Origin: Owenia fusiformis
Lineage: Eukaryota; Annelida; Polychaeta; Sabellida; Oweniidae
Assembly (NCBI GenBank): GCA_903813345.2
Contig: CAIIXF020000004.1
Coordinates: 21,426,477-21,490,476, forward strand
DNA length: 64,000 nucleotides
Reading direction: 5' to 3'
The notes beneath the pieces are model-generated. The model had not been told where the DNA came from and ran no database searches. It saw only the letters and a program-made list of their open reading frames with translations. Below, one piece after another: positions 1 to 64,000 of the stretch. Numbering within the stretch: position 1 is the first letter of the stretch; every line of letters begins with the position of its first letter. The translations under genes and the position numbers were made by a program.

Positions 1-214
1 ATGTACAAATTCATTTCAAGATCACCTAACGTACATGCGACCTGTTGCATCCAATTAATTAAGCGTTGACATTGAGGTGTCTCAACGTGATTAATTTTGA
101 TGTCTTGTTTTAGATACAAGTGTATAACTGCTTTAAAATGTATATTCAATTGACAATTGATTAATTTTTATGTCTGATGGGTCATTGTCAAGGTTTTATA
201 TACTGTTATGTATA

Positions 215-300
215 CAGTGAAACCTGTCAAAGGAAACACCTCTTTGTTAGGTACACCTTCAAACAGGGAATGGTTCCAAAGAACCAAACATTCCTCTTTT
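215..300 (+). repeat. pogo-like MITE fragment (left end)
   Basis: Begins TA-CAGTGAAACCTGTC followed by a degenerate GAAACACCTCT word, matching the left end of the TA-CAGTRAAACCTG family found many times in the window. The matching right end is not recognisable downstream, so this is a truncated copy. Confidence 0.55.
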
Positions 301-1360
301 GACTCACATTTTGACTCTTTCACTATAATAGTGTTTAAGGCATATTTTTTAAATTTATCAGTCAGTTTTTGGCCTGAATTGAGATCAAGGTGTTCCCTGC
401 GCACATGTTTTAGTGATTTCAGTATAATGTAATTGTCAGTTGGTATCATTGAACATACATTTGATCACTAAACAAACAGGAATGACAAAAATTTTACATA
501 AATGCCCATTGGGTGTTATGTTGAAAGTGCATTCAAGATAATGCCCATGGGCAGTTTCTATAAGGAAAAACATAACCAGAAGATGAGCCTTACTGTCATT
601 TAAAAATAAACTGTCATTGAGAAATAAATAAAAGATAAAAGAAAAAAAATGTCCAGGGGTTTAGCTATAATCTACTAATTGTAAATGTTGCTTTCAATTT
701 TGTGTCGCTCCCTTAATGTCTCATTCTTCCTTTATTGATGAAACAACACATAAAAATAAAAGGAAAGTTGAAACAGTCTTTGTTTCAGACCACATCAGAG
801 GATAATTAGACTGTAAGTTGAGAATAAATTGATCCTGTTCGGCACTCCTTTAATTTGCGAAAAGGATTAAAAGGCTTTGTGCCGATTGCTAAATTGCTGT
901 GTTATGTCAATCATGTTAAATCAATTGTATTTCAAGTAGAAATGAGTTGCTCAAATCAGCCAGAAAATGAATTCTTTATTTTGTATTCGGAAAAGTGTTT
1001 TTTAGCTTTGGTTTCTAGCATTAATATTCATAGGATAAGGTTAAATCCGGGAAGTTAACTTGACCCTTTAAGTGTTTACATCACATGGAATGGCAATCAG
1101 TTCTTGAGTTGATCAGGGTTGCTATTCACTTGATAATATTAAAGTGCTTTACCTAGTCAAATGAGTCTCATGCTGATTTCACCATATCCAGTACAGTATA
1201 AAGGCTATTTGTTGAGAATTCTTCTTCGAATTGATAACTTTATGCATCTTTGATTCTTTACCGGATGAGTACACGTATTTGAGAAATTATAAAATGAAAA
1301 ATTGGAATATGAAACTTCAGCTCATTGAATCATCTGTTTTTCCATTTTACTCAATCTAAA
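301..1360. other. AT-rich non-coding stretch, nothing recognised
   Basis: Only short open frames without recognisable domains, start context or splice structure are present. I see no RNA gene or clear repeat in this segment. Confidence 0.5.
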
Positions 1361-1365
1361 GACTG

Positions 1366-1550
1366 CAGGCCCGTAGCCAGAGTTTTCCAAGGTTCACTTT
1401 CCAAAAAATTCTAGGGGGGTTCACTTTGGTAAATTTGGCCAAAAATCACTCAAAAAATAGTCAGAATGGTGAAAAACTGCATGATTTTGAAAGAAATTTT
1501 GGCCAGGGGGGGGTTGCCCAAATACCTCGAACCCCCTGGCTACGGGTCTG
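1366..1550. mobile_element. hAT-like MITE with CAGGCCCGTAGCC ends
   Basis: The left end reads CAGGCCCGTAGCCAG and the right end is its inverted partner CTGGCTACGGGTCTG. The element is directly flanked by GACTG on both sides (1361-1365 and 1551-1555), a 5 bp target duplication. The interior contains G-runs and non-coding sequence, so it must be mobilised in trans. Copies at 43625, 45637 and 46771 share the ends. CAG...CTG termini suggest the hAT superfamily; the short duplication is atypical of classical 8 bp hATs. Confidence 0.8.
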
Positions 1551-1587
1551 GACTGGTGATACATATATGTCTTATCTTAGATTGGTT

Positions 1588-1720
1588 TTTATGTCACCAC
1601 CAAAAGTGGTGAGATATTGTTATTTGTAGACAGTGTTTGGTGGCTGATGTTCAGTGTTAAGTGGTTGGTGTTCGACATTCATCAACTGTAATAAATGTGA
1701 TGTTAATGCCATGTAAATCA
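1588..1720. repeat. dispersed repeat with CACCACCAAAAGTGGTG words
   Basis: Contains ATGTCACCACCAAAAGTGGTG and a run of TGGTTGGTG-like words ending in TGTTAATGCCATG. Related stretches occur near 3165-3235, 14300-14330, 30710-30835 (inverted), 38030-38115 and 50640-50690. The boundaries are unclear and the type of element is unknown. Confidence 0.35.
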
Positions 1721-2231
1721 TGCCTGTTCATGTAGAAATCAAATTATACCTGAAAATAGAAAAGCATACTTTCATCTTTGAACAAAATATCTTTGACAAA
1801 ATTCCAGATTTCATTTTATTCACTTCATGGTAAGTTTATAATTTTGACATCATTTGACATGTAATATCAAGTGACTATCTACTTTTTAGAGTTCTGTTAT
1901 CAAGTATTGTTTGAAACACCAGTCAAAATGAAATAAACACTACGTCAAATAACCCATTACATTTTAAGTAAGAAATTATGTAATATGAAGTTCAATGTTT
2001 GGGTGCCATGAGATAAACCCAATTAACGTATTTATAATAGTAACAAGGGCTTAAGGGGTATATTATATTACTGTCTAGTCCAGGTATGTTTTTGTGAAAA
2101 TAATTTTTTAATTCATATCTTATTTCTATATTATATAGAAAGCACCTGCTCTATCATATATTTTAGTAAACACATTTTTATTGATCATTTTCTCGAGTAA
2201 ACAGTTGTTTATTTTGTGATGAATACTTTCA

Positions 2232-2535
2232 TGTAGTGAACACCTTCCCAGTGAACACCTCACTTATAAAAAAAACATCTTTGTTCTGAATACCTCAATG
2301 GATATTGAATACCCTTTGCATTTGTTTGACTTCGCTCTTTAGAAGAGAGCTTTGTCTTTATAATTAGACTCTACACACAGGGTACTCAACGAAAAACATA
2401 ACTGTTTTAAACACCAATCTCATAACAACTTGTTCATGAACACCTTTCTAGCAAACACCTATCAAGTGAAACCCTCAGTATAACACACATTTGTTATAAA
2501 CACATGTTTTAAATGAACACCTCTACTAGTAAAGT
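2232..2535. repeat. degenerate pogo-like repeat
   Basis: Carries many GTGAACACCT and AACACCTNTNNTAGTAAA words (for example AGTGAACACCTTCCCAGTG near 2237) but lacks clean TA-CAG ends. It is probably an old, internally expanded copy of the family best seen at 14461 and 40534. Confidence 0.45.
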
Positions 2536-3464
2536 TATCTCTATCGGTAAAGGTTTAGCTATTGGATGAATAAATGGAACAAACAGAACTGAACTGAAAC
2601 TAATTGCAATGTTTTGTTTATAAAGTCACCTTGTTTTGTTTACATGTTCCAATACCTGGAGGTTTTCGAAGGCTGTTGACTTTTTCTCTCAAACTATAAT
2701 TAGGCATAAAAGTTGGAATTGCTGATTTGTACCATACAGAATGTTCGCTGTTATATTTCTGATGTCAGTCAAAAATTCTATGATTTGAAATATGCATTTG
2801 TAGATATCAACACTGTGAAATAATGATCAATCCAGCTTTGAAGCAAATAAGCACCATGATTTGAGATTTAATAATAGGCTTGTACTAGTATACTACCTAC
2901 TCGAAAATAAGAGAAATCGTGGAAAATTGGCATTTGACAAATCCTGGTGATGATGAAATGAGAATTATCTACCAATCTGAAGTTCAAGTATCCTAAATTG
3001 ACCCTGTACGTTACTTTACTGTTTCTATTGTAAACCATATAAAATTGGTAAAATCTTTGATAGGGCTCCGATGTACAGGTAGTGTGAACATGTTTCAGAT
3101 ATTTCTTCAAAGAGTTTATATTTAAAATAGAAATGCAGAATTCATTCTTTAAACAGTATAACAGTATCCGGTGGTTGCTGGCATCTGTATCAAATGGCAG
3201 GTAGTGACATTTGGCATGTTAATGCCTTGTTGTTTTAAATTACATGTATGATATCAATCAATTGTTACTGAGTGTCTTATATATTTTACTGAACAACCAA
3301 GCAAAAGGTTTTAACACTTTTTACGAGTCTGAATGTTTTCAACTGATATGTCTACAAGTTTAAAGATCATTCCAAATATTTTCAAACATTCTAACAATCT
3401 ACTCAGTGGGCTAATGTCAAACACACATTTTGTAATCTCTAATTGGAGAACTACTTTTGAGAAA
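2536..3464. other. non-coding, nothing recognised apart from a short dispersed motif
   Basis: AT-rich sequence with no supportable gene. The GACATTTGGCATGTTAATGCC-type motif near 3206-3232 recurs at about 38085 and 50670. Confidence 0.45.
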
Positions 3465-3647
3465 AATGTTACAATAGTCCTGTTTTGAAATCAAAAATAG
3501 AGTAAAAAAGAGTGGAATTAGCAAGGAATAAAGTAAACAGGTATGTAGTCAACACTCTAAATTGGATAGAAATGCAAGAAAATCAGTCAGTTCATTCAAA
3601 TTTTAGAGAGAAATATTGTGAAATAAGCATGAGCAGACAAAAAATTT
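3465..3647 (-). repeat. 190 bp MITE-like repeat, copy A
   Basis: Reads through GAGTGGAATTAGCAAGG, ATGTAGTCAACACTC, GAAATGCAAGAAAATC and TTCAAATTTTAGAGAG to GCATGAGCAGAC in the same order as the other copies. In plus orientation the consensus begins TGTCCGTCTGCTCATGC and ends near ACATGACCATTATGACA. Confidence 0.75.
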
Positions 3648-3943
3648 AGGAGAGGGAACAAAGATAAGGTGGCGTGGTATGTTAGATTTTCGAATTATTT
3701 AAAGCATTGTTTGATTTTTGAATGAAAAACAATTTAAAAGGGTTATAATGGGGTTACTCCCCTTGACTACATCAGGAGATGAGAAAGCCTTTAATGATTT
3801 AAAAGGCAAAACAATGGAAGTAGATAATTGTCACCTCAACTATACTGCAACCCATCTTCACATGCTCGGTCATCACTGCGTTCATCGACTGACGGGAGAT
3901 AAGTGAACGAAGACTTTAGATTATGAAAATTGGTTTGCAATAA

Positions 3944-4343
3944 CCCAGATGCGAGCAAGTAGTTGCCAGTTTCACCACCAGGTGGCTAATTTGGGGCAGA
4001 TTACATGGTAGGGTATTATTCCCTTAAACTTGAATATTCATCAGTTACAGTGGTTCAATTTTCACATTATCCTTATGTATCTGGTCTAGTTATACAAATC
4101 AAAGTATTCCCAGTAAAGGAAAATATTATCTGTACAATATAAGAAAAGATATTTTACTTTTTGTGATTTTAGAACATGGGGCTATGGGGAAACTCCCCAA
4201 CCTCAAAGTCACATTTTCAAAGAAAATTCATAAACACTTTTTAAAACCACATTTGTGCATATAATTTCAAATATGATATCATTTTGACAGAATTTAGAGC
4301 TTTTAATGGCATAAATCAAGATTATTTCTATACTCATATCTAG
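3944..4343. mobile_element. nonautonomous TIR element, CCCAGATGCGAG ends (copy 1)
   Basis: About 400 bp, beginning CCCAGATGCGAGCAAG and ending ACTCATATCTAG, an imperfect inverted copy. The whole length aligns by eye with 21881-22311, including the shared landmarks CCCTTAAACTTGAATAT and GGGGCTATGGGGAAACTCCCC. No coding sequence was seen. Confidence 0.7.
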
Positions 4344-5586
4344 TCTATTGCGCCCATTTTAAAATGACACATATCATAAAAATTGTTATATTCTCCATTG
4401 TCGCTTTCCACTGAGTCTAGAGGTAGGAACAACCGAACCCTTATGAATCAAGATGATAATATTGGCCAACTTCGCAATTGACAAAATGGAAATTTTTTTC
4501 AACCACTGAAGAAAATGATTCCTGCCTATTCATATTTCAGTATTTTTTTATAATATATTTTTTTTCTTTTTTTCTCTTGTTTCATAGGTATGTTTTGGCT
4601 CTTAACCTTAAAGTCTTCATTAACAGTAGATCAGGTGTACTTTTGGCACCTTCTCAGGTACAACTTCACCTTCCTTTCCCAATTAACAAAAGTAGTTTTC
4701 CTAAATAGAAAAATATGAACTTTGAGTAAGCTAACCTCAATATCTTGTTATAAATACATCTCAGATATTAGATACATCTTGGGTATTATCATTGAAAGCA
4801 TATGTGTCTTTAAGATATGGTTGATTTTGATGGTTTAAGGATTAGGAAAAATTGGGGAAACTTTTCCCATTTGGACAACATGTCTCCCTGTTTATGTTTG
4901 GTGCTTTAACAAAGTCAGTTTCCAATAAGTTGTGATTGAGAAAAAAATCAGATTCAAACATTACATGCCATAACATTCGCAATCCATTGGGAAATTTCAG
5001 TTTCCATATTTTTGGAGGGGGGTGTAGCAATGAAATGATTAATCGAATTCTTGTTTTTGTTTAGGGAATAATCTAGTTCACATTTGAATAATTAAAAGGA
5101 CTTATTCCCAGTGTGATGTGACACCCGTTAACCTTTTGAAATACGACTTGAAATAAAATCTATTTTTCACCGAAAATGTTAAAACAACATAATCCATTTA
5201 TCATGGGATTCTAGAGAATGAGGCCAAGCACCTTAAAGGAGTGAAAATACATCCTTATTTTTTTCACTACAGAGAAATTGAACATGCATTGATCATGTGT
5301 ATCTTGCTCTTTATTTGGTTTAATTGTCTATTGATATTCAATTTCAATTTGAACAAAGATTAGATTTCGTTAATTTTTGTAAGGTGAGTCACTCTTGTAT
5401 TTTAGTATATCTTAAAATCTTATTTTAACTTTCCTCATTTCAGCCCTCAACTGAATTTACTAAGAGCTTTAGGTAAATATTTTAGATTGTACACTGATTA
5501 AAGGTACAACTTATAAATTAAAAAACAGGTTTAAGTCTTTTAGGTTTGCCTGTACCTTATACTTTTGGGCAGATTTGGAAATTGAC
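4344..5586. other. non-coding, nothing recognised
   Basis: AT-rich sequence with homopolymer T tracts near 4545-4575. No gene, RNA or repeat could be supported. Confidence 0.45.
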
Positions 5587-5591
5587 AATGC

Positions 5592-5860
5592 CACGCGGTC
5601 CTAACTTCAACCGTTAATTTGAATTTTTGACCTACCGGATGTTTGAAAATCAAGGATTGCGACTCTCATACTGCAGCGTTTTTCTTCAAACTTATACCAT
5701 TAAAAGCAGAAAATAATGTACCATCAGAAAGAGATTTTTGTTATACTTTGAATGGAACAAGTTTGAAGAAAAACGGTGCAGTATGAGAGTCGCAATCCTT
5801 GATTTTCAAACATCCGGTAGGTCAAAAATTCAAAATAACAGTTGAAGTTAGGACCGCGTG
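5592..5860. mobile_element. foldback element with 5 bp target duplication
   Basis: Two arms of about 110 bp (5592-5702 and 5750-5860) are inverted copies around a spacer of about 47 bp. The left arm begins CACGCGGTCCTAACTTC and the right arm ends GAAGTTAGGACCGCGTG. AATGC directly flanks both sides (5587-5591, 5861-5865). Arm mismatches are few, so the insertion or conversion is fairly recent. There is no coding capacity. Confidence 0.85.
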
Positions 5861-5865
5861 AATGC

Positions 5866-8021
5866 ATTCTCATCTCTTGAAAAAACTTGAAGTTTAGGCC
5901 CCTTTTGATTTTTCTCAAAACCGAGGCCTATTTTCTAAAAAGAGGCCTATTCTGAAAATGAGCCATGTAAAAGACCTAAAAAGAAAATTGAATCCCTTAT
6001 TGCGACTCGCTTAAGATCAGCCAGTGATCCTATTGATTATTTTACTGAAGAATCCTTGATTATCTAAAGTCACAACAAGATTATTTGTGTAATTATTTCA
6101 GACATTTATATGATGAATTGAAATTAGATGATAAACTGTGACAAATTCAAAAAGATCACTCTAATTAATTTATGTTTCTGTGTGTTTAAATGTGTAGCAC
6201 ATCATATTCATGATAGTGCAAATTAAAAGAATTGTAACGGACTTCATAAATAGGTTCATTCTAAGTTCATACTGCATCCATCTGAGATAAAAAGAAATAT
6301 GTTAACAACAGTGTCGCGGGGCTCGCTAATATTTATTTTATGAAAGAAAAAAACTTTTACCATAATTAAATCTTAAGTATTCAATTGATCACATTTCAAT
6401 CTACACTATGTAAAAAAATCAAAATTGTTGGCGACATTGATAACGTTGAAATTAGCCGATGAACTTCATTCTCCAAATGGACAATGGTCCTTTCTTTCAT
6501 TTGATTTATGTATTTTGCTCATTTATTTTGTGACATTTAGCAAATTAAAGTAGGTGTAATATTAACATCCAACACAGTAATTTTGAGGATAGTTCTGTAT
6601 TTTTCATGATTTTAAATCAACTTGAATTCTAACAGAAAATAAAATTTAGGAGATATAAGAGATCATTCACCTGAGGTGGTATTTCAGAAAAATCTAATAA
6701 AATTTGGAATTATGTTCCATTTGTCAATACTTCTTATCATTTATTTAGTTTATGATCAATTTATTACAAAAATATCATCCAAGGTTGAAAGAATATCACA
6801 AAATTAAATCTCCTCACACTCAAGCCATTGTTTTAATGTCAGGCTAACCTTGAGCTAGTTGAAAACAAGGATTTTTATGGCTAAAGTATCTCATAATTCA
6901 ATATTTACACAAATTGCATGCTAACAGATACTACAAAATGGTTATTTTAATAAAATTATCACCAGATTTGATCAAATATAAATCAAATTCACTCATTTAT
7001 TTGGATGTAAAAAATGTGTTAAATGTGCTTTGGGATAATTTAAAACCAATAAACATGATATCTATACATAAAATCTAAATGATATGTAAATAACAATTCT
7101 CTTAATCATAATGTCTGTAAACGAGTTTTAGAATTATGAACAGTTAGTTAAACTATTTTGTCAACTTTTGAACAAAGAGTCTTTCATGTATGAAAGTGAT
7201 TGTGTATTTAACAGTTTTTTAAACATCATGTACGATTTGACATTTTTGGATATGCTTAACATCTTGAGAAGTTATAAACTTTATTGAAAAGGAGATTTTA
7301 AAACCTTCATTAAATAGCACTTAAAGAACAATTCATGAACACGACATTGTGCAATAAGAATGACTCATGAAAGAGTGTAGTAAAAATATTAATTGAACTG
7401 TACGTTTAAAACCATTCAATTAATGGTACATTCGGAGGCTTCATCAAACAGTGTTTCTCATTATATAGGGAGATTTACATTTGCATGTAAGTATAAATGT
7501 TTCATTATGAGGCATAGGGATTTCAAAATAGGATGTTTTGGCAAAATGAAATATAGAAGGTGTCATTTTTTTAATAAGCACAAAAATCAATTAGTTGAGT
7601 CATGAGTAATGAGTTTTGAGTCATGAGTAATGAGTAACTTATTTCCTATTTCATCTCGGCTCTTCCAATGTGTCTCATATAAAGGCAATTATGTTCAATA
7701 TGCGATTGTTCACCAGAAAATATCTACAAATTATATTATGTGAATGCAAAATGAGATATAACAAAAAATAATATTCATGATACTTCTGTTCTAGTTTCCA
7801 CTTGGAACTTGTTCATTGCATAAACATAGTCTGTAGATTTGTATAAGACAAGACAGCAATTCTTATAGATATCTATTTAATTTGCATTTCCATGATTGCA
7901 ACAACGTGTTATACAATTATGCAATATATCCATGACTGAAGATTTCCCTTCAGTGAGAATATCTGACCCTTTATACATGTATACATTTTTGGGTAAAACT
8001 GAGAATTGAACATGAAATAGA
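5866..8021. other. AT-rich non-coding stretch
   Basis: No supportable gene. There is a short direct repeat of GAGGCCTATTTTCT-like sequence near 5924-5955, and an ATGAGTAATGAGT mini-repeat near 7602-7636. Otherwise nothing was recognised. Confidence 0.45.
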
Positions 8022-8026
8022 AAATA

Positions 8027-8062
8027 TTTATTTATTTATTTATTTATTTATTCATTTATTTA
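8027..8062 (-). repeat. LINE 3' tail microsatellite, (AAAT)n
   Basis: TATTTATTTATT repeats on the plus strand equal AAATAAATAAAT on the element strand, directly after the 3' UTR. Short tandem tails of this kind mark the 3' ends of several LINE clades. Confidence 0.8.
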
Positions 8063-8070
8063 CGTGTCAC

Positions 8071-8100
8071 CTATCTAAGATAGCCAGCCCTACCTGGGCT
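8071..8100 (-). promoter_or_regulatory. paired 3'-UTR hairpins of the LINE
   Basis: CTATC-TAA-GATAG (8071-8083) and AGCCC-TACCT-GGGCT (8086-8100) are two perfect 5 bp stems lying side by side just inside the AAAT tail. By analogy with stringent LINEs such as UnaL2/CR1, such terminal stem-loops can be the RNA recognised by the reverse transcriptase. That role is inferred here. Confidence 0.6.
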
Positions 8101-8192
8101 TATGAGACACATTTTACATAAGTTATATAATATTAATACATAATAATTTTAACAATACAAATATAAAATTAGTGCAGTTCAGCTCAACATCA

Positions 8193-11100
8193 TTATTGAT
8201 TTTGATTTTTAAATAAAACTCTTTTCCTTATATAGAATATTTTTTGCAAATACTTTCCAAAGCATTTAATATATTTTTTATTTTCAAAGATATCTTTAAA
8301 GGAATTGTCTTTGATTTCTTGAAGGAAAGATTTTCGATCTTCTGAATAATGCGAACACTCAAATACAAAATGCGTTTCATTTTCAATTTCATTTGAGTTA
8401 CAAATTTGGCACTGTCTTTGATTTACTGGAGTTTTCGGTTGAGTAAATCTCCCCGTTTCTATTGCTAAAGGAAGTATACCAGTTCTTAACTGAGCTATTA
8501 AAGAGCGTTCACCCCTTGTCAATGATGATGTAAGTAAATACTGTTCTATTGGACAGTCATGTTTAAAAGTTAGGTAAGTCCTCAATTTGGGTTGTGATTC
8601 AATATCTGTACGTAATTTTTCTTGTAATTTTAATTTTAGTTTTCTCTTAACAATGCTGATGTTAACATATTGTTTCTGGTTATAATGATCATTCATCCCT
8701 AACTCATTGAAAATTGATTTTATATCTGAACACCATCCATTAGGTTGATTATAGTCAATATTAAATATTTTTTTGGTGAGTCTATTATTTTCCATGAATG
8801 TGAATCTATTCCATAGACGCACAATATCTAGTGTTCTAGTGTCTTTCGGGGTAAGCCAGCCAGAATCGCTATATAGAGCAGGAATTGAAGCGTATCTATG
8901 AACGCCCATAAATGCACGTATGGCACGTTGGTGAATATAGTCACATTTTTGATAAGGTTTCGCTCCCCAAATACCAGCACTATAGTTCATAATAGGTAAT
9001 ACACATGTGTCATACAGTTTACTGAATGTCTGGAATGATAGTCCTTCATGTGATCTGAATTTAGAAATAAGACCACCAAGTCCTCTGCTTGCTGCTGAGC
9101 TCAGATGTTCTGCTGTAAATGTATAGTCTAATGTTTCGTTGAAGAAGCAACCCAGATATTTGTAGCTTGACACTTTTTCGATTTCAGAATCATTGAAGAC
9201 AAAATTATAGTTCGTTTTAGGCATGGTTTTCCTTCTGAAATGTACAATTTTAGTTTTTCCCATATTTATAGATATTCTCCACTGATTGCACCACATTTTA
9301 ACAATATCGAGCAGCTTTTGTAGATCGGTTTCGCTTTCACAAATCAGAGCAATGTCATCTGCATATAATAAAACGTTTATAAGTTCATCACCATATTTGA
9401 CGCCAATTTGACTAGAGATTATTGTCTTTGCTAGGTCATTTAGGAAGATATTACACAAACAAGAAGAAAGATTATCTCCTTGTTTTAATCCAGCTGTAGA
9501 GGGGAACCAGTTTGTTGTTTTACCATTGAGATTTACTATGTTAGAAGTTCTGCTATACATTGTCCTTAAAGCTCTATACATACGGCCATCAATACCTGCC
9601 TTTGTCAGTTGCATAAATAAACAGTCCCTGTCGATTTTATCAAAACATTTTTCTACATCTATGAAGCATATAAATGTTGATTGTTTTAAATGTTTTCTGT
9701 GGCGTATAATTGTTGTCAATACATACAGATGATCAATACAGGCTCTAAGCTTTCTGAAGCCGTTTTGCTCATCAGCTAGGAACGATTCACTGAAGCACAT
9801 TAGTCTATTACTCAATACTGAACTGTATAACTTACTCATTGAGCACAACAGACTTATTCCTCTATAGTTAAGTGGTATTCTAGGGTCATTTTTACGATTT
9901 TTAGGAATCGGTTTAATTATGGCTCTTCTCCATTGTGAAGGGTATAATCCATGTTTAAAGCATTTATTAAATAAAACTGTTAATAATGATACTGAGGTGG
10001 CATTTTGGAATACTTCACCTGGAAGATAATCAATTCCTATGGCTTTTCCTTTTCTTATTTTGTTTACTGCTGTAATGATTTCATCCATATTTATGTCACT
10101 GTTAATTTCCTTTTCAGGGTCATCATTGTTTTCAAAAATATGCATGTTGTTATCAACCTCTGTTTTGAGGTGTACTAGTTTAGAATAAAATTCATCATCA
10201 AATTCATCTTTATTTGACGCTTCATATAGTTCTCGGAATTGATTTTCCCATGCTAACAAGATCTCATTTTCTTCTCTTAATATCTTGCCATTTATAAGTA
10301 CTTCATTAGGGATTTCAATTTTTTGTTTAGGACCTAATTTACTTATTTCATACCAAAATTCCTTTGGGTTGTTTGTCTTTAATTCATTTATATATATTTG
10401 GGTTCTTATGTTAAAATCTCTTTTAGCTTTTCTTACTGCTTTGTCAAAAGTTGCTTGAGCTAATTTATATTCTCTTAAGAGCTCTTTTTTATTCCTGTCT
10501 CTTTTGAAGTGACATCTATATTTTCTATATCGATTTTCATTCTGACAAAGTTTTTTAAAAAGTTCGTTAAGATTGGAATCCCACCATGGTTTTGGTTTAA
10601 ATCTTGATTTACGTTTTGTGTTTTTTGAAATGTCATGAGAGGGTAGCATATTCAACATTTCATCGTAGTAGATTTCACACACTTTATCGTATGTGTCGTC
10701 GATAGTAGCTTGATTTGCCGATTCATTTTCAATTCTAAGAATTGCTTCATTTAAGCTATTTTGCGTATTGTCATTTTTCAGGAAATTATCTGGAATTTGT
10801 TTTAAGTTAAATTTTCTGTACTTCATTTTATTGCCTTGTTTTTCATCGCCAATTAAGTGGTCTGTTTTATCAGTATACATTGATCGTGTTTCCTTTATTT
10901 CAAAGTCACATAATAAGACTGAGTGGTCAGGCAATTTTGATCTTTGCATTGATGGTGTTAATTCAAAATCTACACAAATTTGTGATACTGGTTTTACTTC
11001 GAAGTGCTTAATATTGCTAATCTGGGGATGGGGAACTATAATGTAGTCAACAACTGCTCGCCCTTTCGGGGATATTGAAGTAAAATCGTTTAATGTGGGA

Positions 11101-11702
11101 TTTATGCGACCATTTAAAATACAGCATTTAGATTCCAAAAGGAATTCTTTAAGTAATTCGCCATGCTTATTTTTTGTGTCATCAATTATGCTGCCTCTAG
11201 GTGGTACTGGATCCAGGTCAATTACATAATCATCTAAATCACTTATTCTGGCATTTAGGTCTCCACATATAATTAATCTATCAATGTCGCTATAGGTGTA
11301 AGTCAATTGAAGTAGGTGATCAAAGAAATTATCACCGTTTCGGCCTCTTTCCCCGCCTTCAGGAGGTAAATAAGCAGCAACTATCATTAATGTCAAATCA
11401 CTGTGAAGGTGGGTAAGTTTTACAGCTAAAATCCCTTCATATGATTTTTCAATAATTTCCGATGAGAATTCTTGTAATAATTGGTTTTTAATTAGAATGG
11501 CCACCCCACCTGATCCACATTTTGCAGTTTTCTTTAGTGACATGCGATTGTGGCCATAAAATATGTATCCCTCAAGACTTATTTTTTGAACATCTTGAAG
11601 CTTAGTTTCGTTGAGGCAAATTATATCGGGGTTAAGTTTTTGAATTATTTGAGATCTAATTGGGCCATTTGAGTTGGTCCATGAGTTTACATTCCAGTGC
11701 AT
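8193..11702 (-). CDS. LINE ORF2: endonuclease and reverse transcriptase
   Basis: A 1169-residue polyprotein for target-primed reverse transcription. Residues about 1-270 form an AP-like endonuclease: HWNVNSW at the start, LNETKL with E32, YLPP at 111-114, GDLNARI with D148 and N150, and LPDHS with D259/H260 at its end. Residues about 540-850 are the reverse transcriptase: NYRGISLLC at 612, EQNGFRK, motif A FIDVEKCFDK with D682, motif B GLKQGDNLSS at 738, and the catalytic YADD at 780-783. A C-terminal Cys-His cluster (C1098, C1101, H1111, C1116; CX2CX9HX4C) may bind nucleic acid. No RNase H was seen. The reading frame actually stays open for 10 codons upstream of this Met, back to the TAG that ends ORF1, and the endonuclease fold plausibly starts in that extension (residues PFNIKC precede the Met). 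There are no frameshifts or internal stops. Confidence 0.92.
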   Translation of the reverse strand: MHWNVNSWTNSNGPIRSQIIQKLNPDIICLNETKLQDVQKISLEGYIFYGHNRMSLKKTAKCGSGGVAILIKNQLLQEFSSEIIEKSYEGILAVKLTHLHSDLTLMIVAAYLPPEGGERGRNGDNFFDHLLQLTYTYSDIDRLIICGDLNARISDLDDYVIDLDPVPPRGSIIDDTKNKHGELLKEFLLESKCCILNGRINPTLNDFTSISPKGRAVVDYIIVPHPQISNIKHFEVKPVSQICVDFELTPSMQRSKLPDHSVLLCDFEIKETRSMYTDKTDHLIGDEKQGNKMKYRKFNLKQIPDNFLKNDNTQNSLNEAILRIENESANQATIDDTYDKVCEIYYDEMLNMLPSHDISKNTKRKSRFKPKPWWDSNLNELFKKLCQNENRYRKYRCHFKRDRNKKELLREYKLAQATFDKAVRKAKRDFNIRTQIYINELKTNNPKEFWYEISKLGPKQKIEIPNEVLINGKILREENEILLAWENQFRELYEASNKDEFDDEFYSKLVHLKTEVDNNMHIFENNDDPEKEINSDINMDEIITAVNKIRKGKAIGIDYLPGEVFQNATSVSLLTVLFNKCFKHGLYPSQWRRAIIKPIPKNRKNDPRIPLNYRGISLLCSMSKLYSSVLSNRLMCFSESFLADEQNGFRKLRACIDHLYVLTTIIRHRKHLKQSTFICFIDVEKCFDKIDRDCLFMQLTKAGIDGRMYRALRTMYSRTSNIVNLNGKTTNWFPSTAGLKQGDNLSSCLCNIFLNDLAKTIISSQIGVKYGDELINVLLYADDIALICESETDLQKLLDIVKMWCNQWRISINMGKTKIVHFRRKTMPKTNYNFVFNDSEIEKVSSYKYLGCFFNETLDYTFTAEHLSSAASRGLGGLISKFRSHEGLSFQTFSKLYDTCVLPIMNYSAGIWGAKPYQKCDYIHQRAIRAFMGVHRYASIPALYSDSGWLTPKDTRTLDIVRLWNRFTFMENNRLTKKIFNIDYNQPNGWCSDIKSIFNELGMNDHYNQKQYVNISIVKRKLKLKLQEKLRTDIESQPKLRTYLTFKHDCPIEQYLLTSSLTRGERSLIAQLRTGILPLAIETGRFTQPKTPVNQRQCQICNSNEIENETHFVFECSHYSEDRKSFLQEIKDNSFKDIFENKKYIKCFGKYLQKIFYIRKRVLFKNQNQ

Positions 11703-11732
11703 ACATTTAATGTTGAAGGGCTGGCAATCATC

Positions 11733-12908
11733 CTATGCCCATTGGTTATCATTTTCATTTGGTTGTCTGTTTCTGTGAATAGTTCCTCTTCCTCTGTTTT
11801 GTCCTCGTCCTCGTCCACCTCGGGGTCCAGATCCTCTCCCTCTCCAAGCTTGTCCCGGATCCAGGTTCCGGTTCTCATTTTCTTTCTCTTGCTCGGGAGA
11901 TTTTTTCACTAGTCTTCCACTCCCTGTTATGATGAACTCATCTCCACCTGGGATGCATTTCAACATTTCTCTGGTGTTCAGCTCCAATAATCTTTCTTGG
12001 TGAGATTTGGCTCCATTAATATAAATATTGTGGAATTTTTGTTTTTCATTCAGAGTTTTCTTTCTTCTGAGAAGAGCTATTTTATTTTCCTTTGTTTTCA
12101 GTTGGACTTTGATAACTCCAGGTTTATCATTCCGTGACTTTGTTCTTTCTGCTTTAACAAGCATTTTACTCTCCATTCCGAGACCTTCGCAGATGACCAT
12201 GTTGGCTTTTTTAGTAACATCTTCGTTGTTATGATAGGGGACATTTCTAATGATCACACTTGTTTCAGGTGCGAAGTCTTCTGTTTGAATGATCTTTTTT
12301 GGAATATTTGATTCAAAGTCATGCATTCTTTTGTCCATTTCCTTGCACTGTTTATCAATTTTATGTTCAAAGGCTAAAGCTCCCTGTTTAAAGGAGTCCA
12401 TCTCGGTTTCAAACTTCGTTTCAACCCCTTTTACGAAGGATTTTATTTCTCTTAACTCTCGTTGTACTTCAGTTTTGATGGTCTTGACCAGTTCGTCCTT
12501 AATAGATTGTATTAATTTATCCTTCACACAGGCTACTAATTCTGTTTTAACTGACTCAATCAATTCATGTTTTATACTTTTAAGTAAGTCGTTTTTTAGA
12601 TCTGGGAGAAAGTCAGCAATGGGGCTGGAGTCTGGATTTGGGAAATTAAGGGTCTTTGGGGGTAGGGAATATGCAGCATCAGGAGTGTTAATGTCAGGAT
12701 TTTTGCAGGGTGTATGATTATCCTTCGATTGGTCGTTGTCATCAGTTGAGATTCCTGGTGTTGTAAGGCTTTCGGATATACGATGATGCTTGGCTGCAGG
12801 AGTAGATGTGGTACTTTCATCATCCCAAGATGATGGCGTTGATGACCAAGCTTTCTTCCAGCTTTTCCGCTTAGTGCGCTTACGTTTGCTACCACTACCT
12901 CTGCTCAT
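11733..12908 (-). CDS. LINE ORF1: coiled-coil, RRM-like RNA-binding protein
   Basis: 391 residues. The N-terminus is basic (KRKRTKRK near residue 8), followed by a Ser/Thr/Pro-rich linker to about 100. Residues about 104-200 form a strongly predicted coiled coil built on repeats like LIQSIKDELVKTIK. Residues about 215-300 begin TSVIIRNVPY and look RRM-like. Residues about 355-380 form an RGG/RGRG box. This is the usual layout of a LINE ORF1 nucleic-acid chaperone that coats the element RNA. It ends in TAG, and ORF2 follows in the same frame with 30 nt from TAG to the first ATG. The ATG context is AACCATGAG. The family assignment is by architecture only. Confidence 0.85.
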   Translation of the reverse strand: MSRGSGSKRKRTKRKSWKKAWSSTPSSWDDESTTSTPAAKHHRISESLTTPGISTDDNDQSKDNHTPCKNPDINTPDAAYSLPPKTLNFPNPDSSPIADFLPDLKNDLLKSIKHELIESVKTELVACVKDKLIQSIKDELVKTIKTEVQRELREIKSFVKGVETKFETEMDSFKQGALAFEHKIDKQCKEMDKRMHDFESNIPKKIIQTEDFAPETSVIIRNVPYHNNEDVTKKANMVICEGLGMESKMLVKAERTKSRNDKPGVIKVQLKTKENKIALLRRKKTLNEKQKFHNIYINGAKSHQERLLELNTREMLKCIPGGDEFIITGSGRLVKKSPEQEKENENRNLDPGQAWRGRGSGPRGGRGRGQNRGRGTIHRNRQPNENDNQWA

Positions 12909-12960
12909 GGTTGGAACCTGTACGCCTGTGCGTTACACACCTGTGTAAAGTGTTTGTATA

Positions 12961-13354
12961 AGTAGCTTGAGTCAATTATAGGCTCACTGTAAGGTTGTCC
13001 TTTATATGCTAGTATATAGTTACTAACATGGGCTAATTAATCCATGTGCTTGTTAGTAAATACAGTTATTTGTTCTGATATTTTACAATATGTCCTGAGA
13101 AATATGTACTAAATTCTCTTTAGTTATTCAGAGTTTTTTCCTCAGAACTTCGTGTTTGTGTTCTCTGTATATTCATGTAGATCTCTGTCGAAGAACATGT
13201 ATCAACTCTTTTCAATAATTGCGTTTTATCTAATTTTTTGGGAGCAAACTATAACACAGACTTTTTCACTTTCTCTTTTTTAGTGCTTCCATATATGCGA
13301 CAATCTATGTGAGGAGAACTGAAGTTCAGAGTCATGCATCAATGCCTTCAGCTA
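12961..13354. other. possible LINE 5' UTR or flank
   Basis: Non-coding sequence upstream of ORF1. It contains GTGCGTTACACACCTGTGTAA and CATGGGCTAATTAATCCATG palindromic words. The 5' end of the LINE may lie here but cannot be fixed without other copies. Confidence 0.35.
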
Positions 13355-13531
13355 CTTAGTCAGTTCATGCTTATTCCACTCAATTTCTCTCTAAAATTTG
13401 AATGAAGTGTCTGATTTTCTTGCATTTCTAAACAATTTAGAGTGTTGACTATATGCCTATAAGATTTATTTTTTGCTGATTTCACTCTTTTTACTCTATT
13501 TTGCATTTTAAAACACGACTGTTATGACTTT
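13355..13531 (+). repeat. 190 bp MITE-like repeat, copy B
   Basis: Shows the landmarks CAGTTCATGCTTATTCC, CTCTAAAATTTGAATG, TTTCTTGCATTTCTA, GAGTGTTGACTA and TTTTGCATTTTAAAAC in consensus order. Confidence 0.75.
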
Positions 13532-14207
13532 CTTCCCAACTGTGTACCTATTAATCTTCTATTGGAATATTCTGAATGTAATCTTGGCACAAAAATTAGT
13601 ATCTCCGAAAAAACAAGATTGATATATTTTTCTAAGTGATTGATTTGCTCCGATAAATTCTTGCAAATTATTACATAATCTGGCTTTTTCCGGATCATTT
13701 GTTTCTAAATTGAAAAATTGAGGTCAAAATTTTGTTGATTTTTTCCGGATTTTGTCATTTTATTCAATATATGTTCTTCCTGAATGATAATCAAGGTTTT
13801 TTTGTTTAGAAATCTTTGAGAACAAGTTAAGAGAAATTATCATTGAATTTTTGGAATTAGCAAACCCTTATAAAAAATTCACGCTTTATGATTTTTTGGG
13901 GGAAAAATACATCAAATGGACATCAAAGGTGCATCTTTGGATAGATATCAACTGGATCTGAATTGAATTAAATTTTCAAAAGAAGTTATGCATATTACAC
14001 AACTGATATCACATGATATCAAAGAATGACTAATTTTGTGATTTTTCTGGGATTTATTTAGAGGGCTTTACTTTGTATCTGTATAATTGAGCTGTCCAAG
14101 ATGAACTGATGTGCTTGTTACTTTTCAAAGTAAACCTCTACTTATGATTAATGGGGGATTGTTCCTTGTATTCATTCCCCTTCGCTCAGTGTCTTTTATG
14201 AAAATAT
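13532..14207. other. non-coding, nothing recognised
   Basis: AT-rich sequence with no supportable gene or repeat. Confidence 0.4.
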
Positions 14208-14280
14208 CTTTGTGCTCATGTTTATTCCTCTTTTCTTCGCCATTTCTCTCAAATTTGAATGAGATGTTTTTAACAGTTTG
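14208..14280 (+). repeat. 190 bp MITE-like repeat, partial copy N
   Basis: GCTCATGTTTATTCC followed by CCATTTCTCTCAAATTTGAATG is the first third of the consensus; the rest is missing. Confidence 0.5.
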
Positions 14281-14380
14281 AAAAATCAAGTGTGAGTCAT
14301 TTTTATGTTACCACCAAAAGTGTCATTATTTGATGCAGAATTGCATCCAGTATTCAGCCAATGGTTTATGGTTTATAGAG

Positions 14381-14735
14381 CTTAGTCTGCTCACGTTTAT
14401 TTCTCTCCATTTCTCTCTAAAATTTGAATCAAGCGTCTGATTTTCTTGCATTTCTATATACAGTAATACCTGTATATAATCAACATATATGGAGCCAGAA
14501 AAGGTGTTCACTGTAGGTAGATGTTCACTACAGAGAGGGTAGGAGTCAATACAGGAGTTAATGTTAAATGTGTCTTGAAGTGGTGTTTAAACACAGGTGT
14601 TCACTATAAAGAGGTGTTCACTATAAGACAAGTTTTACTGTAATTAAGAGTAAAGACAACATCTCTGTTTACTTTATTACTCGCTGATTGCGCTCTTTTA
14701 CTCGATGTTTTATTTAGATAATATGATTCCTAGAT
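14381..14735 (+). repeat. 190 bp MITE-like repeat, copy C, split by a pogo-like MITE
   Basis: The 5' half runs to TTGCATTTCTATA at 14460 and the 3' half resumes at TAATTAAGAG (14641), reaching CTGTTTACTTTATT and GTTTTATTTAGAT. The interruption is exactly the element at 14461-14640. Confidence 0.75.
14461..14640. mobile_element. pogo-like MITE nested in copy C
   Basis: 180 bp. It starts CAGTAATACCTG and ends AAGTTTTACTG, flanked by TA on both sides (14459-14460, 14641-14642). It contains GGTGTTCACTATAAAGAGG words. Terminal CAG/CTG and TA duplication fit the pogo/Tigger branch of Tc1/mariner. It is non-coding. Confidence 0.8.
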
Positions 14736-16925
14736 ATTATGTTGAACCTTGGTAAAAAATATCATATAAGTCTTGCCATTCCTTACTAGAATAACATGAC
14801 ATGAAAATAAATTAGATAATTTCTTAAAATGGTGAGACTTCACCCCATTATAATTCAATGATGAATTTCACCTGATAAATGCCTGTCTCTCTTTTGAAAT
14901 ATATTTGCAGGCCCTACAAACTTGGCAATAAGCATATTTAGTTATTTATACAAAACTTTAATAAACTGAAATTAGTTTGGTTTGAGAATAAATCTTTAAA
15001 CTAATATGATGTGTGATATAAGAAATTTTATGGCTTTAATTGACAGATAAATCAATTGAAACATGAGTTTTGAGTGAGACTTTAAGGAAATATTTTACTC
15101 TTGGTGGGAGGAGTTTTATGCAAGCCTTTAAGAAATTTTTCATTTCTGTAAAGCTGTGGTTTTAATCATAAGTCCTGAACATGATTGAAGATTGCATCAT
15201 AATATTGGTTATTTAGATGTGTGCACAAAAGCAAAAACTGAAATGAGCAAATTTTAGGATTTAAACAATATAGTTTTATAGATCAGCCCAAGGAATGCGA
15301 GGAATGAGTCAAGACAATTAGGTTTCAGACGCACTGTTTAAATTACATAGACAATTGGCTTTAATTTACTTTCAAGGTAGATAGGCTATTGTAAGGCATG
15401 GATTTAAATTGAGTGGTGGTGATCAGGCGCATGGTCGGGATTGAAGAATATGTGAGACAAAAACCAGATAGCACAATATACTCTTATATGTAAGACTTTC
15501 ATCAGTCAGAAAGATATCTAAATTTTTTTTTGATTTTAAACACCAATGGTGATTTATTTTTGACAGGATTCTAGCTGTGGTAAGTGCGAATTATATTATC
15601 TTTATATGATTAATTTTAGAAAATTATTCTAGTGATATTCTGTTGCTTGGATTCTCCTTATCAAATCATTTGAAATTTATTTTGTATTTTCAGAATTTCA
15701 GTATCTTCAGTATTTTTGATTCTGCATATTTAAGGTTAAGGATTTTCAAAACTGTTATTGTTTACATTTTCATATCTTCCACATTCTCAATCTAATTTTA
15801 TTTTTATAATTCAGATTTAAAGTTGCAACAAAACGGTTGTGAAATGTGGAAAGGTTAATTAATAAAATAAATCAATTAGATATGTATCTAATCAAATAAG
15901 GATGTAATTGAATAGTATGAATAGGTATATGATATGTTCAAATTCTTTATAATTGTACAAGGGGACTATTTTTGCACTTTTTCAGAATTATTTGTTTTAT
16001 TCTTTGTTGCCTCTTTAAGGCATGAGGGCTTTGTCTGAGTCATTGAAATGAACTCCACTGTAGAATTGTGTTTTGTGTTCTTTAAAAATAGTTTTGTGAT
16101 AATGGGATTTCATGGGATTCTATTTGAAAAGAAACAGCTCTTTTATCTGTAAGGCTGTAATTTCTCTTAAAGTTTAGATATTTATTTGAGTACAAGTGTA
16201 CATGTTCACAGTCCCAAAATCAGTGCAACATCAGGCACATAGCATTGGTGTAGCCAGGACCCAACAGTGGGTTCGGCAAACTCAAATGAGTGAGGCCTCA
16301 GCAGAAGAGTTTATTATACAAAGAGACATAATTTTCTGTTTTAGTTAAAACAACATTGATGAGGCTCTTGCCTCAATTGCCTCACCTTCCTCATACTATA
16401 GCTTAAGCTTCCTCCGTGTATAGAATAACATCTATATTGCATTTTGATATGGATAAGCTGATTATTTCAGCATGTAAAGAAAAATAACATAACATCTTTA
16501 GATTAATCAGTTCTGATCCACCTGCTTGAAATCCAGTTAAAAAGTATCCAGTTAAAATGAATGAAAATAATTTCTTTGATATTGCTATTACAGTAACCTG
16601 TTAAAACCTACCATCAGAAATGAACCTGTTCTTTAACCTCTAAAGGTCTAAAACAGTAGAACATGCAGTTAAGGAATATGCAGTCATTTTAGATTATGGT
16701 ACGCTAGCGCCATTTTCAATAACTTTAGGGCCTAGCGTTATTTGACTCCAAACAAAAGTGAGGGTTGTCCGCAAGTGACACCTATTGCATGGATTAGGTA
16801 ACGAAACATATCTGAGTTGCAAAAAAATTGTGAGGTTTTCTATTTTAGTAATTTTGGCATTTTTAGAAAATAGCTTGATCACCAAAAGCGAACAAATCTT
16901 CCAATCCCACTGCATGATGATAAAA
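14736..16925. other. AT-rich non-coding stretch
   Basis: No supportable gene; short open frames only, with no domain signature. Nothing else recognised. Confidence 0.4.
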
Positions 16926-16928
16926 TTC

Positions 16929-17275
16929 TTGCAAAAATAACATGTTGTACAGTAATGCCTGCTTGTTAAAGTTGATGTTGATGGATCTTTGTACATTATG
17001 TGAAGAGTTCTAAGATACTTGCAAAAATAGCATGTCCTACAGTAATTCCTGCTTGTTAGAGTTGATGTTGATAGATCTTTGTACATTATGTGAAGAGTTT
17101 TACGATTCCTGCAAAAATAACATGTTGTACAGTAATTCCTGCTTGTTAAAGTTGATGTTGATGGATCTTTGTGAAGAGTTTTAAGATGCTAGCAAAAAGT
17201 TAACATGTTGTACAGTAATTCCTGCTTGTTAGAGTTGATGTTGATGGATCTTTGTACATTATGTGAAGAGTTTCT
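16929..17275. repeat. 90 bp tandem repeat, about 4 copies
   Basis: The unit contains GCAAAAATAACATGTTG, ACAGTAATTCCTGCTTG, AGTTGATGTTGATGGATC and TTTGTACATTATGTGAAG. Unit starts at 16931, 17021 and 17111 give a 90 bp period. The fourth unit has a deletion of about 12 bp, losing TACATTATG. A 130-codon open frame across it is a by-product of the period being a multiple of three. Confidence 0.85.
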
Positions 17276-17466
17276 AAGTTTGTTATTGATTTACACCTTG
17301 ATTGACGGGGTGTTATGTCAGCTTGCAATAGATGAAGGTAGTTCCCGATTCAGACAGAATTAGGGTAAGCTTTGAACTTCTTTCATCAGTCTTTTTGTGT
17401 TCGAAGTATACAGGTTTTTCTTAATTCAGAATGAGACTGTATTCAGAATATTGCTGTAGGTAAGTA

Positions 17467-17695
17467 AAGTTAAAACCTGTCAAGTGGAACACATCTGTAA
17501 GTGAAACACTTCTGTAAGTGGAACATCTAAGTGGAAAACATCTGTAAGTGGAACACCTCTGTAAGTGGAACACCTCTGTAAGTGGAACACCTCTATAAGT
17601 AGAACACCTCTATATGCAAAACATCTTTATCAGTAGAATATCTCTATGTGTGGACCACCTCTATAAGTGGACCATCTTTATAAGTGGGAACAGGG
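17467..17695. repeat. pogo-like MITE with 17 bp internal tandem array
   Basis: The left end reads AGTTAAAACCTGTC, then about a dozen monomers of AAGTGGAACACCTCTGT, progressively diverged to the right (GTGTGGACCACCTC). The clear CTG-TA right end is lost. The monomer is the subterminal word of the family. Confidence 0.75.
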
Positions 17696-18463
17696 GCTTG
17701 TTTCAAGCAGACTATAGTAACTGCGAGTAAAGCTATTGTCAAGTACTTTCATTAAATGTTTAATGTATATTTTATTTAAAAGATGGCATGGGAAGAGCTC
17801 TCAATTCTGAACTCAAATTCTCATTTATAAAAGGGATAAAATCTAAAAAGCTTGAGATATAAGGAATGGAGACTATATTTTTCAGTATTTGTTTGGAATT
17901 GAGAAGATAATTCCAAAAGGGTAAAAAATGCATTTAATATATCTTTGAGATTTTGAACAACAGAATTTAAAAAAGTATTTTTTCTAAACTTGATGGAGCA
18001 GCTCAAGCATAAGCATAAGGGTGAATGAACTAATGTAAGAGTAGAATATTCAAGAGCAAAATTATACTTGAAGGAACACAACTCTGATATTCCAGATCTC
18101 TGTATGGGACTGGGTTACTAACCTACACTCCCCTACATAAGTTTGGTAAATGAAAGTCCACATATGTGTTTATGTCATATTTTTTGTATTAACTAGATCA
18201 CATAAATAGCATCCCAACGAATGAAGTTCAGTCTAGGGAAGCCCTCCATCCATCAGTCTGTCATATCTCGAATGTCTGTCTTTTATTATCTGCAAATCAA
18301 GGGCAAAGTAGATGGTAGATATTATATTGTGACATATACAGAGTCATGAATATTTTGTTTTTTGGCATTTGCTACTCTATGTTTGTGCCATTTTCTAGTT
18401 ATCTATAAATCTGTTCATGATTGCATATTATTAATTCAGTTGCTCAAACACAATTATAGGTCT
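17696..18463. other. non-coding, nothing recognised
   Basis: AT-rich sequence with no supportable gene. Confidence 0.4.
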
Positions 18464-18469
18464 AAATCC

Positions 18470-18956
18470 CAGGCCTGTCAACTTGGGAACACCCAACATG
18501 AGTGACTTGGAAATGTTGAACACCTCCCCTCTAAATGTGGACACCTTGGTCCAAATCTGAACACCTTGATCCAAATTTTGAACACCTTGGTTTAAAATTT
18601 ATTACATCTTGCCAAATTTTGAACACCTCCAATTTTTCGCGATCGCTACGCTCGCGTTTCAAACATCCATCAACGGGGGGGAGGTACGAAAAATTTCGAA
18701 CGGAATACGTGACATATACGTGATTCGCGTGAAAAGTCCGAACGAAATGCTTACGTTTTTTTTCGGCGTTCGTATTTTTGCTGTGTAGACGAACTTTTTT
18801 AGAAATTTTTCTATAGAAATATTTTTGCTTGACAATTACCAGGTAAAATGCGTATTTGCGTGACATTTTCTGTCACGCAAAAATAACTGGTGTGACTCCA
18901 AATTCTTCAGCAAATGCGTGACAAATATGCAAATTGCGGGACAGTTGACAGGCCTG
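18470..18956. mobile_element. TIR element with CAGGCCTGTCAAC ends
   Basis: A 13 bp perfect TIR (CAGGCCTGTCAAC and GTTGACAGGCCTG) bounds 487 bp. AAATCC flanks both sides (18464-18469, 18957-18962), a 6 bp duplication. The left part holds tandem-like GAACACCTTGGTCCAAAT words; the right part is richer in CG. hAT-like by its CAG...CTG termini. No transposase frame is present. Confidence 0.8.
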
Positions 18957-19160
18957 AAATCCAATAATTAGGCCCAAATTTTGAAAATTTAAGGCTGATT
19001 TTTTGATAATTTGGCAAAAAAGGCCAGGTAATGCCCAAAAAGGCCCACTAATTGAGGCCCTAGAAAATATTTGGCCCAATTTTTTGTGGACCCACCCAAG
19101 AGGTGGATCCACCAGTGATAATATTAAGGCTTTTATGTTGTCAAAAGGGACACTTCAGCC

Positions 19161-19200
19161 TGGTTGCCAAATTTTTGGAGGGGAGAGTATGTAATAAGAA
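19161..19200. repeat. short dispersed motif, GGTTGCCAAATTTTTGGAGG
   Basis: TTTTTGGAGGGGAGAGTATG recurs inverted as CTCCCCTCCAAAAGTTTG at about 20934-20952 and in a related form near 42880 and 42525. It is probably an end of a poorly bounded TIR element. Confidence 0.35.
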
Positions 19201-19203
19201 TTG

Positions 19204-20177
19204 AGAATTCTGAACATGTTTATAACATGTATAACGGTCCAGATACCTTTACCTAACAACAAATAGCCACTTGTTACCATGGCAACAAATCTGCTTATTT
19301 CAAGGTATTCTGAAGATTCAATCGCCATGAAGAACAGATGTCAATCAGATTATATAGCTCTGTAATTCTTTATAACTCTACCTGCAATCTGTTGAATTGT
19401 GTAATCGTTCCATGGATTTATTAAGGTAGACAGAAATTTCAATTTATTACCAGAACAAATGGCCAAACAAAATTCCGTTATTGGAATGACTTTGGAATGT
19501 TTTAGTCTCTAATTTATAAATAAATAATTTAAATAAATAATACATGATAGAAATAACACATATTCTGACAAATTACTAAAGTCTTATTGGAGATAAAATG
19601 CTAAAACACAATATTTGACAAATACAGTGAATATCTGTACCTCAAAATCTCTCAATATGAACACTTTTCTTTGGTCCCAATGAATGAAACGTGAACACTT
19701 GCTAATCTGAACACTTTTAACTGATCCAAATGGTGTTCATATTTGACAGGTATTACTGTATACAACCAAGTACATGCAATTCTATGTGATTTGAAATGAC
19801 TCAAAATAGCAGATATTAGCATCCAATTTAGTATTATGTAATCCTCTGTTTATTTTTATTTATTTTTGTTTTTTTTGTCTGATGTGTCAGGAAATCTATT
19901 AGTATATAGTAGAAGAGGATTATCTCCAAACAATATGAGTTACACTTCCCTCCAAAAGTTTGACTCCTTATTGCATTATCTCTCAAAGCCTATTTGTATA
20001 GATATTAATTTCCTAGTTGTTGAATTAATGAAATCATAGATTGAAATACCGTGTGAGCCAATGGAGAGTTTAGATTGATATGGAAGAACCAAAAGGGAAA
20101 AACCACTAAACGTAGAATTAATTGTGAGAGTCTAAGTGTTAAGAGGCATTAGAAGTCTGTTTCCTTGATACTAATAC
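19204..20177. repeat. direct duplication of about 1 kb, left copy
   Basis: Runs from AGAATTCTGAACATG to TTGATACTAATAC and is repeated head to tail at 20178-21168 with few substitutions and small indels. It contains a pogo-like MITE at 19625-19758. Non-coding. Confidence 0.9.
19625..19758. mobile_element. pogo-like MITE in left duplicate
   Basis: 134 bp with CAGTGAATATCTG at the left, CAGGTATTACTG at the right, and TA on both flanks. The interior has TGAACACTT words. Confidence 0.75.
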
Positions 20178-21168
20178 AGAATTCTGAACATGTTCATAAC
20201 ATCTTAACATGTATAACGGTCCAGATACCTTTACCTAACAACAAATAGCCACTTGTTACCATGGCAACAAATCAGCTTATTTCAAGGTATTCTGAAGATT
20301 CAATCGCCATGAAGAACAGATGTCAATCAGATTATATAGCTCTGTAATTCTTTATAACTCTACCTGCAATCTGTTGAATTGTGTAATCGTTCCATGGATT
20401 TATTAAGGTAGACAGAAACTTCAAATTATTACCAGAACAAATGGCCAAGCAAAATTACATTATTGGAATGACTTTGGAATGTTTTAGTCTCTAATTTATA
20501 AATAAATAATTTAAATAAATAATACATAATAGAAATAACACACATTCTAACAAATTACTTGCTTAGGTCTTATTGGAGATAAAATGCTAAAACACAATAT
20601 TGACAAATACAGTGAATATCTGTACCTTAAAATCTCTCAATGTGAACACTTTTCCTTGGTCCCAATGAATGAAACATGAACACTTGGTAATATGAACACT
20701 TTTAACTGATCCAAATGGTGTTCATATTTGACAGGTATTACTGTATACAGCCAGGTACATGCAATTCTATGTGATTTGAAATGACGCAAAACAGCAGATA
20801 TTAGCATCCAATTTAGTATTATGTAATCCTCTGTTTATTTATTTTCATTTATTTTTGTTTTGTTTGTCTGATGTGTCAGGAAATCTATTAAGTATATGGT
20901 AGAAGAGGATTATCTCCAAAGATTATGAGTTACGCTCCCCTCCAAAAGTTTGACTCCTTATTACATAATCTGTCAAAGCCTATTTGTGTTAGATATTAAT
21001 TTCCTAGTTGTTGAATTAATGAAATCATAGATTGAAATACATTGTGAGCCAATGGAGAGTTTAGATTGATATGGAAGAACCAAAGGGGAAAAACCACTAA
21101 ACGTAGAATTAATTGTGAGAGTCTAAGTGTTAAGAGGCATTAGAAGTCTGTTTCCTTGATACTAATAC
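20178..21168. repeat. direct duplication of about 1 kb, right copy
   Basis: The second copy of 19204-20177, abutting it exactly at AGAATTCTGAACATG. It includes an insertion CATCTTAA near 20210 and small indels, and carries the same MITE at the same position. Confidence 0.9.
20610..20743. mobile_element. pogo-like MITE in right duplicate
   Basis: Same 134 bp element as at 19625 with the same TA flanks, so it was present before the duplication. Confidence 0.75.
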
Positions 21169-21260
21169 ATTTCAACAATGTTATGTCTTTGGGCTATCTT
21201 ATACCATTTACTAAAATGCCTATTAAGTATTACCTGAGATTCAAATCACATTAGTAATCT

Positions 21261-21689
21261 CTTCCAAGGCATCACTTACTCCAAACAATTTAATATACTG
21301 ATTCTTCCAAGGCATCACTTACTCAAAACAATTTAATAAACTGATTTTTCCAAGGCATCACTTACTCCAAACAATTTAATATACTGATTCTTCCAAGGCA
21401 TCACTTACTCCAAACAATTTAATATACTGATTCTTCCAAGGCATCACTTACTCCAAACAATTTAATAAACTGATTCTTCCAAGGCATCACTTACTCCAAA
21501 CAATTTAATATACTGATTCTTCCAAGGCATCACTTACTCCAAATAATTTAATAAACTGATTCTTCCAAGGCATCACTTACTCCAAAGAATTTAATATACT
21601 GATTCGTCCAAGGCATCACTTACTCCAAACAATTTAATATACTGATTCTTCCAAGGCATCACTTACTCCAAACAATTAAATATACTGAT
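21261..21689. repeat. 43 bp tandem repeat, about 10 copies
   Basis: The unit includes TTCCAAGGCATCACTTACTC and CAAACAATTTAATATACTGA. Units alternate between AATATACTG and AATAAACTG variants. Starts at 21262 and 21305 fix the period at 43 bp. It ends against the SINE body. Confidence 0.9.
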
Positions 21690-21872
21690 GTATTATCATT
21701 TTGGGTTGTGTGAAATGTTATCTGTCGTGAGCACTTGTCCAGGGAGCTGTAGTGTGACAAGCCAGATACAGACCTGAAAAGGAGTGTGCTAAATTCAGTG
21801 CCCTGTATGGGAATCAAACCCAGGACCTTCCGCTTCAGAGTATGATGCTCTACCACTCGAGCTATCAAGCAA
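21690..21872 (-). mobile_element. tRNA-derived SINE
   Basis: On the minus strand the head holds an A-box-like TAGCTCGAGTGGTAGAGC (21864-21847) and a B-box GGTTTGATTCC (21820-21810), the spacing of a tRNA-type Pol III promoter. A 72 nt cloverleaf (21871-21800) has good D and T stems, a weak anticodon stem and an imperfect acceptor stem. A non-tRNA body with CACACTACAGCTCCC continues to about 21690. No poly(A) tail was recognised. The mispaired stems argue for a SINE head or tRNA pseudogene rather than a functional tRNA. Confidence 0.7.
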
Positions 21873-21880
21873 CACAATTA

Positions 21881-22311
21881 CTCAGATGCGAGTAGGTAGT
21901 TACCAGTTTCGCCACCATGTGGCTGATTCGGGGGAATTAACATGGCAGGGTATTACAAAATTCCCTTAAACTTGAATATGCATCAGTTTTAGTGGTTCAC
22001 TTTTCATATTACCCATATGTATCTGATAGTTGTACAAATTAAAATATGTCCAGTAAAAGAAAATATTATCTGCCCAACACAAGAAAAGATATTTCACTTT
22101 TTGTGGTTTTACAACATGGGGTCTATGGGGAATCTCCCCGACCTAGAAGTCACATTTTCAAAGAAAATTAATTTTTCAAAGTTGATAAACTCTTTTCAAA
22201 ACCACATTTGTAAATGTAATTTTACATGTAGATTCCAAATATGACATCAGTTTGACTGAATTGTGAGTTTTTTAATGACGTAAATCAAGATTATTTCTAC
22301 TCGCATCTGGG
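21881..22311. mobile_element. nonautonomous TIR element, CAGATGCGAGTAG ends (copy 2)
   Basis: About 430 bp starting CAGATGCGAGTAGG and ending CTACTCGCATCTGGG, a TIR of about 13-15 bp. It aligns throughout with 3944-4343 but has better preserved ends. It lies directly beside the SINE head. The superfamily is not assigned. Confidence 0.75.
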
Positions 22312-23160
22312 ATATTGAGCTCTAGAAGCAACTTACTATCAACGGTCATTACAACTGCAACCACAGGCATCAAGACATCATCCACTCTGTCTCCATACAT
22401 GCCTTCGGTGCTTGAGTGGGTATTTAGGTTAACTTAGCATTGGTAGAGCCAAAAGGAAACTACAGTACCACATTTTCTCTCAACTTTTTTACTGATAAAA
22501 TAATGATTCCTACAATTGCTATAAAACAATCCACAGAGAGTATCAGTCAACATAGTTACAAAGCAATAGATAACACATTCACTGAAGCAAGCTATTTTCC
22601 TAAGTTTGACCACTTTCAAGCAACGATTGACCATTCATGGGAAATAATACCTTGGTAAAAGTATGAATGTTTCAATCTGAATTATATCATTTTAGAGGTT
22701 TATATTTTGTTTTTGAATGTTGCTTTTAATGCTTTTTGTTAACGAGATATTTCCCCAAAGAATAAAACTTAAATAAAATTGCAATGAACGATAAGGTCAT
22801 ATTTTCTTTAATGAAACTAATAGGTCATTTTACATGCACTTATAGGGATGAGGATGAGCATTATCTTCTACACAACTTTTGGTTTTGAGGTTTTTGGGGT
22901 CTAACTATTTTTGGTGTTGGATTAACTCCTGTGTCCTGGCCACACGCTGGGTGGAGTGTGTTTTGTGGTTGTTTTGAACTAATTGGCACTCTATGAGGTT
23001 TGTACATTATAGTCTCCATATGTTCAATTGTTTAGTTGAAGAGCCTTGATTAAGTTTGTTTGTACATAAGAACTGTCTAGTATCTAATAGATATCCCAGA
23101 GTGTCAGAAATAAAAGATGGAGTTGTATTTTATAGAAGTAGAATCAGACTGTTTGAAATG
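22312..23160. other. non-coding, nothing recognised
   Basis: Overlapping short open frames on both strands at 22434-22658 have no domain signature. I do not call a gene. Confidence 0.4.
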
Positions 23161-23164
23161 GTAT

Positions 23165-23420
23165 CAGTGATCTCCACAGCATTAAAGCAAGTGGGCACAC
23201 CACCCACCAGAGATTATAAAAACAGGCTTGCTCTTGCACCCACCTGAAAATCTATTTGCACTCACCTGAAAATCCATTATTTGCACCCATCTGAAAATCC
23301 ATCTGCACCCACCTGAAAATCCATTTGCACCCACTTGAAAATGAGAAAGTTTATTAAAAATGTGCATATTTTGACAAAGTTTTGTCTGAAATGTAAGATT
23401 GAGAATTTAGTACCCATTAG
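23165..23420. repeat. truncated CAGTGATCTCC TIR element with 22 bp internal array
   Basis: The left end CAGTGATCTCC and following GCATTAAAGCAAGTGGG match 38537. Inside are about 5 tandem copies of TTGCACCCACCTGAAAATCC (22-24 bp), where the 38537 copy has only scattered ones. The right TIR is missing. Confidence 0.65.
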
Positions 23421-24170
23421 AAAAAATTTGTAGAGACACTGGGTATCCAATAGAGAACACTTCCTATTAAGAAATGCATCTCTCAAAGCACTTTTCAAAA
23501 GTCCAATTGAATTCTCCTGAAAGGAATACCTGTTTTAGAAAGAATTGTGGCTAGTCTGATGAAGGGTGTTCCATAACAACATGTTTTGCGTATATGTTGC
23601 AAGGTTTCCCCTAGAGTCTACTGTGACCCTTGGCGACCCATGATTATGTGACCTGAGGTCAAGGTTATATTTTGAGGTAACATCAAGTTTTTCTGTTCCA
23701 CTCGAATGGATAGAATATCTAGAATGCTAGTGTGATTAATATGCTCTTGAATAAATACATTTATGTTACACATTTAGTAAGATAGAACATACTTTATTTT
23801 TTATTTATTACTTGATAAGAACAAACTACTACAGATACATCATCTTATAAGCTACAAGGAGCTGTGCATGTTAAAGTGTCAAATTAATCCACCTGTAAAG
23901 ATGTATAGATATAGAGAAGATGTACTGAAATTACTTAGAAACTTAGCAAATAAAAACATTATGAAGTGCACTAATAATAAGAAGGATATAGGGAATGTAT
24001 TGAATTTATTTGGCTTTATTTAGGTGGTATTATTGAAATACTAGGGAGTTTAAGCTTGTATATAAAATCGAAACGCCAACCTGTACGTATGACCAATCGC
24101 CCATACAAATGCATCGCTTAAATATTTTCCATTCAGGTTTAGGTTGTGAAAAACAGTGCATGCTTAATAA
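23421..24170. other. non-coding, nothing recognised
   Basis: AT-rich sequence with no supportable gene or repeat. Confidence 0.4.
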
Positions 24171-24174
24171 GAGG

Positions 24175-24287
24175 TTATGTCACTATCGTGGCATATATGC
24201 CCGAGGTCTCAGTGATATATGGCCCGTCCTTGTGAGGGACATTGATCTCTGAGAACCGAGGGCATATGTGCCACAATAGTGACATAA
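24175..24287. repeat. 113 bp imperfect palindrome
   Basis: TTATGTCACTATCGTGGCAT at the left is mirrored by GTGCCACAATAGTGACATAA at the right; the centre also pairs (CTCAGTGATAT near 24212, ATTGATCTCTGAG near 24240). It could fold into a long hairpin. It abuts the next TIR element and the two may form one compound unit. Confidence 0.7.
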
Positions 24288-24291
24288 ATGA

Positions 24292-24545
24292 TTTATAACA
24301 TACCTATGATGATGTAGACTGGTCAGAGAGTACCGTTTTCTTATAGAATTGACAAACAAATGGTTTGAAAATGATTGAAATGAGTTTAAAAAAATTGCTC
24401 GCGCAGTTTTATCTTCGATTGATTGGTTATGACGTCAGCGCCTTGACCAATCAGAAAGTTAGCGGGCGCGGGCATTTCAAAACTTATATTGGCCCGCTGT
24501 CTTGTGTACACTTCGCACTATACATCATCATAGGTATGTTATAAA
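24292..24545. mobile_element. MITE with ATAACATACCTATGATGATG ends
   Basis: A near-perfect TIR of about 24 bp bounds 254 bp. The interior is more GC-rich and carries a promoter-like block (see 24422-24451). Non-coding. Confidence 0.75.
24422..24451. promoter_or_regulatory. CRE flanked by inverted CCAAT boxes
   Basis: ATTGG (24422-24426), TGACGTCA (24430-24437) and CCAAT (24447-24451) lie within 30 bp. These match consensus CREB/ATF and NF-Y sites. Functional binding is inferred only. Confidence 0.5.
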
Positions 24546-24577
24546 CTCCCTTATTATCTGTCTTTCTATTCAGAATA

Positions 24578-27500
24578 TAAACTGTACCTGCCTATTGTGA
24601 ACTCCATTGGAACATACTTCTGTATAGAATACCTCTTCTGTAGTGAACACCTGTTTCTTGTGAACTCCATTGGAACATACTTCTGTATAGAATACCTCTT
24701 CTGTAGTGAACACCTGTTTCTTGTAAACTCCATTGGAACATACTTCTGTATAGAATACCTCTTCTGTAGTGAACACCTGTTTCTTGTAAACTCCATTGGA
24801 ACATACTTCTGTATAGAATACCTCTTCTGTAGTGAACACCTGTTTCTTGTGAACTCCATTGGAACATACTTCTGTATAGAATACCTCTTCTGTTATGAAC
24901 ACCTGTTTCTTGTGAACTCCATTGGAACATACTTCTGTATAGAATACCTCTTCTGTTGTGAACACCTGTTTCTTGTGAACTCCATTGGAACATACTTCTG
25001 TATAGAATACCTCTTCTGTAGTGAACACCTGTTTCTTGTGAACTCCATTGGAACATACTTCTGTATAGAATACCTCTTCTGTAGTGAACACCTGTTTCTT
25101 GTGAACTCAATTGGAACATGCTTCAGTATAGAATACCTCTTCTGTAGTGAACACCTGTTTCTTGTGAACTCCATTGGAACAAACTTCTGTATAGAATACC
25201 TCTTCTGTAGTGAACACCTGTTTCTTGTGAACTCCATTGGAACATGCTTCTGTATAGAATACCTCTTCTGTAGTGAACACCTGTTTCTTGTGAACTCCAT
25301 TGGAACATACTTCTGTATAGAATACCTCTTCTGTAGTGAACACCTGTTTCTTGTGAACTCCATTGGAACATACTTCTGTATAGAATACCTCTTCTGTAGT
25401 GAACACCTGTTTCTTGTGAACTCCATTGGAACATGCTTCCGTATAGAATACCTCTTCTGTAGTGAATACCTGTTTCTTGTGAACTCCATTGGAACATGCT
25501 TCTGTGTAGAATACCTCTTCTGTAGTGAATACCTGTTTCTTGTGAACTCCATTGCAACATACTTCTGTATAGAATACCTCTTCTGTAGTGAATACCTGTT
25601 TCTTGTGAACTCCATTGGAACATACTTCTGTATAGAATACCTCTTCTGTATTGAACACCTGTTTCTTGTGAACTCCATTGGAACATACTTCTGTATAGAA
25701 TACCTCTTCTGTAGTAAACACCTGTTTCTTGTGAACTCCATTGGAACATACTTCTGTATAGAATACCTCTTCTGTAGTGAACACCTGCCTATTGTGAACT
25801 CTATTGGAACATACTTCTGTATAGAATACCTCTTCTGTAGTAAACACCTGTTTCTTGTGAACTCCATTGGAACATACTTCTGTATAGAATACCTCTTCTG
25901 TAGTGAACACCTGCCTATTGTGAACTCTATTGGAACATACTTCTGTATAGAATACCTCTTCTGTAGTGAACACCTGTTTCTTGTGAACTCCATTGGAACA
26001 TACTTCAGTATAGAATACCTCTTCTGTAGTAAACACCTGTTTCTTGTGAACTCCATTGGAACATACTTCTGTATAGAATACCTCTTCTGTAGTGAACACC
26101 TGTTTCTTGTGAACTCCATTGGAACATGCTTCTGTATAGAATACCTCTTCTGTAGTGAACACCTGTTTCTTGTGAACTCCATTGGAACATACTTCAGTAT
26201 AGAATACTTCTTCTGTAGTGAACACCTGTTTCTTTTGAACTCCATTGGAACATACTTCTGTATAGAATACCTCTTCTGTAGTGAACACCTGTTTCTTGTG
26301 AACTCCATTGGAACATACTTCTGTATAGAATACCTCTTCTGTAGTGAACACCTGTTTCTTGTGAACTCCATTGGAACATGCTTCTGTATAGAATACCTCT
26401 TCTGTAGTGAACACCTGTTTCTTGTGAACTCCATTGGAACATACTTCAGTATAGAATACTTCTTCTGTAGTGAATACCTGTTTGTTGGGAACTCCATTGG
26501 AACATACTTCTGTATAGAATACCTCTTCTGTAGTGAACACCTGTTTCTTGTGAACTCCATTGGAACATACTTCTGTATAGAATACCTCTTCTGTAGTGAA
26601 CACCTGTTTCTTGTGAACTCCATTGGAACATACTTCTGTATAGAATACCTCTTCTGTAGTGAACACCTGTTTCTTGTGTACTCCATTGGAACAAACTTCT
26701 GTATAGAATACCTCTTCTGTAGTGAACACCTGTTTCTTGTGAACTCCATTGGAACATACTTCTGTATAGAATACCTCTTCTGTAGTGAACACCTGTTTCT
26801 TGTGAACTCCATTGGAACATACTTCAGTATAGAATACCTCTTCTGTAGTGAACACCTGTTTCTTGTGAACTCCATTGGAACATGCTTCTGTATAGAATAC
26901 CTCTTCTGTAGTGAACACCTGTTTCTTGTGAACTCCATTGGAACATACTTCAGTATAGAATACCTCTTCTGTAGTGAACACCTGTTTCTTGTGAACTCAA
27001 TTGGAACATGCTTCAGTATAGAATACCTCTTCTGTAGTGAACACCTGTTTCTTGTGAACTCCATTGGAACATGCTTCTGTATAGAATACTTCTTCTGTAG
27101 TGAACACCTGTTTCTTGTGAACTCCATTGGAACACGCTTCTGTATAGAATACTTCTTCTGTAGTGAACACCTGTTTCTTGTGAACTCCATTGGAACATGC
27201 TTCTGTATAGAATACCTCTTCTGTAGTGAACACCTGTTTCTTGTGAACTCCATTGGAACATGCTTCTGTATAGAATACCTCTTCTGTAGTGAACACCTGT
27301 TTCTTGTGAACTCCATTGGAACATACTTCTGTATAGAATACCTCTTCTGTAGTGAACACCTGTTTCTTGTGAACTCCATTGGAACATACTTCTGTATAGA
27401 ATACCTCTTCTGTAGTGAACACCTGTTTCTCGTGAACTCCATTGGAACATACTTCTGTATAGAATACCTCTTCTGTAGTAAACACCTGTTTCTTGTGAAC

Positions 27501-29537
27501 TCCATTATAACATTCTTCTGTTTAGAATACCTCTTCTGTAGTGAACACCTGTTTCTTGTTAACTCCATTGGAACATGCTTCTGTATAGAATACCTCTTCT
27601 GTAGTGAACACCTGTTTCTTGTGAACTCCATTGGAAAATACTTCTGTATAGAATACCTCTTCTGTAGTGAACACCTGTTTCTTGTGAACTCCATTGGAAC
27701 ATACTTCTGTATAGAATACCTCTTCTGTAGTAAACACCTGTTTCTCGTGAACTCCATTGGAACATACTTCTGTATAGAATACCTCTTCTGTAGTAAACAC
27801 CTGTTTCTCGTGAACTCCATTGGAACATACTTCTGTATAGAATACCTCTTCTGTAGTGAACACCTGTTTCTTGTGAACTCCATTGGAACATACTTCTGTA
27901 TAGAATACCTATTCTGTAGTGAACACCTGTTTCTTGTGAACTCCATTGGAACATGCTTCTGTATAGAATACCTCTTCTGTAGTGAACACCTGTTTCTTGT
28001 GAACTCCATTGGAACATGCTTCTGTAAAGAATACCTCTTCTGTAGTGAACATCTGTTTCTTGTGAACTCCATTGGAACATGCTTCTGTGTAGAATACCTC
28101 TTCTGTAGTGAACACCTGTTTCTTGTGAACTCCATTGAAACATACTTTTTGTATAGAATACCTCTTCTGTAGTGAACACCTGTTTCTTGTGAACTCCATT
28201 GGAACATGCTTCTGTATAGAATACTTCTTCTGTAGTGAACACCTGTTTCTTGTGAACTCCATTGGAACACGCTTCTGTATAGAATACTTCTTCTGTAGTG
28301 AACACCTGTTTCTTGTGAACTCCATTGGAACATACTTCTGTATAGAATACCTCTTCTGTAGTAAACACCTGTTTCTTGTGAACTCCATTGGAACATGCTT
28401 CTGTATAGAATACCTCTTCTGTAGTGAACACCTGCCTATTGTGAACTCTATTGGAACATACTTCTGTATAGAATACCTCTTCTGTAGTGAACACCTGTTT
28501 CTTGTGAACTCCATTGGAACATGCTTCTGTATAGAATACCTCTTCTGTAGTGAACACCTGTTTCTTGTGAACTCCATTGGAACATACTTATGTATAGAAT
28601 ACCTCTTCTGTAGTGAACACCTGTTTCTTGTGAACTCCATTGGAAAATACTTCTGTATAGAATACCTCTTCTGTAGTGAACATCTGTTTCTTGTGAACTC
28701 CATTGGAACAAACTTCTGTATAGAATACCTCTTCTGTAGTGAACACCTGTTTCTTGTGAACTCCATTGGAACAAACTTCTGTATAGAATACCTCTTCTGT
28801 AGTGAACACCTGTTTCTTGTGAACTCCATTGGAACATGCTTCTGTATAGAATACTTCTTCTGTAGTGAACACCTGTTTCTTGTGAACTCCATTGGAACAT
28901 GCTTCTGTATAGAATACCTCTTCTGTAGTGAACACCTGTTTCTTGTGAACTCCATTGGAACATACTTCTGTATAGAATACCTCTTCTGTAGTGAACACCT
29001 GTTTCTTGTGAACTCCATTGGAACATACTTCTGTATAGAATACCTCTTCTGTAGTGAACACCTGTTTCTTGTGAACTCCATTGGAACATGCTTCTGTATA
29101 GAATACCTCTTCTGTAGTGAACACCTGTTTTTTGTGAACTCCATTCGAACATACTTCTGTATAGAATACCTCTTCTGAAGTGAACACCTGTTTCTTGTGA
29201 ACTCCATTGGAACATACTTCTGTATAGAATACCTCTTCTGTAGTGAACACCTGTTTCTTGTGAACTCCATTGGAAAATACTTATGTATAGAATACCTCTT
29301 CTGTAGTGAACACCTGTTTCTTGTGAACTCCATTGGAACATGCTTCTGTATAGAATACCTCTTCTGTAGTGAACACCTGTTTCTTGTGAACTCCATTGGA
29401 ACATACTTCTGTATAGAATACCGTAGTGAACACCTGTTTCTTGTGAACTCCATTCGAATCCTCTCTGTAGTGAACACCTCCCATCAAGCATTACCATTTG
29501 CAGCTTGAAAGGTGTTCATAATGCTTAGGTTTCACTG
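24578..29537. repeat. giant 63 bp minisatellite inside a pogo-like element
   Basis: About 77-78 units of 63 bp from about 24590 to 29480. Each unit comprises three related ~21 bp subunits containing GTGAACTCCATTGGAAC, CTGTATAGAATACCTCTTC and GTAGTGAACACCTGTTTC. The block is entered through a degenerate left end (AAACTGTACCTGCC) and left through GGTGTTCATAATGC and AGGTTTCACTG-TA (CTG at 29535-29537), the right end of the pogo-like family. Unit variants include CTGCCTATTG, ACACGCTTC and CTTCAGTATAG. There is a +1 T near 28145 and a short unit near 29420. Because 63 is divisible by three and the unit has few stops, very long open frames exist on both strands; I regard them as non-coding. Confidence 0.9.
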
Positions 29538-29827
29538 TATTAAGTGAATTTAATGTATTAGTTATTCAATGTGAGGTCAGTCTATTTAATCTCCAATTGC
29601 ATTTCTAGACAATTACTCCCCAGTTTCTCTTAGGGGTGTTTCAATACATTCCATGGTGTTTTATGTCATGACATTTTGCTAAAAGGTTTGCACTTTGAAT
29701 ATGTTTCTGATGTCATTAGTATTTTATTCTGTCTGGTTTAAAATACTTTCAAGCTTTTGATTGTTGTGCAGAATCCATCTAAAATTAGGATTGTGATCCA
29801 TGAACACAATCGAAAGAAGAGAAAAGA
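29538..29827. other. non-coding, nothing recognised
   Basis: No supportable feature. Confidence 0.4.
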
Positions 29828-30012
29828 AAATGGCAATTGCCGTCATGTTTTGAAATCTGAATTAGAGTTAAAACCAGCAGATTCAACAAGGAATAAACTA
29901 GTCAGGCATGAAATCGACACTCAAAATCGTACAAAAATGTGAGAAAATTATACACTTCATTCAAATTTTAGAGAGAAACGGAGTGAAATAAGCATGAGCA
30001 GACGGAAATGTC
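29828..30012 (-). repeat. 190 bp MITE-like repeat, copy D
   Basis: Contains CGTCATGTTTTGAAAT, CAACAAGGAATAAAC, AATTTTAGAGAGAAAC and AAGCATGAGCAGACGG in minus-orientation order. Diverged in the middle. Confidence 0.7.
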
Positions 30013-30298
30013 TAAGCATGAGAATGACATAATTTTGTACCTGATGCCTTTTTCTAATTAACTAAAATGAGGTGCTTATGCAAATTACACTAATTAGCCT
30101 TGAGTTAATCTGGCTGTTGTTGTTCCCAGTGGATCATGTGTGGGTTATCCTTGGAATTATTTATTCTTTGTTCTAGTGTGATATTGGAATTAATTGGCAG
30201 TCAATAGAAAGGGGGCTATCAAGATTAAAGTATGAGAGAGCTTCAGAAAAATGCTTCTGTAACTACCATTGTTATATCAGTATATTAAGGTACACGTA

Positions 30299-30420
30299 TA
30301 GTAAAACCTGTCTAAGTGGAACACATTCGGTACCTCTAAAAAGTGTTCTTCTTGAGAAGTGTTCCTCTTATAGAGGTTCATTTAACATTACCTCAGTTGA
30401 TCTTTAGACTCTGAAAAGTT
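30299..30420. repeat. pogo-like MITE, right-truncated
   Basis: The left end TA-TAGTAAAACCTGTC (C to T at the first base) is followed by AAGTGGAACACATTC, GAGGTTCATTTAACATT and GACTCTGAAAAG, then stops in unrelated sequence. Confidence 0.65.
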
Positions 30421-30432
30421 TTTTTCTTATTC

Positions 30433-30506
30433 AGTTTTGAACAAAATACTCAATCAGCCTGGCACCGACCGATGAATCGGAGCAAATTTGACTCAGGCAT
30501 AATCCA
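30433..30506. repeat. fragment of the 59208 TIR element
   Basis: AAAATACTCAATCAGCCTGG, CGATGAATCGGAGCAAAT and CTCAGGCATAAT match the right half of 59208-59349. Confidence 0.65.
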
Positions 30507-32200
30507 AGATGATACAAGGGGACTCAACAGCAATTTATAATATTTAGCCTCATGTCAACAGTATCATGCGGACCATTGTTATCTGGCATAAGAGCTCTTC
30601 AAAGTAGAGGTGATCAATAAATACATGCTTCAGTTGTGCTCTTCATAATGATACAAGTCATTAACATGATTAAATTACAACCACTGAATTTATAATAATT
30701 TGCTACAAACAGCTACCACTGGCAAATGACAGATACAAAACCTATATGCCAAATGCAGATAGCAAACGCCAGTCACAAAAATCAGTTGTTGCTATTAACG
30801 ATATGTCAGCATTTGTTGGTGGTGACATAAATGTTGAAAATAAGGAAACAATATTAGAAAATTCCATTTATGAACATTAAAACTGTTTAAAGCAAATTAC
30901 AATTTTAAGTATTCCTGCAATGACCAATAGCACAAAATTATCTCTTGACAATTGTATATGGTATCAATGAAAATTTAATATTATGATATAACTTAATTTG
31001 AATCCCCATGGCTGCATTATATAAGGGACCAAGTCCATAAGTCAACATCCAAATAAGAAAACTTAACTTTTACTGTTGATATTCAAGTTAACTGGTGTGT
31101 AACCAGAACACAGAAAGTTAAGGTATATATGGACACAAAACAAGTTAGTTCTCACCATTTCTCGACCTCATAAATTCACAATTTCCTCTTTTGATAAAAT
31201 TCAATGTTTTGAACTGACCCCTCTGGGATCTACTGAAACATTATTCCAAGAACCATACCTATTATGAAGTTATTTAGGGGGCATTAAAAGATACCAGATA
31301 GTGTTTACAACAGTCTTTACACGCCCCTCATGTCTATTAAAAAACTAACAAAAAGAGACATTTTTAGATTACACTATTTTTGCTCAGTTGTTTATAACAT
31401 ATTGGTTCCTGGTTCCTCTTTCCGTATTTACATTTGTTGATCTGTTGTGGCTATGATCCGGAATTGTTTTGACAGAAAAAACATCAAGATGTGACAACTT
31501 ATTTAATAGATTCCTGAAATTGAGATTCTATTAGGGGTTTGTGTAATGGCTTATCACAGTTCAAGACCCCTTGGGGATAAGGTCAATATGTGAAAGTGAT
31601 CCATTTCATGAGTACAGGTAATTATATCTCCATTCCCTTCCCCTATAAAGTAATTCAGCAATTATTGAATAGTTTAAAACTTGGTATGGTTAATAAAATT
31701 GGCTTTAACTCACTACCTCCAAAATTAACTAATTATGTTTGTAAAAACACATCATTATTTTGACCTCAATGCCTTTATCAATGCCATCAATGCCTTTAGC
31801 AAATAGTTTTATTAAAAGAGAGTTTCATCAACACTCTTTTTGAGTTGGAGATAATCCTTTGATCTGGCCTTAACCAATGAGAATACTGAGAATTTTGGCA
31901 ATCAAAATCCAGCCAGCCAATCAAAATAGCATTCACCGAATTTATGCTTTCATAGGTAACTGGCATTTGTTTCATGATAATTTAACTCATTAAAGGCTGT
32001 GACAGCTTCTTTAAGGGTCATTTAGATCTGTTTTTATTTATTACCCCTATTATTAGCTATCACTTTAATTACTTCTAGTAATCCTTTAATCTGATAAAAA
32101 CAGAATATAAAAACTCATGGACTAAAAGGCTTTTTGTGTCAGTATACAATTGTATTTTTTAAAAACAATTTCCCTTTTTTTATTAAAACCTTTGTGTGTT
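30507..32200. other. AT-rich non-coding stretch
   Basis: An inverted relative of the CACCACCAA repeat lies at about 30710-30835. Otherwise nothing was recognised. Confidence 0.4.
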
Positions 32201-32293
32201 ATAGAGTAAAACCTGTCTTAGTTGACATCTTTTGTACCTCTAAAGACTGTTCCATTTGTTTGGGAGATGTTCCACTTAATGAGATTCATTTAA

Positions 32294-33719
32294 AGGCCCG
32301 GTCACACCGCCTAAACGTTGCTGGAGCGTTCCTTGAACGTTGAAAAAAATCATCAACTCTCATAAACGTTCACCACCATTTAAAGGGTGACGCATATCGT
32401 TTAGCAAATCGAACGCTCGTTTCTGGTGTTGCTCACCGTTTAGTATAAAAGGCCCGATCCCCGAATAATACTCAAGGGTTCACAGGTTCGAGGTCGTTGT
32501 GTCAACACCTCTAACTGTTATATAGCATAAGTATATTATAGATCGTCACACATTTATAAAAGGGTGATTTTTATTTTGACAAATCAATTCCACATTATGG
32601 GTGAAGTTTCAGGATCTTCTATTTGTGTATAATAAGGAAAAATTGGCATCTAAATTTCCCCATAACGTTATAGCACACAGCTTGGCATATGACATATCCT
32701 AAAAATGAAACAAAGCAAGACAAACCGGTTTCTAATACAAGGATTTATATTGGCTGTTGTACATGTATTCGTTGAACGCAATCACTCTTTGGACAACGTT
32801 TTCAATCATTATAAACGGATTACTTTATCTCAAAGACAATTTCAATAAACTGGATTTTACAGAACTCCCCTTATTTCTTAAAAATGGACTGATCCAGTTG
32901 ATTCGCCTGGGGCCGCCATATTGTTTTTATACGGGATGCTAATCGGAACCCTTTAACAAAAGTTGGCATCCGTTAAAGCAACGCTGTAAACGCTCGGCCA
33001 ACGCGGATGTTTCTCGAGTGGCCATCCTAACGCTCTAAAAGTTTTGAGCTGCTCAAAATATTGCGAGCGTTGAAAAAATCTTTAAAAAAAAATCTTAAAC
33101 GCTAGACCACCGCTGCTTCGACAGCGTTGCCCGGGCGGCGATTAAACTTTGCTTTGGCATTGGTATAGAGGTGTCGGAGTGGGACCAGAATTTGGCTATA
33201 AATACGTGGAGAAATGCACCACGAGCTCTTTTGGAATCGAGCTGCCGTTGAGTTCAGACCTCATCTATATTGAACTTTCTCAAAGTTACAGTAAAACTGT
33301 ATCACCATTAATTATTATCTATTTGGAGGCTGATGTCTTTAATCCTCCAGCCTTCCTCTTCTTTTGTCCACGTGGCATAATAAACTTCAATTATTCAACT
33401 GAATAGATCCGTTCAGCTCAGTAGTCAAACGCGATATGCTGCTAAACCAATGCTGCTGCTATTTATACCCCCGCCGAGGCAACGTTCTCATGCGCAGAAC
33501 GCCGCTATACCAACGCTCGCATTACCGCTAAACAAACGCTAGCTACCGCTCGCAACCGCTTAACCAACGCTAAAGCAACGCCGGCTTCAGCGGTGCACCG
33601 CTAAGCCAACGCCCATGTTTTTGTTTTTTTCCCCATTTTGTGCGCGTTGACGAGCGTTGATGAATTTTTTCAACGTTCAAGGAACGCTCCAGCAAAGTCC
33701 AGGCGGTGTGACCGGGCCT
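32294..33719. mobile_element. Harbinger-like nonautonomous TIR element
   Basis: Starts AGGCCCGGTCACACCGCC and ends GGCGGTGTGACCGGGCCT; TAA flanks both ends (32291-32293, 33720-33722). The TIR similarity extends about 70 bp inward (GCTGGAGCGTTCCTTGAACG). The 3 bp TWA duplication fits PIF/Harbinger. The interior is GC-richer than its surroundings and packed with AACGCT/AGCGTT words. No transposase or Myb-like frame of useful length is present. Confidence 0.8.
33319..33378 (-). other. short basic open frame inside the Harbinger-like element
   Basis: A 19-codon minus-strand frame starting MPRGQKKRKAGG and stopping at TAG. It resembles the start of a basic nuclear protein and could be a captured first exon, but it is too short to name. 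Confidence 0.15.
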
Positions 33720-33903
33720 TAACATTAAGTCATTCGGGACTCTGAAAAGTGTTCCAATAACAGAGGTGTTCCATTTAAAGGTGTTCCACAACATGTTTCA
33801 CTTAAAGAGGTTCATTTATATTAAGTCATTCGGGACTCTGAAAAGTGTTCTAATAACAGAGGTGTTCCATTTAAAGAGGTGTTCCACAACAGGTTTCACT
33901 GTA

Positions 33904-34554
33904 AGCATTTTTGAGAACTGGGCTGTCAGTTGATTGTTTGTTTAATGAAGTTGGTCAATCTGTCCAGGTAAAGCTTGTTTTAATCTGGATTTATTTACAC
34001 GATTAAGATAAAGAATCCGGTTGCTAACAACATTTTTACTTTTGTGATGTTAACAAGTGATTTGCACTTTAGGTCCAGGATGGAATTTTGTATTTTATTA
34101 ATTTCTACTTGCATTTCTTAAGTTAATAACTTGCTTTAGGCTACAAGTTCTAAGTTTATTTTCATTGTTAGCAATTATTCTGTAGTTACATAATCAGTTA
34201 TTAGGCAATACATATTTTAGGAAGGCATTTAAATGCCTAATCGATAGCTTACAGTTACTATAATAGTATGGAGTTAATTGCCAAAGTTAGTCGTAAGAAG
34301 TAGTGTTCAATCAGTATAAGTAGTCAAAGATAACTCAAGATTTAAAGGTAGCATAACTTTTTAGAACCCCTACAAACCATGACATAATAAAAATGAACTG
34401 AATATCTAAAGGTTTTAAAGTGACAGTCATCTTGAAATGATTATATCATCTGCCCCAACAGGACGTTAAGTCCTTGCCCCATACCTGATTAGTTGAAGTC
34501 TTGTATATTTTCTCATCTCAATCAATCACCTATTATCACCCATGAAAAAATTTT
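33904..34554. other. non-coding, nothing recognised
   Basis: AT-rich sequence with no supportable gene. Confidence 0.4.
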
Positions 34555-34733
34555 AATGGACTTTCTCCTTATTTCACTCCATTTCTCTCTAAAATTTGAA
34601 TGAACTGCCTGATTTTCTTGCACTTCTATATAAGATATAGTATAGACTAAATGTCTGTTTACTTTATTCCTCGCTTATTCCACTATTTTCCACCTTATTT
34701 CGCATTTCAAAACATGGCTCAGGTGAAATATTT
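34555..34733 (+). repeat. 190 bp MITE-like repeat, copy E
   Basis: Contains CTCTCTAAAATTTGAATG, CTGATTTTCTTGCACTTC, CTGTTTACTTTATTCC and CGCATTTCAAAACATG. The left terminus is degraded. Confidence 0.7.
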
Positions 34734-34920
34734 TGTCATAGGTATTTGGCATAAGAGGAATGTAAAAAAGCTGCTTCTTAATCAGAGAGGTGTGGAATAA
34801 TAGTGCGGTCAAATTTTGTTTGACTCACTAAATGAATAATGGGAGGGGGCAATAAAGCTTTCCTTCCAGGGCCTCTACCAATCCATGTTCATATACAGTA
34901 TACACAGCCAATCTCTAATA

Positions 34921-35725
34921 GTACCATTGGTACTGTTTTGGCTATAGTAGTTATGGTCCTGTATGTTAAAGTTATGATACTGTTTTGGCTATGGTATTTA
35001 TGGTCCTGTATGAGTTATAGTACTGTTTTGGCTATAGTACTTATGGTCCTGTATGGCATGGCTATGGTACTGTTTTGGCTATGGTACTTATGGTCCTGTA
35101 TGGCACAGTTATGGTACTGTTTTGGCTATGGTACTTATGGTCCTGTATGGCACAGTTATGGTACAGTTTTGGCTATAGTACTTATGGTCCTGTATGGCAC
35201 AGTTATGGTACTGTTTTGACTATGGTACTTATGGTCCTGTATGGCACAGTTATGGTACTGTTTTGGCTATGGTACTTATGGTCCTGTATGGCACAGTTAT
35301 GGTACTGCTTTGGCTATGGTACTTATGGTCCTGTATGGCAGAGTTATGGTACTGTTTTGGCTATGGTACTTATGGTCCTGTATGGCACCGTTATGGTACT
35401 GTTTAGGCTATGGTACTTATGGTCCTGTATGGCACAGTTATGGTACTGTTTTGGCTATGGTACTTATGGTCCTGTATGGCACAGTTATGGTACTGTTTTG
35501 GCTATGGTACTTATGGTCCTGTATGGCACCGTTATGGTACTGTTTAGGCTATGGTACTTATGGTCCTGTATGGCACAGTTATGGTACTGTTTTGGCTATG
35601 GTACTTATGGTCCTGTATGGCACCGTTATGGTACTGTTTAGGCTATGGTACTTATGGTCCTGTATGGCACAGTTATGGTACTGTTTTGAATATGGTATTT
35701 ATGGTCCTGTATGGTACAGTTGACT
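34921..35725. repeat. 47 bp tandem repeat, about 17 copies
   Basis: The unit includes GGTACTGTTTTGGCTATGG, TACTTATGGTCCTGTATGG and CACAGTTAT. The array is most regular from 35090; a CACCGTTATGG variant paired with GTTTAGGC recurs every third or so unit. Several overlapping frames stay open through it and are not genes. Confidence 0.9.
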
Positions 35726-35790
35726 AAAACGGTACTGTTGTTGATCCATTAATATTGAGACAGTCCCTTCGCAAAAATGAACCTCTATAA

Positions 35791-35950
35791 TAGTGTAACC
35801 TCCCAAGTGAAACACCTCTGCAAGTGGAACACTTCAGAAAAGACCAACTGACTTAATGTTAAATGTTAATTACCTTTAGAAGTGAAACACCTTCCAAATG
35901 GAACACCTTTTAAAGATATCAAATATGTTCTACTTAGACAGGTTTCACAT
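35791..35950. mobile_element. pogo-like MITE, degraded ends
   Basis: TAGTGTAACCTCCCAAGTG at the left and GACAGGTTTCACATG at the right, with AAACACCTCTGCAAGTGG and CCAACTGACTTAATG inside. Confidence 0.65.
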
Positions 35951-36156
35951 GAATTGACTGCCTTGTCATCATGGGCAATGACAATGGAATAGAAGACATC
36001 TTTCTTATGGCATTACAAATCATAAAAAAACAAAAGTAAGTGATTTGGTTCATGGGTGACTGATTTCCCTCAATTCACTCCATTCCTTCTTATAATCTGA
36101 GATTGCTGTACTTTTGTCTGTTGTTCTCTTTGAATGACTAATAATGCTCATGTTTA

Positions 36157-36338
36157 AAATGTCCGTCTGCTCATGCTTTGTCATTTCAATATCTCTCTAA
36201 AATTTGAATGAAGTGTCTGATTTTCTTGCATTTCTGTACAATATAAAGTATTAACTACATGCCTGTTTACTTTATTTTTTGATTTTTCCTCTATTTTCTG
36301 CTCTATTTTGCATTTTAAAACATGATGGCAATAAGTTT
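36157..36338 (+). repeat. 190 bp MITE-like repeat, copy F
   Basis: Starts AAATGTCCGTCTGCTCATGC and ends AAAACATGATGGCAATAAG with all central landmarks. The imperfect inverted similarity of the ends (TGTCC..CATG and CATG..GGCA) supports a TIR origin. Confidence 0.8.
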
Positions 36339-36641
36339 TCATGAGTTGTCTCTTTGAACTTGACACCAATCTCGGATTGTTCTTAGTGTGCTGAGTGCAC
36401 TTCTAAGGGCAAGTGTATCCAATAACCTATTGAGCAATATGTGAAATCGCTTCATGCTTCATTGAACCATGGGGTTTCAAGAGAATCCCTTAATTGAACC
36501 TAAATAGAAAAAGCATTTTAAGGATAACCGAAAAAGTCATGAAGAAGAGATTACATGAGACTTAAAGTGGCATCAAAGAAAAGAAAGTATAAAATATTAA
36601 ATCAATTTTCGAAAATCTACAGAAATCATCAAATTAGGCAA

Positions 36642-36736
36642 GAAGTGTTCCACCAGCAGAGGTGTTTCTTGGGAGGTGTTCTACTTGTAGAGGTTCATTT
36701 AACAATGAGTCTTGGCTCCAAATTGAAAACAATCAG
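36642..36736. repeat. pogo-like MITE fragment
   Basis: GAAGTGTTCCACCAGCAGAGG through GAGGTTCATTTAACAATG matches the left half of the family. It ends beside the TTAA foldback. Confidence 0.5.
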
Positions 36737-36740
36737 TTAA

Positions 36741-37746
36741 GGCGACGCTATATTAAATAAAAAGTACAAAAAATGACTGCCATATTTTTTTGATAAAGAC
36801 ACATGTTTTTAAAATCTGTTTACCTTGTATATGAATTGTGTATCTTGACTAATGAAACATGTCAAAGTTAACATCACACATCAACACATTTTTCCAAACT
36901 ATGAATTGGAGGTGCATGGATCCCCAAAGCTAGCATGAAGAGTGCGAAGTGAGGCTAATTTTTGAAAGTTTCAAGGAGTAGCCTTGCAACAGTCACACAT
37001 TTGCAAGAGTCTAAAATTTCCACAAATCATCTTACCTTACCAAGGAACAACGAAGGAGCACGAAAATGTGTACTTCTTGCATTGTTAGAGTATAATAAAG
37101 CTCAAACCATTGTGAATTCTAAATATTTCATGTCCACCATTTTGTTTCCTGGAACTATTTTTTAGTCCAGAGTTATCTTCATTCATGTTTCCATTGTTTA
37201 TCATTCATAAAGCCTCTATCATGTATCTATCATGATAATTACACTGTAATAGATAAAACATACAAGTGATAATCCATGCCACTTGGTGTAGTCACAAAAC
37301 TTGCATGAGGATTAATCAGGAAGTCTAGAAGTAGTTCCGGCAAACAAAATGTGGACATGAAATATTTGGAATTTACAATGTTTGAGGTTTATTATACTCT
37401 AACAATGCAAGAAGTGCACATTTTCATGCTCCTTCGTTGTTCCTGGGAAAGGTAAGATGATTTGTGGAAATTTTAGACTCTTGCAAATGTGTGACTGTTG
37501 CAAGGCTACTCCTTGAAACTTTCAAAAATTAGCCTCACTTCGCACTCTTCATGCTAGCTTTGGGGATCCATGCACCTCCAATTCATAGTTTGGAAAAATG
37601 CGTTTATGTGTGATGTTAACTTTGACATGTTTCATTAGTCAAGATACACAATTCATATACAAGGTAAACAGATTTTAAAAACATGTGTCTTTATCAAAAA
37701 AATATGGCAGTCATTTTTTGTACTTATTATTTAATATAGCGTCGCC
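36741..37746. mobile_element. foldback element with TTAA target duplication
   Basis: Begins GGCGACGCTATATTAAATAA and ends TTATTTAATATAGCGTCGCC, with TTAA on each side (36737-36740, 37747-37750). The arms are about 430 bp each (to about 37170 and from about 37319) with few mismatches; the spacer is about 150 bp. TTAA duplication is used by piggyBac and Kolobok transposases. The arms carry no recognisable protein. Confidence 0.85.
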
Positions 37747-37750
37747 TTAA

Positions 37751-38530
37751 CAGGCCGTAGAAGACCTTCATTTGGACTGTCCTAATTATCCTAATTATCA
37801 GGTGGACAAGATGCATTTATGTAGCTCAATTCACTCTGAGATTAATGAAAACAAAATCAACCGTGGTCAGTATAAAAGTACAATAGTAGTTGAGTGATTG
37901 ATGGTTTTAGCATCTTGAAAGTCTTAAATCTTAAACAGGTTAAGTTTGAATAGCTGATTTTGAATGATCAGATAGAATTTGGCATCATCTAAATTGGTTT
38001 CTTAATTTTGTTATAGTCTCCAATTTTTTGTTGACTGCGGTCAGTGGTTGTTGTTTAGCGGTCACTGACTGTAACAAGTGGCAGGTAGTGACATTTTGCT
38101 GTTAATGCCTTATTGTTATATCTTCAAATGAATAGCTGTTTCATTGTCTTGCAACAAGCTTTTATACATACACTCTCCTGAATTCTAGACAATTCTCCAA
38201 CAATGGACTTAAAATATTGGGACATGCAATACAAGGGATTGCCTATTGAATTTTTCTAGATCAAGTACATGTTCTAATACTGGAAATACTTTTCTTTTTT
38301 TATAAAGGAGATGCATGTATTCTCTTGGTTTGCTTTCACTGACCGATTGATCTTAAGGAAATGAGACGTCATGTCACTTGGAATCTGAGGTTCCCACCAG
38401 TCCAATACATTGCAAACCATCTGTTTATACCAAAACAGATAAATTCTCTTTTCATGCTTATTCTACATGCTTTCCCCTTAGATTAAGGTAAACATTAACA
38501 CTGACTTATGAATATCATAAAATGTTAAAC
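37751..38530. other. non-coding, with a dispersed motif
   Basis: GGTCAGTGGTTG and GGCAGGTAGTGACATTTTG near 38038-38100 relate to 3190-3230. No gene. Confidence 0.4.
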
Positions 38531-38536
38531 AGTGCA

Positions 38537-38715
38537 CAGTGATCTCCCTGGCATAAAAGCAAGTGGGCTGCAGCACCCACCTGAGATTTTGAAAATAGGC
38601 TTGCACCCACTTGAAAAATCATGAAAAATTGGCATATTTTGACCAATTTTGATCTGAATTGTAAAAATGAGAATTTTGCACCCACCTGAGAAAAGATCCT
38701 GGGGAGATCACTCAG
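38537..38715. mobile_element. hAT-like MITE with CAGTGATCTCC ends
   Basis: CAGTGATCTCCCTGG at the left and GGGGAGATCACTCAG at the right. GTGCA flanks both sides (38532-38536, 38716-38720). Internal words GCACCCACCTGAGA and CATATTTTGACCAATTT are shared with 23165-23420. Confidence 0.65.
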
Positions 38716-39071
38716 GTGCATCTATTTTGCTTGGCCCAATGTTGCTCTTTTTGTTTCTGTAATCATTTTAAGCTAAGACGGGTGGCCTATTGTAATCACC
38801 CACTTGTTTAAACTAAAATTACCACAGCATGGGAACTCATTGATGCAGTTATGCAGTTATGTAAACATTGACAGCGTGTTGACAGTTGGTAGCCAAATAA
38901 CCATAATTTTGACATGATTATTTGTCTGGTATTTTTTAACTCCTCTTTAAAATTTCAATGACATTTCTGTACTATTTGAGTTTTGACAAGAGCCCTATTT
39001 TGGTGTGTAGCATTAAAGCACATGGCAGGTTGGGAACTTGCCATGTTAAAACATTAAAAAAACAGTATATA

Positions 39072-39222
39072 CAGTAAAACCTGTCTTAGTGAACATCTTT
39101 CTCTAGTGAACACCTGCATTTAGTGAACACCGCTTCAAGACCACTTTAAATTGACTCCTGTATATAATCCCCTCTCTCCAGTGAACACCTAAGGTGAACA
39201 CTTTTTGTGGGTAATTTTGCTG
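39072..39222. mobile_element. pogo-like MITE
   Basis: TA-CAGTAAAACCTGTCTTAG at the left with several AGTGAACACCT words; the right end is degraded to GGTAATTTTGCTG-TA. Confidence 0.7.
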
Positions 39223-39232
39223 TAATTATACT

Positions 39233-40250
39233 CACTCCCGGTGATCGTGAATATGGGACGGAGGGGGAGAGCAGGCAATTTCTGCTAAAGAATTCAACAA
39301 ATCTGGAAGATTTATTTTTTCAAGAAAAAGTTTACTATTGAATTGCTAAATGGATAGGCGCACGGTATGGTAGAATATGTTAGGTTTTCTGGGATTTTTT
39401 CTGAAACAATACGCATCTAAGGTATGAGATCTATTAAAAAAGGCGCAAGGCCATCAACAGGCACAAATCAACGTTTTTGCTATAAATCAAGCAACAATGG
39501 ACTACACGACCTGTAATAAATACTTGTAAGTGATGTTATCATAACTAAATTAATGTCATTGCTGAATTTATAAAATAAGTTTCCATACGTAAAATAAAAA
39601 ATAATCTAAAATAATTAAAATGGGACGGAGGGGGGGAGGGGACGGAGGGGGGGGGAGTAATAATTCTATAAAGTGAAACAACTTCACACGAATTCTTGTT
39701 TTTGAAAAATGAACTCATTAACTTAGTAAGAAACTGGATGATATACCCCTGGAGACTGAAAAATGGGGACATTTGGAGTAAAAGGACTTAAAGTCGCGAA
39801 ACATCTCTAATCATGTCTTATATACATATTGCTCCCCCCCTCCGTCCCCTCCCCCCCTCCGTCCCAAATTCATTATTTTCGATTATTTTTTATTTATATG
39901 GAAACTTATTTTATAAATTCAGCAATGACATTAATTTAGCTATGATAACATCACTTACAAGTATTTATTACAGGTCGTCCAGACCATTGTTGCTTGATTT
40001 ATAGCAAAATTGTTGATTTGTGCCTGTTGATGGCCTTGCGCCTTTTTTAATAGATCTCATACCTTAGATGCGTATCGTTTCAGAAAAAATCCCAGAAAAA
40101 CTAACATATTCTACCATACCGTGCGCCTATCCATTTAGCAATTCAATAGTAAACTTTTTCTTGAAAAAATAAATCTTCCAGATTTGTTGAATTTCCTAGC
40201 AGAAATTGCCTGCTCCCCCCTCCGTCCCATATTCACGATCACCGGGCGTG
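39233..40250. mobile_element. foldback element with ATACT target duplication
   Basis: Starts CACTCCCGGTGATCGTG and ends CACGATCACCGGGCGTG. ATACT flanks both ends (39228-39232, 40251-40255). Arms of about 425 bp surround a spacer of about 170 bp (about 39658-39829). Each arm carries GGGACGGAGGGGG near its outer end and a doubled form at its inner end. No coding sequence was found. Confidence 0.85.
39622..39657 (+). other. G-rich tract, possible quadruplex
   Basis: Repeated GGGACGGAGGGGGGG with four or more G-runs. The inverted partner (CCCCCCCTCCGTCCCC) is at 39834-39867. Confidence 0.5.
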
Positions 40251-40533
40251 ATACTGTAAATAAAGCCTTATGGTTAAGAAACATGATAGCCCAGGCAACA
40301 ATAGTCGGTATGTGTTAAAAATTAACCACGTTAATGGTTTGGTAAGTCAATGTAACCTTAATGTACAATGTTGTAATGAAATATATAATTTATATAATTT
40401 ATACATGCTAATCCGATACTTAGCTAAATACACATACCAGTCAACAGGAAAAATGTTTTGCCGTATTGTCAATTTTTTAGTCAGGTGTGATCAATTTTTT
40501 TGTAGCCCTTTACATATTTTGCATTTATAAATA

Positions 40534-40696
40534 CAGTGAAACCTGTTAAGTGGAACACCTCTGTTCGTGGAACACTTTTCTGAGTCCCAAGACCAACTGA
40601 CTTAATGTTTAATGAACTTCTAAAGGTAGAACACCTCCCAAGTGGATCACTTAATTTAGAGGTACCAAAGGTGTTCAGCTTAGACAGGTTCTACTG
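40534..40696. mobile_element. pogo-like MITE, near-complete
   Basis: 163 bp: CAGTGAAACCTGTTAAGTGG at the left and GACAGGTTCTACTG at the right, TA both sides. A good reference copy: it shows AACACCTCTGTTCGTGG, CCAACTGACTTAATG and AACACCTCCCAAGTGG in order. Confidence 0.85.
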
Positions 40697-41510
40697 TATA
40701 CATATCATATATACTTATCTCGTATATATATGTACTTAGTCCTAGGTTTCCAAGAAGTATGAGTTGATATATGTTTTGCAGTGTTGCTGGAGTCATTGAC
40801 TTTAATTAATTAGGTTCATAAGGTTTCATTAGGTGTTTTTCTTATGCTTGGGTAGACTAGAGCCGCAGGTGAAAATATTACACGACAGGAAAATTAAAGA
40901 CAAAAGTAAGACAAATATAATTGCAGAATATACACATGCAGAGATGCTATAAAGTCTAGGAAAAACAAATATGCAACTTACATTAGAATATATCAGGAAA
41001 AGGCCGCAATTGCATTTATTATTATTCGAGAAAGCATAAAAGGTTGTTTTAGGATTTGTTATCTACTTTTACATAGAGGTATCTTTTAGTTTGAGGGAAA
41101 TGTTCAGTTAACTTTCAGAAGGAGAAAATCAATCAGAGGGGATAATGTTAACAATTATATTCAGGAACAACTTTGCGATATTAACTTGGTCCCTTAACTC
41201 CTTAATATTATTACAGTACATTGAAACACCCACATGTTGAATAAATCAAAAAATATTGTAAACTTATTATTATGGTACAATGGGAGACAGATGACACATA
41301 AAATTTTAATTAAATTGCCAATTTAGTAATATATTACAAACTGAAAAACTCTTTAAAAGAGAGCAGCAGACCTTATCTTGTTATGATCTATGATCATATA
41401 AATATAATCATTATCATTTCATATTTTATTACCAGTTTTTTAAGTTGACCCACCTGTTACTTGTGATATCATAACAAGGTAAATAGCCCTTGCTAGAAAT
41501 GAATGCTCTT
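40697..41510. other. non-coding, nothing recognised
   Basis: AT-rich sequence with no supportable gene. Confidence 0.4.
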
Positions 41511-41694
41511 TTTTGTCCGTCTGCTCATGCTTATTTCACTCAATTTCTCTCTAAAATTTGAATAAAGTGTCTGATTTTCTTGCATTTCTATACAATTTAG
41601 AGTTTGCATTACATACCAGGGTACTTTTTTCCTTAGGAATTTCAATTTTTGCCAGATCATTTTCAATTTAAGAACATGACCATTATGACATATT
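41511..41694 (+). repeat. 190 bp MITE-like repeat, copy G
   Basis: TGTCCGTCTGCTCATGCTTA at the left, ACATGACCATTATGACATA at the right. The best end pair for judging the imperfect TIR. Confidence 0.8.
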
Positions 41695-42468
41695 TGAGTG
41701 TTGTCATGGTAGTAACTCATTTGTAAAATAAATCAACCTATTAGTCATATTCATACACAAAATTAGAAAATTAGTGACTCAAAGACCCCTTGGCAAAACG
41801 GTGATGCGACGTACAAGATTCTGTGAGAAAAATATATAGGTTCATGAACTCATGATGAAAAATGAAAAATTGTGTTTTAATTCTCTTCATGTTTTCAAAT
41901 CAGATGTTGTACCCTGAATCCACATTCACTAATCACCTTAACCTCTGACTACTATTATAGCTGATTTTAAAGTTTTGATCCTAGGTAAGACTTAATAAGC
42001 TCAAATGTAGCTGTCATGTCATTTTATATGAATATAAAAAAGTAAAAATGCATAAAATTTATTCTTATGATTGTCTGACTGTTCTTTTCTTATTGGATAC
42101 TGGCTCGATCAGAAGTATTTCTAATTTTAAGAGTATAGTTGAAGGTTTTTTTAAAGGGTTAAAGTGTCAATTTCTTAAGATTTAAAAATAACAACAATTG
42201 TTGAATCTATTTTGAACTTTTCCTCATGACTTAAAATATTTCTACTCGCCAGTGTGCAGTATATTAGTACATGTCCCTTAACATTGTCTATAGTCTACTG
42301 AGGAGTCCTTTTTGAGTGCTCGTGTACAAATGTAGCGAAGACAAGCTCTGGGAATATTGGTGTAACGAAATCCTACATGGTCTGTCTAAGTGGTAACAAA
42401 CTCTGTTGAATAATTCATTCATTATAGCGGATTATTTATCGCTGTGACCTACGTTTTTAAACTCCCTT
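41695..42468. other. non-coding, nothing recognised
   Basis: No supportable gene or repeat. Confidence 0.4.
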
Positions 42469-42469
42469 T

Positions 42470-42948
42470 TGCATAATTTCATTATTGTTTTATCTGTCAT
42501 GTGTAGATATTATTTTCACTCCCCTCTATAGTATGGCAACCCTAAATCCTCTACTCGACCGTACTCCAGGGAGCATATCACTACTGTCAATATTATCACC
42601 TGTGCGGGGAGGGGGAGGGGGGGGGGGTGGAGACATCAGAAGTACACTCCCCTCATGCATAATTTTATTATTGCTTTATCCCTCATGTTTGGACATTACA
42701 CTCCCCATCAAAGGTTTGGCAACCTCGACTCCCCTACTAGACCACATGTCAAACCCTGTTAAAGTTTTAATTATTCAAAAAATATTTGTTGTATTGTTTT
42801 GACAAAATTTTATTCAGAAAAATATTCAAACATTGATAAGCTTTATCACACTATTAATTGGGGAGCCAGGATTGCCAAACTTTTGGAGGGGAGTGTATGT
42901 ATCATTTATGCATGAGGGATCATATAATAATTAAGTTATGCATGCTCT
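42470..42948. repeat. TIR-type repeat with duplicated left arm
   Basis: A unit of about 100 bp (GCATAATTTNATTATTGNTTTATC ... CACTCCCC ... GGCAACC) appears at about 42470-42570, again directly at about 42645-42745, and inverted at about 42850-42948 (GCCAAACTTTTGGAGGGGAG, ATGCATGAGGGATCAT). A poly-G stretch lies at 42605-42630. Confidence 0.55.
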
Positions 42949-43620
42949 GATGTCCTGATTTATTGTAATTGTCTACAAACTTAATTGTATTTTGGGCAAA
43001 AGGGAGTTACTCCTTCATTTGTTGAAAAATCAATAGATGTTAAATTGCACTGTTAGAGGAGGGGTTTGGGGACAATGCAAAACTTATTGGCTGCCCCTTA
43101 AGTTACTTTGGTTTGGGGTTTGTTACTTGCCAGTTATATTTGGCTACATGAAAATCATGTAGCCAAATATGTATAATATAATTTTCAGCTCATAGAAGAA
43201 AATTTAAGACTTGTATTTGTAAAAAGTAAAGAATTTTATGTTTACATGAATGAGGGGGGGTGTAGTTTACATTGAGCCTGTCAATAGGAAATTCAGGTCG
43301 GAGTGACCTTAAATGTTATTTTAGATGATGAATGACAGAGGGATTACTCGTTTGTTTGTTAACATGAAGTTAAACATTGATCAAAAGTTAATTACTCTAA
43401 TTTAAGGCATGTATTAATACATGCACATCCTAGAGGTATGTTCCTTATCGGCTTTAAGACAGAAAACATGAACAATACAAATAGTAGTGGTTAATTTATT
43501 AGCATTTGTATTAAGCCACACTTTTTACAAAGTCAAAATGTTAACCACAATTTAGGCTTTAAGGTTCCAGGGCTAGATGGGTAATTTTGGAAGTACTTCA
43601 TCCATTTACAAACCTATCAT
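42949..43620. other. non-coding, small hairpin only
   Basis: ATTTGGCTACATG / CATGTAGCCAAAT (43138-43169) forms a perfect hairpin. No gene. Confidence 0.45.
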
Positions 43621-43624
43621 AAAC

Positions 43625-43830
43625 CAGGCCTGTAGCCAGGGGGGGGGGTTCGCAGGGTTCGGGCGAGCCCCCACTGGCCAAAAATTCTTTCAAAATCATG
43701 CAGTTTTTCACCATTTTTAGCACTTCCCAAGTGATTTTAGCCATATTTGGGCCAAAATTGTCAAATGTGAAACCCCCCTGGAAATTTTTGAAAACTGAAC
43801 CCCCCTTGGCAAATCCTGGCTACGGGCCTG
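43625..43830. mobile_element. hAT-like MITE with CAGGCCTGTAGCC ends
   Basis: CAGGCCTGTAGCCAGG at the left, CCTGGCTACGGGCCTG at the right, flanks TAAAC and TATAC (4 of 5 match). Related to 1366-1550 through ATCATGCAGTTTTTCACC in opposite orientation. Confidence 0.75.
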
Positions 43831-44215
43831 TATACTTATGTTCACCACTGGTAAATGATCTACCCATGGACATTCAATCTATTTCACAATAGTCATTTTT
43901 AATTTTCATACAATTTATATTTAGATTAAAACACTATTTGAAGGGAGAGAACCCTATTTGAAGTTATTATGACTTTATATGTGGACTTTCAGAGGAAACT
44001 GAAAATTTGTTTTTTAGCATCTTGAATGGTTTAGCTTCAAGATATGTCTCTGCCAAATTTTTATTTGTCCCGTAATTCAATTGAATTGTTTAATGATAAA
44101 TATTATTGTTGTGCAAGTAATTTATTTGAAAATTATTCAATTTATTGATTTAAACCCAGAAAGTGTACAATTGTTTGAATGATCAATTTAATGAAATAAA
44201 TTCATCCCTGAGAGA

Positions 44216-44393
44216 AAATGTCGTGGTAGTCATGTTTTAAAATACAAAATAGAGTGGAAAAGAGTGGAATTAGCAAGGAATAAACCAAACAGGCATGTAG
44301 TCAACACTCTAAATTGTATAGAAATGCAAGAAAATTAGGACATTCATTCAAATTTTAAAGAGCAATTCAGTAAAAAGGCATGAGCAGACGTTC
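44216..44393 (-). repeat. 190 bp MITE-like repeat, copy H
   Basis: ATGTCGTGGTAGTCATGTTT at one end and GGCATGAGCAGACG at the other, with all inner landmarks. Confidence 0.8.
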
Positions 44394-45176
44394 ATTTAAA
44401 ATGTATTAGAAGCGTAGTCAGAGGGTCAAAGCTAGAACACTTAAGGAGAATATTAATGCCTTATATGGACCAACTCCTGAACATTTTACAAATATTAGAT
44501 CATGATATTTTGTGTATTTAACTGACTTTGTAAATTTAATAATTTGAGAATTTATGTTCATTTTACTGGTGTATTAAGGTAAGACATTTGAAGAATTTAA
44601 GAAACTGGAAGAGATAGAGTTGATTCGAAAAGGTTTTGAAAGAACTGTCGCAATTATATAATATTTTTTTGCTATCAATTCAGACTATTTCAGGATAATC
44701 CTTTCAGTTTAAGATTGTCTGGCAAAGATGAAATTGGACGTTACAGGATCTTAAATTCTTCAATAACTTTTATATTTCATCAGATATCTCTATTTTGGAG
44801 GAAATAAAGATTGCTTCCAACGTACACTCTATCCTTTCATTTTCCTTGAAAATCGGATGTTAGATTTCTAATTATTTGAAATGTTATTGCAATGGCTCCC
44901 ATATTTAATTAAACATGCATGTCTACTTGTGAAAATAAACTTTTGAAAATATTTTCAGAAAATTATAGATTAAACCAACCAGTCTTCTTGCACAATAAGT
45001 TCAATATTTGATTCTGTGAAGAAAATGTGTTTATGAACTCTATGTTATTGTTCTTAAAGTGTTTTTTAATTAGATTTAGATTAGTCGATAAGTTACTTGA
45101 TAAATCAAAAGTATGTGGGTATTGTTCTTCCATTTGCATGTTGCAAAATTTTTGCAGATATTGACTTTGGACTATA
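44394..45176. other. non-coding, nothing recognised
   Basis: AT-rich sequence. Confidence 0.4.
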
Positions 45177-45356
45177 TAGTAAATACTGTCAAGTGGAACA
45201 CCTCTGTGAATGAAACACCTCTATAAATAGAACACTGTTCAGAGTCTCATGTCCCATTGTCTTAATGTTATATGAATCTTTAAAAGCCTCTGAACATTTC
45301 TCAAGTAGACCACTTGTAGATGTACCAAGGGTGTTCCATTTATATAGGTTTGGCTA
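45177..45356. mobile_element. pogo-like MITE, diverged
   Basis: TAGTAAATACTGTCAAGTGG at the left; TATAGGTTTGGCTA at the right; inner GTCTTAATGTTATATGAATC resembles the reference copy at 40534. Confidence 0.65.
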
Positions 45357-45636
45357 TTATATACAAGCTTAGAGTTAATTTGTTTCATTTTCTATTAAAT
45401 TCCTGTTATCAACTTGAAATTATTTCTTAAATGTGTTTAAGGGCCACTCAGTAAAATTATGATTTCTCTAATAAGCCACTTTAAAAAGAAATTTCCCTGT
45501 ACTCAATTATATTACATATTATTGAACAATAAAATCTGTTACTTATTTTTCATTCATAAAATCAATAGATTGTACACCAACATCATGATTAAAGATCTAA
45601 TCTTGAGTTGTTTTGGTCATCAAAAAGTATTGTACA

Positions 45637-45788
45637 CTTGCCCAAGCCAGCTTTTACCAGGAGGGGGAGCTTTTTTCCAGGGAGGGGAGCTTTTCACAAT
45701 TTTGGCTAAAAATCATACGAAAAATTCTCAGAATGGTGAAAAAACGATTTTGAAAGAATTTCCCCCAGCTCCCCTGGCTACGGGCCTG
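45637..45788. mobile_element. hAT-like MITE with 5 bp duplication
   Basis: The right end CCTGGCTACGGGCCTG is intact; the left end CTTGCCCAAGCCAGC is diverged. GTACA flanks both sides (45632-45636, 45789-45793). Same family as 1366-1550. Confidence 0.75.
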
Positions 45789-45821
45789 GTACATTATCAA
45801 GTGATACCTGATTTTATATTA

Positions 45822-45991
45822 CAGTTAAACCTGTCTTAGTGAACCTAGTGAACACCTCTATCTAGTGAACACCTGTTTCTAGTGCACACCCCTTTTAAGG
45901 ATAATCTCAATTGACTTCTGAGTAAAATTGCCTCTCTGTAGTCAACACCTGAGTATATTTTTGTGGTGTTCACTGTACACAGGTTTTACCT
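45822..45991. mobile_element. pogo-like MITE
   Basis: TA-CAGTTAAACCTGTCTTAG at the left, then CTAGTGAACACCTCTAT twice in near tandem; the right end ACAGGTTTTACCTT has lost its final CTG. Confidence 0.7.
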
Positions 45992-46215
45992 TCTTGAGTG
46001 TCATCAATATGTTTTCAAACCAATAAGTTATCTGTTATGGTCAGAGGTTATTATTGCTAGTTCATTTGGATCAGGGTAATCAGACATAGTGATATTCCCA
46101 AACTCAGGTTTTACCTTGTGAAAGTATGTTAACCTTAACTACATCCTTGAATTGATTTAATTATGTATATCTGATGTAATGGCCCCAAAAGGGAACTTCA
46201 CACGTAATTTATGAG

Positions 46216-46398
46216 AAAAATGCCATCATGGTCATGTTTTTAATTGAAAACAGTGTGGAAAGGAGTGAAAATAGCAAGGAATAAAGTAAACAGGCATGTA
46301 GTCAATACCCTAAATTGTGTAGAAATGCAAGAAAATTGGACAGTTCATTCAAATTTTAGAGAGAATTTTAGTGAAATAAGCATGAGCAGACGGACATT
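46216..46398 (-). repeat. 190 bp MITE-like repeat, copy I
   Basis: AATGCCATCATGGTCATG at one end and CATGAGCAGACGGACATT at the other; complete inner landmarks. Confidence 0.8.
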
Positions 46399-46770
46399 TT
46401 AAATATTTCTAAAACAAAGTGCTTCACTCTTAACTTAACTTGTATAACTTGACATTTTATCAATATGAAGATTTTTATCAATAATTCTTAACTAATTAAG
46501 TTGAAGTTGTAACAGAGATTATTGGGTATTGAATAGCAAGGCTTGAAATGTCATGTATATATGTACTGTGTAATAATATTGATTTCCTATTTTACTTCTA
46601 ACAAAGTGTTCAATGATCTTCTACTGATTTTTCTTAACATAAGGTGATTAGTGAATGTAGGCTCAAAATCAAATCATCCCACCCCCTCACACCTGGGGAC
46701 ATTAAGTCTTGAGTCCATGAATTAGTCAATAAAATTTTATTTTTCCCACCCATTTTTTAATGAAACAGCG
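46399..46770. other. non-coding, nothing recognised
   Basis: No supportable feature. Confidence 0.4.
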
Positions 46771-46898
46771 CAGGCCCGTAGCCAGGATTTGTCAAGGGGG
46801 GGGTTCACTTGTGACAATTTTGGTCCAAAAATGGCCAAACTATCAGTTAAAAAGTGCTCAGAATAGTGAAAAACTCCATGATTATGAAAGATTTTTAC
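46771..46898. repeat. hAT-like MITE fragment
   Basis: CAGGCCCGTAGCCAGGATTT followed by GGGGGGGTTCACTTG and GTGAAAAACTCCATGATT as in 1366-1550; the right TIR is absent. Confidence 0.65.
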
Positions 46899-47370
46899 AT
46901 AGGCTCAAAATCAAACAGTCCTATTATATCCACATAGTCTTGCCCCCACCCTCCAATTTATAACTTCCTACCCAAAAAGTTTAGAATATATGTTAAGGGC
47001 TTAATGAAAGACTAGCATCTCAATTAATTTTTAGACATTATTTATTGAACGCCTCATAGACAGATACGTGTTGAAGTCTTGATGAGAGCTGAAGCTACTA
47101 GAACATTCAGTTAGCTACCTATAAATATCAACTCTATTGCCATAAACAAATATTGTATATGATCCCACCACCTGCTTTAATAGAAATGCAGTCTTAGAAC
47201 CTTTATACATGATTTTTGTGAAATTTACAGAAACATCAAGTTTGATTTTATGTTTTCTGGACATCTTTAAATGGTGAATCTGCAAGAAATTGAAATCGGT
47301 GAATGAAGAATAAAAGATTGGAATTATCAAGGAATTATCACGAGTGTGACTGTGAACACTCTGAATTAGA
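46899..47370. other. non-coding, with degraded 190 bp family traces
   Basis: TGGAATTATCAAGGAATTAT and GTGAACACTCTGAATTAG near 47318-47370 look like a broken copy just upstream of copy J. Confidence 0.4.
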
Positions 47371-47548
47371 TAAGGTGGTCATGTTTACATTCAAAATTGA
47401 GTGGAAATGAGTGGAATTAGCAAGGAATAAAATAAACAGGCATGTAGTCAACACTCTAAATTATATGAAAATGCAAGAAAATCAAACACTTCATTCAAGT
47501 TTTTGAGAGAAATCAAGAGAGGAATAAGAATGGCCAGCGGGGAACATT
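47371..47548 (-). repeat. 190 bp MITE-like repeat, copy J
   Basis: AGTGGAATTAGCAAGGAATA, GCATGTAGTCAACACTC and AATGCAAGAAAATC are intact; the ends are diverged. Confidence 0.7.
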
Positions 47549-47971
47549 TGGTAAAGAATGTATTATGTTTTTCCACACCATGCTAGATTTCTATATAAAT
47601 TCATTCAACACTAGATCTGTGATGGTGCTAGGGATCATCTCAGTTTTTCATCCTGTATTTAACTTGATCAAACATGGCTTACTCTAACCCTGGGTTATTT
47701 TATGATTTCATGGGGTTTTTAGTTTTGCAAATTAATTGTTTGTGTTTTCCCTATAATGATTATACATCAAAATGTTGGATTTCATGATTGAAACTATTCT
47801 TTTTTCATTAAGATTTTCCATTGATGTTTTATAGTTTCAAAGTGATTTATTTTGAATGTTTTAATTAGTATGTGGGATGTTCTGGTGCTTTAGTGTTTTA
47901 TTAGTGCTGGGTGATGGCTTGATGATTGCTGAGCCTGGAGGGTAAACAACTGATTGAGTGATCTTGAGATA

Positions 47972-48052
47972 ACATTTTGGATAGAAATTGAAAGGGAAAC
48001 ATTTTGGATAGAAATTGAAAGGGAAACATTTTGGATAGAAATTGAAAGGGAG
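47972..48052. repeat. 27 bp tandem repeat, three copies
   Basis: Three successive copies containing AACATTTTGGATAGAAATTG and AAAGGGA. It is short and lies upstream of the receptor exon. Confidence 0.85.
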
Positions 48053-48235
48053 AAAGGGAGGGAGCTGATGAACAAGTGTACGATGGAAAATGGAAAAAAA
48101 TTGAGGAGATGTGGAGAGGAGATGGGGGTGGCATCCTCCGATCACAGGGCTTCAAAATCCAGAATATATTCTTTCTTTTTACCCCCTGCAATAAGCAGTT
48201 AGCTTTTACTCGATTAAGAACTCGCAATCTGATTG

Positions 48236-48258
48236 GCTGTCGCAACACTGCGACAGAA
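48236..48258. other. perfect short hairpin
   Basis: CTGTCGCA-ACAC-TGCGACAG-type stem of 8 bp beside a GATTGG CCAAT-box core. No terminator role is implied in this eukaryotic setting. Confidence 0.4.
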
Positions 48259-48339
48259 ATCATGTATAAGTCATTGCGCATAATTAGATCACGTGATTCA
48301 GTTTAATCGGGCGCTTCCAAATTGGTTATAGCAAGGGGA

Positions 48340-48535
48340 AGAAGGAAGTATGGATTCTGGATACCTGCCTAGGAGGATGGGGAGTGGGGGAAGCGGGTAA
48401 AGGAAGAGAAATGGATGGGAAATGGAGAGAGGGAAATAAATTGACAGAGTAAGGGTGGGAGGTAGGGTAACATTGGGAGAATTGGCTGAAGGTGAGAAGG
48501 GGATATCCCCCTGATAGGGAGTAGAGTAACATCAG
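48340..48535 (+). other. purine-rich tract upstream of receptor exon
   Basis: About 200 bp strongly biased to A and G on the plus strand (GGGGAAGAAGGAAG, GGAGTGGGGGAAGC, GGAGAGAGGGAAAT). Possible promoter-proximal or triplex-forming sequence; the function is unknown. Confidence 0.4.
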
Positions 48536-49226
48536 ATAAATATATTATTAGATATTTCAGCATTGGGATAGATAGAGAAAAGACCTGTATCTTAATGTTG
48601 GTGAACTACTGTGTGATAGCCTGTATCTAATTGTAACTTCTGAATCAGTTTTTATTAAGGAAACTGACATTAAGGCGTTTTGACATTGTAAATGATAAAT
48701 GTTCCAACTGTCATCTTTTAGCTGAAATAGAAAGGTGAAGTTAATATGTGGAAGATAAAATGTAAAAGTGTGTTTTATAAATAAATGATGTGCTTTAAAA
48801 GTCAGATAATCAAGAAGAAATTAAAGCGTAACACACTTCAATGATTTAATGCATGTTTTGAAAACACTTAAAGATGTGATTAATGAATGTAAATGGTGAA
48901 ATATATAAAACAGATTTATGTACTGTACTTCCAGATTCGTGTCCACCTCATAGGCTACCACAATATACAAAAGATAGTGGCCCACACATCTCAGAACCTC
49001 AGCAGACGGCATTCAATCACCAACAAAAACACTGAATTTTCTCAGAAAAAATCCAAAGAGTTGATTAATATTCTTACATTTCTATATAATTTGGTCCTTC
49101 TTCTACATAACTATCTTTACAATTTTGAAAAATTCCCACTCTTTGGTGTCATATTTTTCATTTTAAAACATCACCTGTCAATGAAATGTGAGAAATTTGC
49201 AAGGGTATGATGAGCTCTGCTGGAGG

Positions 49227-50238
49227 ATGAGTCAGTCAGCTAGTGGTTTAATAAACTCTCTCCAGCCAATGTTTAGCTCAGTTGAATCTGAGCTATTGGA
49301 GCCTACACACATTGGATACAACGTTAATGAAAGCCTCACTTGGAATACTGTATACAATACGCTAAAGAAAAATACAAGCAAGGTTTATGAAAATAAAGCC
49401 TACCTTGCTGGTGCTGGTACTGGACGGGAAAAATTTAATGTGAAAACTAATTGGAAAAGATGGTTACGTGGTAATGCAACGGGGAATCATACTGAAAATG
49501 AGCAATTAGAAAGTTTTGATAAGTTTGCAAGGAGTAATTTGACTTCAAATGCCAGGTGGAATATAAATGAAACAACAACCGAGAGGTTGATTACAAATCA
49601 TGTAAATTCAAGTTCAAATCCAATTAGTGATTTAATTACAACACATAGTAATTCTACAATTACAGATAGTGATTTTAATACAACATATAGGGATTTTCTT
49701 ACAACAAATAGTGATTTTACAACAACAAATAGCAGTTTTACAACAAGTGATTCTACTACAACAAGATTAGTTGAAAATAATGCAAAAGTTGGATTAAGCT
49801 ATAGATGGAGTTCCGGGAATAATTTGAGCGATTTTGTGACAGAAATTTTGAAAGATGCAACAACTACAACAAAATATGAGTTGGCTCAAAATATGAGATA
49901 CAACAATAACATCGCGACGTTTACAATAACAGGTCCGTGTCAAGGATTACTTTGTGAAACCTCGAACAAGTCTATGGATCCAATAGAGGGCGCTGTGAAT
50001 TTAACCCTCGGGAATGGAACGTCAAACTTGACGGGAGATCCCCCTTTGAACTGGAGCATTCTTGTCTTGATGCTGTTTGTAGTCGGGGGATTACTAGGAA
50101 ATATACTTGTCTGTTTGGCGATTTTAATGGAGAAAAAGCTCCAAAATGTTACGAATTATTTCATGTTGTCACTAGCTATTGCTGATGTCTTGGTATCAGC
50201 CGTTGTCATGCCACTCGGGATAATCAACGAGTTTTATG
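49227..50238 (+). CDS. 5-HT2-like serotonin receptor, first recognisable coding exon
   Basis: A Gq-type class A GPCR candidate, partial. The first usable ATG is at 49227; an in-frame TGA lies upstream at 49182, so coding either starts here or enters by splicing after 49184. Residues about 1-274 are extracellular, with more than a dozen N-X-S/T sequons and a Ser/Thr/Asn-rich stretch (TTNSDF and TTTNSSF repeats) near 130-180. TM1 is about 276-300 with GN1.50 (N292) in GNILVCLAIL. The first intracellular loop and TM2 read KKLQNVTNYFMLSLAIADVL with D2.50 at 320, followed by VVMPLG. KLQNVTNYF plus MPLG is characteristic of 5-HT2-type receptors. The exon ends within the Gly codon of FYG (phase 1) at GTAAGT (50239). 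There is no N-terminal signal-like segment. An alternative is another biogenic-amine receptor; the subtype needs TM3-TM7, which are not in the window. Confidence 0.8.
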
Positions 50239-50244
50239 GTAAGT
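50239..50244 (+). other. 5' splice donor
   Basis: ATG|GTAAGT matches the consensus donor exactly at the point where similarity to 5-HT2 receptors stops. Read-through would add lysine and hydrophobic residues, then a stop at about 50307. Confidence 0.8.
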
Positions 50245-50397
50245 TCATATTCCTTATTATATTATATCTATATTTATTTTTATTTTTTTCAGATGCAAGC
50301 AAATTTTGAATCTGAGAGATATGATTATTGTTTATGTCAGCTTCAAAAATTGATGACATATTGTTATTGCTACCATTTTTGTGATCAGCATTGATAG

Positions 50398-50655
50398 TCA
50401 GTGTCTGTAACACTTGTTACACAATTACACTGTCAGTGTCTGTAACACTTGTTACACAATTACACTGTCAATGTCTGTAACACTTGTTACACAATTTTAC
50501 ACTGTCAATGTCTGTAACACTTGTTACACAATTACGCTGTCAGTGTCTGTAACACTTGTTACACAATTACACTGTCAGTATCTGTAACACTTGTTACACA
50601 ATTGCACTGTCAGTGTCTGTAACACTTGTTACACAATTACACTTTTATAATTGCA
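50398..50655. repeat. 35 bp tandem repeat, about 7 copies, in the intron
   Basis: The unit contains GTCAGTGTCTGTAACACTTG and TTACACAATTACACT. It includes the small palindrome GTAACACTTGTTAC. It starts about 160 bp after the donor. Downstream it runs into GCAGTGACATTTGGT, a dispersed motif. Confidence 0.9.
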
Positions 50656-52545
50656 GTGAGTGACAGTGCAGTGACATTTGGTCTATTAATGCATTGTTTT
50701 TTTAATCATCATTTTATTACATGTTCTTAATGTCGCTCTTTTGACCTTTAAATGTGAATGACCTGTTTATATTAGTACCAAATGTGCGCTTTTTTGGGGG
50801 GGGGGGATTCTTTGCAAAAATAATTGTTTCAAAACAACTGCATGCAATGTTAAGTGGGAACAACCGATGTTGTATTATATCATACTGTTAATTATTTAGT
50901 AAGAAAATAATTATAAAGTGTAAATAACATTTCATCAAAATTATGCCAATTAACATTTACACTGATCCATACCTTAATATTACATTTTAACTAAGTTATA
51001 ATTAGTTAAAAGGGTACCTTCATATTTTCTATGAGGGGGTTACATTTGGTGTATTTAAGATTATATGGTGCTGTAAGTCAGGACTTACACCAACAACAAT
51101 TTATTACTCCCCCTCCCCTCTCTGTGTCGGAAAATGTATAAAGTTCAATTCAGTTTTTTCCTTTTTTTTGTAGTATTTATTTTATTTCAGTTTAACTTCT
51201 TGCATTTTACATTTTAAAGCAACCTTCAAACGTTCTTCCTTTCCTTCCTTTCACACCTATTTTTTATATTATATACACTCTTATATCAAGCAGCTAGACG
51301 CCAAACAGACAACAAAATCAAATGCACACATTTTTACTTTTGACATAATACATCTGAATAAATGACACCCTTTGATTAGTGAAATGTATTAGTTAATTTG
51401 AATAGTCAGGAGGTATCCTCGTTAGATCAGACTTTTGGGTTTATTTCTGAATAACTAATGATATTTATACGCAATATGTGTATATCAACTACCTAATCAA
51501 CCATATGTATCATTTATATCTATCACCATCTTCATTACCCTTTAGAAAAATAATCAATAGACTGCTTCACTCTTCAAACAAGCGATAAATTTCTGAATGT
51601 GCCTAGCCAATCAAAGTCATGATTGCTCATTCACTTCAGTTTTCAATTGGGTTATACATTAACACATGACTCTGCATTGTTTTCTGATTGGTTAATTACT
51701 GAACTATAAAATGACAGATGCTATAAAGAGTGTAGTTCACTATCCAACTAATAAATATGCCCAGGGTATACTTTCAATTGTGTAAAACCTTTAGGTGATA
51801 CATCACACATGTTCTGTAAATAGAATGATTTAAATACTTGATAGTTACATTATTTCAGTATCATGCATGGCCACAGGAAATGGATTATGTTAGACAATCA
51901 GTGTATTATACCTTTTTGTGGAGCTAATTAGGCTTGAAATGCATGCAATGACAAAATTAAATCAGTTGGCATTATATCTAGACAGTATTATGCAAAGCCC
52001 GGGATATGGGGCTACATTATAAGTAACATTTCTGTTAAATAAAGAATAGGTTTCCCACTATATATATTTGCAATATTTAGGCAGTATTATGCACAACCCT
52101 AGGAAATGGCATATCTATAACATCACTTTAAAAAGTTTTACATTTTGAAATTAAATGAAGAAAACATATCTTTGTTTCACACTGTAAACTGGCAATTATG
52201 TTTGCGGTATTATAAGACTATTTTACACAGCTTCAAAAATCGGAGATTTGGAGTCAATCTAATAGTTATAAGAAAAATAATAATTTATCAAATTATCAAA
52301 GGTATACTTCGATCGTTATATTGATTGGAATTTAGACAGTCATCTGCACAGCCAACAATATTTCCTCATGTGAATAAGCTGAGTTTTGGTGTGATGCAGT
52401 CGTAAAAATGCATTTGTTACATTATACATATAAGTACACAAAGTATTAGATATTTATAAATAGCATAGAGTTGATTAATTACCCGTTTGGTTTTCTTAAG
52501 GCCAAGAATTATAATATATCATGTTTGTTCAAAAATACTCTCTAT
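50656..52545. other. intron sequence, nothing recognised
   Basis: AT-rich with a G-run at 50795-50806. CCAATC/GATTGG words near 51610 and 51690. No exon-like open frame resembling GPCR TM3 was seen. Confidence 0.4.
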
Positions 52546-52550
52546 TTCAA

Positions 52551-52787
52551 ACGTGAATTCACGTTGCATTGTGAATTTTGAAGTATTTTGCATCATCATG
52601 AATTCACTATTGCAGAATTTTGAAGTAATTTGCATTAATTATCATGAATTCACTCTTGCAAAATTTGGAAGTATTTCGCATCATCATGAATTGTAGAATT
52701 TGGAAGTATTTTGCACAATCATGAATTCACTATTGCGGAATTTTGAAGTATTTTGCATCATCATGAATTCACTATTGCAAATTTTTG
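52551..52787. repeat. 42 bp tandem repeat, about 5 copies
   Basis: The unit contains TCATGAATTCACTATTGCAG and AATTTTGAAGTATTTTGCAT; units differ by small indels. Confidence 0.85.
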
Positions 52788-53475
52788 TAGATTGATATCC
52801 ATGCTAAAATAATTAGTTTACAACATGTAAAATTCATGAATCTGACCATCAGTAATTAAGTTCAGTCAGTTTAACATGGAACTGGTGTGTTACAGTAAAT
52901 ACAATTATATCTGCTTTACAGCTTTGTTTTGAGCTAGAATCGGGCCAGATGTATCATTTCTGTTAAATTTGGAAAAATCTGGCGGCAGGACATCTTCAAA
53001 AACATTATAACCAAATTCTTAATTTAATAATGCAAATTTCCTAAGGCTTAAGTAAGTTAACTCATCTGTATCATTCAAAAGATATATGATTGTAGATCAG
53101 ACGTACCCTAAGCCTTACAAAATGATGGTTTCCTTATTAGTTTATATTAACAAAATGTAGGTTTCCTTATTAGGTTATTTTACAGTATTATGCATTCTTT
53201 TTACAATTTTTCATATGGCTTTCAAGAAATAGTCAAAAGAAGTATTTTTATAAGAAAAACACATAATACTGATTACTGATGTCAAATTATGTGTTATATC
53301 AAAAGACAAATGATGTCGAGAGATGAATTATGACATAATAGTCTCCATAGATCAGTGTCAGCTTTTCTAATGACGCTGCCAGATAATTGAATTAGGTAAA
53401 TGTCAACATAGTGTATTACATACAAAATTATGTTGGGGGCTCCCTTATGTGACTTAAATTAAATCTTAGCTGTTG
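52788..53475. other. intron sequence, nothing recognised
   Basis: No supportable feature. Confidence 0.4.
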
Positions 53476-53664
53476 AAAAATGTTACAGGTGATCATGTTT
53501 TAAAAAGCAAAAATAAAATGTAAAAGAGTGAAATCAACAAGGAATAAAGTAAACAGACTTGTAGTTAACACTCTAAATTGTAAAGAAATGCAAGAAAATC
53601 AGACACTTCATTCAAATTTTAGAGAGAAATTGAGTGAAATAAGCATGAGCAGACGGACACTTTA
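53476..53664 (-). repeat. 190 bp MITE-like repeat, copy K
   Basis: AATGTTACAGGTGATCATG at one end, GCATGAGCAGACGGACACTT at the other; all landmarks present. Confidence 0.8.
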
Positions 53665-53879
53665 AGAATTAACTGATAAATCGATTTTCTTACTAATCTG
53701 TTCTCTGCAACTCATTGACATTTTAATCTTTAGACACAATTATGTAAAGTGAAAGAGTAACATTACTTTTTTAATGTAAATTGGAGTTCAAGCGGATAAA
53801 ATGAACATTTTTTATTTTATCAATGTGTAGAATTTATAGTTTTGTTTTGATCTGTCACTGGGTCAAATGATGTTAAATA

Positions 53880-54330
53880 TACACAGGATTAACGTAGGAT
53901 CCATTATGCATTTATCGTAAACCACCAAAAATCTCCATAAATGTACATCTCTGATTTAGATAAGTGCATATAAATCCTTCCCACGTATTTATCTCATATA
54001 CCATTAGTAAATCCTAGTACAAATCCGATATTGCATTTACATCACATCCAGAAAACATTAGTTACGTATTTATAATTTATTAATGTGGGTTATAAATACA
54101 TAGAATGCATTTGTGAAGCATTAATACCGATCTAACACATGTTTCAACTTTGAACCAGTTATGTTATTAACTAGCATTGGTAAATACATCAAGGTATTTA
54201 TCAAATTGAGACACATTTAATGCAGATGAATTTAAGCATTTACTAGGGATTTAAATACATTCATCATAAATCCATATCTAGGATTTATTGTATCATTGAG
54301 AGGCATCCGGTTGTTCCCGGGGGGGGGGGG
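53880..54330. repeat. cluster of degenerate TAAATACAT/ATGCATTTA words
   Basis: Many short words such as GGTAAATACATC, ATGCATTTATC and GGATTTAAATACATTC on both strands. A similar cluster lies at 56985-57275. These may be decayed ends of one TIR element, ending in a run of 14 G at 54319-54332. Confidence 0.35.
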
Positions 54331-54332
54331 GG

Positions 54333-54813
54333 TGTCAATGGGGAAGGGATGATTTAATTTGATGCTAGCTTAGGGTAGATTTGTAGCAATGTTTGGCCTT
54401 TAGAATTTTTAATGTTTAACAACACACAGACAGTTATCAAATGAATCATATAATTTATTGAAGATAAAAAATTATTAAATTTTGAAACAAACATATTGTT
54501 GCGATACATATCTCTGAGTTGTAGACTAGAGTAGTGTCTCAACTGAATACTTTTATACATTTCCCTTGAGTTGAACAATGTCTTAAATAGATAATCCGGT
54601 CTCTGGATGATCAACCAAACTTTGTAATGTAAGGAATCTCAACTATTTGTTTGTCTTGTCCCTCATTCTTGTAAACTGCTTCTAAAGCTTTCTCCTATTC
54701 CCTATTTTTGTGGCCTCTTTTGTTAGCTGCTTCCTGTTTTGACTTGTTCTTGATAAGCAATCTATATTGCTCACCTACAAATAAAAGTATAAACAGCAAT
54801 ATTAGAAAATCAA
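54333..54813. other. intron sequence, nothing recognised
   Basis: Short minus-strand open frames have no domain signature. Confidence 0.4.
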
Positions 54814-55123
54814 GGTTAAAGGTTAATTCTGAGAATTCATCTGACGGCTGACGGATTGATATACTACTCATGACCAACTCATTCATTTAATCATGAATAG
54901 GGCCTGCCATTATTCCATTCATGCTAAGATTAATTTGCCATAAAACAGTATGCAAAGGCGTCAGTCGGCAGTTGAATCCGCGAATGCTACCAAATACAAC
55001 TGACTAGTATTCCACAAAACAAACCCACGGGACATTCGGGAATTCAACTTCCAGCTAACGAATAAAGAAGGTTAGATCGTCAGCCGTCAGCCGGAAGTTA
55101 AATTCGTGAAGTTAATCTTTAAC
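54814..55123. mobile_element. TIR element with GTTAAAGGTTAA ends
   Basis: GTTAAAGGTTAATTCTGAG and CATCTGACGGCTGACGG at the left mirror CGTCAGCCGTCAGCCGG and AAGTTAATCTTTAAC at the right (about 45 bp, imperfect). GC-richer than its surroundings. No clear target duplication. Confidence 0.6.
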
Positions 55124-55374
55124 AAAGTAATGAATCAACAAACTCAAAAAGGAGTGAACTTGTTCAATATAATGCAATTTAAACTTACTCCTTACATTAG
55201 ATTTTGAATCTATATGGTGAGTCTTCCATCCCGTTGATGATCAAATCCATAAATTCCAATGGCCACTACGACGCCAGCTCTATTCACGGGTTTGCGGTGT
55301 GTTGAGCTGTTCTGAGCATTTCATCATCAGTAGCATCAAATAACCTGGAACACAAACAGAAGTGCTACACTTGT

Positions 55375-56680
55375 TATATTCTTTTATGGAAGGTTCTATC
55401 TTGGGTCAACCTAGGTTCTATCCTGTGTCAACATAGGTTCTATCTTGTGTCACAATTTAAAGTACTTCTTAAATTGTTTTATGAAAGGTTCTATCTTGTG
55501 TCGACCTAGGTTCTATCTTGTGTCAACATAGGTTCTATCTTGTGTCACGATTTAAAGTACGTGTTATCTTGTTTTATGAAAGGTTCTATCCTCTGTCAAC
55601 ATAGTTCTATCTTGTGGTACGATTCAAAGTACTTGTTATATTGTTTTATGAAAAGTTATATCTTGTGTCAATCTAGGTTCTATCCTGTGTCAACATAGGT
55701 TCTATCTTGTGTCACAATTTAAAGTACCTGTTATATTGTTTTATGAAAGGTTCTATCTTGTGTCAACCTAGGTTCTATCCTGTGTCAAAATAGGTTATAT
55801 CTTGTGTAACGATTTAAAGTACTTATTATATTGTTTTATGAAAGGTTCTATTTTTGTGAACCTAGGTTTTATCCTGTGTCAATATAGTTTCTATCTTGTG
55901 TCACGATTTAAAATATCTGTTATATTTTTTATGAAAGGTTCTATCTTGTGTCAGTCTAGGTTCTATCCTGTCAACATGGGTTTTATCTTGTGTCACGATT
56001 TAAAGTACGTGTTATATTGTTTTATGAAAGGTTCTATCTTGTGTCAACATAGGTTCTATCCTGTGTCAACATAGGTTATATCTTGTGTCACGATTTAAAG
56101 TACGTGTTATATTGTTTTATGAAAGGTTCTATCTTGTGTCAGTCAACCTAGGTTCTATCCTGTGTCAACATAGGTTATATCTTGTGTCACGATTTAAAGT
56201 ACGCGTTATATTGTTTTATGAAAGGTTCTATCTTGTGTCAACCTAGGTTCTATCCCGTGTCAACATAGGTTATATCTTGTGTCACGATTTAAAGTACGTA
56301 TTATATTGTTTATGAAAGGTTCTATCTTGTGTCAACCTAGGTTCTATCCTGTGTCAATATAGGTTCTATCTTGTGTCACGATTTAAAGTACTTGTTAAAT
56401 TGTTTTATGAAAGGTTCTATCTTGTGTCAACCTAGGTTCTATCCTGTGTCAACATAGGTTCTATCTTGTGTTACAATTTAAGGTATACTTATCAAATTGT
56501 ATTATAAAAGGTGCTATCTTGTGTCAACCTAGGTTCTATCCTGTGTCAACATAAGTTCTATCTTGTGTTACGATTTAATAATACTCGTTAAATTGTTTTA
56601 TGAAAGGTTCTATCTTGTGTCACCATAGTTTTGTCTTGAGTCACACTTTAAGGTACCTACAAAAACGTTTCATGAAAAGA
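55375..56680. repeat. 95 bp higher-order tandem repeat, about 13 copies
   Basis: Each unit has three related ~23 bp subunits, AGGTTCTATCTTGTGTCAAC, AGGTTCTATCCTGTGTCAAC and AGGTTCTATCTTGTGTCACG, followed by a unique spacer with TTTAAAGTACNTGTTATATTG and TTTTATGAA. Some units lack one subunit (near 55575-55620 and 56020-56060). Confidence 0.9.
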
Positions 56681-59207
56681 ATAATAAACTTCAATCCACT
56701 TTTTATAGAACAGTTTAAATTCTGAAGATGGTAAAATACTTACTTTTTACAAAGCTGATGAAGATAAGTTCTATGCATACATCATTTCTCAAATCTTTTC
56801 ATCATCGTATTTCGTAGAATCATGTTGATAGTTGGTGTGTGACCGTTTGCAGAAATGAAATTTAAAAATCTTCAACAAGTCTCCCTATCTTAACTGACAT
56901 TATTTCGAATCTTCATAAACATACGACTGTGTATACACTACAACTGTGACCTACTTGTAATCTGATCATCTATAATGATGTGCCGTAAATGCTCATCAGC
57001 GCATTAATGAACATCAGCACAGATTTTGATAAATGGTACGTTGTGTATTTACATAAATATGGTAAATGCAACTTTTTGTTGGATGCGCTCAGTCGATGAT
57101 GTAACTTATTTATTTTCAGCACAAATACGCCAACACATTAGCCACATTAATCTTAGTTTAATAAATGCCCATTGATGCACAGTAGTTCATTTATGTGTAA
57201 ATGCCATTTTGCATATTTTAATGCATTTACCTCATTTATTGGTTACATTTACAAGAAAGCATTTACAGGATTTGAACAGATTTATCCTTTTTGACCCAGT
57301 GTGTTTTGAAAGCACAATGGCCTTTGGTAATATTGTATTCAGGCTAAAAACAACAATTTTTACTCATCAACAATTTTTAAAGTTTATATCAATGGTTGGA
57401 GTTGTTTCATGCATTGATAGTTTTTTGAGAGGTTTGTTTAGTATTCTTCCCCAAGTCTAGTAAGATGAAACAAGTGATATGTTCTTAAACCCCAATTACC
57501 AGTAATAAAGCATCAGAGTAATGACATTTAAGTCTTCTTTGAAGCTATTATGACCTTCCCCCTACAAGACCTTACCCCCATAAGAGGAGGGGAAGTAGAT
57601 AGGATGGGGCAGAGGGTTGATGTTAGCCTAACCTATAATTAGAGAAGATGAACTCAAGAGGCAAAATTTCCCAAATCATTGCTATAGAGATAGTCCAATC
57701 ATGGGCTTTCAAGTGAGCCCATGGTCCAATCAAATATTCCCAAATCGTATTGTGTACTGTGGCATGCTGGGTTGGGTGCACCTTGTTTTGAGAGACATTG
57801 ATGTAAATTGCATCTGATGTTGAAATTCCCAGAAAAGATGAAAAGTTAACGAATTTACAGGAAGAGTATAGCCTAGTGGTCTACGACTCCTCTAAAAGGC
57901 AGTAGCATGTACTTGTGTGTCTATGAATGAATGTTCATAAAAAAACATAGGGCACCATCAAGGATGGGTTCTTTCAGGGTCCATGTTTTATTGCTACAAA
58001 TATTATATTGTGGCTTTAATTATGGATATATCCAAAGAGGAATTGTTTGTTCACCTTCATTGGATTTAAACAAAATGCAGTAAAATATTCCAAGTAACCT
58101 CAATAAGTAAACAAACAAACAAATAAAGAAAACACAAAAGCCATTAATTAAACTCATTTTTCCATCCTTATTTGATGCATTTTGGTCCAAAATTTGGTCA
58201 AAAATTTTCAACATATTTTCAACGGGGTTGCATAAAATTTTTGAATGCACACCAGGGTGTAGCACCAGGCCTGGGTGTTCGAGTGCTGGGAGATCACTGA
58301 AATACATTATTTGCGATGCGGTTGTGATGACCTGATTCAACACCACATGCTACATTTGATTAATAAGATTACGCAAAACGTAAATTACTTTTCTAAATCA
58401 TTTTTCATCACTTTTCTGTACCTTGATGTTGAACCATTAACAAATATGAAATGACAATGAAATATCAATAAGTTTAATAAACTTTACTTAACATTTTCAT
58501 AAATTAAATTTATGATCTGGTATATACAATTTTGTATAACAACACATGAAACAATACTCCAAGTATAAAAAAGACATTTAAGATTTATCACAGGAAACCC
58601 ACAAAGTTTATAAGATAAAATGTCAAACCATGTAGACCATGAATGTATCTAATAGGCTTGTTAGTCTCAAAGTAACTTTTGATTTTATATTTTTTCTCTG
58701 TGTTTCTACTTTTTTTTAGTTATTTATTTTTCTCTTTTGTTTTACTCTTTTGAAATTTTTTATCAGACTTTCTGTAGCTGACATAATTTCATTTGGTTTG
58801 GCCTATATCTGTCCAGGTTTAAAATGTCTTTCAGAACACCATACCCATTTAACACATTTAACACATAATGAAATTTCCACCATACTCACATTGAGTATTT
58901 TTGTTTATTTTTGAGTGTAAGCTATGTGGCTTTTTGTTTTATTGTTTTTTGTTCCCACTGATAATATTTTATCCCAGTTTTGTAAAATAACCATCATGCC
59001 ATTCTCCCCACAAGTGATGTACAGTGCAGAGCTATAAATATCATGAACTATAATTAATTATTATTAATTTTATATCAGATTTATGAGTATACAATATAAA
59101 CAATAACTAACTGAAAGAACAATGCTTTTTCCGTTTGTTAGTTTACTCAAGTCATTATTAAGAAAATAAAATAAATATAAAATTCAACCTTCTTGTGGTA
59201 AAGACTA
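56681..59207. other. intron sequence, no gene recognised
   Basis: Holds the second TAAATGCATTTA word cluster (56985-57275). A minus-strand 108-codon frame at 58020-58346 has no recognisable domain. Elsewhere nothing. Confidence 0.4.
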
Positions 59208-59349
59208 ATGCCTTGGTCACATTTGCTCCAATTTTCACTACGGCGCCCAACTGATTGAGTATTTTGTTCAGAAATGTATTCAATTTTGGATAAAATACTC
59301 AATCGACCAGACGCCGGCCGATGAATCGCAGCAAATGTGACCCAGGCAT
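59208..59349. mobile_element. small TIR element with ATGCCTTGGTCACATTTGC ends
   Basis: 142 bp; GCCTTGGTCACATTTGC at the left and GCAAATGTGACCCAGGCAT at the right. Near-palindromic: ATACTCAATCGACCAG mirrors CAACTGATTGAGTAT. Possible TA duplication. Its right half recurs at 30433-30506. Confidence 0.75.
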
Positions 59350-60432
59350 TAGTTAAGAAATTAAAATATTGAGATAATTATTGTTGTTGCATGGAAATGT
59401 GACTTAAGGTTACCCCGACCTCTTTAATCACAATATGAGTTAGCGCCTGTGAAATTACTATATTTCTCCAGGGACAGTTGTTGATTCAAATCTTGATTGA
59501 AAATTTTGATATATATTGAAATTATTTAAAAAGACAAAAACAAATATAAGGAATGCATTTGGGATTCAATGGATTTTAATTAGTTAGGCCCAGGGAAATA
59601 AATGTAATGTTTAGCATATCCGGTTGCATCTAATTTTAACTATGGCCGATATCATGGGAATTACTTGAGAAAATATTGGACTTTTTCCCCCTTAGTACCA
59701 AAAGAAAAAAAAAAAAAACTATGGCAAATATTAACTTCAATCTGGCATTCTGATTGGTCAGTTGCAGAAAATTTGACTGGAATTGACTGTTGTATTAGGT
59801 TTTATCCAGGTACAGAAGTTACATTTTCCTTTGAGTATAAGTGAAATATTTTTCTTTAGATCACAGATCAATAATTCAAATCATGACATGGAATTTGACA
59901 TGGATTCTAAAGAGGTCAGTGTGACATTAATAGAAAACAGGGTGTCATTTCAACAAGTAAAAGGCAGAGTTGAGTTCTTTCATCATCTGACAGCCTCTTT
60001 AAAACATAACTCTTGCTCCATGGAGTTTATTCTCCAGATGAGCATCCAATCAAGCTTTAAATCTATAGAAAGGAACATTTTCATGAAAATTGTAAATGAT
60101 TATTCAATTTCAGCAACTCATGTTGCCCAGAAAATGTAAATGAGTGTTTGATTTCAGCAATGCTTATCAAGTTATATAAATCACTTAAACTCTAGAGAAA
60201 GGAACACAAGTCCTTGAAAACTGTAAATGAGTATTCGATTTTAGCAACGCTTATCGAGTTATTTCAGCTTCTGAGCAATAATGTAGTTAATGGTTCCCTA
60301 ATTAATTATCAATGAAGTTTATTTTTCAAATCATATTTATTGATTAATAGACAAACTGTACAGATTGGAATTAATTGAATTTAATTATCACTTATAAGAG
60401 TTTGATTTAAAATCAATATAATGCTTGAAATA
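59350..60432. other. non-coding, nothing recognised
   Basis: A 118-codon plus-strand frame (59783-60139) lacks recognisable motifs, splice context or similarity to the receptor. I do not call it a gene. Confidence 0.4.
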
Positions 60433-60612
60433 TTTGTTTACTCATGTTTATTCTATGATATTTCTCTCTACAATTTGGAAAAATTATATTTTTGCAGTTT
60501 TATATATTTTAAACTGTTAAACATGTATCCATGTATTAAATCAATTTTCCAATTTCTTGTTTTGTACTCTGTTTTGCACTTTGAAGAATGACAAACATGG
60601 CATTTTATTTCC
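60433..60612 (+). repeat. 190 bp MITE-like repeat, copy L, diverged
   Basis: CTCATGTTTATTCTATG, TTTCTCTCTACAATTTG and TTTTGCACTTTGAAG keep the order of the consensus. Confidence 0.45.
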
Positions 60613-61287
60613 AGGTATATAATTGTAACATATCAAGGATGTGTGAGAATCCCTTGAATAAAATTTCATGTTTTTCATCCAAATAACATGAAAATGAGGG
60701 AATCAGGCAATAAAGTAATCAGATTTTACACATAAACAGCAACAAGACAAAGTTAGAGTATATACAGGATAAAAACATGAATTAATTGCTTGGATTTTTT
60801 ATTACGGAGAAGGAAACAAAATGACCTTTTCGAAGAAATATGACAGCAAGGAAGTGCTACTTTTATTTGACGTATCATATTTGTGAAGGTCAAAACAGAT
60901 GGTATTGTCTATGCAATCCTTTCAAAATATTTTACACAGAAAAACAAATTCATTCAAAGCATGGCAAAAATATCTTGGGTGTTTTTGTTTAACATCATGC
61001 AAAGTGAAATCTTATAACAATTGTTCCATCTCATATTTCGTACAATGAAAGATGAAGTTGCTTGTTCCAAAAAAGCATGGCAAAAGCATAAACAAGATTC
61101 CTCTCCAATGTTTTTACACTTGATTCGTCCTAAAAAATTTCAAACTGTCACAATTCTGATTTTGCATTTAAAACATGACAACCTTGTGTTTTACATAAAG
61201 TAATAAGCCAAGGACACAAATATTGATTTCTTATAAATACACCTCTTTGATAAACATGTATTTTCTAATAGGTGCAGTAATTCTGCC
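60613..61287. other. non-coding, nothing recognised
   Basis: GATTTTGCATTTAAAACATG near 61158 may be a fragment of the 190 bp family. Confidence 0.4.
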
Positions 61288-61290
61288 TTA

Positions 61291-61974
61291 TGGCCTAGTC
61301 ACATAGCCCGGCCGATGAGGTTACGATGAGCCAGCGATGCAATTTTCACCGAACTTGGCCGAACACCGGCCGGACACCGGCCGGAAATCCGTGGCGTTTG
61401 TTGCTTAAAACCGCATCGGTGGTAGCTCGGTGAAATTTTAACTTCGGAGTTAAATTTCACCGGGCTCTCACCGAGCTCCCTCATCATGTCATCGCAGCCC
61501 CATCGTAACCACATCGGAAAACACGTCGGCCGGTGCACGGCCGAGTATCGGCCGGTGTCTCTTGCATCTGAGACAACCAGAGGACGAGGTTTTTTAACGG
61601 ACAGCGGCCGAGCTCCGACCGAGCTCCGGCCGATGTGGGACAGAGCATCGGCCGGTCACTGTTCAAAGCCCGTTAACAACCCGGCCGGCGATCGCACGGT
61701 GTCCTGTTACCTGCTCGGGTACCGGCCGTATTCCTTCCGATGTCCGGCCGACCTCCGGCTGGTAGTTGCTGCCACATCGGCAGAAAAAAACTACCATTTT
61801 GAGACAGACTCCGTACGGTCACCGGCCGGTGTTCGGTCGGTCGCCTGAAGATGTCCGGACGGAGTCTGTTCACGTCACCGAGCTCTGCTTCCGATGAGGA
61901 GAGCTCGGTGGCACCAAAAAAATCCACCGAGCTCTACCGATGCCGGACATCGGCCGGGCTATGTGACTAGGCCA
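61291..61974. mobile_element. GC-rich Harbinger-like TIR element
   Basis: Starts TGGCCTAGTCACATAGCCC and ends GGGCTATGTGACTAGGCCA; TTA flanks both sides (61288-61290, 61975-61977). 684 bp, far richer in G and C than its surroundings, and packed with CGGCCG, CCGAGCTC and CACCGG words on both strands. Overlapping short frames exist on both strands, none with a domain. The 3 bp TTA duplication fits PIF/Harbinger. Confidence 0.85.
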
Positions 61975-62073
61975 TTAGAGCATGGAATATAGAAATTGTT
62001 TCAGATTTGTTTTTGCTTTTAAAGCAGATTTAGGATAGGAGGTTTATTTTAATTTAGTTAACTAATAACTGCA

Positions 62074-62391
62074 CTCTGAAGTGTTCCACTCATGGAGGGG
62101 TTCCGCTTAACAGAGGTGTTCCAATCTACAGGTTTTACAAAGTGTTCCACTCATGGAGGGGTTCCGCTTATCAGAGGTGTTCCAATCTACAGGTTTTACA
62201 AAGTGTTCCACTCATGGAGGGGTTCTGTTTAGTAGAGGTGTTCCAATCTACAGGTTTTACAAAGTATTCCACTCATGGAGGGGTTCCGCTTAATAGAGGT
62301 GTTCCAATCTACAGGTTTTACAAAGTGTTCCACTCATGGAGGGGTTCAGCTTAATAGAGGTGTTCCAATCTACAGGATTTACCTTGTACTG
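62074..62391. repeat. 61 bp tandem array of a pogo-like right end
   Basis: About 5 units containing AAGTGTTCCACTCATGGAGG, GGTTCCGCTTAACAGAGG and TGTTCCAATCTACAGG followed by TTTTAC. The last unit leads to ACAGGATTTACCTTG and ACTGTA. The left end of the element is not preserved. Confidence 0.85.
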
Positions 62392-62863
62392 TATTGTATC
62401 ATATCCATTCTTTCAATGAAAAAGATAAATGATATGAATATATAAACTGTATATCATGTTTACTTAAACCATGTGTTAAAAATTACAAGTTTTATTTCAA
62501 ATTTCAATTATTCATAATTCATTCCAATGTTTAAATAATTATGTCTCTTTCAAATATTTGAATGAAATGTTTGATTTAGTTTAATGATTTCCATTGAATC
62601 TCATATGTAACTTTTACTTTATGCTTATAAAATCTCTTCTGTAATATCTAATATAAAACGCAAAACCTCAGATTTGAACAAATGGTGAGAAATCTTCATG
62701 TATTAATTCTATAGTCTTGACCTAAAAACAAATTTACAAACAAATTCTTCATTACAACATCTTTAAAATGATATATAATGAGGTATATGACTTGCAAGTA
62801 GTACCATTGGAAAGCTAAATACCATCTCCCTATATGGACCCCATTAATGCCAAAAAGCAAGCA
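62392..62863. other. non-coding, nothing recognised
   Basis: AT-rich sequence; no gene. Confidence 0.4.
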
Positions 62864-62924
62864 GTTTATTCAAATTTTAGAGAGAACTTTCTGAAATAAG
62901 AATTTAAGCAGATGGACATGGTAG
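62864..62924 (-). repeat. 190 bp MITE-like repeat, partial copy M
   Basis: TATTCAAATTTTAGAGAGAA and TAAGCAGATGGACATGG equal the last third of the family in minus orientation. Confidence 0.55.
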
Positions 62925-63102
62925 CTATATTATTGTACATACATACAGATGTCATGAACTGTATATTGGGAGAACATATGTTTATTCTGATTTCTAACCA
63001 AGGTTGTCTGTATGGTTTACTTAACACACAAAGATCAACGATCTAAATTACTACAAGGTAACAGCCTTTACTATGATTTTTTGAAAAATATTGGTTTAAA
63101 CT

Positions 63103-63712
63103 TAAAGGAATATTCCTTGCCAGACCCTTTCTCTCTTGATATGGTAGCTATAATCATATATATAGTTTCCATATTTTGCAAAACATGGGAAAATGTTTTA
63201 ATATGGTCAATATTGATCATTTAAAAATCTAGTGCTTATTTCCAGTGAGCTGCCATCTTTTAAAATTTCTTGCAGGAAGTGATGTCATCAACTATCAACT
63301 TCAATAACCTTGCCCATAACAGTATAGGAAAGTAGCACAAAATCACTTCTAGACAAGTGATCATTACTTTCTGTGCAAAAATATTTTCAGGACTTGTCAA
63401 CTTAGAATAAAAGAAGATATTTTCAGAAGGATTAAATAAGATACAAAGTTGAAAAAAAATATTTAGCTGGTTTTGTAATTCTTAATAGCTCCTCACCTAA
63501 TGCTATATGCAAAGTTGAGAGTCGATGACATCACTTCCTGTGTGAAATTTTAAAAGATGGCAGCTTACTGGAATTGAGCATCACATTTCTAAGTGATCAA
63601 ATTTGAACATATCAAAACATTTTTGCGTGTTTTGCTAAACATGGCAAGCATATATATGGTTATAGCTACCATATGAGGAGAGAGATGGTTTGGCAAGGAA
63701 TATTCCTTTAAA
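63103..63712. mobile_element. foldback element with TTAAAGGAATATTCC ends
   Basis: TTAAAGGAATATTCCTTGCC at the left mirrors GGCAAGGAATATTCCTTTAA at the right. Arms of about 200 bp (to about 63300, from about 63512) share GCTGCCATCTTTTAAAATTT and GGAAGTGATGTCATC inverted; the spacer is about 210 bp. GGAATATTCC is itself palindromic. Arms are more diverged than in the other foldbacks. TSD unclear. Confidence 0.75.
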
Positions 63713-64000
63713 GATGTATTATGCCATAAGGTTAGTCTCCCCCACACAATCAATGATGTCCTATTGTTATTGCTCATATAATATCTCACATACCATGGAT
63801 ATATCTTGAGAATAACTTTTGGGTATATTATTTCCGAAATATTGGAAATAATCAACAGAACAACCAAACTCCAGAATAAACACAATCGATTCCTCGGCTA
63901 GCGAGGGGAATCCCTATTGAGTCACACAAGCGCCTTGAACCAGGCAGCCAATCAGGTTTATGATAAACAAATTCAACAACCAATCAGATAACAGGAGGAC
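63713..64000. other. non-coding, nothing recognised
   Basis: CCAATCA words at about 63949 and 63981; TCGGCTAGCGAGG lies near 63893-63905. No gene. Confidence 0.4.

Follow-up and report, generated by a model that had tools for sequence, protein, structure and literature searches.

The locus examined here raises the question of how a long minisatellite can come to stand against, or within, a single small transposon. In the window, by which we mean the whole 64,000-nucleotide stretch of Owenia fusiformis DNA that was analysed, TRF finds a tandem array at 24595–29458 with a period of 63, 77.3 copies and 96% matches. The original prediction described it as about 78 units of 63 bp, grown in steps inside one pogo-like element between a degenerate left end and a good right end.

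A homogeneous array of 63-bp units

24595–29440, + strand: 77 tandem units with the consensus TTGTGAACTCCATTGGAACATACTTCTGTATAGAATACCTCTTCTGTAGTGAACACCTGTTTC (TRF, unit list and variant counts)

The array of period 63 is real, and splitting it into units gives the exact tally as 77 units (75 of 63 bp, one of 64 bp and one of 57 bp) followed by a rearranged 78th, with partial units at both array edges. Head-to-tail units of 63 bp lie within the ~10–100 bp range of a minisatellite. Units of exactly 63 bp (n = 75) diverge from their own consensus by a mean of 2.18%, and 16 of them are identical to it; the figure becomes 2.29% if the 64-bp unit, trimmed by one base, and the 57-bp unit, with its six padding gaps counted, are taken in. 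No higher-order repeats were detected in the array, as variant sharing by lag did not exceed that of shuffles (top value 0.25; shuffled 95% limit 0.28). By eye, unit pairs 40–41 and 58–59 are alike; the block test lists only blocks of at least three units.

A 63-bp unit could also be read as 21 codons of a repeat protein, and long open frames do cross the array (1191 aa on the + strand and 1167 aa on the − strand, bacterial start codons being allowed), with four of the six unit frames open and a stop in the open + frame in just 1 of 76 units, the 57-bp unit being set aside in this test. A frame will stay open across repeats whose length is a multiple of three even in the absence of selection. 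The variants in the open + frame comprise 8 synonymous, 30 non-synonymous and 1 stop against 9.9, 26.6 and 2.5 expected, and since these classes lie near expectation there is no sign of coding constraint. A coding role was rejected on these grounds, and we regard the probability of a repeat protein as close to nil. The window had no Rfam match when gathering thresholds were applied.

The MITE family

The window also holds copies of a short, non-coding element with terminal inverted repeats (TIRs), the MITE to which we trace the array. Its 182-bp consensus, built from 25 copies, ends in TACAGTAAAACCTGT and ACAGGTTTTACTGTA and has a TA target site, CAGTAAAACCTGT ends and five AGTGAACACCT words spaced 17/17/59/17. 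TA stands at both consensus ends, as in a fixed target-site duplication, with deviations in individual copies. Together with this TA target site, the consensus carries CAGT-type ends, which we take to be a trait of the pogo/Tigger group of Tc1/mariner. Copies of this MITE and of related elements in the window are as follows.

14459–14642, − strand: unexpanded copy of the host MITE family, both ends present
39070–39230, + strand: unexpanded MITE copy with left end and words; right limit approximate
45820–45993, + strand: unexpanded MITE copy, right end worn; right limit approximate
40532–40698, unstranded: sister GGAACACCT-type element with both ends
17477–17692, + strand: sister-type related element with a word-level array of 17 bp x 12.8, CTGTAAGTGGAACACCT (TRF)
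62079–62382, − strand: sister-type related element with an array of 61 bp x 5, its unit made of the terminal repeat and three words (TRF)

The family is abundant, with 2159 candidates (40 scored) and its right end at 276 places at one mismatch or fewer (control, 0). Copies have flanks that are dissimilar by eye, except for L010 and L011, which have common flanks; the family thus combines high copy number with unrelated flanks. An autonomous pogo partner was sought among the genome matches to DDE_1 (PF03184), and none of the 16 of 19 matches examined, over about 1.5–1.9 kb per side, fits or has an inverted pair of MITE ends around it; stray one-mismatch matches to the TIR or a word occur at 8 of these 16 loci.

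The array is bordered by the MITE on its right

The edges of the array and their surroundings contain the following features.

24292–24545, unstranded: unrelated MITE ~40 bp left of the array with inverted ends TTTATAACATACCTATGATGATGTA, a neighbour and not part of the array (limits by eye)
24586–24594, + strand: array left edge, partial unit ACCTGCCTA; outside it a transposon end is not recognisable (sequence, left-end tests)
29441–29480, + strand: rearranged last unit, ~19 bp lost, ending at MITE word 4 (GTGAACACCTC, 29470–29480)
29457–29537, + strand: host MITE right part with the terminal inverted repeat AGGTTTCACTG at 29527–29537 (alignment to MITE consensus 98–182)
29538–29539, unstranded: right-border TA, as expected for the family's target-site duplication (exact AGGTTTCACTGTA; TA in the 25-copy consensus)

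Alignment to the consensus bears out the good right end. The final 85 bp of the MITE consensus, TIR and TA included, align with 29457–29539 at a score of 76, against a maximum of 57 in 1000 shuffles and of 38 in 292 other 101-mers of the window, and AGGTTTCACTGTA is matched exactly at 29527–29539. The right edge of the array merges, unbroken and in register across word 4, with the right end of the 182-bp MITE. Two more relatives of this right part occur in the genome, with 77% identity.

On the left, the degenerate end that had been proposed, AAACTGTACCTGCC, did not hold up: 72% of the 11-mers sampled from the window match the TIR at least as well as the bases left of ACCTG, and 14% of shuffles score as well as a looser alignment does, so that a left TIR at 24576–24589 is unsupported in both comparisons. 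We also rejected 24546–24585 as a worn extra unit, as its match is equalled by 52% of shuffles and by 40% of 1093 real 40-mers. Inspection by eye of 23800–24300 revealed no left end beyond the neighbouring MITE, the right part of which is itself widespread (474 candidates; among the 40 scored, the other 39 are 96–99% identical). The claim of growth inside a single element is therefore established on one side only, as the array is bordered by the element on its right and no left end can be recognised.

The unit is the MITE core

The whole of the 63-bp unit can be aligned with the MITE core, which extends from word 2 to word 4, with scores of 63.5 for subfamily A and 59.0 for subfamily B against a maximum of 23 in 1000 shuffles. 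The alignment also covers the parts of the core outside the words; the core is 76 bp in the consensus, and the unit in the window is shorter by about 13 bp. These data confirm that the array is made of sequence from the inside of the TA-CAG...CTG-TA element, as in a transposon-derived satellite.

The absent left end would fit a different order of events, in which the satellite came first and a MITE end fell beside it by chance, or a MITE took the satellite up, as proposed for Xenopus miDNA4 (PMC12628747). We consider such capture very unlikely, because ordinary one-copy MITEs have a core homologous to the unit and because the array runs on at its right edge, without a shift of register, into the MITE right end.

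The original prediction had instead derived the unit from one subterminal word, which became a trimer of about 21-bp words and then a long array. The words are real, and other loci do carry word-level arrays (17 bp x 12.8 in the window; 16–21 bp elsewhere). Three ~21-bp variants could not be recovered within the unit: the best 21-mer frame has a mean pairwise identity of 17%, below the 26% of shuffles, the autocorrelation of the unit peaks at lags of 18 and 15 and not at 21, and the word starts are spaced by 17, 18, 17 and 11 (by eye). The unit matches the core end to end, non-word parts included, which makes growth through a trimer highly improbable. Rather, the unit corresponds to the core between two words as a single block, as is shown by tandem copies of that block at other loci. 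Thus the array, its good right end and the derivation of its unit from the element on the right stand, while the degenerate left end, the three ~21-bp variants and the word and trimer steps do not.

The consensus itself contains a candidate seed. Positions 27–46 and 103–122 form a direct repeat of 20 bp, 76 bp apart and identical at 19 of 20 positions, the sole one of at least 16 bp with at most one mismatch; among eight subfamily-B copies it is perfect (20/20) in four and matches at 17–19 positions in the others. On the consensus sequence, this repeat would be the obvious candidate seed for a duplication. It is not the strongest internal repeat, because the word repeat at spacing 17 outscores that at spacing 76 (19 versus 17 in A; 22 versus 20 in B), a point in favour of word-level growth.

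Core copies at other loci

A 63-bp satellite widespread outside such elements would speak against this origin. A genome search with two units, which addresses the matter in part and in which the window's own places were set aside, gave three candidates and no second 63-bp array. The other two loci matching the query are MITE copies with 76-bp-type cores, and the best match to the unit outside the window is 82% over 56 bp.

Other members of the family have multiplied this core as well. At least two core units are present at 20 of the 21 array loci fetched, with a range of two to 36 copies per locus (core model; nhmmer matches under 80% of the model dropped). TRF reports a period of 72–116 bp at 19 of the 21, the prevalence of 72–80 bp periods being biased because the loci were retrieved with a two-unit 76-bp query. 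MITE ends border the array on the left at 15 of the 21 loci, on the right at 12 and on both sides at 9, one of these nine (L053) having an array of 17-bp words. For 233 of 253 units the nearest unit lies within the same array (77/77 in the window, 156/176 elsewhere). In 20 further loci, at least two core matches occur at 10 and matches paired 75–86 bp apart at 8; L090 has core spacings of 120 and 88, and L091 of 166. At L030 the second core match is on the opposite strand. Within this one assembly the number of core copies per element varies from 1 to 77, and elements with one, two, three, five, eight, fourteen, thirty-six and seventy-seven were seen.

Expansion is neither general in the family nor confined to the core. 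Random MITE copies are seldom expanded, a period above 60 bp being found only in L113 among 47 of the 49 exact right ends, and the array of L113 repeats the element's right half and flank, not the core. Three spaced exact words, used as a query, matched 483 places, and the first 100 of these represent 22 loci on C1–C3; read by eye, the 22 loci comprise 3 with the 76-bp core, 12 word arrays (16–36 bp) and 7 other or unclear, so that word arrays look commoner than core arrays. A junction pattern with 913 places failed to separate arrays from word 1–word 2 contexts and was unused for counts. Since word arrays of 16–51 bp, including those of 16–21 bp, also exist, the core represents one of several registers. 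TRF also finds minisatellites without MITE words in the window, and the genome may for this reason expand repeats in general.

Three loci on C7 (L045–L047) have arrays of roughly 114 bp in common, and their flanks, cut at hand-set array limits, showed no similarity beyond that of shuffles in any of six comparisons. Because these loci share arrays and not flanks, some copies may have moved already expanded, and the core in the window might likewise have been expanded elsewhere and have arrived by transposition of a multi-unit element. However, two of the trio lie about 19 kb apart, so the C7 evidence also fits a local event, and no second 63-bp locus was found, though a source could have been lost. 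We consider arrival by transposition unlikely.

A model for the birth of the array

We think it probable that the array was born from the MITE core by exchange or slippage between word repeats and was then homogenised. Its five near-identical AGTGAACACCT words give the MITE the 20-bp direct repeat, the two copies of which lie around words 2 and 4 at a distance of 76 bp. Unequal exchange or replication slippage would have duplicated the segment between these two words, and the segment lost about 13 bp, a loss visible in the alignment and presumably falling at this stage. Further unequal exchange or conversion would have brought the array to 77 units and kept it homogeneous; we infer homogenisation because the units diverge by 2.2% and resemble no array but their own. 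As the alignment shows, the element has kept its right end; the left end, not found at the array, presumably decayed or was lost.

Relation to known systems and meaning

The clam Donax trunculus reportedly has MITEs containing tandem repeats, a likeness that we take from the title of the paper (PMC3879986). The formation of arrays from the interior of a transposon is a process known in kind. Like the present family, miDNA4 of Xenopus tropicalis (Scalvenzi and Pollet 2014; PMC12628747, PMC9659126), which combines MITE and satellite, is a Tc1/mariner-type MITE with an internal unit that is single or in arrays of variable length, and short direct repeats are proposed as its seed; it differs in that this seed is AT-rich microhomology, whereas the candidate here is a 20-bp repeat of the element's own subterminal words, and in that capture of a prior repeat is proposed. 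The Xstir arrays in Xenopus Xmix MITEs (Hikosaka and Kawahara 2004; via PMC12628747, PMC9659126) are likewise tandem repeats that derive from a MITE and occur as MITE, array and composite forms, but a model of stem-and-loop excision is described for them, whereas the unit limits here fit direct repeats. In Tetris of Drosophila virilis, a non-autonomous DNA transposon, internal TIR-220 tandem repeats give rise to arrays of up to 66 copies, with unequal crossing over as a possible cause and a suggested link to transposase binding sites (PMC4079207). Tetris is a foldback element with repeats of roughly 220 bp inside its TIRs and with amplification favoured in beta-heterochromatin, whereas here a 182-bp MITE has multiplied the core between its words.

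It is conceivable, if rather doubtful, that the word architecture of the MITE acts as a built-in minisatellite generator, in which the words are putative transposase binding sites, their spacing presets the periods (17, 34, 51, 76, 93...) and long arrays with dozens to hundreds of sites could titrate transposase or recruit a CENP-B-like protein. The useful part of the finding is the copy-number series of one core within one genome. The origin of satellites is usually argued from end products, and here stages in the birth of a repeat are visible in one family, some loci of which keep both element ends, and the consensus itself reveals a candidate seed repeat. How a transposon gives rise to a tandem repeat thereby becomes testable by alleles and reporter constructs.

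Borders of the array

The window contains a single period-63 array, at 24595-29458 (77.3 copies, 96% matches by TRF). Split at its own anchor, it yields 77 units, of which 75 are 63 bp long and the other two 64 and 57 bp, plus a rearranged 78th. Those 75 diverge from the unit consensus by a mean of 2.18%, with 16 identical to it, and carry 19 shared and 18 private variants. Deletions are present in the final two units; deletions at an array edge are expected where an array turns over by unequal exchange. The array is crossed by long open frames, and we considered a coding repeat. With 8 synonymous changes (9.9 expected), 30 non-synonymous (26.6) and 1 stop (2.5), the variants reveal no synonymous bias, and this reading was rejected.

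Both array edges had been predicted to be ends of one pogo-like element, a good one on the right and a degenerate one on the left. On the right, window positions 29457-29539 align to positions 98-182 of a MITE consensus, with the TIR and TA included, at a score of 76 (maxima of 57 in 1000 shuffles and 38 among 292 other window pieces), and the right border of the array is thus the right end of this MITE. The left end was not recovered: the array breaks off within a unit at 24586, and the sequence outside this edge is no closer to the TIR than chance. A second MITE lies about 40 bp further left.

24292-24545: MITE unrelated to the array, with ends TTTATAACATACCTATGATGATGTA (limits by eye)

The right part of this MITE has 474 candidate places in the genome, 40 of them scored, and the 39 others are 96-99% identical, so the copy looks young. 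Directly to its left, a hairpin-like stretch, TGTCACTATCGTGGCATAT ... CCACAATAGTGACA, was noted by eye at 24175-24290.

The host MITE family

The right-edge sequence has two other genomic places at 77% identity (three candidates including itself), one of which belongs to a short and highly abundant element, the host MITE (2159 candidate places, 40 scored). Its consensus, built from 25 like-oriented copies with L010 and L011 counted as one insertion because of their common flanks, is 182 bp long, too short for a gene, with TA at either end and TIRs CAGTAAAACCTGT and ACAGGTTTTACTG; single copies are 91-95% identical to it. Five words near AGTGAACACCT stand at positions 19, 36, 53, 112 and 129, at spacings of 17, 17, 59 and 17. 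We take the TA target sites and CAGT ends to fit pogo-like elements. A genome search with DDE_1, which is blind to intron-split or more distant transposases, gave 19 matches with E ≤ 0.001 from 27 scored candidates. No inverted pair of MITE ends was found around the 16 matches examined, 8 of which had stray one-mismatch TIR or word hits.

Origin of the 63-bp unit

Over its full length the unit aligns to the MITE core, the 76-bp segment spanning words 2 to 4, and lacks about 13 bp of it. The scores are 63.5 for subfamily A and 59.0 for subfamily B, against a shuffle maximum of 23 (n=1000). The original prediction that the unit was made of the element's own sequence therefore stands; its division into three ~21-bp variants of the word does not, as internal identity is 17%, below the 26% of shuffles.

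The consensus contains only one direct repeat of at least 16 bp with at most one mismatch, CCTCTCTCTAGTGAACACCT at 27-46 and CCTCTCTGTAGTGAACACCT at 103-122, spaced by 76 bp. In subfamily B the two copies are identical in four of eight one-copy elements (L078-L081) and match at 17-19 of 20 positions in the other four. This repeat would be the substrate of expansion at the window locus. With a looser mismatch limit, spacing 17 gives a higher-scoring word repeat than spacing 76 in subfamily A (19 versus 17) and in subfamily B (22 versus 20); spacing 93 comes next, joined by 59 in subfamily B. The MITE thus offers several possible seeds, of which the 76-bp repeat is not the strongest. In internal units 19, 21 and 61 and at the left edge of the array the spacer GTTTC is replaced by GCCTA, which by eye resembles the word 4-word 5 spacer of some MITE copies, e.g. 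L026; since both pairs of words are 76 bp apart, exchange may have used either.

Core arrays at other loci

When two window units served as the query, three candidates were scored. Besides the window, these were C12:6.04 Mb and C8:21.26 Mb, which match at 80-82% over 44-56 bp. The C8 locus has two core copies flanked by worn MITE ends; at C12 there are 14, with good ends on either side. Two C12 units as query gave 131 matches within the 40 scored of 1517 candidates. We fetched a first set of 21 array loci, with the C12 locus entered once and C8 among them, and a second set of 20. The first 21 hold 36, 21, 17, 14, 14, 12, 10, 8, 6, 6, 5, 5, 4, 3, 3, 3, 3, 2, 2, 2 and 1 core units, with TRF periods of 72-80 bp in 14, 89 bp in one and 109-116 bp in four; L053 has only a 17-bp period and L055 no array. 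A recognisable TIR (at most 3 mismatches in 15) borders the array on the left in 15, on the right in 12 and on both sides in nine, L053 included. Of the 20 loci in the second set, 8 show paired core hits at a distance of 75-86 bp, two show a wider pair and ten a single hit.

The nearest neighbour of a unit lies in its own array in 233 of 253 cases (156 of 176 without the window). Eight of the 20 exceptions fall in the C7 loci L045-L047, which have in common a ~114-bp array of core plus right-hand word. The flanks of the three resemble one another no more than shuffled sequence does (6/6 comparisons). All three may have moved in an already expanded state, although two of them are ~19 kb apart.

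Frequency and register of expansion

As the first 21 loci come from a two-unit query, no rate can be derived from them. The MITE right end occurs at 276 places with at most one mismatch, 49 of them exact. Among 47 exact ends examined, one, L113 (G000:C6:13736723-13737203), has a tandem period above 60 bp. The tandem there consists of two copies, 112 bp apart, of the right MITE half with its end and some flanking sequence, so L113 was rejected as a core expansion. Per copy, core expansion is thus rare among these well-kept right ends.

Three exact words spaced 60-90 bp occur at 483 places (40 with the backwards-pattern control), spaced 28-58 bp at 490, including one 51-bp array (control 46), and spaced 92-122 bp at 345 (control 1). 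The first 100 places of the 60-90 bp search, merged by eye within 2 kb, form 22 loci on C1-C3; by eye, three are the 76-bp core, 12 are word arrays of 16-36 bp and seven have other or unclear units, e.g. one of 64 bp. Growth therefore seems to have used the word itself more often than the 76-bp core, which is one register among several. Within the window there are three registers, the 63 bp x 77 array and two others.

17477-17692: word array, 17 bp x 12.8, in a sister GGAACACCT-type element
62079-62382: array of the sister family, 61 bp x 5; unit of terminal repeat plus three GGAACACCT words

Long word arrays were also seen at G000:C3:17285885-17287588 (~1.7 kb, mostly in the 17-bp register) and G000:C1:61897114-61898131 (21-bp period, GTGAACACCTTTTTAAATACA, ~1 kb).

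The window has four minisatellites without the words, so the region has tandem repeats of other origin as well, and two further features, the second a possible exon from a rhodopsin-type receptor gene, judging from its domain match.

21260-21689: minisatellite, 43 bp x 10
34928-35721: minisatellite, 47 bp x 17
50397-50643: minisatellite, 35 bp x 7
55369-56622: minisatellite, 95 bp x 11
8193-12908, minus strand: LINE-like element; one frame of 1169 aa, carrying RVT_1 and Exo_endo_phos, and one of 391 aa
49188-50309: 373-aa frame, residues 304-367 matching 7tm_1

Probable expansion within a MITE

The main point of the original prediction is upheld, and about half of its details hold. The array probably grew by unequal exchange or slippage in place, seeded by the word repeats of the MITE, a reading that we hold with slightly reduced confidence since among the internal repeats the one at spacing 17, rather than 76, is strongest. 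That MITE-internal sequence can grow into satellites is already known, from two reviews (PMC12628747, PMC9659126), the Xenopus work described in them, and a paper on Tetris (PMC4079207). Among the titles and abstract openings listed, none described a minisatellite that arose between the subterminal words of a pogo-like MITE. The 63-bp array is a new case of a known process, with many of its stages preserved within one genome.
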